Notes under the pieces: generated by a model
What the model was told of the DNA's origin: nothing
Database searches by the model: none
The model's input: the letters and a program-made list of their open reading frames with translations, nothing else
Position numbers and translations under genes: made by a program
NCBI GenBank assembly: GCA_946415785.1
Contig: CAMKTV010000001.1
Span: 102,882-150,139, forward strand
Length of the DNA stretch: 47,258 bases
Source: an uncultured Solobacterium sp.
GTDB lineage: Bacteria > Bacillota_I > Bacilli_A > Erysipelotrichales > Erysipelotrichaceae
Direction of reading: 5' to 3'
Part shown: positions 1 to 47,258 of the stretch, piece by piece
How the letters are laid out: every line of letters begins with the position of its first letter
How positions within the stretch are numbered: position 1 is the stretch's first letter

Positions 1-1
1 T

Positions 2-1189
2 ACATCAATGGAAACTAGTAAGTGGATAGCTGAAGAGATCATGGAATCAGGTCAAACCTTGTTTATGAATTGCTTGAATATGTTGATACCACCACTTGTG
101 TTTTTCTCGATTGCTAGTGCCATCACGGGCTTTGGCAATATTGCTCAACTTGGTAGAATTGGCGGAAAATTAATGGGCATTTATATGATGACAACTCTTT
201 GTGCTACTTTTTTTGGTTTTACAATGGTCGAAATATTTAAGCCTTATAACTATGGTACAACTTCATTACCTTTAGATACTTCACTTGAAATGGGAACGGG
301 TTTATCATTTAAAGATTCAATATTAAATATTGTGCCTGATAATTTTATTAAAACTTTCTTAAATGGTGATACGATGCAAATAATATTTCTAGCCATCTTT
401 TTAGGTGTTGCCGTTGCTGCTATTGGCAACAAGGCAAAGCCAATACAAGATTTTATCAATGCTGGTAATGAAGTATTTTTAAAAATGACCAATTCACTTG
501 TAAGCCTTATTCCCATTTTGATTTTCTGTATTGTTTCAAAATCAGTATTATCTTCAGGAAGCGGTAATGAAACGGCTATGGGCAAACCAATCGCTATTGG
601 TATAGCGATTTACTTAGGAACTATTATCGTGATGATAATTTTTTATCATTTATTATTAAGATTTGTAGGTGGCTTAAAACCGCTAGTCTTTACCAAGAAG
701 TATTTGCCTTATATGCCACAAATTATTGGCACAGGATCTAGTAGTGCTCTAATTCCTTTGAATATGAAATTCTGTGATGATATTGGCATTGATAAAAAAG
801 TATATGCCTTATCTATTCCTTTAGGAGCTACAGTAAATATGGATGGTACAACTATCTATATGGCTGTTTTTGGGCTTATTTTAGCTAGACTTTATGGTTT
901 GCCTATAAATCTGCCAGTTTACTTTACAATGGCTTTTACAATCTTTATGTTATCAGCTGGCGCTCCACCAGTTATGGGCTCATCAATCATTTGTTTATCA
1001 GCTTTATTAAGAACATTAGGATTGCCAGTATCCGAAGCTATAACGATGGTGTTAGGTATCGAAGTTATTGCTGGGCTTGTAAGAACAGCCAATAATGCAA
1101 TATGTGATATCGTTGGTTCTTTAATAGTTGCAAGACATGAAGGATTATTAAATAAAGATAAATATGATCAAAAAAATAAGAGTAAGTGA
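2..1189 (+). CDS. Dicarboxylate/amino acid:cation symporter (DAACS family), 5' end cut by window
   Basis: Secondary transporter that couples uptake of dicarboxylates or acidic/neutral amino acids to Na+ or H+ at the cytoplasmic membrane. Seen: a strongly hydrophobic protein with the serine-rich re-entrant loop (GTGSSSALIP, about residue 240) and the substrate/cation-binding stretch PLGATVNMDGTTIY (about residue 275), both hallmarks of the GltP/DctA fold, then the SAGAPPVMGS hairpin. The frame is open through the window edge and the protein starts inside the first conserved block (PPLVFFSIASAI), so the first helix or two lie upstream and the ATG at 8 is probably internal. It ends with TGA, one of only two TGA stops here. 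The exact substrate cannot be read from the sequence. Confidence 0.93.
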   Translation, partial: TSMETSKWIAEEIMESGQTLFMNCLNMLIPPLVFFSIASAITGFGNIAQLGRIGGKLMGIYMMTTLCATFFGFTMVEIFKPYNYGTTSLPLDTSLEMGTGLSFKDSILNIVPDNFIKTFLNGDTMQIIFLAIFLGVAVAAIGNKAKPIQDFINAGNEVFLKMTNSLVSLIPILIFCIVSKSVLSSGSGNETAMGKPIAIGIAIYLGTIIVMIIFYHLLLRFVGGLKPLVFTKKYLPYMPQIIGTGSSSALIPLNMKFCDDIGIDKKVYALSIPLGATVNMDGTTIYMAVFGLILARLYGLPINLPVYFTMAFTIFMLSAGAPPVMGSSIICLSALLRTLGLPVSEAITMVLGIEVIAGLVRTANNAICDIVGSLIVARHEGLLNKDKYDQKNKSK

Positions 1190-1365
1190 AATTTCTGGTT
1201 GAAAAACGCACATTCATATATACTCCATTTACTTAAGTTGGTTGATTATAATTTATTTAAAATAACATTTGTGAATATTAGGTTGAAATTAAAGATAAAT
1301 GAATCAAATTATAAGCGCAAAACAATCTTTTGCAGGCCAGTTTTGTCCCACAGTCTAATGAATAA

Positions 1366-1509
1366 TCTTGTTTTCTTCAAGATTTAAATGTATTCTTTCT
1401 GCTATATATTATCTTCTATAACGTTGCACATGCAGGAGATAGAAACTATTTCAACTTTGTAGGCAAGTTTATTCCACCGGACTTTGAGAAGAAACTGACG
1501 GAAGAATAG
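1366..1509 (+). pseudogene. Possible C-terminal remnant of a lost gene
   Basis: The 338 bases between the symporter and the next gene hold no complete gene. A frame open from 1366 to the TAG at 1507-1509 has no good start and no Shine-Dalgarno site, yet reads like a real protein tail: a hydrophobic stretch, then HAGDRNYFNFVGKFIPPDFE and a charged end. Its base composition is less AT-rich than the spacer around it. I read it as the 3' scrap of a decayed or deleted gene; the family is unknown. A short frame at 1199-1387 (TTG start) looks like spacer. Confidence 0.3.
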
Positions 1510-1528
1510 TCAAAGGATAAATATAACT

Positions 1529-2296
1529 ATGACAAAATATAGTAAACAAGATTTAGAATATGCTTCACAATTGAGAGAAGAAATTCATAATGAAGCCTTA
1601 TCTATTGTAAGAAAAACAAATTCCACTATTACAGAAGTAATTGACTCTCATCCAGTTGAAGATTATTTTCAAGAGCTTTGGGATTATCCTGGAAAATGGT
1701 ATACAGTTGTTGCGATACCTTATGGCTATAAAAATCGTAAGGCCCTTGTTGATAAGATTGTAACCGATACCTTATTACATAATGCTGAAAATAATGAATT
1801 AAATAAACAAGAAGATTTAAATGTTTGTCCTATTCAATACGAAGAGCCAAAAAATCAATTATTAGATAAGTATCCTGATTTAGTTATTGATCTTAATATT
1901 GTTTATGATGATAAACATGATTATCAAGAACATTTAAAAGCACTAAAGAATACATTTGAGAAATTATCTATTTGGAGATTTGATATTAAATCAGCCAAAG
2001 GTGAAAGAATTTCTTCATTTGAATTATTTTCTAATAAATGTGAAAAAGGAAATCTGAATTATCGTGATGCTTTTTTAAATCCACCACATAAGAATTATTA
2101 TACAGATAAAGATTTTATGAATTTTAATAGAGAATTATTCCCAAAGGGAATTGATGATTTAGAAGTGTTTAAGTGGAATACTGACTGGTCTGATTATTTT
2201 GATGATGGGCATGAGTGGTGGGGCACGTTGTGTTTGACAATTTATGATAAATCTCTTGGTCGTTTTATCATTATTATGGCATCGGCGACTGATTAA
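1529..2296 (+). CDS. Unknown soluble protein, 255 aa
   Basis: Not assigned to a named family. The start ATG has an AAAGGA site about 11 bases upstream. The protein is acidic, without signal peptide or membrane segment. Notable are the aromatic-rich end (HEWWGTLCLTIYDKSLGRF followed by IIIMASATD) and an N-terminal YPGKWYTVVAIPYGYK stretch. A C-terminus of this type (EWWG...IYD...IMASATD) recurs, as far as I recall, in uncharacterised proteins of gut Firmicutes, which suggests a real conserved family. It lies 25 bases upstream of the metallo-beta-lactamase gene and may share a transcript with it. Function unknown. Confidence 0.75.
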   Translation: MTKYSKQDLEYASQLREEIHNEALSIVRKTNSTITEVIDSHPVEDYFQELWDYPGKWYTVVAIPYGYKNRKALVDKIVTDTLLHNAENNELNKQEDLNVCPIQYEEPKNQLLDKYPDLVIDLNIVYDDKHDYQEHLKALKNTFEKLSIWRFDIKSAKGERISSFELFSNKCEKGNLNYRDAFLNPPHKNYYTDKDFMNFNRELFPKGIDDLEVFKWNTDWSDYFDDGHEWWGTLCLTIYDKSLGRFIIIMASATD

Positions 2297-2321
2297 AATA
2301 TAATTATTAGAGGAATATAAT

Positions 2322-3008
2322 ATGGCAGAAATAAACGTATTATTAGAAGGCAAAAACTTTAAAACAGAATTTGGTATTATTGGATACTGTAGTGTAATTC
2401 TAATTAGAGAAGATGGCAAGAACATATTATTCGATACTGGTATTAGAGGTTCTATTTCTCAATTAAAAGATTCATTAAATAAATTAAACCTTACATGTGA
2501 TGATATAACTGATGTAATAATTTCTCATATGCATTTTGATCATGTTGGCAATGTATCTTTATTTAAGAATGCTACTTTCCATTTAAGTGAAGAAGAATGG
2601 AACAGTATGAAAGAACCGATTGATCATTATATCTGTTTGGAATCATATGAATATATCAAAAATAATATGAAATATGATTTTGTAAAAGAAGGAGATAGGC
2701 TTACAACTAATACTACAATTATTGAACTGCCAGGGCATACAAAAGGCTTAATTGGTCTTAAATGTAATGAAGATATTATTATCTGTTCAGATGCTATCAA
2801 GAATAGATTTGAAATGTGGTGTGATATTCCACTCATGACTATTGATAATGATTTGAGTATGAAAACAAAAAACAGAATTATCAAAGAAGCTAAATATATC
2901 TATCCTGGACACGATAAGATGCTAGAAGTTGGTAAACCTATAATTGATGAACCAATGGAATTTAAAGTTCTGTATGTTGATGGAGATATAAAGACGGTAA
3001 AAAAATAA
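2322..3008 (+). CDS. Metallo-beta-lactamase-fold hydrolase (lactonase-like subgroup)
   Basis: A cytoplasmic metal-dependent hydrolase of the MBL superfamily. Seen: the dinuclear metal signature H-x-H-x-D-H at residues 69-74 (HMHFDH), a second ligand in the LPGHTKG motif (about residue 138), an aspartate in the ICSDA strand and a last histidine in YPGHD near the C-terminus. The 228-aa length and the LFDTGIRG opening resemble the AHL-lactonase/AttM-like subgroup, but that subgroup is broad and no substrate can be inferred. The start follows AGAGGAATATA. A strong terminator follows directly, so this is the end of a transcript that may begin with the unknown gene upstream. Confidence 0.85.
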   Translation: MAEINVLLEGKNFKTEFGIIGYCSVILIREDGKNILFDTGIRGSISQLKDSLNKLNLTCDDITDVIISHMHFDHVGNVSLFKNATFHLSEEEWNSMKEPIDHYICLESYEYIKNNMKYDFVKEGDRLTTNTTIIELPGHTKGLIGLKCNEDIIICSDAIKNRFEMWCDIPLMTIDNDLSMKTKNRIIKEAKYIYPGHDKMLEVGKPIIDEPMEFKVLYVDGDIKTVKK

Positions 3009-3012
3009 TATG

Positions 3013-3035
3013 CCTTGGTATAAGCCAAGGTTTTT
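3013..3035 (+). terminator. Rho-independent terminator after MBL hydrolase gene
   Basis: CCTTGG and CCAAGG arms (3013-3018 and 3025-3030) around a 6-base loop, followed by five Ts. Confidence 0.8.
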
Positions 3036-3124
3036 CTTATAAAATATTAATCTTTCAAAAAAGTAGTGCATTTAGAAGAAAAAATACAATATTGAATAAA
3101 AAATAAGAAATTTGAACATAATTA

Positions 3125-3153
3125 TTGTATATTTACTCCAAAAACTATATAAT
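3125..3153 (+). promoter_or_regulatory. Promoter of AbiE-type pair 1
   Basis: A -35-like TTGTAT (3125-3130), a 17-base spacer and a perfect TATAAT (3148-3153). The predicted start of transcription is near 3160, just before the GGAGG site of the first gene. Confidence 0.6.
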
Positions 3154-3175
3154 ATGTATAGTAACTGGAGGAAAC

Positions 3176-3781
3176 ATGATAAAGACAATTGACGATTTAT
3201 TATTTGAATATAGAAAATATAAGAATCCTTATATCAAAATAGGCCGCGAAGAAAAAAACAAGAAATTAATTAAATTAAAAAGAGGCATATATGCAGATGA
3301 ACTTAATACAAATCCTTTTGTGATTGCTCAATACCTTTATTCACCATCATATATATCATTTGAAAGTGCTCTTTCATATCACGGAATGATTCCAGAAAAA
3401 GTAGTGTCTATTACTTCAGCAACATTTAAAAAGAATAAGACTAAACGCTATACAAATAGTTTTGGTCATTTTGTATATAAAGATATACCAGTTAATGCAT
3501 TTCCTTATAGTGTTGAAGCCATCACTGACGGTAAATACCATTTTCAAATTGCCAGCAAGGAAAAATGTCTCACTGACATGTTGTATAAAGTACCTAGAGT
3601 AAGATCAATTAAAGATTTGATTGTTTTGTTGTTTGAAGATTTAAGAATAAATGAAATTGTGTTTGATGAACTTGATCATAAAGAGCTGTTATTATTGTGT
3701 GATTTATATAACTGTTCTAACACAAAACTATTAAAGAAATATATTATTCAGATTGATAGAGGAGAAAATAATGATAAATAG
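3176..3781 (+). CDS. AbiEi-like antitoxin/regulator of a type IV toxin-antitoxin pair (copy 1)
   Basis: Probable antitoxin partner of the nucleotidyltransferase encoded directly downstream. The best start is the ATG at 3176 (201 aa), preceded by TGGAGGAA; a longer frame to 3125 would overlap the promoter. Seen: an N-terminal winged-helix-like region leading to LIKLKRGIYAD, the characteristic AbiEi 'read-out' strand, then SYISFESALSYHGMIPE, the conserved core that includes the Ser-Ala-Leu motif. In the family (Streptococcus AbiE) this protein represses its own promoter and neutralises the toxin. The gene overlaps the toxin gene by 11 bases, so the two are translationally coupled. Confidence 0.85.
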   Translation: MIKTIDDLLFEYRKYKNPYIKIGREEKNKKLIKLKRGIYADELNTNPFVIAQYLYSPSYISFESALSYHGMIPEKVVSITSATFKKNKTKRYTNSFGHFVYKDIPVNAFPYSVEAITDGKYHFQIASKEKCLTDMLYKVPRVRSIKDLIVLLFEDLRINEIVFDELDHKELLLLCDLYNCSNTKLLKKYIIQIDRGENNDK

Positions 3782-4625
3782 AATTATTTTACAAAGGCTT
3801 AAACATGATAATGTGGATAGTTTAGAAAAAGGAATTAATTCTTTAAGAGAATTAGCGCAAGAAATTTTATTGTTGTCTTTATATAAGAATGGTTTCTTTA
3901 AAAAGGTAGCCTTTTATGGCGGAACATGTTTAAGGCTTTTTCATGGTTTAAAAAGATTTTCTGAAGACCTTGATTTTGCTATTACTGATAATACAGATAT
4001 TGATTTAAACTATTATGAGGATACACTTATTAGTGAATTAAATTCTTATGGCTTAAATGGCACAATAAGAAAAAAAGAGACGTATGACAACAATGACATA
4101 AAACGTCGTTATATAAACATAGATGTATATGATTTATTAAACGAGTATTTTGAAAATAGAGTTAGCATAAATAAAGAAAGACAACTATCAATAAAATTAG
4201 AAGTAGATACCACTTATATAAAAGGAGCTATTTTGGAAAATAATGTTATGTTTTCACCAAACCATGGAAACATCATATCTTATGATCTTTCTTCCTTATT
4301 TTCTGGAAAAATACATGCGTTGATATGTAGAAATTGGAAAAATAGAGTCAAAGGAAGAGACTACTATGATTATTTGTATTATTTAAGAATCAATGCAACT
4401 TATAATCTTGAATATTTACAAAATAAATTAGCTAACACTTTAGGCGCAGAACCTACATATTATACTGAAGAAAAAATTAAGAAATTATTGAAAGAAAGAT
4501 TTGAACAAGTTGATATAGCTTCAATAGTTGAAGATATTGATAGCTTTATTGATGATAAAAACGAAATAGATAGTTTAAACAAAAATATGCTATTAGATTC
4601 TTTAGACTTTTTAAAAGCACGATAG
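3771..4625 (+). CDS. AbiEii-family nucleotidyltransferase toxin (copy 1)
   Basis: Toxin of a type IV (AbiE) system; AbiEii/MenT-type toxins are nucleotidyltransferases that arrest growth, in studied members by modifying tRNA. Seen: the polymerase-beta-fold signature GGT at residues 50-52 (FYGGTCLRL) and the metal-binding SEDLDF with Asp67 and Asp69, followed downstream by the KIHALICRNWKNRVKGRDYYD block common in this family. The start is the ATG at 3771 with GGAG 7 bases upstream; a TTG 18 bases earlier is less likely. 284 aa is about normal. It overlaps the antitoxin gene, which fixes the pairing. Confidence 0.9.
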   Translation: MINRIILQRLKHDNVDSLEKGINSLRELAQEILLLSLYKNGFFKKVAFYGGTCLRLFHGLKRFSEDLDFAITDNTDIDLNYYEDTLISELNSYGLNGTIRKKETYDNNDIKRRYINIDVYDLLNEYFENRVSINKERQLSIKLEVDTTYIKGAILENNVMFSPNHGNIISYDLSSLFSGKIHALICRNWKNRVKGRDYYDYLYYLRINATYNLEYLQNKLANTLGAEPTYYTEEKIKKLLKERFEQVDIASIVEDIDSFIDDKNEIDSLNKNMLLDSLDFLKAR

Positions 4626-4675
4626 CATGTGGCGTGCAGTTTCCTAACATATAATAAAAGTAAGAGGTAAACATT

Positions 4676-5704
4676 ATGACAAAGAAAACAAAAACATTAT
4701 TGATAATCTTAGTATCAGTATTACTAATCACAGGTATCGGTGTAGTTGTGCTGGCAACAACCGAACTAGGTAAGGGTACTATATTTCAAAAAGAGGTAGT
4801 CCCAGAAACTACTGATGAAGTTGAAAACCCTGAAGACGAGACTTCAACTGTAAAATACGACATGTCTACTAACGATTATTTAATAGAATTAATAAAAAAT
4901 AACAAGACGATTTCTTTAGAAGAGTCTGGTGAAGACGAAGATACGTACGCATACTATCAAAGTGTGGTCGCTTATGTTGATGAAAATGGTAAGTTTTACA
5001 ACAAGTATGGGTTTGGCATTACCTTTTCTGATAGGGTAATCCCGTTCTATATGGTTCCTGAGGACTTAGAAACCCAAGAAGCCAGGGAAGCAACTTTCCA
5101 AAGGCTCTTAAGTCTAATTCCTGAAGGATTTGATTTAGACAATGAAACCCCTGAACAAGCAGTACTTCGTGCTATGGACATAAATTATTCAGCCTATAAT
5201 GTTGAAAAAATCGTGGAAGGATGCCCTTACGGATATTACATATTCAACCCGTACAATTTAAACGAAGATTTAACCGTGAGTGAGCCTGAATACAGAAAAA
5301 TTTATTACTCTGTTCATTCTAAAGAACACCCAATTGCTGCTACATTCATTCCAGGCCAACCAACACACACAAAAACAAACTATGATAACGGAGATATTGA
5401 AGACTATTACGACTATTCACAAGTAAGTAGTTGGACACTTGATGCCTTTAATGATACGTGTAACAGAGTAGAACAAAGTGAATACGCAAGCACCTGGGAA
5501 ATTACTAGAACAAATACTTACTTTAAGGCAACTGATAAATGGGGCTGCTATTGTGAAATAGACTATCTTGGCAAATGTGTAAGAAATTATTATGCTTATT
5601 ATATAGATGATGATGCTATCGAAGCATTCTATAATGATCCAAACCAATTAACTCTTGAAGAATATGTGAAGTTAATTGGCAGACCAATAAGTTATATAGA
5701 TTAA
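4676..5704 (+). CDS. Unknown membrane-anchored extracellular protein, 342 aa
   Basis: Not recognised. Seen: a lysine-rich N-terminus and one hydrophobic segment (residues about 7-28), then an acidic, Thr/Glu-rich linker (about 35-60) and a roughly 280-residue Tyr/Asp/Glu-rich domain. There is no lipobox cysteine, so it is probably a signal-anchored protein facing outward. The ATG follows AGAGGTAAAC. It sits 50 bases behind the AbiEii toxin gene with no clear terminator between, and just ahead of the type III toxin-antitoxin promoter, so it is either a passenger of the accessory island or cotranscribed with the AbiE pair. No function is inferred. Confidence 0.7.
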   Translation: MTKKTKTLLIILVSVLLITGIGVVVLATTELGKGTIFQKEVVPETTDEVENPEDETSTVKYDMSTNDYLIELIKNNKTISLEESGEDEDTYAYYQSVVAYVDENGKFYNKYGFGITFSDRVIPFYMVPEDLETQEAREATFQRLLSLIPEGFDLDNETPEQAVLRAMDINYSAYNVEKIVEGCPYGYYIFNPYNLNEDLTVSEPEYRKIYYSVHSKEHPIAATFIPGQPTHTKTNYDNGDIEDYYDYSQVSSWTLDAFNDTCNRVEQSEYASTWEITRTNTYFKATDKWGCYCEIDYLGKCVRNYYAYYIDDDAIEAFYNDPNQLTLEEYVKLIGRPISYID

Positions 5705-5728
5705 AAAGAACACAATAACAAAAAAGTG

Positions 5729-5759
5729 TTGACATTATTTATTATATTTTTTGTATAAT
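5729..5759 (+). promoter_or_regulatory. Promoter of type III toxin-antitoxin locus
   Basis: Consensus TTGACA (5729-5734) and TATAAT (5754-5759) separated by 19 bases. Transcription would start near 5766, just ahead of the RNA repeats. Confidence 0.7.
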
Positions 5760-5765
5760 AAATAT

Positions 5766-5947
5766 GGAGATATAATCTCTAGGGCATGTCCCCATCGCAA
5801 AGCATGATGTCGTGTGACGGTACTGACACGACGGTAAAATAAAAATAACCAAGCGATGATGATGTGTGACGGTACTGACACATCGATAAAATAAAAGTGA
5901 CCGTGCGATGATTATTAAAGGCGTCTAAACAATGACGCCTTGTTTAT
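5766..5947 (+). ncRNA. Type III antitoxin RNA: two 51-52 nt pseudoknot repeats plus terminator
   Basis: Candidate RNA antitoxin. Repeat 1 is at about 5802-5852, repeat 2 at 5853-5904, with a third partial start (GCGATGAT) at 5905. Each holds a 7-bp stem: GTCGTGT/ACACGAC at 5809-5815/5826-5832, and GATGTGT/ACACATC at 5861-5867/5878-5884. Two of the seven pairs are exchanged compensatorily while the loop GACGGTACTG is identical. In each repeat the loop bases (C)GGT can pair with downstream ACC(G) (5848-5850; 5900-5903) across an A-rich linker, giving the H-type pseudoknot typical of ToxI/CptI antitoxins. A terminator hairpin (AAGGCGTC at 5918-5925, GACGCCTT at 5934-5941) separates it from the toxin gene, as in known type III loci. 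Confidence 0.8.
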
Positions 5948-5961
5948 AGGATGGTAGCATT

Positions 5962-6441
5962 TTGGAAGAATATGATTTTGAATTAAGACTGCTTAATTCT
6001 CAATATTATATAGATTATCCGTCTAACAAATATGTTGACATTCTTTCAAATCAAAAAAGAGGATATGTTATTATTCTTTTTGAAACAAAGTCTGGCTATT
6101 TGGTTGGTACTCCTTTTAGAAGCAAAATAAGACACAATAATTGCTATCATTTTAAAAATTCAGCCAGATCAAAAAGAACAAAGTCTGGCATAGATTATTC
6201 AAAAAGTATTATTCTAGTTGATGATAAATATGTTGATAAAATAAACTATCCTAGAATAGATCAAGACGAATATAACGAACTTATTTTAAAACAAGTTAGA
6301 ATTATGGCGGAAATAAGTGACTATATCGACACTTATATTAGCCATCATAAAAACACAAAAGTATTAGATAAAGAGGAATATGAAAGAAGATATAAATACA
6401 CTTCTTTAAAATACTTTCACAAAGAACTAGGTATTAAATAA
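5962..6441 (+). CDS. Type III toxin-antitoxin endoribonuclease toxin (CptN/TenpN-like, ToxN superfamily)
   Basis: Probable toxin that cleaves RNA and is held inactive by the pseudoknot RNA encoded directly upstream. Seen: 159 aa, the usual size of the CptN/TenpN branch; a short N-terminal beta-strand region (QYYIDYPSNKYVDIL), the core RGYVIILFETKSGYLVGTPF, and the block RSKIRH...F..S.RS...SGIDYSKSII, which I recognise from the TenpN/CptN branch of ToxN-fold toxins. The start is TTG at 5962 behind ATAGGATGG; a weak start suits low toxin expression by read-through of the terminator. The layout promoter, tandem RNA repeats, terminator, toxin is diagnostic. The subfamily name is recalled from motif memory, not from a search. 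Confidence 0.82.
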   Translation: MEEYDFELRLLNSQYYIDYPSNKYVDILSNQKRGYVIILFETKSGYLVGTPFRSKIRHNNCYHFKNSARSKRTKSGIDYSKSIILVDDKYVDKINYPRIDQDEYNELILKQVRIMAEISDYIDTYISHHKNTKVLDKEEYERRYKYTSLKYFHKELGIK

Positions 6442-6455
6442 AGCAAAAAATACTG

Positions 6456-6586
6456 CGAGGTTTGGCTCGTTAAAAACTTGAAATTCATATAGGGCTTCGG
6501 GCACCTATGCCTGCTAAGAGGGGCGTCTTAGAAATTCATGTGTAACTTCGGGCGTACACGGTTGGCAAGCAACAGAAAAACCAAAC
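6456..6586 (+). ncRNA. Unidentified tandem structured RNA (two about 50-nt units)
   Basis: Two imperfect copies with a 51-base period start with GAAATTCAT at 6480 and 6531. Each carries a first hairpin capped by a TTCG-type loop (CATA.AGG/CCTATG near 6485-6509; GTGTA/TACAC near 6540-6559) and a second small hairpin with a (C/G)(T/C)AAG loop. The stem sequences differ while the AAATTCAT, CTTCGGGC and YTG..AAG stretches are kept. GTTTGG (6460-6465) can pair with CCAAAC (6581-6586) to close the whole element; a competing local hairpin CGAG/CTCG lies at 6456-6469. Two terminator-like hairpins follow. I do not recognise the class: it could be a tandem riboswitch-like leader or a free small RNA. 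Confidence 0.5.
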
Positions 6587-6589
6587 ATT

Positions 6590-6630
6590 AAAGTGAGGAC
6601 TCATTCCCATTGGAGTGTTTCCTCACTTTT
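6590..6630 (+). terminator. Strong hairpin/terminator after tandem RNA
   Basis: AAAGTGAGGA (6590-6599) pairs with TCCTCACTTT (6620-6629), with further inner pairing, followed by TTAAATTTT. Confidence 0.7.
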
Positions 6631-6648
6631 AAATTTTGTAAACTTACT

Positions 6649-6670
6649 AAGACACATAAAGTGTCTTTTA
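6649..6670 (+). terminator. Second terminator-like hairpin
   Basis: AAGACAC (6649-6655) and GTGTCTT (6661-6667) around a 5-base loop, followed by TTTA. It lies between the structured RNA and the short secreted-peptide frame. Confidence 0.6.
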
Positions 6671-6693
6671 ATTTGTTGATAGAAAGGAGTTTT

Positions 6694-6819
6694 ATGACTA
6701 AAAACTTTATCAAGCGATTATTAATCGCTTTTTTGTGCTTACAGTGTTTTTCGTTGCTGTTGAAACAATTAATGCAGAGATTTCTAGCGTCAGTGCAAAT
6801 GCTACTATTTAATACTTAG
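6694..6819 (+). pseudogene. Frameshifted signal-peptide remnant of a secreted protein
   Basis: The ATG at 6694 has a good GAAAGGAGTTTT site. Read straight, the frame gives a 41-residue peptide with no clear protein character after residue 13. A shift of -1 at the run TTTTTTG (about 6731-6737) gives instead a clean signal peptide (FFVLTVFFVAVETINAEISS then VSANATI) ending at TAA 6810-6812. This resembles the leader ends KVSA and EVSA of the two large secreted proteins in this window. The simplest reading is a truncated, frameshifted leader left from a lost secreted-protein gene; the run is also a canonical slippery heptamer. Confidence 0.45.
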
Positions 6820-6887
6820 AAGAGTAATCTATATGTTAATATCTTAGAAACTTCTATTAAATCTTTTTTCTTAAAGTATTTCTTCAA

Positions 6888-6901
6888 TAAAAACGCTTAC
6901 A
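6888..6901 (+). promoter_or_regulatory. cre-like / LacI-family operator ahead of the sucrose operon
   Basis: TAAAAACGCTTACA matches 13 of the 14 positions of the catabolite-response consensus TGWAARCGYTWNCW. It lies directly upstream of a -10-like TAAAAT (6909-6914) and about 40 bases ahead of the fructokinase start, where CcpA or a LacI-type sucrose repressor would block transcription. Confidence 0.6.
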
Positions 6902-6941
6902 TAAATGATAAAATTAATACAAGTAAATGGAAGGAATAATT

Positions 6942-7901
6942 ATGTACGATGTTGTAGCCTTAGGCGAATTGTTGATTGATTTTACTGAAAGCGGTCTTTC
7001 TTTACAAGGAAATCTTGAACTAGAAGCCAATCCTGGAGGAGCACCATGTAATGTTTTATCAATGTTAGAACGTTTGGGGAATAAAACAGCTTTTATTGGA
7101 AAAGTAGGCAATGATGGTTTTGGTCGCAGATTAAAAGAAGCAATAGAAGAACAGGGCATTTGTTCAAAAGGCCTGTTATTAGATAATGATGTTCATACAA
7201 CTTTAGCCATTGTCACTAAGACTAGTACAGGTGACCGTGATTTTTCTTTTTATCGTAAGCCTGGTGCTGATATGATGCTTAAAGAAGAAGAAGTACAAGA
7301 AGAATTAATTAAGAATTGCAAGATATTCCATTTTGGTTCTTTATCTTTAACGGATGAACCTGTTCGTAGCGCAACATTTAAGGCTTTAAAGATTGCTAAA
7401 GAAAATAATAAGATTATTTCTTTTGATCCAAATTTAAGAGAACCTTTATGGAACAGTTTGGATGAAGCAAAATATTATATTGATTTAGGTTTAAAACAAG
7501 CTGATATTCTAAAGATTTCAGATAATGAAATACTTTGGTTTACCGGTAAGGATAATTATGATGAAGCTGTTAAAGATTTAAGAAACCATTATCCAAATAT
7601 TAAATTATTATGTTTATCTTTAGGGCCTGATGGTTCAAGAGCCTATTATAAAGATGAATATGTAGAAGTTAAAGCTTTCTTACAAGAAGGTCCCGTTGAG
7701 ACCACGGGCTGTGGCGATACATTTATGGGAAATGTTTTACATCACGTATTAGAAAATGGTCTTGATAATTTTGATAGAGATAAATTAGAAAAAATGTTGC
7801 GTTATGCCAACGGGGCAGCTTCTTTAGTTTCAAAAAGAAAAGGCGCTTTAAGAGTTATGCCAACTAGACTCGAGATAGATGAATTTTTAAAGGGCAAATA
7901 A
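6942..7901 (+). CDS. scrK: Fructokinase (PfkB/ribokinase family)
   Basis: ATP-dependent phosphorylation of fructose to fructose-6-phosphate in the cytoplasm. The start is the ATG at 6942 behind GGAAGGA; the earlier ATG at 6927 contains that site. Seen: the opening YDVVALGELLIDFT, the glycine-rich PfkB signature 1 (residues about 32-61, GGAPCNVLSML onward to VGNDGFG), and signature 2, ETTGCGDTFMG, with catalytic-base Asp259. The Cys in GCGD replaces the more usual Ala, a tolerated change. 319 aa is typical for bacterial fructokinases. It is first in a four-gene operon and lies 1 base from the GH13 gene, so it would phosphorylate fructose released by that enzyme. Other PfkB sugars cannot be fully excluded. 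Confidence 0.88.
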   Translation: MYDVVALGELLIDFTESGLSLQGNLELEANPGGAPCNVLSMLERLGNKTAFIGKVGNDGFGRRLKEAIEEQGICSKGLLLDNDVHTTLAIVTKTSTGDRDFSFYRKPGADMMLKEEEVQEELIKNCKIFHFGSLSLTDEPVRSATFKALKIAKENNKIISFDPNLREPLWNSLDEAKYYIDLGLKQADILKISDNEILWFTGKDNYDEAVKDLRNHYPNIKLLCLSLGPDGSRAYYKDEYVEVKAFLQEGPVETTGCGDTFMGNVLHHVLENGLDNFDRDKLEKMLRYANGAASLVSKRKGALRVMPTRLEIDEFLKGK

Positions 7902-7902
7902 G

Positions 7903-9753
7903 ATGATTAAAGAAGAGTGGGACAAAGAATTTAAAGAGCGTTTGGCTGCTTGTTATGATGAATTAAAATGGCTTTATATTGAACTTTATAATGATTATAA
8001 AGCTTTTGATGATTTGTGTTTGATGATGTATGAAGAATATAACAAGCGAGATGAATTATTAAAAAAATGGGATGAAGAAAAAATAGCTGATCCTAACTGG
8101 TATAAAGGAAATGATATTTTAGGTGATTTAATGTACACTAGTTGTTTCGCTAAAACATTAAAAGGGGTTAAATCACATTTAGATTATTTAAAAGAAACAG
8201 GTATCAATTATTTACATCTAATGCCTTTATTGGATATGCCAAGTGGCAAGAATGATGGCGGTTATGCTGTCAGTGATTTTAGAAAAGTTAAGGCTTCTTT
8301 AGGTACTATGGAAGATTTAAAAGATCTAGCAGAAGAATGTCAAAGAAATGGTATTGATATCTGTTTAGATTTTGTAATGAATCATACATCTGATGAACAC
8401 GAGTGGGCTAAAAAAGCTAAAAGCGGAGATAAGAAGTATCAAGATTATTATTTCTTCTTTGATAACTGGGATATTCCTAATGAATATGAAAAAACTGTTC
8501 CACAGGTATTCCCTCAAACAGCCCCAGGTAATTTTACCTATAATGAAGAATCTGGCAAAGTTGTTATGACAACTTTCTATCCATATCAATGGGATTTAAA
8601 TTATGCCAATCCAGAAGTGTTCAACGAAATGACAGCTAATATGCTTAATTTGTGCAATCATGGTGTGGGCATTATTCGTTTAGATGCTGTGCCATATATA
8701 TGGAAAAAAATAGGCACTAATTGTCGCAATCTATCTGAAGTTCATACATTAGTTAGAATGATGCGTATGATAAGTGAAGTGGTATGCCCTGGCACTTTAT
8801 TATTAGGTGAAGTAGTTATGGAACCAAAAGAAGTTGCGCCTTATTTTGGTACTACGGAAAAACCAGAATGCCACATGTTATATAATGTCACAACTATGGC
8901 TTCAACATGGCATACTGTTGCCTGTGAAGATGTTTCATTATTGGCTAATCAATTGCAAGCTGTCTTCTCTTTACCAAAAGATTTTGTTTTCTTGAATTAT
9001 TTACGTTGTCATGATGATGTTGGCTGGGGACTTGATTATAAATTTTTAAGACAATTTGGTTATGAAGAAGCAGACCACAAAAAATATTTGAATGATTATT
9101 TAACTGGTAGGGGTTATGCCTCAAAAGCACGTGGAGAATTATACAATGATGATCCACGATTAAGAGATGCCCGTTTAGTTGGAATGACTGCTTCATTTGT
9201 GGGCTTAGAAGCTGGTGAAGCAGAAAACAATCAGGAATTGATTGATGATGCGATTAGATTTGATTTGACGTTGCATGCTTTCTTACTTAGCCAGTCGGGA
9301 ATTCCAGTATTATATTCTGGTGATGAAATTGGTTTAAAGAATGATTATTCATATCATAATGATCCTTTGAAAGCTGATGATTCGCGTTATTTACATCGTG
9401 GTGATTTTAATTGGGAAGATGCAAAAAAACGCAATGATTTAAATGATCCTGTTGGTAAGATTTATCAAGGTATTCAGAAGTTAAGAACATTAAGAAAACA
9501 ATATGATTGTTTTGATACTTTTGCTGATACATGGTTAATTAACACAAATAATCCTCATGTATTAGGTATTGGTCGATATATGAATGGCCAAAAAGTTTTA
9601 ACATTCTTTAATTTCTCTAAATATGATCAGGTTTTATATTTAGATGAACATGAAGAATTTAAAGATTTAATCAGAGGCAATTCATATAAGATTGAAGAAT
9701 TATATATTAAAGCTCATGACTTCCATTGGCTATTAAAGGAATACGATAAATAA
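7903..9753 (+). CDS. Amylosucrase-like GH13 enzyme
   Basis: Retaining GH13 enzyme expected to cleave sucrose, releasing fructose and transferring glucose to a glucan or to water. Seen: an N-terminal all-helical region (residues about 1-90) as in amylosucrases, then a (beta/alpha)8 barrel with the DFVMNHTSDEH region, nucleophile Asp261 (IIRLDAVPYIWK), acid/base Glu303 (LLLGEVV), and transition-state Asp372 (RCHDDVGW). The 42-residue spacing between the first two equals that in Neisseria amylosucrase (286/328). IWKKIGTNCRNLSEVH also matches that family, GH13 subfamily 4, rather than the shorter sucrose phosphorylases. It is cytoplasmic (no signal) and follows the fructokinase by 1 base. Real activity could be amylosucrase, sucrose hydrolase, or use of sucrose-6'-phosphate. 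Confidence 0.88.
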   Translation: MIKEEWDKEFKERLAACYDELKWLYIELYNDYKAFDDLCLMMYEEYNKRDELLKKWDEEKIADPNWYKGNDILGDLMYTSCFAKTLKGVKSHLDYLKETGINYLHLMPLLDMPSGKNDGGYAVSDFRKVKASLGTMEDLKDLAEECQRNGIDICLDFVMNHTSDEHEWAKKAKSGDKKYQDYYFFFDNWDIPNEYEKTVPQVFPQTAPGNFTYNEESGKVVMTTFYPYQWDLNYANPEVFNEMTANMLNLCNHGVGIIRLDAVPYIWKKIGTNCRNLSEVHTLVRMMRMISEVVCPGTLLLGEVVMEPKEVAPYFGTTEKPECHMLYNVTTMASTWHTVACEDVSLLANQLQAVFSLPKDFVFLNYLRCHDDVGWGLDYKFLRQFGYEEADHKKYLNDYLTGRGYASKARGELYNDDPRLRDARLVGMTASFVGLEAGEAENNQELIDDAIRFDLTLHAFLLSQSGIPVLYSGDEIGLKNDYSYHNDPLKADDSRYLHRGDFNWEDAKKRNDLNDPVGKIYQGIQKLRTLRKQYDCFDTFADTWLINTNNPHVLGIGRYMNGQKVLTFFNFSKYDQVLYLDEHEEFKDLIRGNSYKIEELYIKAHDFHWLLKEYDK

Positions 9754-9754
9754 T

Positions 9755-10573
9755 ATGAAAATTATCTTTTTAGACATTGATGGTACACTTACTGAAGCAG
9801 GAGAAAATGTACCACCTAAAAGTGCACTTGAAGCAATAAGAAAAACCCAGGAAAATGGCAATCTTGTTTATTTATGCACTGGCAGAAATATGGGCATGCT
9901 CTCACCACTTTTAAAATACGGCTTTGATGGTGTAGTAGGACTTGGTGGAGCTTATGTTGTCTGTGGTGATGAAGTTATTTATGATAAGCCAATGGACAAA
10001 GATGAATTTAATGAGCTTATGGAAATTCTAAAACGCAATGGCGTTTTTAGAACAATTGAAGCGAAGGATATGACCTATGGTGATGAAGATTTAGGTGACT
10101 TCTTAAATGGCCAAGAAAGTGGCAATTCAGAAATTGAAAGATGGCGTAAAGCTTTATCATCATCTTTAGGTATTAGACCAATGAAAGAATATGATGGCAG
10201 AGATATCTACAAGATTGTCATTATGGCTTTAAAGGATGAGCAGCTAAAGGAAGCAAGAGAGAAATTCTCTGATCGTTATAATTTCGCAATTCAAGATGTC
10301 AAAGAACACGCTTGTATCAATGGTGATTTGATGAACTTAGCTTTTGATAAGGGACAGGCTATTAGACGAGTTTGCCAACATTTAAATGTTGATATAAAAG
10401 ATACTTATGGTTTTGGAGATTCAATGAATGATAAAGAGATGATTGAAACTGTAGGTGTTTCTGTTTGTATGGCCAATGGGTCAGATTCATTAAAGGCTAT
10501 TAGTCAGTATATAGCTAAGTCTGTAAAAGAAGATGGTTTATACCACGCTTTTGAAGATTTAGGACTGATTTAG
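9755..10573 (+). CDS. HAD-superfamily phosphatase (Cof/IIB type)
   Basis: Small-molecule phosphatase. Seen: motif I DIDGT at residues 6-10 with nucleophile Asp6, a Thr in LCTGRN (motif II), Lys in AFDKGQAI (motif III) and GFGDSMND (motif IV), with the C2B-type cap between motifs II and III. 272 aa is normal for the Cof branch. Placed 1 base behind the amylosucrase-like gene and ahead of the sucrose-type PTS gene, it is a candidate to dephosphorylate the sugar phosphate delivered by the PTS, which would resolve the mismatch between a PTS (sucrose-6-phosphate) and an enzyme that uses free sucrose. That role is an inference; Cof phosphatases are often promiscuous. Confidence 0.85.
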   Translation: MKIIFLDIDGTLTEAGENVPPKSALEAIRKTQENGNLVYLCTGRNMGMLSPLLKYGFDGVVGLGGAYVVCGDEVIYDKPMDKDEFNELMEILKRNGVFRTIEAKDMTYGDEDLGDFLNGQESGNSEIERWRKALSSSLGIRPMKEYDGRDIYKIVIMALKDEQLKEAREKFSDRYNFAIQDVKEHACINGDLMNLAFDKGQAIRRVCQHLNVDIKDTYGFGDSMNDKEMIETVGVSVCMANGSDSLKAISQYIAKSVKEDGLYHAFEDLGLI

Positions 10574-10595
10574 CGATATAAAAAAGGAGAAATTT

Positions 10596-12437
10596 ATGGC
10601 ATTAGACTATCGTAAGTGCGCAGAAGAAATCTTTTCTCACTTAGGTGGCAAAGAAAATATTGCCTCTGCTGCACACTGTGCGACCAGATTAAGACTGGCG
10701 ATTGTTGACAATTCAAAAGTGGATGTCAAAGCTTTAGAAGACACTGAAGGTGTTAAAGGTGTTTTCAATTCTAATGGACAACTACAACTTATCATTGGTA
10801 CAGGTACAGTAAACAAAGTTTATGATGAATTCTTAAGTATTACTGGATTAACTGCTGCTACTAAAGATGATGTGAAGAAAGCTGCTGCTGCCAATATGTC
10901 TTTACCAAAGAGAATGATTAAATCTCTTGGTGATGTATTCGTACCAATTTTGCCAGCTATCGTTGCATCTGGTTTATTGATGGGTGTTGTTGAAGCATTA
11001 GGTAAAGCAATTCCTGGTTTTTCAGGAACTGATTGGTATAACTTCCTTGATATGGTTGCTAATACTGCATTCGCATATCTTCCAGTTCTTGTTGCAGTAT
11101 CTGCTGCAAGAGTATTTGGTGGCAACATCTTCTTAGGTGGTGTTGTTGGTTTGGCAATGATTCACTCTGCCTTAACTAATGGCTGGAATGCTGCTAATGG
11201 ATATGATGTATGGTATTTGTTTGGCCATCTACAAATCGGTAGTTATACATTAGGACAAATAAATGTCTTGGGTTATCAAGGACACGTCATCCCAGTAATG
11301 ATTGCGGTGTTCTTGATGTGTAAGATTGAAAATTACTTACATAAGAAAGTTCCTGAGATGATTGATCTATTTGTAACACCAATCACAACTGTATTTTTAA
11401 CATTGTTAATTACCTTTACAATTGTTGGTCCAATCTTCTCAGCTGCTGAAACAGCAATTCTTACATTTGCTAAATGGCTAATTACAGTTGGATATGGTAT
11501 TGGATCATTAGTAATGGGTGCTATCTATCCATTTACTGTTGTTATGGGTCTACACCACATGTACAACGTTATTGAAGCAGGTATGTTATCTAGTGCAGAA
11601 TTTGGCAATCTAAATATTTGGATGCCTATCGCTTCTGCTGCTAACTTCGCTCAATTCGGTGCTTGTTTAGCTGTTGGTTTAAAGACAAGAAATGCTAAGA
11701 CTAAAGGCGTTGCAATTCCATCATCTTTAAGTGCTGCTTTAGGTATTACTGAACCAGCAATCTTTGGTGTTAATATGCGTTTCACTAAACCATTTATCTG
11801 TGGTGCTATTGGTGGTGCTATTGCTGCAATGTTTGGTTCATTAGTAGGCTTAGGTGCTACATCTTATGGTATTACAGGTATTCCTGGTTATCTAATCATC
11901 AACAAGCCTGTACTTTATACAATTCTTTTAGCTATCGCATTTGGTATTTCTTTCGTCTTAACTACAATCATCTGGAAAGAAGAAGCTGCAGAAGAAAAAC
12001 CTCTTGATGCTGTTGTATTAAGCTGCGATAAAGGCGAAGTAATTCAACCAGTTTATGGCGAAGTTATTCCTGCTGCTGAAATCGAAGATCCAATGTTTGC
12101 TCAAGAGACTATGGGACCTTCAATTGGTATCAGACCTAAGAAGGGTGAAGTATATGCACCATTTGATGGTGAAGTAGTGATGGTTTTCCCTACAAATCAT
12201 GCAATTGGTTTAAAATCAGAAGGTGGTATCGAATTATTAATCCACGTTGGTATTGATACTGTCAACATGAATGGTGAAGGTTTTAAGTCTCATGTTGCAG
12301 CTGGCGATAAGATTAATAAAGGCGATCTATTATTAAGTTTTGATATTAAGAAGATTAAAGCTGCTGAACACCCTGATACAACAATCGTTGCTATCACTAA
12401 TGCATTTGATGTAAAAGACGTTAAAAAAATTAAATAA
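10596..12437 (+). CDS. PTS sucrose-type transporter, EIIBCA fusion
   Basis: Imports and phosphorylates a disaccharide across the cytoplasmic membrane. Seen, in order: an EIIB domain (1-85) with phospho-Cys28 in SAAHCATRLRL; an EIIC domain of about ten membrane segments (about 105-455) with the GITEPAIFGVN motif; and a glucose-type EIIA domain (about 480-613) with phospho-His550 in LLIHVGIDTV and the companion His in FPTNHAIGL. The B-C-A order and sequence fit the sucrose/trehalose (ScrA/TreB) branch; the fructokinase and GH13 neighbours favour sucrose. The start follows AAAAAGGAGAAATTT. Having its own IIA, it needs only HPr and EI. Last gene of the operon. Confidence 0.92.
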   Translation: MALDYRKCAEEIFSHLGGKENIASAAHCATRLRLAIVDNSKVDVKALEDTEGVKGVFNSNGQLQLIIGTGTVNKVYDEFLSITGLTAATKDDVKKAAAANMSLPKRMIKSLGDVFVPILPAIVASGLLMGVVEALGKAIPGFSGTDWYNFLDMVANTAFAYLPVLVAVSAARVFGGNIFLGGVVGLAMIHSALTNGWNAANGYDVWYLFGHLQIGSYTLGQINVLGYQGHVIPVMIAVFLMCKIENYLHKKVPEMIDLFVTPITTVFLTLLITFTIVGPIFSAAETAILTFAKWLITVGYGIGSLVMGAIYPFTVVMGLHHMYNVIEAGMLSSAEFGNLNIWMPIASAANFAQFGACLAVGLKTRNAKTKGVAIPSSLSAALGITEPAIFGVNMRFTKPFICGAIGGAIAAMFGSLVGLGATSYGITGIPGYLIINKPVLYTILLAIAFGISFVLTTIIWKEEAAEEKPLDAVVLSCDKGEVIQPVYGEVIPAAEIEDPMFAQETMGPSIGIRPKKGEVYAPFDGEVVMVFPTNHAIGLKSEGGIELLIHVGIDTVNMNGEGFKSHVAAGDKINKGDLLLSFDIKKIKAAEHPDTTIVAITNAFDVKDVKKIK

Positions 12438-12452
12438 TTTAACAAAAAACTA

Positions 12453-12480
12453 TTTACAAACCACTTTTATGTGGTAATAT
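12453..12480 (+). promoter_or_regulatory. Promoter of the small gene at 12559
   Basis: TTTACA (12453-12458) and TAATAT (12475-12480) with a 16-base spacer; a short palindrome (ACCAC/GTGGT) sits inside the spacer. Transcription would start near 12487, at the foot of the leader hairpin. Confidence 0.5.
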
Positions 12481-12491
12481 TAAGCATTACG

Positions 12492-12553
12492 AAGACCTCA
12501 CATAAGAATATCAACAGGATAAGTCTATCTTGTTGTAAATTCTAGGAGGTCTT
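12492..12553 (+). promoter_or_regulatory. Long leader hairpin masking a Shine-Dalgarno site
   Basis: Stacked arms: AAGACCTC (12492-12499) with GAGGTCTT (12546-12553); AGAAT (12505-12509) with ATTCT (12539-12543); CAACAGGATA (12512-12521) with TATCTTGTTG (12526-12535, one mismatch), closing on a 4-base loop. The 3' arm contains the GGAGG (12545-12549) that would start translation at 12559. It ends in only four Ts, so it may also act as a weak terminator for the PTS operon. Confidence 0.6.
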
Positions 12554-12558
12554 TTAAA

Positions 12559-12861
12559 ATGACAAATGTAAAAATTATTTCTGTTAAAGCGTTTGACTTG
12601 TCGCTTCAAATCCGTTGGTCTTATTACGGATGTGAATATGTCTCAATGATGTATTCGAAATCTGATGGTAGTTGGGTCTTTGACCCAGATACAAGGTCCA
12701 TCAACAATGATGGCCTTGATAATCTTAAAGCTGCTATAATCGCTTATTTATATAAAGCGAACTCTAACCCTAAGGCTCCTGCTCCTTGTAAGAAGGAAGT
12801 TGTTGTTCCTAAAAATCCTTCTTATAAAAGCCAGCGTGTTTCGATTTGGATAGCCAAATAA
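12559..12861 (+). CDS. Small unknown protein, 100 aa
   Basis: Not recognised. The ATG lies 9 bases after GGAGG, which is buried in the leader hairpin. The protein has no signal or membrane helix. The first 70 residues look like a compact alpha/beta domain (a strand of the type VKIISVKAFDLSLQIRW, then a helix near LDNLKAAIIAYLY), followed by a Pro/Lys-rich tail (about 68-95). It has its own promoter and a strong terminator, so it is a free-standing unit. Expression is probably controlled at translation through the hairpin. Function unknown. Confidence 0.7.
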   Translation: MTNVKIISVKAFDLSLQIRWSYYGCEYVSMMYSKSDGSWVFDPDTRSINNDGLDNLKAAIIAYLYKANSNPKAPAPCKKEVVVPKNPSYKSQRVSIWIAK

Positions 12862-12887
12862 ATAGCCACAATGTGGCTATTTATTTT
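12861..12887 (+). terminator. Terminator after small gene
   Basis: AATAGCCACA (12861-12870) and TGTGGCTATT (12872-12881), a perfect 10-bp inverted repeat, then ATTTT. Confidence 0.75.
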
Positions 12888-12962
12888 GGGCATCTATGAA
12901 AAGATATAATAAAATAATAGTGTATATAACTGTTAATAGATGTTTTGTTCAGGAGGCAAGCT

Positions 12963-15900
12963 ATGAAACATTTTAAAAGCTTAATAAAATCCTTACTTAT
13001 TGTTGCACTTTCAATAATGTTGGCATTTACAACATTAATTATTAATCCAAATAAAGTAAGTGCAGCATCATTTGATTCAACTGACTTTTATCGTGAACCT
13101 GAAGATGGATACAGTAATTCTATTTCTGTTGTTACTGGTCTAGGAAGGACAAGAGGCACAGCCTCATCAACTGCAGAATTCTTCCAAAATGGTAAGACAA
13201 TTGCAGGAAATAATTATGGTGGCTATGCGATTTGTGGATCATTTAATTCACCAGCTGAAGCATCTAAGAAATCAAGTTCTGTAGAAAACCGTTATCAACA
13301 AAGTGGTACTTCTACTAATAAAACAAATAGTGTTGATATTTATTATGGCGATTATGTATTAAAAGGTGTTACAGGATCGGCTGTATATTTTAATTCAACA
13401 ACTAAAGAGTTATTTACAAGTTCTGCAACAGGCAGAAAACAGCTTTGTGCATTAGGGCTTACCAATACATTTAATGTTCGTTTTGTATATGTTGAAGCTG
13501 ACCTGGTTGTTGTTGAACACTATAGTGCAAATGAACGCACATTAACAGTAAGCAATGTAGCTGATACAAGTTTTGCTTCCTCACTTGATGAATATTATGA
13601 CAAATACTATACAACAAAAGATACTACTAATAATGTAATGTCTACTATTGTTTCAAATAACTACAGTAATACAAATGGTTTAGTTCAAGATTTTGAATTG
13701 TTAAGTGAAAATGAACCAAATAGTGCAAGTGTTACTATTGGTAATAATGCTGCTTCAACTAGTGGCGCAAGTGGTATTTATTATTTAAGCAGTTCTTATG
13801 TTTTTTCAAATGAACATGCATCAAATGATATCTTAGCAATTGATTTTGATAATGAACAGATTATCTATTATACAATCAACAATAATATAAATATTTTATT
13901 TAATTATGCTACCAATATTAATCATGATGTAACTTTCATGGTTGATGGTGTGCAATATGGTGAAGTTGTTTCTGTAGGTGATGGTTATACTGTTGCTAGA
14001 CCACTAGATCCTGAAATTCCTGAAGGTTATGATATCTTTGTGGGCTGGTATAATGGCGACACATTATTTAATTTCAATACACCAGTTTCTTCTGATTTAA
14101 CATTAGAAGCAGTCTTTGAAGTTGAACATAAAGTATCATTTATCAATTTTGGACATGAATATGTTTCTGCTGCTGGTTCATTATTAAATGCATCCTTCCT
14201 TTCAAGTGGTTCTTGGACAGGGGCAACTGGTGGCAGTCTTGATGCGCATAATTGTGTAGGAACGGCAATTGGCGATTATGAATCTAGCAGTGGACTAGCT
14301 ATTAATGGCTATACAATTTTAAGCGACTTAGATCATCTGGTGCTAACTTTTGGCGATAGAGAACCATTAACGCTTAAATTATCTGATGTTCGTGGTACTT
14401 CATATTTTGTCAATGCCGATTATGAATTAGAAGATAGAACAGCTACTGGTCCTTATGTTACTGGCGACATCTTTAAGATTGCTGTTGGAAGTGGTGCAAC
14501 TAATACGATTAATATGCGTTTCTATAAGATAGTTGAAGATGTCAAGATTGAATGTGTCTATAATACTGTTCATACTATCACTATTGAAAACTTTGGTAAT
14601 GCAAGCCATGATTATGTTGGCACAGGCAAATTTAAGGCATCAGGTGCTGAATATAATTTCTATACTTGGGATCCATATGGTGCAAGTTCTGGTGGTAATG
14701 TCAATTTAAGAAATGGTGGTACTATTGATTATCATGCAGGTATCGCAACTATTTATGGTGATTATAGTTCTACTGATGGTTATGGCGCTGCATTATTAAT
14801 TCATGATGATTTTAGTGTTCATTCAAAAGTTATCTTTACATATAATAACAGAACCGTATCTTATCCACTAATCTTAGATGAAGCAACTAATGAAACCTGG
14901 TATATAAATGATGTCAAGATTTTACAATATGTCCATGTTAAAGACGCTGAATATTATAATGTTCGTTTCTATAATGTAGCTGGCGATATTAATATCAAAT
15001 CATCAAATGAAATAGATGATCCTAGCACAAATGGTCATCATATTTATTTTGATGGTGCAGGTGATGCAAATGGAGGAAGCGCAATAACAAGCGCAACTTG
15101 GGCAACCGTAACTGAAGGCAATTTAGACCCAACAGGAGTTCTTATTACAAATGATGACTTTGAAAGTTTGGAAGGTGTTCCTGTTAGAGTTAACACTTCA
15201 ATCGGTAAATTAAAACAGGTTACGTTTGTTACTCTTGAAGATGAATATGTAATTAATAAGAATGATTTCGCAAATAATGTAGATCAACACTTAGGTGATT
15301 ATGCACGTTTAGTAAGAGAAGCAGGTGATAAATATTTTGATATATATTTCTATAAAGTAGTTGATGATATCAATATCAATATTGAATATGATGATGTCAC
15401 AATGACCTATAATGATGTCTACAGTTCATCTAAATCGATCAGTTTTAATACTTATCCAGACGGCACAGTATTAAGTGCTTTAGATGCATCATTCACTGTT
15501 AATTCTTCATTATTAAAGAATACTAATGATGATTCAATTCAGATTGGTATTGTGCCTGATAATGCTAAGATGGATGGCATTGTTGTAAGCGATGGCATAA
15601 ATGAATATCTATTCTCTGTTAATCAGACAAGTGCCACTGATTATACTTTTGGTAAATTAAAATTTGCGAAGAGTAATGGTAATTATTTCATCAGATTCTA
15701 TTATTTAAATACTGACATCAGTGTTTATCCACACACAATTGATACTATAAATGCTAGTCAGAAATTAGTTTTGAATGCTGATGGAACAACCAGTCTAAAT
15801 ATTTTATTAACATTATCTCCAAGTGCTGATAGTGAAGATGGTTTTTTAAGAATAAATAATGAAGATATTCCTTTTGTTTCACTAAGAAGAAAGATTGATG

Positions 15901-17273
15901 GCAAAGATAATATCGTATACACATATCGTATTGAAAATATATCTCCTAAGAATATGGGTGATAGCTTTGATATTCAGTTCTTTAAGAATCAAGATGAAAG
16001 TTATAATGAACAACATACTTTATCAGTTAAGAATTATTTGACAACAATTATTAATGGCGAATATGCTACAAGTTTAAAGAATTTCGCTAAATCAATGCTT
16101 AATTATGGTGGTTATTTACAGAATTATTTCAAACATGATGAAGACAATCTAGTAAATGAAGGTTTAGATATTGATTTAGACTCTGTTGAAATTGATGAAA
16201 ATAATAATCCAGAATTAGCTGGTACAACTGAAGGTATTAGTGCATATGCACAAAGTTTATTATTGAAGTATTATACAGATTTCAGAGTATATTTCACTTT
16301 ACATGATGGATACTTAATTGATCAATTCACATTTACTGATAATGGTGAAGAAGTATCTGCTACATTCTATAGTGGCAATTTATATTATGTTCAGGTGTCA
16401 AGATTAGCTGCTCCTGATTTAGCTGTTAGACATAATATTGAAGTTAAATATAATGGTGTCGGCAGTTTAGCAGTTGAAACATCGGCCTTAGCTTATGCCA
16501 ATATGATTATAAACGATCTTAATGAAGATCCTGCTTTAATCAATGCCATGAAGGCAACATATAGTTATTACAATGATGCTGTTGGCTTAAAGACTAATTA
16601 TGGTCATGTATCTTCACTTGATGATGTTGTTCCTTATGATGGCGAAAAAGTTAAAGTGGCCTTTATAGGTGATAGTATAACAGCTGGCTATCTTGCAAGT
16701 GATGCAAGTCTATATAGCTATCCTGTTCAATTAAGTGGTTTATTCTCAGATCGTTATGAAATTGGTAATTATGGTGTATCAGCATCATATGCAATTGCAG
16801 CTGATAGTCCATATAACTATCGTGCTGAAATGCCAGATAAATCATATACAAACACAATGAGATATCTTCCTTCAAAGAATTTCGAGCCAGATGTAGTGGT
16901 AATTATGCTTGGCACAAATGATATTAGAAGTTTCTTAACTTATGGTGATAATGCGATAAATGCATATAAAGAATCTATGACTGCTTTGATTGAGTCATAT
17001 CAAGAACTGCCATCTGTTTCTAAGATTTATATCGCAACAGCTATTGTTTCAAAAAATAGCACAATAGGCCCATATTCTGATGGCCAACTTCAAGCTATAC
17101 AGATGCAATTGGCTAATGAATTAGGTTTAGAAGTAATTGATATCTATACTGCTACAAGAGATACTTTCTATAATCAGTCAGCAGCGTATTTGTCTTCTGA
17201 TAATCTACATCCTAATGATGATGGCTATCTGCTTATAGCTCAAGCGTTCTATGATTATTTCGTTAATGAATAA
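12963..17273 (+). CDS. Large secreted multi-modular SGNH-family esterase, 1436 aa
   Basis: Secreted enzyme, probably a carbohydrate/glycan deacetylase. The start is the ATG at 12963 behind AGGAGG. Seen: signal peptide to about residue 34 (KVSA); a unique N-terminal module (about 36-315); an InlB/Flg_new-type repeat (about 322-385, ending FVGWYNGDTLFNF...F); two related 'F-x-N-x-G-H' modules (about 390-530 and 536-680) and two weaker copies to about 925; a 'KSMLNYGGYLQNYF' module (about 930-1210); and a C-terminal SGNH hydrolase domain with Ser in GDSITAG (about 1236), Asn in LGTND (about 1316) and Asp/His in SDNLHP (about 1413). No LPXTG or membrane anchor is seen. The modules before the enzyme recur in the GH43 protein at 30786. 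Confidence 0.88.
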   Translation: MKHFKSLIKSLLIVALSIMLAFTTLIINPNKVSAASFDSTDFYREPEDGYSNSISVVTGLGRTRGTASSTAEFFQNGKTIAGNNYGGYAICGSFNSPAEASKKSSSVENRYQQSGTSTNKTNSVDIYYGDYVLKGVTGSAVYFNSTTKELFTSSATGRKQLCALGLTNTFNVRFVYVEADLVVVEHYSANERTLTVSNVADTSFASSLDEYYDKYYTTKDTTNNVMSTIVSNNYSNTNGLVQDFELLSENEPNSASVTIGNNAASTSGASGIYYLSSSYVFSNEHASNDILAIDFDNEQIIYYTINNNINILFNYATNINHDVTFMVDGVQYGEVVSVGDGYTVARPLDPEIPEGYDIFVGWYNGDTLFNFNTPVSSDLTLEAVFEVEHKVSFINFGHEYVSAAGSLLNASFLSSGSWTGATGGSLDAHNCVGTAIGDYESSSGLAINGYTILSDLDHLVLTFGDREPLTLKLSDVRGTSYFVNADYELEDRTATGPYVTGDIFKIAVGSGATNTINMRFYKIVEDVKIECVYNTVHTITIENFGNASHDYVGTGKFKASGAEYNFYTWDPYGASSGGNVNLRNGGTIDYHAGIATIYGDYSSTDGYGAALLIHDDFSVHSKVIFTYNNRTVSYPLILDEATNETWYINDVKILQYVHVKDAEYYNVRFYNVAGDINIKSSNEIDDPSTNGHHIYFDGAGDANGGSAITSATWATVTEGNLDPTGVLITNDDFESLEGVPVRVNTSIGKLKQVTFVTLEDEYVINKNDFANNVDQHLGDYARLVREAGDKYFDIYFYKVVDDININIEYDDVTMTYNDVYSSSKSISFNTYPDGTVLSALDASFTVNSSLLKNTNDDSIQIGIVPDNAKMDGIVVSDGINEYLFSVNQTSATDYTFGKLKFAKSNGNYFIRFYYLNTDISVYPHTIDTINASQKLVLNADGTTSLNILLTLSPSADSEDGFLRINNEDIPFVSLRRKIDGKDNIVYTYRIENISPKNMGDSFDIQFFKNQDESYNEQHTLSVKNYLTTIINGEYATSLKNFAKSMLNYGGYLQNYFKHDEDNLVNEGLDIDLDSVEIDENNNPELAGTTEGISAYAQSLLLKYYTDFRVYFTLHDGYLIDQFTFTDNGEEVSATFYSGNLYYVQVSRLAAPDLAVRHNIEVKYNGVGSLAVETSALAYANMIINDLNEDPALINAMKATYSYYNDAVGLKTNYGHVSSLDDVVPYDGEKVKVAFIGDSITAGYLASDASLYSYPVQLSGLFSDRYEIGNYGVSASYAIAADSPYNYRAEMPDKSYTNTMRYLPSKNFEPDVVVIMLGTNDIRSFLTYGDNAINAYKESMTALIESYQELPSVSKIYIATAIVSKNSTIGPYSDGQLQAIQMQLANELGLEVIDIYTATRDTFYNQSAAYLSSDNLHPNDDGYLLIAQAFYDYFVNE

Positions 17274-17295
17274 TTCAAGTGATTATTTGACTTTC

Positions 17296-17324
17296 AACAA
17301 AAAGATGCTAAGCATCTTTTTGTT
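17296..17324. terminator. Perfect palindromic terminator
   Basis: Two 14-base arms (AACAAAAAGATGCT and its exact complement) around one central base; A/T runs on both sides allow termination in either direction. Confidence 0.8.
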
Positions 17325-17364
17325 ATAAATGAATGGATTTTTTGCCACTTTTTCATATAAAAAC

Positions 17365-17495
17365 ATGGACTAATTATCAATTGAAATAAGTCCATTTTTT
17401 TGATATATTTATATAGTAAAACGAGCACTATGCTTGGTAGGACAGTGATTCCGGAATTGGGGCCTACATTTTGGCTTTTATGATGGACAATCACT
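17365..17495. other. Intergenic inverted-repeat segment, origin unclear
   Basis: The spacer between the SGNH and beta-helix genes holds a second terminator-like hairpin (ATGGACT 17365-17371, AGTCCAT 17389-17395, then a T run). After it come nested inverted repeats that are richer in G+C: GTAGG/CCTAC at 17437-17441/17463-17467 around ATTCCGGAAT, and AGTGATT/AATCACT at 17444-17450/17489-17495. No convincing gene lies on either strand. It could be a structured leader or a worn mobile-element end. Confidence 0.35.
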
Positions 17496-17548
17496 TTAAA
17501 AATAATATTAGAATAAATGATTGTTTGTAGAAGCCGAGGGAGTTGCCT

Positions 17549-20500
17549 ATGAAAAAAACATTATCTATTTTATTGACACTATTTTTGTGTTTCACGTTAT
17601 TTCCTTTGAATGTTTTTGCGGATGGCTATACTGAAATAAATTCAGTCAGCCAAATTGCTACAAATGTTAATGGGAATTATAAGTTGACAGAAGACTTATA
17701 TTTAGATACCAATATTAACTTTGGAACATCAGGAAGAAGCATTACAATTGATCTTAATGGTTATAAGATTTATGGACCAACAACAGGTTATTGTTTTAGA
17801 GTTGCTGGCGCTACTTTAACCATTGAAGATAACTCTTTAGGACAAACTGGTGGTATTGTTACAAGAGCGACAAATGAAAGAAGATCAATATTCTGGTTAG
17901 TAGGTGAAGTAACATCACATGTAATTATTAATGGTGGTACTTATGATGGTTCTAGTTTAACTAGTGTAACATCTAATGGTGCAATGTGTGTTATTGAAAC
18001 ATCTTCAACATTTGAAATAAATGCTGGAACATTTGAAAATTTCGCTACTTCTAATGAAGGTGGTCTGTTCTCTATTGCTGGAAGTAATGCTTCAATAACA
18101 GTTAATGGTGGTACATTCCAAAATAATGCAGCTAAAGATGGCGCTGTATTCTATATTGCAGGAAGTAATGATTCAATTATTATTAATGGTGGAACATTTG
18201 ACAACAACAGTACAACGCTTGTAGGTGGTGTTGCTTATGCTTATGGAACAAGCGCTTCAATAACTGTTAACGATGGTACTTTTACTAACAACAGCGCTAC
18301 TGACGGTGGCGTATTCTATATAAACAATTCTAAGAATTCGACATTGGCTATCAATGGTGGAACTTATACTGGCAACTCTTCTACTTCAACTGGTGGCGGT
18401 GTTATTTATGTACATCAGAATAATGATTTCTATTTGAATGGTGGTACATTTACTGGTAACAGCGCTCCTAGAGGTGGTGCAATTTTACTTCAAAACAATA
18501 CAATTAATTTCTATCTTGGTGGTAATCCAAAGATTTATGGCAATACAGCATCAGTTTATGGACACGATTTATTCTTAGCTGCCTATTCTGGTGGTACTGT
18601 AGGAACATTTAGAGCAAGTTCATTAGATTTAGCAAGTGATGCTATTATTTATATTTCTACAAATAATGAAGCTAATGATGTTGTGCTTGGAACAGTTAAA
18701 AACAGCAATGATGTTTCAAATTGTTTCTTTGATTCAAGAGGCAATTATGGCTATCGTCAAGAAGGCAGCCAAATCTTATTTGGACATAAACATGGTGATG
18801 AATACTTTAGAGCATGGTCAAGTGACAGTGCTTTACCAACTAATAGTGGCCGTTATTTCTTGACAAAAGATGTGGAACTATCAGAAATTCAATATATTGG
18901 TGGCGATAGCAGTGTATCTATTTGTTTAAATGGTCATACAATTACGCAAACAAAAGCTGATAGTGAAGTAATCATTCTACATAAGAATGCTACATTATCA
19001 ATCTATGACTGCACAGAAAGCGGTAATCCAGCTGGTACTTATTCAGCAGGTTTAATTACTGGTGCTGGCAATTCATGTATTAGATTAAGAGATAGTGTTG
19101 CGACTGGTGAAGCTGAGATTGGTACAACATTTAATCTATATGGTGGCCGTATTGAAGGCAATGAAGCAATAGACAGTGGTGCTGCTGTAGTTTTGGAAGG
19201 ACATGGAACTTTCAATATGTATGGTGGCTTAATTAAAAATAACCACGCTTCACGTTTTGGTGGTGGCGTATACGCCAAAGACTTATCAACTGTTAATTTA
19301 TTAGGTGGTGCCTTCAATAATGATAGAGCTAGTGCTGATGGTGGAGCTATTGCTTTAGCTAATGGCGCAAATGCTTATGTAAACGGCACAACATTTATTA
19401 ATAATGATGCTTATCGAAATGGTGGAGCTATTTATCTACAAAATGATGGCACATCATTACAAATAGATTCAGGTACATTTAGAAGTAACAGATCAAGAAC
19501 ATCTGGTGGTGGTGCTATCTGTGCCTTCTCTCATTGTTCAGTTTTAATCAATGATGCTAATATCCTTAATAATACTGCTGTATATGGTGGTGGTATCTGG
19601 ATTAGAAAAGCTTATGCAACAATCAATGATTGTACAATAACTGGCAATAGTGCAAGTGTTACTGGTGGTGGTATTCAAGCACAAGGTATTGATATTCCAA
19701 TTCAAACAAGTGCTCTTGTCTTAAATGATGGTTATATCGCTAATAATGAAGCACCATTAGGTGGTGGTATCTATATTGGTGGTACTTCTATTATTTATTT
19801 AAATGACGGAACTATTGAAGATAACCTAGCAACTGATGGTGCTGGTGTATATCTTGGAACACTTGGTTATGGCATTATCAGTGATGTTGATATTGTAGGC
19901 AATACTGCAAGTGGTTTAGGTGGTGGTATCTACGCTAAAAGAGGTACAAAGACTGAAATTATTGATATAAATATCACTGGCAATAGTGCAACAAATGGTG
20001 GTGGTATCTTCATTGATGATGATTTCAAGATGACTAACATCAATGTTTCAAACAACAGTGCTACTAATGGTACTGGTGGAATCTATGTTAACAGTGCTGA
20101 TTATGATGGTGAATCATATTATTCTTCAATCATTAAGATGGCTGGAAAAGCATATGTTTATGGCAATTCTGGAAGCCATCCAAATCTATATGTTGCATCA
20201 AATTCTATCGTCAATGGTTCTGGCAGTGGTTTTGATGATGGCACAAAGATTGGTGTAGCTGTTGCAAGTGGCAATTTATCAAAATCATTTATCGCTAGAG
20301 GTAGAATTGAAAACAGTGACAACGAATATATCATTACAAAATATTATGATTATTTAGTAACACTAAATATTAATGGTGGTACTTTCAATGAACCTGAAAT
20401 CTTTGGCTATAATGCTGGTCAGACTATCACACTTCCAACTAATGTAAGTAAAAATGATCATATTTTCTCTGGCTGGTATAACAATGCGGAATTTACTGGC

Positions 20501-22702
20501 AGTCCTATTACTTCAATTAGTGCTAGTGATACAGGTGATAAAGTATTCTATGCTAAATGGGAACAACACCATGACCATGGTTCTTATACAGGAGGCATTC
20601 CTTCTAATGTTGAATGGATTCCTTGGGAAAGAAGCGATTCACTTCCTAGCGTTACATCTTTAGGTAATCAAAATGCTTATTATAATAAATATTATTATTT
20701 AACTTGTGATGTTTATTTGACTCAAAGACAAGTTATTCAAAGAACTGTAACAATTGACTTAAATGGTTATTCAATTTATAAAGATCCAAATGCGACATTT
20801 ACTGGTGCAATGATTAATGTAAACGGTAAATGGGCTAATCCATTAACTATTACAAACTGTAAAGCTACATTTGATGAAGATGGTTTCTTGACATCAACTG
20901 CTGGTTTCCATAATTCAAATGCATCAGGAACTGAAGGCGCTGTAATTGCAGGAACAGGTGATGCAAGTAAGAATGAATTCCCTAATGTTAAATTATATGG
21001 CGTTAATTTTGAAGGAAACTCAAACATCAGAACATCTAGCGAAGAGTGGATGCCTGGTGTTATCTTCTGGCGTGCAAATACTACTGTAACTATTGAATCA
21101 TGTGCATTTAGAAACAATATTTCAGGTAATGCATTAGATGATACATCTACTTATGGTTCAGCTGGTGCTATTGCACTTAAGAATATCGAAGGAGGCTCAG
21201 CTGCTGGTACTATTAATATTAATAAGACATTATTTGATGGCAATAAAGCAGGTAATAGAGGTTCAGCTATCACTATCCCTTCTGGTGCTGTAGGTACAGT
21301 AAATATTAATAATTCAAAATTCGTTAATAATAAAGTTGTATCTTCAAGTGCTGCTGTAGGTGGTGTTATTGCGGCACAAGACGGTACTGTAAATATTTCT
21401 AATACAAGCTTCACGAATAATGAAAACGCTGGTAATAATGCAACTGTAATTTATGCTTCAGGCAGTTCAAGTGTAAGTCTTGATAATGTAACTATGACAG
21501 CTAATAGAAACACTAATCAATATACAACATATAAAGCTGCAGTTACTGTAATCGGCACACCAACATTTACAGTTAAAGGCAAGACTATTATTTCTGGCAA
21601 CACAAATTCAGCTAATAAAGTAGCCAATGTATTCTTAAGAGTTACTGGTGATAATTTAGCGAAGATGAATGCTGTAAATTTAGATGCTGATGCTGAAATC
21701 TATGTAAGCACTAATGGCACAGTTGATGAAAATAACAATTATGTTGTTGTACAAGGCAGCAATGTCAAGAACAATATCTATTCTGAAAATCCTAACTATG
21801 CAGTTAAATATATTGATGGTAACACCGTATTATCTACACCTGGTGTTAAAGAATCTAACGGAAGCCTTGTAATTGGTGAAAACATCAGTGCTACAGTTGA
21901 AGTTGTATTAGATGCTAATCCAAGTGATTATGAAGTAAGATATACATTCTTAGGTGAAGAAAAACCAGTTGCTGTTAACAGTAATACATTAGAGATTGAA
22001 GTTGAAGATATCTATGCCTTCCAAATGGCAGAACCAATTACTGTTGATGTTTATTATAAAGGTGATTTAGTTGATACAATCAATTATTCTGTAAAGAGCT
22101 ATTGTGAAAAACAAATCTTGAATAGTTCAGATCCATATCTAGTTGACTTATGTAAGGCAACATTGAACTATGGTGCTGCTGCTCAAGAATATTTCAATGG
22201 TAAATCATGGCATTATGGAACATATGCAATTGACATGGATAATTTAGCTAACAGTATCAGCACAAGCACAACAATATCTAATTCTAGTAAACCAACTAAT
22301 ACTAGAAGCAGAACTGGTGATTTAGGTGGTGCTGTATACAATATGGAATATACATTGGTTGTTGGCGCTGAAATATCAATGAAGTTCTATATCTATACTA
22401 ATAGAGAATTAGATTTAGAGAATCTGGAAATTGGCTGTTCACCTGCAAAAGAACATACTGAAATCTTAAGAGAATCAGAAGGAAGATATTCAGTTAAGAT
22501 TAAAGATATTAAAGCTGCAGAACTTGGAACAGACTTCACAATAACATTTATCGAAGGTGAAAATTCAATGACAGTAACATATTCGCCATATGCCTTCGCT
22601 GCTGCTAAGTGGGATGGTAATAACAGCTTGGCTGAATTGTGTAAGAAACTAGTAACATATGGTGATAGAGCAATTTCTTATGTTACGAATAAGGAAGCGT
22701 AA
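17549..22702 (+). CDS. Giant secreted right-handed beta-helix protein, 1717 aa
   Basis: Secreted surface-type protein without a recognised catalytic centre. The start is the ATG at 17549 behind GAGGGAG. Seen: signal peptide to about residue 25 (NVFADG); long arrays of pectate-lyase-like/PMP-type repeats with alternating GGTF-x-N-N and GGAIY/GGGIY motifs in three blocks (about 60-400, 420-935, 1030-1430); an InlB/Flg_new-type repeat (about 937-1005, FSGWYNNAEFTGSPI); a His-rich junction (HHDHGSYTGG); and a C-terminal module (about 1450-1717) with LCKATLNYGAAAQEYF, related to those of the two other large secreted proteins. No sortase motif. Such proteins act as adhesins or glycan binders; function here is inferred only. 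It precedes the cysteine peptidase gene by 25 bases. Confidence 0.85.
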   Translation: MKKTLSILLTLFLCFTLFPLNVFADGYTEINSVSQIATNVNGNYKLTEDLYLDTNINFGTSGRSITIDLNGYKIYGPTTGYCFRVAGATLTIEDNSLGQTGGIVTRATNERRSIFWLVGEVTSHVIINGGTYDGSSLTSVTSNGAMCVIETSSTFEINAGTFENFATSNEGGLFSIAGSNASITVNGGTFQNNAAKDGAVFYIAGSNDSIIINGGTFDNNSTTLVGGVAYAYGTSASITVNDGTFTNNSATDGGVFYINNSKNSTLAINGGTYTGNSSTSTGGGVIYVHQNNDFYLNGGTFTGNSAPRGGAILLQNNTINFYLGGNPKIYGNTASVYGHDLFLAAYSGGTVGTFRASSLDLASDAIIYISTNNEANDVVLGTVKNSNDVSNCFFDSRGNYGYRQEGSQILFGHKHGDEYFRAWSSDSALPTNSGRYFLTKDVELSEIQYIGGDSSVSICLNGHTITQTKADSEVIILHKNATLSIYDCTESGNPAGTYSAGLITGAGNSCIRLRDSVATGEAEIGTTFNLYGGRIEGNEAIDSGAAVVLEGHGTFNMYGGLIKNNHASRFGGGVYAKDLSTVNLLGGAFNNDRASADGGAIALANGANAYVNGTTFINNDAYRNGGAIYLQNDGTSLQIDSGTFRSNRSRTSGGGAICAFSHCSVLINDANILNNTAVYGGGIWIRKAYATINDCTITGNSASVTGGGIQAQGIDIPIQTSALVLNDGYIANNEAPLGGGIYIGGTSIIYLNDGTIEDNLATDGAGVYLGTLGYGIISDVDIVGNTASGLGGGIYAKRGTKTEIIDINITGNSATNGGGIFIDDDFKMTNINVSNNSATNGTGGIYVNSADYDGESYYSSIIKMAGKAYVYGNSGSHPNLYVASNSIVNGSGSGFDDGTKIGVAVASGNLSKSFIARGRIENSDNEYIITKYYDYLVTLNINGGTFNEPEIFGYNAGQTITLPTNVSKNDHIFSGWYNNAEFTGSPITSISASDTGDKVFYAKWEQHHDHGSYTGGIPSNVEWIPWERSDSLPSVTSLGNQNAYYNKYYYLTCDVYLTQRQVIQRTVTIDLNGYSIYKDPNATFTGAMINVNGKWANPLTITNCKATFDEDGFLTSTAGFHNSNASGTEGAVIAGTGDASKNEFPNVKLYGVNFEGNSNIRTSSEEWMPGVIFWRANTTVTIESCAFRNNISGNALDDTSTYGSAGAIALKNIEGGSAAGTININKTLFDGNKAGNRGSAITIPSGAVGTVNINNSKFVNNKVVSSSAAVGGVIAAQDGTVNISNTSFTNNENAGNNATVIYASGSSSVSLDNVTMTANRNTNQYTTYKAAVTVIGTPTFTVKGKTIISGNTNSANKVANVFLRVTGDNLAKMNAVNLDADAEIYVSTNGTVDENNNYVVVQGSNVKNNIYSENPNYAVKYIDGNTVLSTPGVKESNGSLVIGENISATVEVVLDANPSDYEVRYTFLGEEKPVAVNSNTLEIEVEDIYAFQMAEPITVDVYYKGDLVDTINYSVKSYCEKQILNSSDPYLVDLCKATLNYGAAAQEYFNGKSWHYGTYAIDMDNLANSISTSTTISNSSKPTNTRSRTGDLGGAVYNMEYTLVVGAEISMKFYIYTNRELDLENLEIGCSPAKEHTEILRESEGRYSVKIKDIKAAELGTDFTITFIEGENSMTVTYSPYAFAAAKWDGNNSLAELCKKLVTYGDRAISYVTNKEA

Positions 22703-22727
22703 ATAAAGGTGAAGGGAGATAAGTAAT

Positions 22728-24026
22728 ATGAAAAAGATGACTAAAATAATAAGCTTAATAATCGTTTGTCTAATAGTTGTACTTATGCCACAAAACAACT
22801 ACGCAATAGCAAACGCTGAAGAATCTATAAGCGTTAATGAAAATCTTGAAAAAACAAAAACAGATGCTACTTCATCTGCTCTATTGATGGCTAAACATGT
22901 TAACAGCAAGGAAATGAGTGCTGAAGAAAGAACCTTAAGAGAAACTGTTGTTGGCTATATGTATTCAATGGGAACAATTCTATGGACTACACCAGTAACA
23001 ATTAACACAAGATGTGTTTCTACATGTGAAGATGCTAACTGTAATAGAGTGCTTACTCAAGGACAGATGTATAGAGGACTTCCATATAAACATTCATCTA
23101 GCACTTTAGATCGTATGCAATATTGTCTTGATGGCAGTAATTCATTAAAGACTTGGGTTGTTAATTTAGGCAACTTCGGTGGTTTCCAAACATATTTTGG
23201 CAGCGCATGTTATTCATCAATTCAATTAGCTTGGGCTAGAGTATCAAATACTGTTAATGCAACATGTGCTATGGAAGCTTTATTGTTCTGCGATCAAGTT
23301 GGTACTATTCCAGTAGGTGGCTGGTATGATGCTTGGGAAAATAAATTAACTGATCAGAATACACAAGATTGCATAGATCTATTAGGCAGAGATGCTATAT
23401 ATGAAGATTATGCTTTAGCAAAACAAGGCGATGCCTTCATTAAATTAGGCGATGCAGGTGCTCATGCGGTAATGGCTGCAACAGATCCTGTTATTGTAAG
23501 ATATTCAAGTGGTAAGATTAATCCTTCTAAGAGTTATTTCTATACTCATGAACAAGGTGGGCCAAATAATGCGCCAAGTGGTGTCATTTCTTCTTGGTCA
23601 ATAAGCCGTAAGAGAACTTTCGCTTCTTTATTAGATGATGCTTTCTTACCAGTAACAATCAAAGAATTAGCTGAAGGTCATTCAGATACTGTTACTGTAA
23701 GCATTGAAGATGATTGTGATGACGTCTATGGCATAACAACAGGTGTTATTAAATCTAATTTCTATATTGATGCTGTTACAGTAGATATTAAAGAAAATGG
23801 TCAAAGTTTCTTTAATAAGAAAGTTTATTGCCGTATTGATAATATTAAAGACTATGATGGTACAGTTGCTTTCTTTGATCGTAACTTTGTTAAAGAATAT
23901 GATTTAGCTTTATTGTCTAGATCAGTGCAAGATTTAACTTTCAATTCTAATAAAACTTATCATGTAAAATTCACTGTATTATTGATGACTGGCGAAGAAT
24001 ATGTCGTCAAAGAATTTGATTTCTAA
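22728..24026 (+). CDS. Secreted putative papain-fold cysteine peptidase/amidase (NlpC/P60-like)
   Basis: Signal peptide to about residue 30 (ANAEE), then a Cys-rich domain: Cys96, Cys100, Cys105, Cys133, Cys161 and others, unusual for a Gram-positive secreted protein. The order of motifs suggests an NlpC/P60 or CHAP-like fold: YRGLPYKHSS (about 115-124), a candidate nucleophile Cys161 opening a helix (GSACYSSIQLAW), and a candidate His246 after a Gly-Asp turn (LGDAGAHAVMA). The C-terminal 120 residues form a beta-rich domain (TVTVSIEDDCDDVYGI). The catalytic assignment is inference. It lies 25 bases behind the beta-helix gene with its own GGGAGA site, so it is probably cotranscribed, and is closed by a terminator. 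Confidence 0.6.
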   Translation: MKKMTKIISLIIVCLIVVLMPQNNYAIANAEESISVNENLEKTKTDATSSALLMAKHVNSKEMSAEERTLRETVVGYMYSMGTILWTTPVTINTRCVSTCEDANCNRVLTQGQMYRGLPYKHSSSTLDRMQYCLDGSNSLKTWVVNLGNFGGFQTYFGSACYSSIQLAWARVSNTVNATCAMEALLFCDQVGTIPVGGWYDAWENKLTDQNTQDCIDLLGRDAIYEDYALAKQGDAFIKLGDAGAHAVMAATDPVIVRYSSGKINPSKSYFYTHEQGGPNNAPSGVISSWSISRKRTFASLLDDAFLPVTIKELAEGHSDTVTVSIEDDCDDVYGITTGVIKSNFYIDAVTVDIKENGQSFFNKKVYCRIDNIKDYDGTVAFFDRNFVKEYDLALLSRSVQDLTFNSNKTYHVKFTVLLMTGEEYVVKEFDF

Positions 24027-24040
24027 TCATTAATTAATCT

Positions 24041-24063
24041 AAAGACCTCAAAAGAGGTCTTTT
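24041..24063 (+). terminator. Terminator after secreted peptidase gene
   Basis: AAAGACCTC (24041-24049) and GAGGTCTTT (24054-24062), a 9-bp stem with a 4-base loop and trailing Ts. Confidence 0.85.
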
Positions 24064-24082
24064 ATATGAATAATTGTTGTTT

Positions 24083-24088
24083 TATAAT
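24083..24088 (+). promoter_or_regulatory. -10 element very close to guaA start
   Basis: TATAAT ends 9 bases before the guaA ATG, so transcription would begin 2-3 bases ahead of the codon. The -35 region is weak. Confidence 0.5.
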
Positions 24089-24097
24089 TTATCTATT

Positions 24098-25639
24098 ATG
24101 AGTGATAAGATTATTGTTTTAGATTTTGGTAGCCAGTATAACGAATTAATCGCCAGAAGAATTAGAGAATTTGGTGTCTATAGTGAATTATTACCTGGTG
24201 ATACAAAATTAGAAAAAATTAAAGAATTAAAAGACGTCAAAGGCATCATCTTTTCAGGTGGTCCAAATAGTGTTTATGATGATAATGCACCAAAATGTGA
24301 TGAAGCAATATTAGAATCAAATATTCCAATATTAGGTATATGCTATGGAATGCAATTAATTCATCATATGTTGGGTGGTGAAGTAAAAGCTAGCGATAAT
24401 AGAGAATATGGCAGAGCAGAAATAGAAATATTTGATGATTTAAAATTATTTGCTGATTTACCTAATACACAAATTGTCTGGATGTCTCATGGTGACAAAG
24501 TGAATAAACTCGCAAATGGTTTTAAGAAGCTTTCTAGCAGCAAGACATGTGAAAATGCTGCAAGTGGCAATATCGATAAAAAGATTTATACATTACAATT
24601 TCATCCTGAAGTTAGAAATAGTGAATATGGCTTAGATATCTTAAAGAATTTTGTCTTTAAGATATGTGAAGCTAGTAATAACTGGTCTATGAATAATTTT
24701 GTGGATGAAAAGATTAAGGAAATAAGAAATATTGTCAAAGATGATAAGGTATTATTGGCTTTATCGGGTGGTGTTGATTCTTCTGTTGTGGCAGCCTTAT
24801 TAAATAAAGCAATCGGAAGCAATCTATATTGTATGTTTATTGATCATGGGCTATTAAGAAAAGATGAAGCTGATAGTGTAATGAGAATGTTTGATAAGAA
24901 TATGGAATTAAATCTTATCAAGATTGATGCGCAAGATAGATTTTTAAATGCATTAAAAGGCATTGAAAATCCAGAAGAAAAACGTAAGATCATTGGCAGA
25001 GAATTTATCTATACATTCGAAGAAGAAACAAAGAAATTGTTAAAAGATATTAATATTAAATATCTTGCTCAAGGAACTTTATATACTGATGTGATTGAAT
25101 CAGGAACTAAGACATCACAAACAATAAAATCTCATCATAATGTGGGAGGTTTACCAGATGATATTGAATTTGTTTTACTTGAACCATTAAAGAAATTATT
25201 TAAAGATGAAGTTAGGCAATTAGGCAAACAATTAGGTTTAGCTGATGAAATAGTCTATCGTCAACCATTTCCAGGACCTGGTTTAGGTGTTAGAGTATTA
25301 GGCGAAATCACTAAAGAAAAATTAGAAATCGTAAGAGAAAGCGATTATATATTAAGAGAAGAAATTAAAAAAGCTAATCTAGATAAAAAGATATGGCAAT
25401 ATTTTACCTGTTTGCCAAATATCAAGACAGTAGGTGTTATGGGAGATCAAAGAACCTATTCATATACAGTAGCAATTCGTTGTGTAAGTTCTATTGATGG
25501 CATGACAGCAGATTGGTACAAAGTTCCATATGAAGTTTTAGATATCATATCTTCTAGAATCGTCAATGAAGTTAAGAACGTCAATAGAGTTGTTTATGAT
25601 ATTACAAGTAAGCCTCCTGGAACTATCGAGTGGGAATAA
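24098..25639 (+). CDS. guaA: GMP synthase (glutamine-hydrolysing)
   Basis: Converts XMP to GMP with glutamine and ATP. Seen: an N-terminal class I glutamine amidotransferase domain (1-190) with the LDFGSQYN opening, nucleophile Cys in GICYGMQL (about residue 84) and the His/Glu of FHPEV; then the ATP-pyrophosphatase domain with the P-loop [16 protein letters not shown], and the C-terminal dimerisation domain ending KPPGTIEWE, the invariant GuaA terminus. 513 aa is standard. The ATG at 24098 is chosen because the protein then starts [13 protein letters not shown] as in homologues; there is no Shine-Dalgarno site and a TATAAT lies at 24083-24088, so the message may be leaderless. Confidence 0.97.
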
Positions 25640-25672
25640 AACAGAATCAAATCTAGCTGAGCAGACAATAAC

Positions 25673-25745
25673 TATTCTCGTAAAATATTGGTTATTCTCG
25701 TAAAAAATACTTATATTTACGAGAAAGTATTTAGAATTATGAGAA
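25673..25745. repeat. Cluster of TATTCTCGTAAAA repeats, direct and inverted
   Basis: Two direct copies of TATTCTCGTAAAA (25673-25685, 25693-25705) with an exact 20-base period, then the inverted copy TTTACGAGAA (25716-25725) and a degenerate inverted copy TTATGAGAAT (about 25737-25746). The rest of the 290-base spacer between guaA and the next gene is AT-rich with a TATAAT at 25887-25892 that probably serves the YwaF-type gene. Operator-like, but no regulator gene is adjacent. Confidence 0.6.
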
Positions 25746-25929
25746 TTTATTATAAAAAAAGAATTAAAAATGGGATTTTGATATTACAGGCTATATTGTT
25801 AGGATTAACATAAAAAGAAAATAATTTTGAAGCACAAAAAAAGCGGAAACGATGTTAACCAAGTAATGATTATTTAAGTTAAGTATTATAATTAGAGAAA
25901 AGGAAAGTTAATTATGATGAGGAATAGAT

Positions 25930-26820
25930 ATGATGAACGAAAATATTTATATGATTCTTAATTTTTTAAATAACATATTAAAGGATGTTGATGAAATATT
26001 ACCAGGAGGTGTAATCGGTGATATTTTAAGATCAACTGCCTGGCCAATGACACCTCCTAAAGCATATGGACCTTTTCATTTAGGCTTTGTATTTATATTC
26101 GGTGCATTATCAGTTATCTTAGCTATGCGTTGTTCAAAACTATCTGATAAGAAATTCCGTGGTGTTTTATTGGGATGTGGACTTTTCTTAATTATTACGG
26201 AAATTTATAAGATATCTTTTTATGTTTATGCAATAGATGAACCTGTAGATATTGGCCAATTTAAGTGGTGGGTATTTCCTTTCCAATTATGTTCAGTGCC
26301 AATGTATTTTTGTCTTCTTGGAGCCTTCTTGCCTGAAGGCAAATTCCGTAGAGCTATTTTAGATTTTATGGCTATTTTCAATCTGATGAGTGGAGCCATT
26401 GCTTTTACTGAGCCATCTGGTTTAATTCATTCTTATTGGACATTGACTCTGCATGCTTTCATATGGCATATGATGTTAGTATTTATTGGTTTAATGATAG
26501 GTTTTTCAAAAGATATGAAATGGGAAAAGAAAACATATCTTCGTTCTGTTTATGTCTTTTTAGGACTAGCACTTGTTGCCTTTTGTATTAATCTAATCTT
26601 TTGGAAAGCTTCAAATGGTGACATTAATATGTTCTATGTTGGACCTAAGAATAATCCGATATTCATCTTTAAAGATATTGCCAAAGCATATGGTATGTTA
26701 GTATGCACACCAATATATTTATTTGCTTTATGTCTTGGTGCTTTTATCTTCTATTTACTTATGAAATGGATTAACAGTAATAGAGAAAAATGTAAAATGA
26801 GAAAAGAAAATATTGCCTAA
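25930..26820 (+). CDS. YwaF/TIGR02206-family integral membrane protein
   Basis: Polytopic membrane protein with about seven hydrophobic segments. Seen: WWVFPFQLCSVPMYFCLLGAFLP after a short charged loop, the family's central 'P-x-(H/Q)-L-C' motif, then EPSGLIHSYWTLTLHAFIWH with conserved His residues in the next helices, as in YwaF and the related eukaryotic TMEM164 group. The start is the ATG at 25930 behind ATGAGGAA; the following codon is also ATG. The function of the bacterial family is not established. A terminator overlaps its stop codon. A second, more distant relative lies on the minus strand at 35407-36147. Confidence 0.75.
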   Translation: MMNENIYMILNFLNNILKDVDEILPGGVIGDILRSTAWPMTPPKAYGPFHLGFVFIFGALSVILAMRCSKLSDKKFRGVLLGCGLFLIITEIYKISFYVYAIDEPVDIGQFKWWVFPFQLCSVPMYFCLLGAFLPEGKFRRAILDFMAIFNLMSGAIAFTEPSGLIHSYWTLTLHAFIWHMMLVFIGLMIGFSKDMKWEKKTYLRSVYVFLGLALVAFCINLIFWKASNGDINMFYVGPKNNPIFIFKDIAKAYGMLVCTPIYLFALCLGAFIFYLLMKWINSNREKCKMRKENIA

Positions 26821-26837
26821 AACAAAGGCAAATTTTT
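26813..26837 (+). terminator. Terminator overlapping a stop codon
   Basis: TTGCCT (26813-26818) and AGGCAA (26826-26831) followed by ATTTTT. Confidence 0.7.
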
Positions 26838-26886
26838 ATGTGACCTAATAATAATTTTTTGTGAGAAAATATATGTGAGGTGAATT

Positions 26887-28356
26887 ATGGCAGAAAAAGA
26901 TTTTTTACAACAGTTTTCTAATGAAAACAAGCCTGATAGCTTTAAAGAAGAAGAAAGAATTCCTGTCACAAAGGAAAGAAAGCCAATCAATTTAAAAGCG
27001 TTGATTATTTGTTTATTATCTCTTATTGTAGTGGGCGTTATTTTATATTTCTTATTATTTGCACCAAAAATCGAAATGCCAAACTTTGTAAGTAAGACAA
27101 GAAACGACATCATTTCTTGGGTTAAACAACAGGGCATTGAGACAAGTGGTGTTGTTTTTGAAGAAGTATATGATTTAGAAAATGAAGAAGAAACAGTTAT
27201 TTCACAAAGTATTGAAGCAGGTAAAAAAGTTAAGAAAAATGTGAAATTGAATTTTGTTATTTCAAAGGGTGGAGATCCAGATGAAAGAATTGTAGTTCCT
27301 GATTTGAAGAATATGACCAAATCTAAGATTCAAGAATGGATTGATTCTAATAAATTACAAAAAACAAAAATAATGAATGCCTACAATGATGAAATAGAAG
27401 AAGGCCAAGTTATAGATTATTCTTTTACTGGTTGCCAAGAAGAAGATTTCACAAGAGCTTGTACATTAAAGATTAATATTTCTAAAGGCAAAGCTCCTGC
27501 TGGTAAAGTCAGTGTTGAGAATTTTGTAAAGAATACTTATGAAACAGCTGAAAGCTGGGCTAAGAATAAAAAAATTAATTTAACTAAATCAGAGGCTTAT
27601 TCAGATTCAATCAGTGAAGGATTAATAATCTCTCAATCAATTGCTTCTGGTAAGACAATGAATGAAGGTGAAACATTACATGTCGTTGTATCAAAAGGGA
27701 AAGCTACGTATATGCCTGATATGATTGGCTGGTCTAGCGAACAGCTTCATGCATGGGAAAATAAAAATCCAAGCATTTCTGTTTTGGAAGAATATCGTTA
27801 TTCAACTTCTTCTAAAGGAATGATTATCTCTTCAAATATTGAAAAGAATAAACTAATAAACAATGATACTATCTTAATTATTGGTATATCTTTAGGAAAC
27901 GAAATAGATCTAACTCCTTATCAAAGCGATATTAAGACTTTAGAAGCATTCATTAATGAAGTTAATAATGATGACGCAAAGATTAGTTTAAATATTAATA
28001 AAGATTTCTCTGATTATATAAATGTCAATGGCATTATTTCTTGTGATGATAAAGTTAAAGTTGGGAAAACTGTAAATGTAGTTATCTCAAAAGGAAGAAA
28101 TATTTTATTAAATGATGAAGCATGGAATAATCTAAGAATTGATCCTAATAGTTTTAGTGAAGAAAGTGTTAGAACATTATTATCAGGAACTGATTTAAAT
28201 TATCGCTTTGTCTATCAAAATAGCGGTTCAGAAGGTTTAATTTCAAACGGTACTGTTTTAAGTGCTTATAGAGATGATGGAATTGAACTAAAGACAAACA
28301 CATATTGTCCACAAGACACAACAATTATTGTTGTAATAAATGATGAAAGCAGGTAA
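26887..28356 (+). CDS. PASTA-domain membrane protein without a kinase domain
   Basis: Likely peptidoglycan/muropeptide-sensing or scaffold protein. Seen: a charged cytoplasmic N-terminus (1-36), one membrane helix (about 38-60), then five PASTA-type repeats outside the cell, each closing with an 'I/VxSKG' turn (about residues 62-130, 137-205, 210-275, 278-343, 348-415), and a sixth degenerate one to 487. There is no Ser/Thr kinase domain, unlike PrkC/StkP. The start has a GAGGTGAA site. It lies 5 bases ahead of an FtsX-like permease and then an ABC ATPase, so the three form one operon and perhaps one envelope complex. Confidence 0.85.
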   Translation: MAEKDFLQQFSNENKPDSFKEEERIPVTKERKPINLKALIICLLSLIVVGVILYFLLFAPKIEMPNFVSKTRNDIISWVKQQGIETSGVVFEEVYDLENEEETVISQSIEAGKKVKKNVKLNFVISKGGDPDERIVVPDLKNMTKSKIQEWIDSNKLQKTKIMNAYNDEIEEGQVIDYSFTGCQEEDFTRACTLKINISKGKAPAGKVSVENFVKNTYETAESWAKNKKINLTKSEAYSDSISEGLIISQSIASGKTMNEGETLHVVVSKGKATYMPDMIGWSSEQLHAWENKNPSISVLEEYRYSTSSKGMIISSNIEKNKLINNDTILIIGISLGNEIDLTPYQSDIKTLEAFINEVNNDDAKISLNINKDFSDYINVNGIISCDDKVKVGKTVNVVISKGRNILLNDEAWNNLRIDPNSFSEESVRTLLSGTDLNYRFVYQNSGSEGLISNGTVLSAYRDDGIELKTNTYCPQDTTIIVVINDESR

Positions 28357-28361
28357 GAGAT

Positions 28362-29969
28362 ATGAATTTTTTAAATCGAGCATTTAAAAATGTCACAAGA
28401 AAATTTTCAAAGACTATCTTATTAACTTTGACTTTTTTCTTGATAGGTAATTTAGTTATTGTGGGACTAGGAATTTCTAAAGCATCTGAAAATGCCAAAG
28501 TTCTTACAAGAAAAAAGATGAGAGCAGTAGTGACATATCAATTAGATTATGATGAAATCTATGAATATGCTATGTCTTTAACTGATGAAGACGAATTGAG
28601 CCAATTCTATGAGAATTATCCAAGAATCAACTTATCTAATGTAGCTGAATTATTAAATGATGAGAGAGTTAAAACAGCTAATTCAATCTATAATACATTA
28701 TCATATGGTGGCAACATTGATTATGTGCATCTAGGAAATAGAGCTGAAGAATCAAGCGGTACTGGTGAATCATGTATGATGGATGAAAACGGTAATGAAT
28801 ATTGTGAAACATACCGTTCACCTCAATTCTTTTTAAAAGGAAATATGTTTCCAAGCATGATTGAATTTGAAGATGATGAATATAATATCGTAAAAGGTCG
28901 TTTCTATACACAAGAAGAAATTAATGAAGGCAACTTCGTGTGTCTTGTTTCTGAGGCCTTAGCAAATCAAAACAATCTGTCAGTAGGTGATAGCATTAAT
29001 CTATTGGCCAGTGATTATGGCACTTCTTATCTAGAACAGATTGGAGCCAGTGAAGAAGACTATAAAAATGATTATGAAATCATCGGCATCTTTTCTCATA
29101 ATAAACCTATAACTCCTGACTCTAGCAATTATGATTGGATTTCACCATATGAAAATCTTGATAATATGATTTTGATGCCTTCAACAACAATCTATCTATC
29201 TTCATTAACTATTCAACAAAAAGAATTTGATTATTATGCAAGTTTAGAAGATATGCATGATACCGGCTATTACAGCAATCCAGAAAACAGACCTTCAAGA
29301 GATAATATGTTTAAGAACATGTATATTGATAATGCAGTCTTATTGTTATCTGATCCACTTGATGTAGATAAATTCGTAGAAGATTACAGTGAATCATTAC
29401 CACAATTCACAATGTTGGATGCCAATAATGATGAATTTAATCGTTTAGCTAAACCATTAGATACTTTAAGTATGTATGCGAATTTCATTGTTAGACTTGT
29501 TGTAATAAATGCAATTGTAATTATCACTTTAGTTACAGCCTTAACATTAAAGAACAGAGAATATGAAATTGGTGTCTTATTATCAGTAGGCGCATCTAAA
29601 TTTAAGATTATTTCTCAATTCTTTGTAGAACTTGCGCTAGTTGCGATATTAGGTTTCAGTTTAGCTGTAGGTTCAGGTAGTTTGATCGCTAAAAGAATTG
29701 GTTATACTGTCTTGGAATATCAAATATCTGAAAGTGATGTTCAAGATGATGGTGGCAAATATTATTATGGTTATAGTATTTGGGATGAAGATTACACTAA
29801 TGATTTAACCATTGATGATCTAATTAGTGAATATGAAGTTAGTGTTTCTGCTGCTATTATTTTAGAGATTTATATTTTAGGTCTAGGCATTGTCTTTGTA
29901 TCAGTTATCATCCCATCATTTATGATAATGCGCTATAATCCTAAAAAGATTTTGATGAATCAAAACTAG
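28362..29969 (+). CDS. FtsX/MacB-type ABC transporter permease
   Basis: Membrane half of an ABC system. Seen: an N-terminal helix (about 17-40) after a short basic start (NRAFKNVTRKF), a roughly 330-residue extracytoplasmic domain with an ESGT/CMMDENGNEYCE insertion, then three C-terminal helices (about 380-400, 420-440, 495-520) with the FtsX signature KNREYEIGVLLSVGASKFKI and the terminal YNPKKIL. This four-helix layout is the MacB/LolE/YtrF type, which uses force on extracytoplasmic partners rather than a transport channel. The gene lies between the PASTA gene (5 bases) and the ATPase gene (8 bases). Confidence 0.88.
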   Translation: MNFLNRAFKNVTRKFSKTILLTLTFFLIGNLVIVGLGISKASENAKVLTRKKMRAVVTYQLDYDEIYEYAMSLTDEDELSQFYENYPRINLSNVAELLNDERVKTANSIYNTLSYGGNIDYVHLGNRAEESSGTGESCMMDENGNEYCETYRSPQFFLKGNMFPSMIEFEDDEYNIVKGRFYTQEEINEGNFVCLVSEALANQNNLSVGDSINLLASDYGTSYLEQIGASEEDYKNDYEIIGIFSHNKPITPDSSNYDWISPYENLDNMILMPSTTIYLSSLTIQQKEFDYYASLEDMHDTGYYSNPENRPSRDNMFKNMYIDNAVLLLSDPLDVDKFVEDYSESLPQFTMLDANNDEFNRLAKPLDTLSMYANFIVRLVVINAIVIITLVTALTLKNREYEIGVLLSVGASKFKIISQFFVELALVAILGFSLAVGSGSLIAKRIGYTVLEYQISESDVQDDGGKYYYGYSIWDEDYTNDLTIDDLISEYEVSVSAAIILEIYILGLGIVFVSVIIPSFMIMRYNPKKILMNQN

Positions 29970-29977
29970 GAGGTCAT

Positions 29978-30658
29978 ATGTCAGAAATATTAAAATTAGA
30001 AAATATCAATTATTCATATATTGATGGTGGCTATCAAAGAGTTATCTTAAAAGATTTGTCATATACTTTTGAAGAAGGAAAATTCTATACAATTCTAGGG
30101 CCATCAGGTTCAGGCAAGACAACTTTACTTTCAATCATTGCAGGACTTGATAGTGCCAATAGTGGAAATATATATTTCAAAGGTGAAAGTCTTGATAAGA
30201 TAGGTTTATATAAATATCGTCGTAATGATATTTCAATCGTTTTCCAACAGTACAATTTAATCAATTATTTGACAGCTGTTGAAAATGTTTTATTAGCAAT
30301 GAGTGAAACTGATAATGAACTTCCTAAAGATCAAAAGGCAGTTGCTTATAATCTTCTTGAAAGATTTGGTATTGTAAAAACAAAGGCTGATCGTATGATT
30401 AACCAATTATCTGGTGGTGAACAACAGCGTGTTGCCATCGCTCGTTCTTTAGCTAGCAATGTTAATCTAATCTTTGCGGATGAACCAACAGGAAATCTTG
30501 ATACAGCAACCGAAAAAGAAATCATTGCTATCTTTAAAGAATTGGCTCATGAATATGGCAAGACCATCATCGTAGTTACCCATTCTGATGCGGTATCAGA
30601 AATGTCAGATCAAAGATTAATCTTAAAAGATGGGGCATTATTTGAAGATAAACAATAA
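29978..30658 (+). CDS. ABC transporter ATPase, LolD/MacB family
   Basis: Cytoplasmic ATPase that drives the FtsX-type permease encoded directly upstream. Seen: Walker [10 protein letters not shown] (about 42-50), Q-loop VFQQYNLI, signature [14 protein letters not shown], Walker [13 protein letters not shown] and the H-loop VVTHSD. 226 aa is normal for the family. The start follows TAGGAGGTCAT. The operon ends at a terminator at 30665-30690. Confidence 0.95.
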
Positions 30659-30664
30659 ACAATT

Positions 30665-30690
30665 AAGGGCAAATAAACATGCCCTTTTTT
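30665..30690 (+). terminator. Terminator of PASTA/ABC operon
   Basis: AAGGGCA (30665-30671) and TGCCCTT (30680-30686), then a run of Ts. Confidence 0.85.
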
Positions 30691-30785
30691 GATGGGCTTT
30701 TGTTTATAATGAAATCATTAGAATATATAATTATATTAGATAACTATGTGTTTAATAGTTTTTTGCGTATAAAGGAGGACTTTAC

Positions 30786-33700
30786 ATGAAAGCTAAAAGA
30801 AAAGTCTTTAAGGTTTTATGTGTATTAGTTATAGCTTTATTAATGGCTATTACTACAATTTCTTTTAATACCAATGAAGTAAGTGCAAGTGGAGAGTATA
30901 GTTTGGAATTTTTCTTCGGTTTAGGAAAAACTAATGGGACCAACCAAATAAATGCGGACATCTTTACTGGTTCTGGCGCTATGCTTAACAATGTCAGTGC
31001 TTATTCTATTAAAGGATATCGAGATACAGCATATACAAATGGTCCATCTTCTGGTATGGGCAATAGATATGACAATTCTTATACTGGCATTAAATCAGTT
31101 GATGTTTGGTATAAGGGTGCAAAAGCAACTTTATCTCCTACAGGGACTTTATACTATACAAGCACTGGTATTACTTCTTCTAGTAGTGGCGCTACAAAAT
31201 TAACAACTTTCGCTAGATCAGGATCATCATTATGTACTAGATGGTTTGCGATACCAGGTGAAGTTGATGTTGTTGTCCATTACACAAGTGGTGAACATAC
31301 AATTACGGTTAATAATATAGATGATGCAAGCTTTGATAATGATCTAGGTGAAAAATATGATAGATACTATACTACTAAATCATTAGATTCAACATCTACT
31401 ACTGTTTCTAGTAACTATACAAATAGTAATGGTATTGTTCAAGATATAACTTTAGGAAGCACAAATGCTGTTGGCAATGTCATCGTTCAAATAGGAAGTG
31501 ATGAAATAGCTTGTAATACAACTGTTGGCATTCAATATCTATCATCTTCATTATCTTTTTCTAATTCACATGCATCTGGTGATATATTGGCTATTGATTT
31601 TGATAATAATCAAATTAGATATTACAAAGTTAATAATGATATTAATGTTACATATAATTATGTAACTAATGTAACATATGATATAACATTCATGGCTAAT
31701 GATGATGTATATGACAGTCAAGAAGTATTCGAAGGCTATTATGCATCTAAACCAGAAGATCCAGAAATTCCTGAAGGTTATAATGCCTTTGTAGGTTGGT
31801 ATTTAAATGATGAAGAATTTGATTTTAATACAAAGATTAATTCAGATTTAATTCTACAAGCAAGATTCGCTTTATTGGATGAATTCAATGTAACTTTCTT
31901 GAAAGGTGAAAATGTTTATGAGGAACAGATCGTCCTTGATGGATATACCGCAACAAAACCAACTGATCCTTTAATTCCTTCAGGCTATGATGTTTTTATC
32001 GGCTGGTATTTAAATGATGAAGAATTTGATTTTTCAACAATTATTGATGAGGATATTACTTTATACGCAAAATTCGATGTTTATCATACAGTCACATTTA
32101 AAAATCTTGGACATGATTATACAAGTTCCAATGGCTCATTATTGAACGCTAATTTTATTGCGAGCGGATCTTGGGCAAGCGAAACAGGCGGAGTTATGGA
32201 TTTCCATAATTGTGTTGGTACAACTGTTGGTGATTATTTCAGTTCAACTGGTCTAGCACTTAATGGTTATACTTTACTTTATGATTTTGAAAAATTGACA
32301 ATGAAATTTGGTGGTCACCAAACTTTGACAATTGATGGTTTAAGCAATTTAAAAGGAAAGACATATTTTGTTGATGAAAATTACCAATTAGTTGAAAGAA
32401 AGGATTATCAAGAAGGGGATATCTTTAAGATATCTACTAATGCTACAACAACTAGTACTATCAATACTCGTTTCTATAAGATTGTTGAAAATATTGAATT
32501 TGAATTATTCTATACAAATTATCATACAATCAGAATTCTTAATTTTGGCAATGGAAGCCATGGAAGCATTGGTGTAGGTAAATTCGCTTCTTCTGGTGCT
32601 GATTATTCTTTCTATGCTTGGGATCCTTATGGTTCTGCTTATGGTGGTGGTACCAATTTAAAGAATGGTGGAACTATTGATTATAATGCGGGTATTGCGA
32701 CAATCTATGGTGATTATAGTTCTGATAAAGGATATGGCGCAGCCTTATTGATTTATGAAGATTATGAAAAGCACGATAAGATTACTTTCACATATGGCGA
32801 AGATGCAATCACTTATGATTTAGATAATACAAAATATACAAATGAAACTTGGTATGTGGATGGCATAAAAGTGTTGGTATTTGTTCAAAATACAGGTGTA
32901 TCATATTACAACTTACGTTTCTATAATGTCACCAGTGATATCACTGTTAAGACTTCAAAGGATATTGGTGCTACAGCTTCAGCTGATGTGACACTTAATA
33001 ATGATGGAACCTTAACAGAAAAGATTTATGCACAAATTCCTGATTATAAAGAAGGTTATTCAGTTACAATTGATGGACAAGAAACCAGCGTATCTTTAAT
33101 TGATTCATCTACTTTCAGATATAAAATTGATACACCTGCTAAAGCCCCTTCAAAGATTAACGAATCATTCACAATAAGAATTGTTGATGAAACTAATGAA
33201 GAACTATACAGCAAAACAACAAGTCTAAAAGAATATTTATATGCCTTAATTGACGCTGAAGGAAGTTTAGCAGCAATGAAGAATTTGGCTAAATCAATGT
33301 TGAACTTTGGCGCATATTGCCAGATGTATTTTAATGAAACAGATGATGGTTTAGCTAATGAAGATTTGCCTTTAGAAGAACAAGATGTTGATGAAGTTGT
33401 CATTAATCCTACTAATGCGCGTGTAATAAGTGGCAGTACTGATGGCATATCATTCTATGGCCAATCATTGAATTTGATTTCTGCAACTAAGCTATGTATC
33501 TATTTCCAAATTGAAGATGGTGATATCAGTGAATATGTCTTTAAAGATGGTGCTAATGTTTTAACTCCAAGCAAATATTCAGATAACATTTATTTTGTTT
33601 CAATAAGAAATGTAGCTGCTCCTGATTTAGGTGTTAAACATGCCTTTAGTGTAACAAGAGGTGGTGAAGGTGATTTGACAGTAACTGCTTCTGTATTAAG

Positions 33701-35372
33701 TTATGCTAATGTAGTTATAAATAAATATGAAGATGCAACTGATGAAGAACATATCAATCTAGTCAAAGCAATGAAAGCTTTATATGCATATGAAGCTGCT
33801 GCAACAAATGCAGGCATACTACCAACAGTAAGTGGCTTATTATATACCAATAAAACTGTTGAATCAGTTAAATTAGGTGATCCGTTCATCGTTTATGATA
33901 ATCGTGAAAATGGCACTGGCAAATTCTATTGTTATGGAACAACTGGCCAATTAGGTGCTAAAGGTTTCTATGCTTATGAATCTTCAGATTTAGAAAACTG
34001 GGGCAATCCTAAAACCGTATTTAAAAGAGATGATACAACTTGGTGTCAATCAACATTATGGGCACCTGAAGTAATCTATGATGAAGAAACAGAATTATAT
34101 TACATGTTCTATTCTGCTAAATGGGAAGCTGCTGCACAAGATAACCCAGGAGAAGATGATTATTATTATCTATATGGATCTGTTGCAACATGTGCTGAAC
34201 CTAATGGAACATTTGTCGAATATTCTTCCGAAAATAAATCTACTTATGAACCATTAATCTGTTTTGAAAAACATAATGATGAAATTCCAGTATCATTACG
34301 TTCTACTTTAAGTGGAATAGATGGCAAGACAGGCTTTATTAAAATTATTGATGCTTCACCATTTGTTGATCCTGTAAGTGGAAAGAAATATTTATATTTT
34401 GTAGCCGATGCTAATACACCTTATTCTAATGGTTCATTTATCATGGGCATGGAAATGGAAGATTGGGTAACACCTAAATATGAGACTTTGACTAAGCTTA
34501 CTTCAATTGGCTTTACAACAGTTGGAGGCTTTGGGCTGATTTCTGAAGGCCAAAGAATCAATGAAGGTCCATCAGTTTATTATCACAATGGAACGTATTA
34601 TTTAACTTTCTCAACATATTCATATAAGAATGTTAAATATCAAGTAAGACAAGCTCTTGCGACTAGCCCGCTTGGAGCATATACAAAGATACAACCTGCT
34701 AATGGTGGTACGGTTATTTCTACTGCTGACTATATGATTTCTCAATCTGCAGGACATAGTTCATTCTTACAATTAGGTGATGAATTATATATCGTTTATC
34801 ATGCATTCTATAATGACACCGATGTAGATGATGGACGTAGAATTGCGGTTGATAAACTTACATTTGTTGATAATGGCGTTGGCCAAGAAGTATTAAAGGC
34901 TGCTGGTCCTACAACTACACCTCAACCTAAACCAGAAGTACTTACAGGATATAGAAATCTTGCAACTGAGGCGACAATTACTTCTAATGTTAGTGGTAAT
35001 TTAGGGTATCTAAATGATGGTTTCTTACCATTAGATGAAAGTGGCTATGAATATACTGTTTCATCTGGCAAAGTTACAATTACAATTAATCTGGATAGTT
35101 ATCGTGAAGTTAGAGGCTTATTAATATATAACGCAAGAGATGAAGAAAACCGTTTCTCACAGATTTCTTCAATAAGCATTTCTGGTTTAAATGAAACTGA
35201 AACATTTAATGATTTAGCCTATGACAACAGTGAATATGCACGTAATGAAAAAGAAGCGCTTGATGCAGCATTAATCTTAAGTCTAAATGAAAAAGGTGTT
35301 TCAACAATTACAATAACCTTTAATGAAGATCATCAAATTGCGTTGCCAGAAATAATTGTTCTAGGTAAATAA
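30786..35372 (+). CDS. Large secreted multi-modular GH43-family glycosidase, 1528 aa
   Basis: Secreted hydrolase of the five-bladed propeller class (arabinanase/xylosidase/arabinofuranosidase type). The start has an AAAGGAGGA site. Seen: signal peptide to about residue 34 (EVSA); an N-terminal module (about 37-295); two InlB/Flg_new-type repeats (about 298-362 and 368-432, FVGWYLNDEEFDF / FIGWYLNDEEFDF); two 'F-x-N-x-G-H' modules (about 435-725); the KSMLNFGAYCQMYF module (about 730-1015); a GH43 domain with base Asp in LGDPFIVYD (about 1031), WAPEVIYD (about 1091), likely acid Glu in INEGPSVYYH (about 1259) and GHSSF (about 1321); and a C-terminal discoidin/CBM32-like domain (about 1388-1528). 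Modules up to 1015 match the SGNH protein at 12963 in order and sequence. No wall anchor seen. Confidence 0.87.
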   Translation: MKAKRKVFKVLCVLVIALLMAITTISFNTNEVSASGEYSLEFFFGLGKTNGTNQINADIFTGSGAMLNNVSAYSIKGYRDTAYTNGPSSGMGNRYDNSYTGIKSVDVWYKGAKATLSPTGTLYYTSTGITSSSSGATKLTTFARSGSSLCTRWFAIPGEVDVVVHYTSGEHTITVNNIDDASFDNDLGEKYDRYYTTKSLDSTSTTVSSNYTNSNGIVQDITLGSTNAVGNVIVQIGSDEIACNTTVGIQYLSSSLSFSNSHASGDILAIDFDNNQIRYYKVNNDINVTYNYVTNVTYDITFMANDDVYDSQEVFEGYYASKPEDPEIPEGYNAFVGWYLNDEEFDFNTKINSDLILQARFALLDEFNVTFLKGENVYEEQIVLDGYTATKPTDPLIPSGYDVFIGWYLNDEEFDFSTIIDEDITLYAKFDVYHTVTFKNLGHDYTSSNGSLLNANFIASGSWASETGGVMDFHNCVGTTVGDYFSSTGLALNGYTLLYDFEKLTMKFGGHQTLTIDGLSNLKGKTYFVDENYQLVERKDYQEGDIFKISTNATTTSTINTRFYKIVENIEFELFYTNYHTIRILNFGNGSHGSIGVGKFASSGADYSFYAWDPYGSAYGGGTNLKNGGTIDYNAGIATIYGDYSSDKGYGAALLIYEDYEKHDKITFTYGEDAITYDLDNTKYTNETWYVDGIKVLVFVQNTGVSYYNLRFYNVTSDITVKTSKDIGATASADVTLNNDGTLTEKIYAQIPDYKEGYSVTIDGQETSVSLIDSSTFRYKIDTPAKAPSKINESFTIRIVDETNEELYSKTTSLKEYLYALIDAEGSLAAMKNLAKSMLNFGAYCQMYFNETDDGLANEDLPLEEQDVDEVVINPTNARVISGSTDGISFYGQSLNLISATKLCIYFQIEDGDISEYVFKDGANVLTPSKYSDNIYFVSIRNVAAPDLGVKHAFSVTRGGEGDLTVTASVLSYANVVINKYEDATDEEHINLVKAMKALYAYEAAATNAGILPTVSGLLYTNKTVESVKLGDPFIVYDNRENGTGKFYCYGTTGQLGAKGFYAYESSDLENWGNPKTVFKRDDTTWCQSTLWAPEVIYDEETELYYMFYSAKWEAAAQDNPGEDDYYYLYGSVATCAEPNGTFVEYSSENKSTYEPLICFEKHNDEIPVSLRSTLSGIDGKTGFIKIIDASPFVDPVSGKKYLYFVADANTPYSNGSFIMGMEMEDWVTPKYETLTKLTSIGFTTVGGFGLISEGQRINEGPSVYYHNGTYYLTFSTYSYKNVKYQVRQALATSPLGAYTKIQPANGGTVISTADYMISQSAGHSSFLQLGDELYIVYHAFYNDTDVDDGRRIAVDKLTFVDNGVGQEVLKAAGPTTTPQPKPEVLTGYRNLATEATITSNVSGNLGYLNDGFLPLDESGYEYTVSSGKVTITINLDSYREVRGLLIYNARDEENRFSQISSISISGLNETETFNDLAYDNSEYARNEKEALDAALILSLNEKGVSTITITFNEDHQIALPEIIVLGK

Positions 35373-35376
35373 CTTA

Positions 35377-35403
35377 AAAGGCAAGTTCAATGAACTTGCC
35401 TTT
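35377..35403. terminator. Bidirectional terminator between converging genes
   Basis: Perfect 13-bp inverted repeat (AAAGGCAAGTTCA and its complement) around one base, flanked by A and T runs; it serves the GH43 gene and the converging minus-strand gene. Confidence 0.85.
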
Positions 35404-35406
35404 AAT

Positions 35407-36147
35407 TTAGAATATTTTTAATAATGACAATATTGCCAATGAGACAACACCGAAGACTGGTATTAGTGGCAATAAATATACAAAATTAATTGGTATCTTA
35501 TCATATAGTTTTTTTAAGATAAAATTTTCAGGCTCCATTGTATTTGAATAGTTGACATCAAGACACAATTTAGTTTTTCTTAATACCACATTAATTATAT
35601 GATCGATGAAAGTTAATATTAACATCCATAATGGACCCCAATAAAAATCAATTAGTTGAGGTTCATATAAGCCTAAAGTAAAGAATGATAAACAAGATAC
35701 AATTAATAAGCCATGATAACCAAAGAAACCATAAGTAGGAAATGATAAGAATTTTTGACCAATGAAATATTGATCAGGCATCAGATAAGCCAATAAAGAG
35801 CCAACTGATCCAATAGTAACACAATAAGCCATGATACCGGTATTTCTTGTGATACAAGCGATGATGCCCATAATAGTTGCTTGGTTGCATAAATAACAAG
35901 GCAGTTCATTAAAGAACGTTGATTCTTCTCTTGTCCTTATTAAAGAATATTTATATACTCTTAGGGCAGTATATTCAAAGATATGGAACACCAACAAGGC
36001 TTTGAATTTTGTATCAACGTCATAGTCTTTAAAGACAAGAGTCATTATTGTTAATAATGATGCGGTCGCAATGACATATATCCACCACCAAATATTAAAT
36101 ACATGCATTCTAGCTTCTTTTATTTTCATATTTATTATTTTACACAT
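35407..36147 (-). CDS. YwaF-like integral membrane protein (minus strand)
   Basis: Polytopic membrane protein of about seven helices. The motif FFNELPCYLCNQATIMGII matches the 'LP-x-x-L-C-N' signature of the YwaF/TIGR02206 family, followed by a Gly-rich helix (VTIGSVGSLLAYLMPD) and a conserved His in GFFGYHGLLIV. It is more divergent than the plus-strand relative at 25930. The start is uncertain: three in-frame ATGs (36147, 36129, 36108) and no good Shine-Dalgarno site. It is the only clear minus-strand gene in the window. Function not established for the family. Confidence 0.7.
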   Translation of the reverse strand: MCKIINMKIKEARMHVFNIWWWIYVIATASLLTIMTLVFKDYDVDTKFKALLVFHIFEYTALRVYKYSLIRTREESTFFNELPCYLCNQATIMGIIACITRNTGIMAYCVTIGSVGSLLAYLMPDQYFIGQKFLSFPTYGFFGYHGLLIVSCLSFFTLGLYEPQLIDFYWGPLWMLILTFIDHIINVVLRKTKLCLDVNYSNTMEPENFILKKLYDKIPINFVYLLPLIPVFGVVSLAILSLLKIF

Positions 36148-36217
36148 TGTTTAATGAGAATAAAACTATTAAAGTAAATATCGAACAAGAAGCCATTAAT
36201 ATAAAAGAATAATTTGA

Positions 36218-36223
36218 TATAAT
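36218..36223 (+). promoter_or_regulatory. -10 element very close to WYL regulator start
   Basis: TATAAT ends 9 bases before the ATG at 36233, and no Shine-Dalgarno site fits between; the transcript may be leaderless. Confidence 0.5.
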
Positions 36224-36232
36224 TTACTTGTT

Positions 36233-37204
36233 ATGGCAGAGAAGAAAATCAGTCCAATCGCTTTATTAGATATACTTACATCAAGAAGTGATGAAGATCA
36301 TATTTTAACTGCTCAAGAATTAATTGAAGCAATTAAAGAAAAATATGATGTGGATATTGAAAGAAGAACGATTTATTCAAATATTGATCTATTAAGAAAA
36401 TTAGGTTATGTAATAAGTGATTATGAAGATAATGGGAAAGGCTATTTCTTAGAAGAAAAACAATTTGAAAAGGGCGAAGTGTTATTATTATGTAACGCCA
36501 TTCATGCATCACATTTTATTTCTAAGAAACAAAGCTCTAAATTAATAAATAAATTATTAAAGACTTTAAGTGTTCATGAAGCAAAAGAATTTAAAGACAA
36601 TGTTTATTTGCCTAATAATCAAAAGAAAGAAAATAATGAATTAATGTACAATATCGCTTTAGTATCTGAAGCAATCAGAGATCGCAAACTGATTCAATTT
36701 ACATATAATCATTATGATATTAATAAACAGTTAATTTCGAATAGAGAAGAGCCATATATCGTAGAGCCAAGATATATTGTTTATTCTGATTCTCGACCAT
36801 ATCTTATTTCTACAAATAAGAAATATACCGACTTCACTCATTATCGTTTAGATAAAATCAAAAATGCTTTCTTATTAGAAGAAAAAGCTAAAATCTTACC
36901 AAAAAGAGATGATGCTTATGAATATGCGAAGAATAAATTATTCATGTTTAATGGTGAAACAGAAGAAGTTACATTCTTATGTGATAATGACATCATGGAT
37001 CATATGGTAGACTTATTAGGAGATGATTTTGTTGCGACACTAGTTGATGATAAGCATTTTGAAATGAGTATTAAGACAAGTAGAAAAGGCGCCATATATT
37101 TGGCTCAACAATATTTAGATTCTCTTGAAATTATAAAGCCAATAGATTTACGCCTAGAATTTAAAAAAGAATTAGAATTAGTATTGAATAGATATAAGAA
37201 ATAG
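36233..37204 (+). CDS. WYL-domain transcriptional regulator
   Basis: DNA-binding regulator. Seen: an N-terminal winged HTH (residues 1-65, with [16 protein letters not shown] as recognition region), a linker, and a WYL domain (about 145-215) with QFTYNHYD...[16 protein letters not shown]...[11 protein letters not shown]; the W-Y-L triad is replaced here by RPYLI, still within family variation. A C-terminal WCX-like extension follows (about 240-320). WYL proteins sense nucleic-acid or nucleotide ligands in several systems and often sit near defence genes; the nearest defence-type genes here are the AbiE pair 0.8 kb downstream. Its target is unknown. Rubredoxin follows by 10 bases and may be cotranscribed. 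Confidence 0.85.
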
Positions 37205-37214
37205 GAGGGTGAAA

Positions 37215-37373
37215 ATGGCTAAATATCAATGTGGTCCTTGTGGCTATGTTTATGATCCTGAAGTAGGTGATCCAGATAATGGTATCCCTGCAGGAACAGC
37301 TTTTGAAGATTTACCAGCAGATTGGGTTTGCCCAATATGCGGTGTTGGCAAAGAAGAATTCGTAGAAGCTTAA
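37215..37373 (+). CDS. Rubredoxin
   Basis: Small one-iron electron carrier, 52 aa. Seen: both Cys pairs, [15 protein letters not shown] near the start and [11 protein letters not shown] near the end, with the conserved YVYDPE, GD and PADWVCP stretches. The start ATG has a GGAGGGTGAAA site. It lies 10 bases behind the WYL gene and is closed by a terminator. In anaerobes rubredoxins feed superoxide reductase, rubrerythrin and other oxygen-defence enzymes; none is adjacent here. Confidence 0.95.
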
Positions 37374-37401
37374 AATGTTTGTCTGATGACAAACATTTTT
37401 T
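37372..37401 (+). terminator. Terminator after rubredoxin gene
   Basis: AAAATGTTTGTC (37372-37383) and GACAAACATTTT (37388-37399), a 12-bp stem with a 4-base loop and T run. Confidence 0.9.
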
Positions 37402-37502
37402 ATGATAAAAAACTCTTGCAAATATAAAAAACAATGGTATGATAATCATTGTCTATTATAGACATCTTAAATTTTCAAAAAAGAGGAGTTTCAATTAATT
37501 AT

Positions 37503-37820
37503 ATGTCAGCAACAAAATCAATGACTGATGTCGCATATGACTACATGTCTAAAAAGAAGAGGGCGGTTAGCTTCGAAAAACTTTGGCAAGAAGTTTCAAA
37601 AGTGACTGGCATCTCAAATGAACATATCGCTCAGTTTTATTCTGATTTAAGCTTAGATGGAAGATTTGTTTCCCTTAAAGATAATAAATGGGATTTAAGA
37701 AACCATCGTAAATTCGCTGAATCACAAATAGATATCTCTGAGATAGAGGTAGAAGAAGATAGTGGTGAAGTATATGATGATGACGGAAACATTATCGAGG
37801 AACCAGAAGAAAACTATTAG
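37503..37820 (+). CDS. rpoE: DNA-directed RNA polymerase delta subunit
   Basis: Accessory RNA polymerase subunit of Bacillota that speeds recycling and affects promoter selectivity. Seen: a HARE-HTH domain (residues about 5-70: MTDVAYDYMSKKKRAVSFEKLWQEV... with SDLSLDGRFVSL and WDLR) and an acidic, disordered tail (ISEIEVEEDSGEVYDDDGN...), shorter than in Bacillus. The ATG at 37503 starts at the domain edge; a GAGGAG lies about 15 bases upstream, rather far, so a start slightly upstream cannot be excluded. It is a single-gene unit with its own terminator. Confidence 0.88.
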   Translation: MSATKSMTDVAYDYMSKKKRAVSFEKLWQEVSKVTGISNEHIAQFYSDLSLDGRFVSLKDNKWDLRNHRKFAESQIDISEIEVEEDSGEVYDDDGNIIEEPEENY

Positions 37821-37846
37821 GCACATCAGGTGCCTTTTGTTTTTTT
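37819..37846 (+). terminator. Terminator after rpoE
   Basis: AGGCAC (37819-37824) and GTGCCT (37830-37835), then TTTTGTTTTTTT. Confidence 0.85.
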
Positions 37847-37923
37847 AAGCTAAAGCACAAGAATATTAGACTTATAAAATGATTTGTTGAACATAATCAT
37901 AAAATTAAAAAGATATCTGAAAC

Positions 37924-37975
37924 TTGAATTTTTCTGTCGTTTAGAATATCATAATATTGAAATTAAATATTTCAA
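37924..37975 (+). promoter_or_regulatory. Promoter and candidate operator of AbiE-type pair 2
   Basis: TTGAAT (37924-37929), 17 bases, then TATCAT (37947-37952) make a plausible promoter. Just downstream an inverted repeat, TTGAAAT (37957-37963) and ATTTCAA (37969-37975), spans the expected transcription start, where an AbiEi-type autorepressor could bind. Confidence 0.4.
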
Positions 37976-37992
37976 ATATGTGAGGTATAACA

Positions 37993-38610
37993 ATGATATA
38001 TGACTATATAATCAAGAATTATAAAAGTGGTGATCCGATTTTTTTAAATGATTTGCCTTATGAATCAAAAGATTATCTTCGCCAGCAGATGAAACGTCTT
38101 ACTGATGAAGGAAAACTAGAAAGACTATATAATGGCATTTATTATCTTTCTTATTCAACAATACTTGGAACAAAAGGAAAGATGTCAATAGATCGTTATA
38201 TTGATAAAAAATATCTAAATGCTAGCGGAAATACAATAGGGTATATAACTGGACTACAACTTGCGAATATGTATGGCTTCACTAGCCAAAACCCTTCTTG
38301 TTACGAAATATGCAGTAATGAGGCAACAACAAAACAAAGAAAACAAAACATAGACGGAAATACTATTATTGTTTATCAACCCACAACAAAAATTACGGAA
38401 AAGAATAAATCAGCATTACAGTTTCTTGACCTGATGTCAGTCATTGATAAATATAGTGAACTCGAAAAAGAAGAACTTACAAAGAAACTACGTAATTATG
38501 TGGAAAAAAACAAAGTTGATTTCAAACAAGTGAAAAAGTTTCTTCCACTTTATCCTGATAAAGTGTATAGAAATATTTATGAAGGAGGATTGATGAATGA
38601 ACTGGTATAG
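37993..38610 (+). CDS. AbiEi-like / DUF6088-type antitoxin (copy 2)
   Basis: Probable antitoxin and autorepressor for the toxin encoded directly downstream. 205 aa. Seen: an N-terminal winged helix (1-55) with RQQMKRLTDEGKLERLYNGI, the strand IYYLSY that matches the 'G-I-Y' read-out of AbiEi proteins, then a C-terminal domain with GYITGLQLANMYGF. It resembles DUF6088 antitoxins, and differs clearly from copy 1 at 3176, so the two pairs are not a recent duplication. The start follows GTGAGG. Its last 14 bases overlap the toxin gene. Confidence 0.82.
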   Translation: MIYDYIIKNYKSGDPIFLNDLPYESKDYLRQQMKRLTDEGKLERLYNGIYYLSYSTILGTKGKMSIDRYIDKKYLNASGNTIGYITGLQLANMYGFTSQNPSCYEICSNEATTKQRKQNIDGNTIIVYQPTTKITEKNKSALQFLDLMSVIDKYSELEKEELTKKLRNYVEKNKVDFKQVKKFLPLYPDKVYRNIYEGGLMNELV

Positions 38611-39511
38611 AGAAAACAGAGAAGAATGGAAACAAATCATTGAAGCTGTAGCACTTGAAGAACACAGAAATGTGCAAATGGTTGAAAAAGACACACTGCA
38701 ATCAATGTTTCTGTTGGAACTTTCAAAAAGTAAATTACCATTTGTTTTTAAAGGAGGGACTTCTCTATCTAAAGCTTATAATCTTATTGATAGATTTTCC
38801 GAAGATATTGATCTTTCAGCAGAACGAAAGTTGAGTGAAGCGGAAAGAAAAAAAGTGAAGAGTGAGATATGCAAAATTGCAGATAAACTAGGACTTGAAC
38901 TCATTAATTCTGATGACATTAAATCAAGGCAAAGCTATAACAAATATATTTTTGAATACGATTCTCTTTTTAGTGATATTCCTTTCGAAATAATTGTTGA
39001 GACAAATTTCTTTCAAGCTGTTTACCCTATAGAAAGGCGTGAAGTATTGAGCTTTGTTGGTAGATTCTGCCAAGAGAGAAACATAAGATTTCCGATACCA
39101 TTTGAAGCAGCAATTGTTCAAATGAATGTTCAATCGTTAGAGAGAACTTTTATAGACAAAATTTTTGCTATTTGCGATTACAGGTTACAAAACATGCAAG
39201 AAAGAGATTCAAGGCATTTGTATGATATTGCAAAGATGCTACCTAATATTAAAATTAATGATGATTTGAAAGTTCTTGTTGATCAAGTAAGAAAAGATAG
39301 GATGCTATCAAGAAACAATCCTTCTGCTCAGCCTGAAAACAATATACCTAAAATGTTAAAAGAAATTATTGATAGCAGGTTCTATGAATCGGATTATAAT
39401 AATTTAACAAGAAAGCTGCTTTATGAAGATGTGTCATATGATGAAGCTATAAATAATGGCATCGCTTTAATTACCAAACTTGATATTTTTGAATATAGAA
39501 AAACCATTTAA
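38597..39511 (+). CDS. AbiEii/AbiGii-family nucleotidyltransferase toxin (copy 2)
   Basis: Growth-arresting nucleotidyltransferase. Seen: GGT at residues 53-55 in FKGGTSLSKAY, followed by RFSEDIDLS with metal-binding Asp70 and Asp72, and the conserved ERTFIDKIFAICDYR...SRHLYDIAKM block that marks this family. 304 aa is usual. The ATG at 38597 overlaps the end of the antitoxin gene, with GGAGG at 38584-38588. Sequence differs strongly from copy 1 (GGTCLR, EDLDFAI), so it belongs to a different branch and probably has different targets. Confidence 0.9.
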   Translation: MNWYRENREEWKQIIEAVALEEHRNVQMVEKDTLQSMFLLELSKSKLPFVFKGGTSLSKAYNLIDRFSEDIDLSAERKLSEAERKKVKSEICKIADKLGLELINSDDIKSRQSYNKYIFEYDSLFSDIPFEIIVETNFFQAVYPIERREVLSFVGRFCQERNIRFPIPFEAAIVQMNVQSLERTFIDKIFAICDYRLQNMQERDSRHLYDIAKMLPNIKINDDLKVLVDQVRKDRMLSRNNPSAQPENNIPKMLKEIIDSRFYESDYNNLTRKLLYEDVSYDEAINNGIALITKLDIFEYRKTI

Positions 39512-39555
39512 AAATATAATTCAAACTCTATATAATTGAATTAGGAGACTTGACT

Positions 39556-39894
39556 ATGGCTAATGTACTAATTTGTCCAAAATGTGGACAGGAATTAAAT
39601 GATATTACTCGTTATTGTCCATATTGTGGATTTAATTTATCTATTGAAGAGAGTCAAAACAATAGAAGAGATACCAACATATATGCGATTGTCGGCTTTG
39701 TGCTGGCTTTAACTGGTGACTTTTTAATGGTTTTAGCTGGCCTTATATTATGTGCCATTGGCATAAATAAAGCGAACAGGGAAGGCTATGACCTAAAGGG
39801 CTTGGCGCTAGCTGGTGTGATAATCGCCCCAATCAAATTATTTCTAATTATTATTTTCACAATTTTGTATCTTGGATTATTTTTTAGCTTATAA
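39556..39894 (+). CDS. Zinc-ribbon small membrane protein (DUF4190-like)
   Basis: 112 aa. Seen: an N-terminal zinc ribbon with two Cys pairs (CPKCGQELNDITRYCPYCGF), a short polar linker, and two hydrophobic hairpins (about 36-62 and 78-112) with the AIGINKANREGYDLKGLALAGVI stretch between them, typical of DUF4190-type proteins. The start is the ATG at 39556 (AGGAG 8 bases upstream) rather than the TTG six bases earlier. A TATAAT lies at 39531-39536. Role unknown; such proteins are common in Bacillota. Confidence 0.8.
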   Translation: MANVLICPKCGQELNDITRYCPYCGFNLSIEESQNNRRDTNIYAIVGFVLALTGDFLMVLAGLILCAIGINKANREGYDLKGLALAGVIIAPIKLFLIIIFTILYLGLFFSL

Positions 39895-39928
39895 AATTGG
39901 TGTTAAAACAGCACTTTGTGAAAAATAG

Positions 39929-39975
39929 TTGAAAGTTCAAGCAAAATAGTTGAAATTTCAACTTTTTATTATAAA
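39929..39975 (+). promoter_or_regulatory. Two tandem MarR-type operators over the nrdG-fusion promoter
   Basis: TTGAAAGTTCAA (39929-39940, near-perfect) and AGTTGAAATTTCAACT (39948-39963, perfect 16-bp palindrome), with centres 21 bases apart, two helical turns. The second covers the likely -35/spacer region of a promoter with -10 TATAAA (39970-39975). Each is preceded by AAAATAGTTGAAA, so the pair also forms a direct repeat. The palindromes match the TTGAAA/TTTCAA half-sites known for MarR proteins, and the gene they control encodes a MarR-like domain. Confidence 0.7.
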
Positions 39976-39994
39976 ATGATAGTACACGGTTGCT

Positions 39995-41140
39995 ATGGAA
40001 AACAAATTTATCGGACTAGATTCTTCTATTTTATATCGCTGTAATCAAAAATATTATGATAAAGTATTACAGAATTATGGTATTGGTTACACCCAATTAG
40101 CATTAATAATGGTAATCTATGAAAATGAAGGAATCACGATGAATGAACTGGCCTTAAAGGGCAGTTTCGATAAAGGAACCATCACCAAATCTATTCAAAA
40201 GCTTGAACAATTAGATTATGTAAGAATTGAAGCTAATGATAGTGATAAACGAATTAAACTTCTTTATACTAGCGATAAAGTAAGAGAAATTTTGCCTAAA
40301 CTGTATATGTTAAGGCAAGAATGGAATGAATATCTCTTAGCTGATTTAAGTGAAGAAGAAAAAGATGCTTACTTCTATGCAATTTCTAAAATGATAGAAA
40401 AAGCTAGAGAATACAATCTTCATGAACAAAATGAAAACAGTGTAAAGATATATGGGCTACAAAAATTAACCTTATTAGATTATCCAGGAAAGATGGCGGC
40501 CACAATCTTTACTGGAGGATGTAATTTCCGTTGTCCATTCTGTCATAATCGTTCGCTTGTCTTTCTAAATGAAAATGAAGGCGAAATAAATGTTGAAGCG
40601 ATATTTGAATATCTTGAACAAAGAAAGAATATGCTAGATGGCATATGTATTACAGGAGGGGAACCATTATTACATAATGGCTTAGAAGATTTTATAAGAA
40701 GAATAAAAGATATCGGTCTAAAAGTAAAACTAGACACTAATGGTTCACAATTTGAACGTCTAAAAGATTTAGTTGAAAAAGGATTGATAGACTATGTAGC
40801 CATGGATGTGAAGAACACAAAAGAAAGATATGCACTTACGATTGGACTTGAACAATATGACATCAGTGATATTGAAAAGAGTGTTGAATATTTAAAACAA
40901 GACCATGTCGATTATGAATTTAGAACGACCATTGTCAAAGAATTCCATGAAGAAACTGATTTCAAAAAGATGGGCGAATGGCTCCGAGGTGCTAAGCGTT
41001 ACTATCTACAAAACTTTGAGGAACAAGAAACTTGTATTAAAAAAGGACTTCATGAAATTGGAACAGATAAATTAAAAGAAATTGAAAATATATTGAAAGA
41101 TTATGTAAAAGAAATTGCCATAAGAGGCATCAAAGAATAA
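39995..41140 (+). CDS. Fusion of MarR-type regulator and anaerobic RNR-activating radical SAM enzyme (NrdG-like)
   Basis: Two-domain protein. Residues about 1-145 are a MarR-family winged helix dimer domain (SSILYRCNQKYYDKVL...YTQLALIMVIYENEGITMNELAL, wing and RKRIKLLYTS-like region at DSDKRIKLLY). Residues about 150-381 are a radical SAM activase with the 4Fe-4S motif at Cys176, Cys180 and Cys183 (GGCNFRCPFCHN) and SAM-binding TGGEPL, of the NrdG2/TIGR02495 type. It would generate the glycyl radical on NrdD encoded 15 bases downstream. Two MarR-type palindromes sit over its promoter, so it probably represses itself. The 5' leader seems very short, with no clear Shine-Dalgarno site. The fusion is unusual; a sequencing join is unlikely because the frame is continuous. 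Confidence 0.88.
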   Translation: MENKFIGLDSSILYRCNQKYYDKVLQNYGIGYTQLALIMVIYENEGITMNELALKGSFDKGTITKSIQKLEQLDYVRIEANDSDKRIKLLYTSDKVREILPKLYMLRQEWNEYLLADLSEEEKDAYFYAISKMIEKAREYNLHEQNENSVKIYGLQKLTLLDYPGKMAATIFTGGCNFRCPFCHNRSLVFLNENEGEINVEAIFEYLEQRKNMLDGICITGGEPLLHNGLEDFIRRIKDIGLKVKLDTNGSQFERLKDLVEKGLIDYVAMDVKNTKERYALTIGLEQYDISDIEKSVEYLKQDHVDYEFRTTIVKEFHEETDFKKMGEWLRGAKRYYLQNFEEQETCIKKGLHEIGTDKLKEIENILKDYVKEIAIRGIKE

Positions 41141-41155
41141 AAGGGGAGGTTAAAT

Positions 41156-43543
41156 ATGTATCAAGTAATTAAAAGAGACGGAACGATTGTAGAATTCAAT
41201 GTAGAAAAGATTGCGTCTGCCATTGAAAAAGCTTTTGAAGCAGTAGGAAGAGAAAGCCATCCAAGTGTTATTGACATGTTGGCACTAAGAACATGTGCTG
41301 ATTTTGATAGTAAAGTAAAAGATGGCAAAGTTACAGTTGAAGACATTCAAGATAGTGTTGAAAAAACTTTATCTGATGCTAACTTCGCAGATGTAGCAAA
41401 AGCATATATCTTATATCGTAAGCAAAGAGAAAAAGCGAGAAATATTCGTGCCACAATGCTAGACTATAAGGACCTAGTAAATTCTTATGTTGATTCAATT
41501 GACTGGCGCGTTAAAGAGAATTCAACTGTTACTTATTCTGTAGGTGGTTTAATTCTTTCTAACTCTGGTGCTATTACAGCTAACTATTGGTTAAGTGAAA
41601 TCTATGATGAAGAAATTGCTAATGCTCATAGAAACTGTGATGTTCATATTCATGACTTAAGTATGCTTACAGGTTATTGCGCTGGTTGGTCATTAAAACA
41701 ATTAATCCAAGAAGGTTTAGGTGGCATCAATGGTAAGATTACTTCTTCTCCAGCAAACCATTTATCTACATTATGTAACCAGATGGTAAACTTCTTAGGC
41801 ATCATGCAAAATGAATGGGCTGGCGCTCAAGCATTCTCTTCATTTGATACATATTTAGCACCATTTGTAAAAGTTGATAATCTTGACTATAAATCTGTTA
41901 AACAAAATATTCAATCATTTATTTATGGTGTAAATACTCCTTCTCGTTGGGGAACACAGGCTCCATTTACTAATATCACATTAGACTGGACAGTACCTGA
42001 TGATTTAGCTGATCAATATTGTATCGTCGGCGGTAAAGAATTAGATTTCAAATATAAAGATTGTAAGAAAGAAATGGATATGATTAATAAAGCCTTCATC
42101 GAAGTTATGTTAGAAGGTGATGCTAATGGCAGAGGCTTCCAATATCCAATTCCTACATATTCAATCACAAGAGAATTTGACTGGTCAGAAACAGAGAATA
42201 ATAAATTATTATTTGATATGACCGCAAAATATGGTACACCTTATTTCTCTAACTATGTAAATTCTGATATGAAACCAAGTGATATCAGATCTATGTGCTG
42301 TCGTTTAAGACTTGACTTAAGAGAATTAAGAAAGAAATCTGGTGGTTTCTTCGGTTCAGGTGAATCTACAGGTTCAGTTGGTGTTGTAACTATCAATATG
42401 CCAAAACTTGCTTATTTAGCAGAATCAGAAGAAGATTTCTATAGACGTTTAGATAAGATTATGGACATAAGTGCTAGATCATTACATGTAAAAAGAGAAG
42501 TTATCACTAAATTATTAGAAAATGGTCTATATCCTTATACAAAGAGATATTTAGGAACATTCAACAATCACTTCTCAACTATTGGTCTAGTTGGCATGAA
42601 TGAAGCATGTAAGAATGCTAAATGGATTAGAAAAGATTTAACTGATAAACAATCTCAAGAATTCACAAAAGACGTATTGAATCACATGAGAGATCGTTTA
42701 ATCCAATACCAAGAACAATATGGTGATTTATACAACCTTGAAGCTACACCTGCTGAATCAACAGCATACCGTTTAGCTAAACATGATAAGAAGATGTTCC
42801 CAGATATTATCACTGCTAATGATGATTCTGGTGTTCCATATTATACTAACTCTTCACATCTTCCAGTTGGCTTTACAAGTGATATCTTTGAAGCGTTAGA
42901 TGTTCAAGATGAACTTCAAACTCTATATACATCAGGCACAGTATTCCATACATTCTTAGGTGAAAAACTTCCTGACTGGAAAGCTGCCGCAAATCTGGTA
43001 AAGAAGATTTCTGATAACTATCGTCTTCCTTACTACACACTTTCACCAACATATTCAATCTGTCCAGATCATGGATATATTAAAGGTGAAACTTATATTT
43101 GTCCTGAATGTGGTAAGAAGACTGAAGTATGGAGCAGAATTACTGGTTACTATCGTCCAATTCAAAACTGGAATGATGGTAAGGCTCAAGAATTCCAAGA
43201 TCGTCAAGAATATATTTCTGAAAAATCAGTATTAAAAGCTAAAGAAGTAATGTCTGATTTAAGAGCGGCAGTTGATAAGGCTAACCAAGAAGAAAAAGAA
43301 GCAGTTCCAACTAATGACATCTTAACAATCTATGTTCAAGACCATTGTCCAAAATGTAAAGGTGCTGAACAAAGATTAGAATTAAGTGGTGTTGAACATA
43401 AAGTCGTAAACTGCAGCCAAAACATGGATGAAGCAAGAAGACTTAATTTAACGGAAACACCTACAATCATCGATCCTGATGGCACAAGATTTGTGGGAGC
43501 TAATGCTGCTGCTGATTGGCTAAAATATCACAATCAACATTAA
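41156..43543 (+). CDS. nrdD: Anaerobic (class III) ribonucleoside-triphosphate reductase with C-terminal redoxin domain
   Basis: Oxygen-independent reduction of ribonucleotides. Seen: an N-terminal ATP-cone (1-95, RDGTIVEFNVEKI...), the catalytic barrel with GYCAGWSLKQLI and SMCCRLRLDL active-site Cys regions and a FFGSGESTGSVGVVTINMP stretch, a zinc site with the pairs CPDHG.../CPECG, and the glycyl-radical loop RITGYYRP with Gly664. Unusual: residues about 725-795 form a glutaredoxin/NrdH-like domain with C731-P-K-C734 (YVQDHCPKCKGAEQRL) and TPTIIDPDG, which would deliver electrons directly. It follows the activase gene by 15 bases (GGGGAGG site) and is closed by a terminator before the flavoprotein gene. 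Confidence 0.95.
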   Translation: MYQVIKRDGTIVEFNVEKIASAIEKAFEAVGRESHPSVIDMLALRTCADFDSKVKDGKVTVEDIQDSVEKTLSDANFADVAKAYILYRKQREKARNIRATMLDYKDLVNSYVDSIDWRVKENSTVTYSVGGLILSNSGAITANYWLSEIYDEEIANAHRNCDVHIHDLSMLTGYCAGWSLKQLIQEGLGGINGKITSSPANHLSTLCNQMVNFLGIMQNEWAGAQAFSSFDTYLAPFVKVDNLDYKSVKQNIQSFIYGVNTPSRWGTQAPFTNITLDWTVPDDLADQYCIVGGKELDFKYKDCKKEMDMINKAFIEVMLEGDANGRGFQYPIPTYSITREFDWSETENNKLLFDMTAKYGTPYFSNYVNSDMKPSDIRSMCCRLRLDLRELRKKSGGFFGSGESTGSVGVVTINMPKLAYLAESEEDFYRRLDKIMDISARSLHVKREVITKLLENGLYPYTKRYLGTFNNHFSTIGLVGMNEACKNAKWIRKDLTDKQSQEFTKDVLNHMRDRLIQYQEQYGDLYNLEATPAESTAYRLAKHDKKMFPDIITANDDSGVPYYTNSSHLPVGFTSDIFEALDVQDELQTLYTSGTVFHTFLGEKLPDWKAAANLVKKISDNYRLPYYTLSPTYSICPDHGYIKGETYICPECGKKTEVWSRITGYYRPIQNWNDGKAQEFQDRQEYISEKSVLKAKEVMSDLRAAVDKANQEEKEAVPTNDILTIYVQDHCPKCKGAEQRLELSGVEHKVVNCSQNMDEARRLNLTETPTIIDPDGTRFVGANAAADWLKYHNQH

Positions 43544-43546
43544 TAA

Positions 43547-43569
43547 AAGAGCCCGCAGTAGCGGGCTTT
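43547..43569 (+). terminator. GC-rich hairpin between nrdD and the flavoprotein gene
   Basis: AGCCCGC (43550-43556) and GCGGGCT (43561-43567) around AGTA, then TTAATT; a short T run, so read-through into the reductase gene is possible. Confidence 0.75.
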
Positions 43570-43584
43570 AATTAAAGGAGTTTT

Positions 43585-44499
43585 ATGGAAAATATATTTG
43601 ATATTGTCGTTGTAGGTGGTGGACCTGCAGGCTTAACAGCTGCTTTATATGGCTTAAGAAATGGCAAATCAGTTTTAGTAATTGAAAAATCTGTTTTTGG
43701 TGGGCAGATAGTGAATTCACCAAATGTTGAAAACATACCAGGATTTATTTCTATTTCTGGTGATGAATATGGTGACCTCTTATTAAAACAAGTTCAAGCA
43801 CAGGGTGGTCAGGCAACCTTTGATGAAGTTTTAAAAATTGAATCAGATGGTGAAATGGCGACACTTTATCTTGATTTTGGTGAACCAATAAAAGCCAAGA
43901 CAGTCATCTTGGCAACAGGCACAGTGCACAGAACGTTAGGTTTAGAAAATGAAGAAAAATTCATTGGCAAGAACATTCATTTTTGTGCTGTATGTGATGG
44001 CAGCTTCTATCAAGGAAAGACGGTTGTCATGATAGGTGGTGGAAATTCTGCTTTTGTGGAATCAATCTTATTAACTGATATTGTTGACAAATTAGTTGTC
44101 CTACAAGACCTTCCATATTTTACGGCTGATCAAAAATCACAGGATAAATTATTAAGTAAAACTAATGTAGAAACACATGTGAACACAAAAATTCTTTCTT
44201 ATGAAATAGAAGAAGATAGATTAGTTGGCGTGCGATTTTTAGAAAATGGCGAAGAAAAAGTTGTGAGATGTGATGGCGTATTCTTAGCTGTTGGTTTAGT
44301 TCCAAAGAATGATTATTTTAAAGATTTAGTTGATGTCAATGAATATGGCTATTTTGTTTCTGATGAATTAGGAAAGACAAGAATAAATAATATCTTTGTG
44401 GCAGGTGATTGTAAGAGCAAGAAATTAAGACAAGTAGCCACAGCGGAGGCTGATGGTGCAAATGCTGCAATTTTGGCATGTGATTTATTAAATAGTTAG
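43585..44499 (+). CDS. Thioredoxin-reductase-like flavoprotein
   Basis: FAD disulfide reductase. Seen: the N-terminal FAD motif VVVGGGPAGLTAALYG, the redox pair Cys134-Ala-Val-Cys137 followed by DGS, a second nucleotide motif VVMIGGGNSAF, and the C-terminal FAD motif NIFVAGDCKSKKLRQVATAEADGA. 304 aa matches TrxB. Odd: the arginines of the NADPH-selecting HRRxxxR motif are missing; the strand after GGGNSA runs LVVLQDLPYFTADQKS. So the electron donor may be NADH, ferredoxin or other rather than NADPH. It lies 42 bases behind nrdD-redoxin and is the natural candidate to reduce that fused redoxin. Start follows AAAGGAG. Confidence 0.88.
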   Translation: MENIFDIVVVGGGPAGLTAALYGLRNGKSVLVIEKSVFGGQIVNSPNVENIPGFISISGDEYGDLLLKQVQAQGGQATFDEVLKIESDGEMATLYLDFGEPIKAKTVILATGTVHRTLGLENEEKFIGKNIHFCAVCDGSFYQGKTVVMIGGGNSAFVESILLTDIVDKLVVLQDLPYFTADQKSQDKLLSKTNVETHVNTKILSYEIEEDRLVGVRFLENGEEKVVRCDGVFLAVGLVPKNDYFKDLVDVNEYGYFVSDELGKTRINNIFVAGDCKSKKLRQVATAEADGANAAILACDLLNS

Positions 44500-44506
44500 G
44501 AGATAT

Positions 44507-45751
44507 ATGCAAGATTTAATTAATTTTTTAGATAACAGTCCAACTGCTTTTCAGGCAACACATAACATTAAAGAAGAATTATTAAAGAACGGTTATATTG
44601 AACTTGATGAAAAGAAAATATTTGATATTGAAAAAAATAATAAATTTTTTGTGAAGAGAAATGATTCAAGTTTAATAGCTTTTAATGTTGGAAAGAACTT
44701 AGAAAGTGCTTCTTTAAAAATTTGTGCCAGTCATTGTGATAGCCCAACATTTAAGATTAAGCCTAATAGTACGTTTTATGAAAATGGCTATTTAAAATTA
44801 AATGTTGAAGTATATGGTGGAGCTATTTATTATCCTTGGCTAGATAGACCTCTATCAATTGCTGGCAGAATAGTTGTTAAAGAAGATGGTAAATTAAAAA
44901 CTGTATTATATGACTATAAAAAGCCATTCTGTTTAATTCCATCTGAAGCTATTCATCAAAACAGAGAAGCCAATGATGATTTAAGACTTAATCCACAAGT
45001 TGATATGTTACCAATCTGTTCTTTAAAAAAGGGTGACTTAAAAGAATTTTTACACAATGAATTAAATTTAGAAATTCTTAATTATGAACTTTATTTATAT
45101 CCAACACAAAAAGCTTATGTTTGGGGAATGAGTAATGAATTTATGTCATCGAGCAGACTTGACGATTTAGAATGTGCATATGGAACATTAAACGGCTTTA
45201 TCAATAATTTTGATGATAACAGTATCAATGTATATTGTTTGTTCGACAATGAAGAAATTGGTTCACTCACAAAACAAGGTGCAGGATCAGATTTCTTATT
45301 TAATACATTACATAGAATATGTGATTCATTAAATATTGATTATTATTCTTTACTCGCAAGAGGAATGATGCTGTCTTGTGATAATGCTCAAGGAATTCAT
45401 CCTGCCCATTATGAAAAATTTGATGTTCATAATTGCGCAAGATTGAATGAAGGAGTAGTTATTAAATATAGCGCAAGAGGTTCTTATGCAAGTGATGCCT
45501 TAGGCTCTTCAATTCTGATTGATCAATTAAATAGAAATAATATTAAATATCAATTATTTGCGAACAGATCTGATGTAAGGGGAGGCACGACACTAGGGAA
45601 TATATCTAATGGCCATGTATCGCTTATAACTGTTGATATCGGTTTAGCCCAACTTGCAATGCATTCTGCTTTTGAGACTTGTGGCAGCAGAGATTATAAA
45701 TTATTAATTAGCTGTATAAAAAACTTCTATAGTGAAGAATTGAATTTCTAA
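44507..45751 (+). CDS. apeB: M18-family aminopeptidase (aspartyl aminopeptidase type)
   Basis: Dinuclear zinc aminopeptidase of the cytoplasm, removing N-terminal acidic or other residues. Seen: metal ligands His76 and Asp78 in ASHCDSP, SSSRLDDLECAYG (Asp ligand), FDNEEIGS (catalytic and ligand Glu pair), MLSCDNAQGIHP and the C-terminal His in AQLAMHSAFE, with the family stretch YGGAIYYPWLDRPLSIAG. 414 aa is standard. The ATG has an AGGAGATAT site and lies 7 bases behind the flavoprotein gene, so the two are cotranscribed. Confidence 0.93.
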   Translation: MQDLINFLDNSPTAFQATHNIKEELLKNGYIELDEKKIFDIEKNNKFFVKRNDSSLIAFNVGKNLESASLKICASHCDSPTFKIKPNSTFYENGYLKLNVEVYGGAIYYPWLDRPLSIAGRIVVKEDGKLKTVLYDYKKPFCLIPSEAIHQNREANDDLRLNPQVDMLPICSLKKGDLKEFLHNELNLEILNYELYLYPTQKAYVWGMSNEFMSSSRLDDLECAYGTLNGFINNFDDNSINVYCLFDNEEIGSLTKQGAGSDFLFNTLHRICDSLNIDYYSLLARGMMLSCDNAQGIHPAHYEKFDVHNCARLNEGVVIKYSARGSYASDALGSSILIDQLNRNNIKYQLFANRSDVRGGTTLGNISNGHVSLITVDIGLAQLAMHSAFETCGSRDYKLLISCIKNFYSEELNF

Positions 45752-45773
45752 AATATTATTAATATTTATTGTT

Positions 45774-45808
45774 AAAACTTGTCATATGACAAGTTTTAAT
45801 TATATAAT
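45774..45808 (+). promoter_or_regulatory. Perfect palindrome containing the -35 of the HipA-like gene
   Basis: A 24-bp perfect inverted repeat (half AAAACTTGTCAT) at 45774-45797 contains -35-like TTGTCA (45779-45784). An 18-base spacer leads to TATAAT (45803-45808), and the ATG at 45815 follows after 6 bases. It can end the aminopeptidase transcript and also serve as operator for the HipA-like gene, whose mRNA would be leaderless. Confidence 0.6.
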
Positions 45809-45814
45809 CTTAAT

Positions 45815-46645
45815 ATGAATTCAAATGTTGTAAGAGAATTAAAAGACTATAAATACTTATTCTTTTCAGTTAGCAGACATTCAAGTGGAACAGATGGAAC
45901 ATTTTTAAAAGCTGTAGATGAAAAGAATAATAAAAGATACTATTATAAGCTTTCAAATTATAATTCAGCTGATGGCTTTTTTGGACATGAAAGTGTTAAT
46001 GAAATAATAGTGGATAGACTTCTGAACATTCTTAATATTAATCACTTACATTATGATTTAGTTTATGCCCAGGTAAGCGTAAACAAACAAACTTATCAGG
46101 CATATATGTGTGTTAGCGAAAATTATAAAAAGAATGAAGAAAGTAAGATTTCTTTTGAATCTTTTTATGAAAATAAAAAATATGAAAATGAAGATATATT
46201 GTCATTTTCAAAAAGACACAATTTATTAGACGATATCGAAGATATTATTCTAGTTGACTATCTGATTGATAATAGAGATAGACATGGTGCTAACATTGAG
46301 GTTTTATACAACAAAACAAAAGGTTCATATCGTTTGGCACCTATTTTTGATAATGGATTGTCTTTACTTTTTTCATGTACAAGCGAAGATATGATCAAGG
46401 AATATGATGTAACAAAGAAAATAAAAGCACAATCATATTTTGGGAATAGTGATTTAGAAAAGAATTTGTTGTTGATTAGACCAAATAAAATGAAAATTAT
46501 TAATAAATTAAGTAACAAAGATAAAGAGTATATTTTCAAAGATTTGGATGGAGTAATAAGCAAGAATCATCAAGATAAAATATGGGAATTAATAAATAGA
46601 AGGATAGAAAGCTATGGTTATATACGAAATCAAAGATGCCTATGA
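45815..46645 (+). CDS. HipA-like protein kinase
   Basis: Probable Ser/Thr kinase of the HipA/CtkA fold, the toxin half of persistence-type systems. Seen: Lys45 in RYYYKLSNY (ATP-binding), the GHESVNEIIVDRLL helix (Glu59/Glu63), the catalytic loop DNRDRHGANIEVL (Asp155, Asn160) and metal-binding Asp179 in LAPIFDNGLSLL, plus a C-terminal helical end. 276 aa is short compared with E. coli HipA (440), as the N-subdomain-1 is missing. There is no Shine-Dalgarno site; TATAAT ends 6 bases before the ATG. It ends in TGA and overlaps the next gene by 32 bases, so the two are coupled. No HipB-type HTH gene is visible. Confidence 0.82.
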   Translation: MNSNVVRELKDYKYLFFSVSRHSSGTDGTFLKAVDEKNNKRYYYKLSNYNSADGFFGHESVNEIIVDRLLNILNINHLHYDLVYAQVSVNKQTYQAYMCVSENYKKNEESKISFESFYENKKYENEDILSFSKRHNLLDDIEDIILVDYLIDNRDRHGANIEVLYNKTKGSYRLAPIFDNGLSLLFSCTSEDMIKEYDVTKKIKAQSYFGNSDLEKNLLLIRPNKMKIINKLSNKDKEYIFKDLDGVISKNHQDKIWELINRRIESYGYIRNQRCL

Positions 46646-47258
46646 AAATGATAGGGTACTAGGTTATTTAACTTATTACGAACTTGAAAAGAGTTTTTAT
46701 GTCAATATCAAAGATGGAATCAAAGACGATGATTTGCCCATATCTCTTTTTGTATATTTAAATGAGAATAAAAGATATTTAAATTCAAGACAATCTTTAC
46801 AATGGGTAAGATCAAGAATAATACCAAGCAATAGACAAAACATCAGCGAAATATTGAGAAAATTAAAAATAGATGCTTATGATGAATTCACATTATTTGA
46901 TTATTGTGATGGAAGATCATCTAATGATGAATGTTATGTTTCAAGAATTAAAAATAAAGAATTACCTGAAGAATATCTTCATAATCTTAAATATTCAATT
47001 GATGATTTTTCATATATTGAAGGCAGTGAAATAATGGTATTCTTTAAAGATGGACAAATAAAAAGATGTGATTTAAACAAGATAGTAAATGACGACAGAT
47101 ATGATGCCTTAATTAATAATCCTGAAAGATATAAAGATATTAGAATCATCACTGGTGGCAATGAACTATCGTTCGCAGGTAATTTGTTGATAGATTGTAA
47201 AACACTATATGAAAAAGGTGTTTCAATAAATATCAGTACGAATGATTATTTAAGACTA
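46614..47258 (+). CDS. HipA-partner protein (N-subdomain-like plus DUF2442-like), 3' end beyond window
   Basis: The frame opens at the ATG at 46614 inside the end of the HipA-like gene and runs open to the window edge (215 codons), so it is partial. Residues about 10-110 (LGYLTYYELEKSFYVNI...WVRSRIIPSNRQNISEIL...YDEFTLFDYCDGRSSNDECY) match, as I recall, a conserved clostridial partner of short HipA-like kinases, perhaps supplying the missing N-terminal part. Residues about 140-200 (FSYIEGSEIMVFFKDGQIKR...PERYKDIRII...LYEKGVSI) look like a DUF2442 domain, often found in antitoxins. A two-gene toxin-antitoxin-like unit is inferred. Confidence 0.7.
   Translation, partial: MVIYEIKDAYENDRVLGYLTYYELEKSFYVNIKDGIKDDDLPISLFVYLNENKRYLNSRQSLQWVRSRIIPSNRQNISEILRKLKIDAYDEFTLFDYCDGRSSNDECYVSRIKNKELPEEYLHNLKYSIDDFSYIEGSEIMVFFKDGQIKRCDLNKIVNDDRYDALINNPERYKDIRIITGGNELSFAGNLLIDCKTLYEKGVSINISTNDYLRL

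Follow-up and report, generated by a model that had tools for sequence, protein, structure and literature searches.

The analysed window, a stretch of 47,258 nucleotides from the genome of an uncultured Solobacterium sp., contains on its forward strand a locus that starts with a promoter-like site (5729-5759), whose hexamers TTGACA (5729-5734) and TATAAT (5754-5759) match the consensus in 12 of 12 positions. A short hairpin GGAGAT/ATCTCT (5766-5780), read from the sequence, opens the leader of the predicted antitoxin RNA, and is followed by the leader strand CATCGCA (5793-5799) of what we call the closing helix and by two tandem repeats (5804-5855 and 5856-5907). The tail strand of this helix, TGCGATG (5904-5910), is formed by the end of the last repeat. 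The interval between the repeats and the downstream open reading frame (ORF) includes a terminator-like hairpin AAGGCGTC/GACGCCTT with a weak U-tract (5918-5945), while the ORF itself (5962-6441) starts with TTG and encodes a protein of 159 aa.

The product of this ORF exceeds the cut-off of the NCBIfam TenpIN equivalog model NF047358.1 (138.3 bits vs. the cut-off of 90, E 1.9e-40, positions 1-141 of 141), and was assigned by us as TenpN. Its reading frame is open and the invariant columns are kept. The AlphaFold model of this protein, based on 53 sequences (pLDDT 92, pTM 0.86), was compared by VIA-align with those chains that were ranked highest by Foldseek. The closest structures were those of the five solved type III toxins, namely ToxN-Bt (Z 10.5), AbiQ (9.8), CptN (9.8), ToxN-Ec (8.6), and ToxN-Pa (8.4), followed by MazF/Kid with Z of about 5-6. 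In the ranking by Foldseek alone, ToxN-Pa was at the top with a modest E of 6.8e-3. Thus, the ToxN fold, which had been proposed for this protein from the DNA sequence and for which a comparison with known structures had been named as a check, is recovered in the predicted structure, and TenpN is modelled as having the ToxN/MazF-like endoribonuclease fold of type III toxins. The kinship of TenpN to ToxN is argued by the fold and the locus layout, since the profile-profile comparison of TenpN with ToxN by hhalign indicated no link at the sequence level (probability 0.7%). Pfam and PADLOC scans assigned no family to the ORF, and sequence searches of PDB with TenpN returned chance matches only, with no solved TenpN among them.

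The two repeats upstream of tenpN are both 52 nt long and 83% identical, and the score of the match of the region to itself (38) is far above the maximum obtained for shuffled sequences (12.6, n = 100). Each repeat contains a stem of seven base pairs, all of which can form (GTCGTGT/ACACGAC at 5809-5815/5826-5832 in repeat 1 and GATGTGT/ACACATC at 5861-5867/5878-5884 in repeat 2), and the loop GACGGTACTG, which is identical in both of them. The exchange of stem pairs between the repeats, pointed out in the original prediction, is therefore confirmed as a compensatory change in the first stem (S1). Also the predicted ability of both repeats to form an H-type pseudoknot holds, albeit not to the same extent. 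In repeat 2, CGGT (5870-5873) can pair with ACCG (5900-5903) in all four positions, whereas the pseudoknot of repeat 1 is limited to GGT (5819-5821) with ACC (5848-5850), as its outer pair is a C-A mismatch and the helix is one pair short.

Homologous repeats were identified in 86 loci. The repeat unit common to them comprises a 7-bp stem, a 10-nt loop G-A-CGGT-TCT-G, an A-rich linker GGTAAAATAAAAAT, the ACCG strand, and a tail. With the detector that we used, exactly two units were found in 79 of the 86 loci, at a spacing of 51-55 nt. In the covariation test, based on 36 two-unit loci and on an alignment built by MAFFT independently of structure, 98.4% of cells were paired and both-side changes were observed in 16 of the 22 pairs. 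The covariation score of these loci was 0.393, as compared with 0.115 +/- 0.011 in shuffles and with no more than 0.067 in sliding controls; in four of the five covariation measures the observed value was not reached in any of the 500 shuffles. Moreover, in each of 15 distinct cases in which the loop differs from CGGT (TGGT, CTGT, CAGC, CGGC, GGGT, GAGC, TAGT, or AAGC), the 3' strand is changed to match it. The covariation of stem and pseudoknot pairs and the re-matching of altered loops support both helices of the pseudoknot, in agreement with the expectation that homologous loci carry covarying repeats. Rfam 15, applied to the window and to the loci scanned, gave no match to a TenpI model, and chance hits alone at a permissive threshold. 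The TenpI RNA of this consensus is thus widespread but absent from Rfam, and the alignment of the loci could underpin the first Rfam-style model for TenpI RNA of this kind.

The transcription signals proposed for the locus are present as far as the promoter hexamers, which are perfect, and the hairpin are concerned, but neither of the signals is called by a scanner. The promoter is not reported by the simple scanner because its spacer of 19 nt is outside the range of 16-18 nt, and the 8-bp hairpin (5918-5925/5934-5941) is not called by the terminator scanner run over the locus because of its weak U-tract (TTGTTTA). The layout of type III operons requires a leaky terminator between the antitoxin and the toxin. 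Promoter sites comparable to the one in the window occur no more than 110 nt upstream in 58 of the 86 related loci, and the leader hairpin, as judged by eye, is common in them. The predicted fold of the transcript 5768-5945 is better than that of 200 of 200 shuffled sequences (z -3.5).

The anatomy of the sequence, homology, predicted fold, and covariation directly support the assignment of the Solobacterium sp. locus, and we consider it almost certain that it encodes a type III toxin-antitoxin system of the TenpIN family, composed of two 52-nt pseudoknot repeats and a MazF/Kid-like TenpN. Hence, the type III identity suggested in the original prediction is borne out by the NCBIfam TenpIN match, the ToxN-like predicted fold, and the tandem pseudoknot repeats upstream of the toxin gene. 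The locus shares with TenpIN systems (Photorhabdus type, and its relatives from Firmicutes and plasmids) the toxin family, two pseudoknot repeats of about 50 nt, the terminator-like hairpin, and the downstream position of the toxin gene. TenpIN relatives of enterobacterial plasmids and of a Vibrio phage also contain two repeat units, at a spacing of 49-50 nt, but the enterobacterial ones differ from the locus described here in the repeat sequence and in the 4-nt spacer between the pseudoknot strand and the stem. CptIN of Eubacterium rectale is similar in the toxin fold (4rmo, Z 9.8), in the number of repeats (two), and in a long loop rich in A that crosses the first stem (PMC4627078), but its repeat is 45 nt long and of different sequence. 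While the CptIN model NF047359 is present in the NCBIfam library, the sole match of the Solobacterium sp. toxin at E <= 1 is TenpIN, which speaks against CptIN membership. Similarly, ToxIN and AbiQ systems resemble the locus in the toxin fold (4ato, 4glk, and 2xd0) and in the order of promoter, repeats, putative terminator, and toxin, but their repeats are of 34-38 nt and in 2-5.5 copies. ToxIN membership was rejected, as the ToxN_toxin family PF13958 is absent from the Pfam scan of the window and from the whole genome.

The length of the repeats, which exceeds that of ToxI and CptI repeats, together with the lack of an Rfam model for the RNA, could indicate that the locus represents a new and separate type III subtype, as was initially suggested for this locus. 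We find this highly improbable, given that the toxin scores above the TenpIN cut-off and that TenpIN repeats of 50 nt in 2.1 copies (PMC12373285), as well as of 53 nt and 55 nt, each in 2.1 copies (PMC6315513 Table 3), have been published, so that neither the repeat length nor the presence of two copies marks a new subtype. The two repeats of 52 nt fit the range published for TenpIN (41, 50, 53, and 55 nt). Nor is the RNA without resemblance to any other, as had been assumed, since its consensus recurs upstream of the toxin gene in some 86 loci. The locus is an ordinary, new member of a family that is already known, and a well-defined addition to this type III family, which has been little studied.

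The locus could also be a degenerate remnant, homologous to TenpIN but no longer working. Several homologous loci with broken toxins, as well as the C-A mismatch by which repeat 1 lost a pseudoknot pair and the poor, 19-nt spacing of the promoter, are consistent with such decay. Nevertheless, we regard it as quite unlikely in the face of the open frame of the toxin gene with its invariant columns, the perfect pseudoknot of repeat 2, the compensatory nature of the inter-repeat change in S1, and the intact closing helix. Finally, repeats that precede a gene and run up to a terminator-like hairpin might act in cis as an attenuator or a riboswitch-like leader of that gene rather than as a trans-acting antitoxin, and the helix between the leader and the tail could influence termination. 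However, this helix does not overlap with the terminator stem, and tandem, nearly identical pseudoknots next to a gene for a ToxN-fold product represent the layout of type III systems, whose RNA binds to the protein; we ascribe to the cis-regulatory role a very low probability.

Assuming the TenpIN identity of the locus, its mode of action can be proposed by analogy. In the ToxIN and CptIN systems, the toxin cuts the precursor RNA, the repeats bind the toxin and block its active site, and the loss of transcription frees the toxin (PMC5086642, PMC4627078), and TenpIN of Photorhabdus aborts phages (PMC5377504). We infer from the family membership that the Solobacterium sp. locus may function likewise. 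A single promoter would drive the synthesis of RNA carrying the two 52-nt pseudoknot repeats. Most transcripts would end at the weak hairpin to provide the antitoxin, and the read-through would allow for the production of TenpN, a MazF/Kid-like putative endoribonuclease. TenpN would cut the precursor to release the individual repeats, and each of them would bind TenpN and block its active site, probably in a closed ring; that this ring is of the CptIN-like 2:2 type is a guess prompted by the number of repeats and their A-rich pseudoknots. Upon a stop of transcription, e.g., during phage infection, the RNA would be lost and the freed TenpN could cut cellular RNA.

A feature that goes beyond the original prediction is the closing helix, in which CATCGCA of the leader can pair with TGCGATG of the last-repeat tail by 7 bp. 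Across the loci, this helix is of 6-11 bp, its leader strand is located 5-9 nt 5' of the first stem, and it covers the GAWG core of the tail in 66 of 75 loci. One of its positions is occupied alternatively by G-C, A-T, or C-G, and another one by A-T or T-A. As the best helix was taken for each locus, pair counts are inflated; this bias is addressed by a leader-swap control, in which the mean score of the own helix was 16.96, vs. 13.29 +/- 0.36 with swapped leaders (73 distinct loci; maximum of 14.67 in 5000 swaps). The evidence for the helix takes the relatedness of the loci into account only in part. Where the tails of the repeats differ, the last repeat pairs better with the leader in 45 loci and the first one in 9, with 11 ties. 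In a tree-based test of low power, the leader and tail states matched at one position in 60 of 60 cases, with about seven changes on the tree, but no more than one to two independent pairs were located on strongly supported branches. Both-side changes of the helix occur only between loci whose toxins are less than 70% identical, and none was found between loci above 70% identity. The helix is missing in nine loci, and is thus not essential to the family. Outside the loci of this consensus, a potential 7-bp match of leader and tail (GTAGTTT/AAACTAC) was recognised by eye in the Vibrio phage relative, whereas no closing helix was seen in the TenpIN loci of enterobacterial plasmids or in the ToxIN loci inspected by eye.

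We see about an even chance that TenpI precursors, here and in most relatives, are tied into a ring-like form by the conserved helix of the leader and the last tail before the toxin cuts them. We found no mention of such a layer of architecture in the part of the type III toxin-antitoxin literature covered by our search. The helix may set the number of repeats delivered or keep the ends of the precursor safe. As a guess, by closing the array it would protect or position the unprocessed outer ends until processing. If it is real, models of folding and cutting of type III precursors would have to include the leader besides the repeats.

Genes of the TenpN family were found in one of the 36 genomes of the genus and, in the family-profile search, in 14 of the 273 genomes of the family; in the order, they were present in 22 of the 316 genomes. 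Single-protein pattern searches of genome and viral collections returned no TenpN relatives, which were recovered instead by the family profile and closer alignment. In a collection of named genomes, TenpN candidates occur at 139 places, 80 of which were examined, and the carriers include Thomasclavelia, Erysipelotrichaceae, and many Lachnospiraceae and Oscillospiraceae. This patchy distribution suggests horizontal spread. In the loci of the order, the class, and other Firmicutes, matching tandem repeats are located immediately 5' of the toxin gene at a spacing of 51-55 nt. In four loci (L006, L023, L025, and L044) the repeats are kept and the toxin frame is interrupted by stop codons, as expected for a costly toxin that is often lost.

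Certain relatives are associated with other RNAs. In five TenpIN loci of the class (L028, L029, L030, L031, and L014) the repeat is of another kind and shorter, about 42 nt (of the GTGTGAGAGTAACACT.. type; 42 in L030), which implies that at least two types of RNA accompany the TenpIN toxins there. In L009 (oriented positions 1205-1369) and L013 (minus strand, oriented positions 1234-1396), two tandem repeats, of 82 nt and 79 nt, respectively, are located upstream of genes of TenpN-like toxins whose scores (47 and 28 bits) do not reach the family cut-off. These repeats far exceed 55 nt, the longest listed for TenpIN, and may represent an undescribed subgroup of type III systems. L016 (1252-1369) combines a weak TenpN relative (43.6 bits) with three repeats of 53-54 nt and of unrelated sequence (AAGTGTGGTCTCCGAGGGTAACGGGAC..). 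The TenpN match in L019 is followed, about 130 nt further downstream, by the Rfam DUF3800-XI RNA (RF02975, 55.7 bits; 1322-1369 on the minus strand).

Directly 3' of the toxin gene in the window, a candidate structured RNA (6442-6635, forward strand) comprises two units 51 nt apart with the loop CTTCGGGC, whose stems differ (ATAGG/CCTAT in the first unit and GTGTA/TACAC in the second one), followed by a hairpin that resembles a strong terminator. The predicted fold of this candidate RNA has a z of -2.6; it has no match in Rfam, and no real relative of it was found in the genus. On the other side of the TenpIN locus, about 1.1 kb upstream, the forward strand encodes a type IV toxin-antitoxin pair AbiEi/AbiEii (3125-4625; PADLOC AbiEi E 3e-55, AbiEii E 5e-72), separated from it by a 342-aa ORF without a family match. 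Possibly, the AbiE pair and TenpIN form a small defence island.
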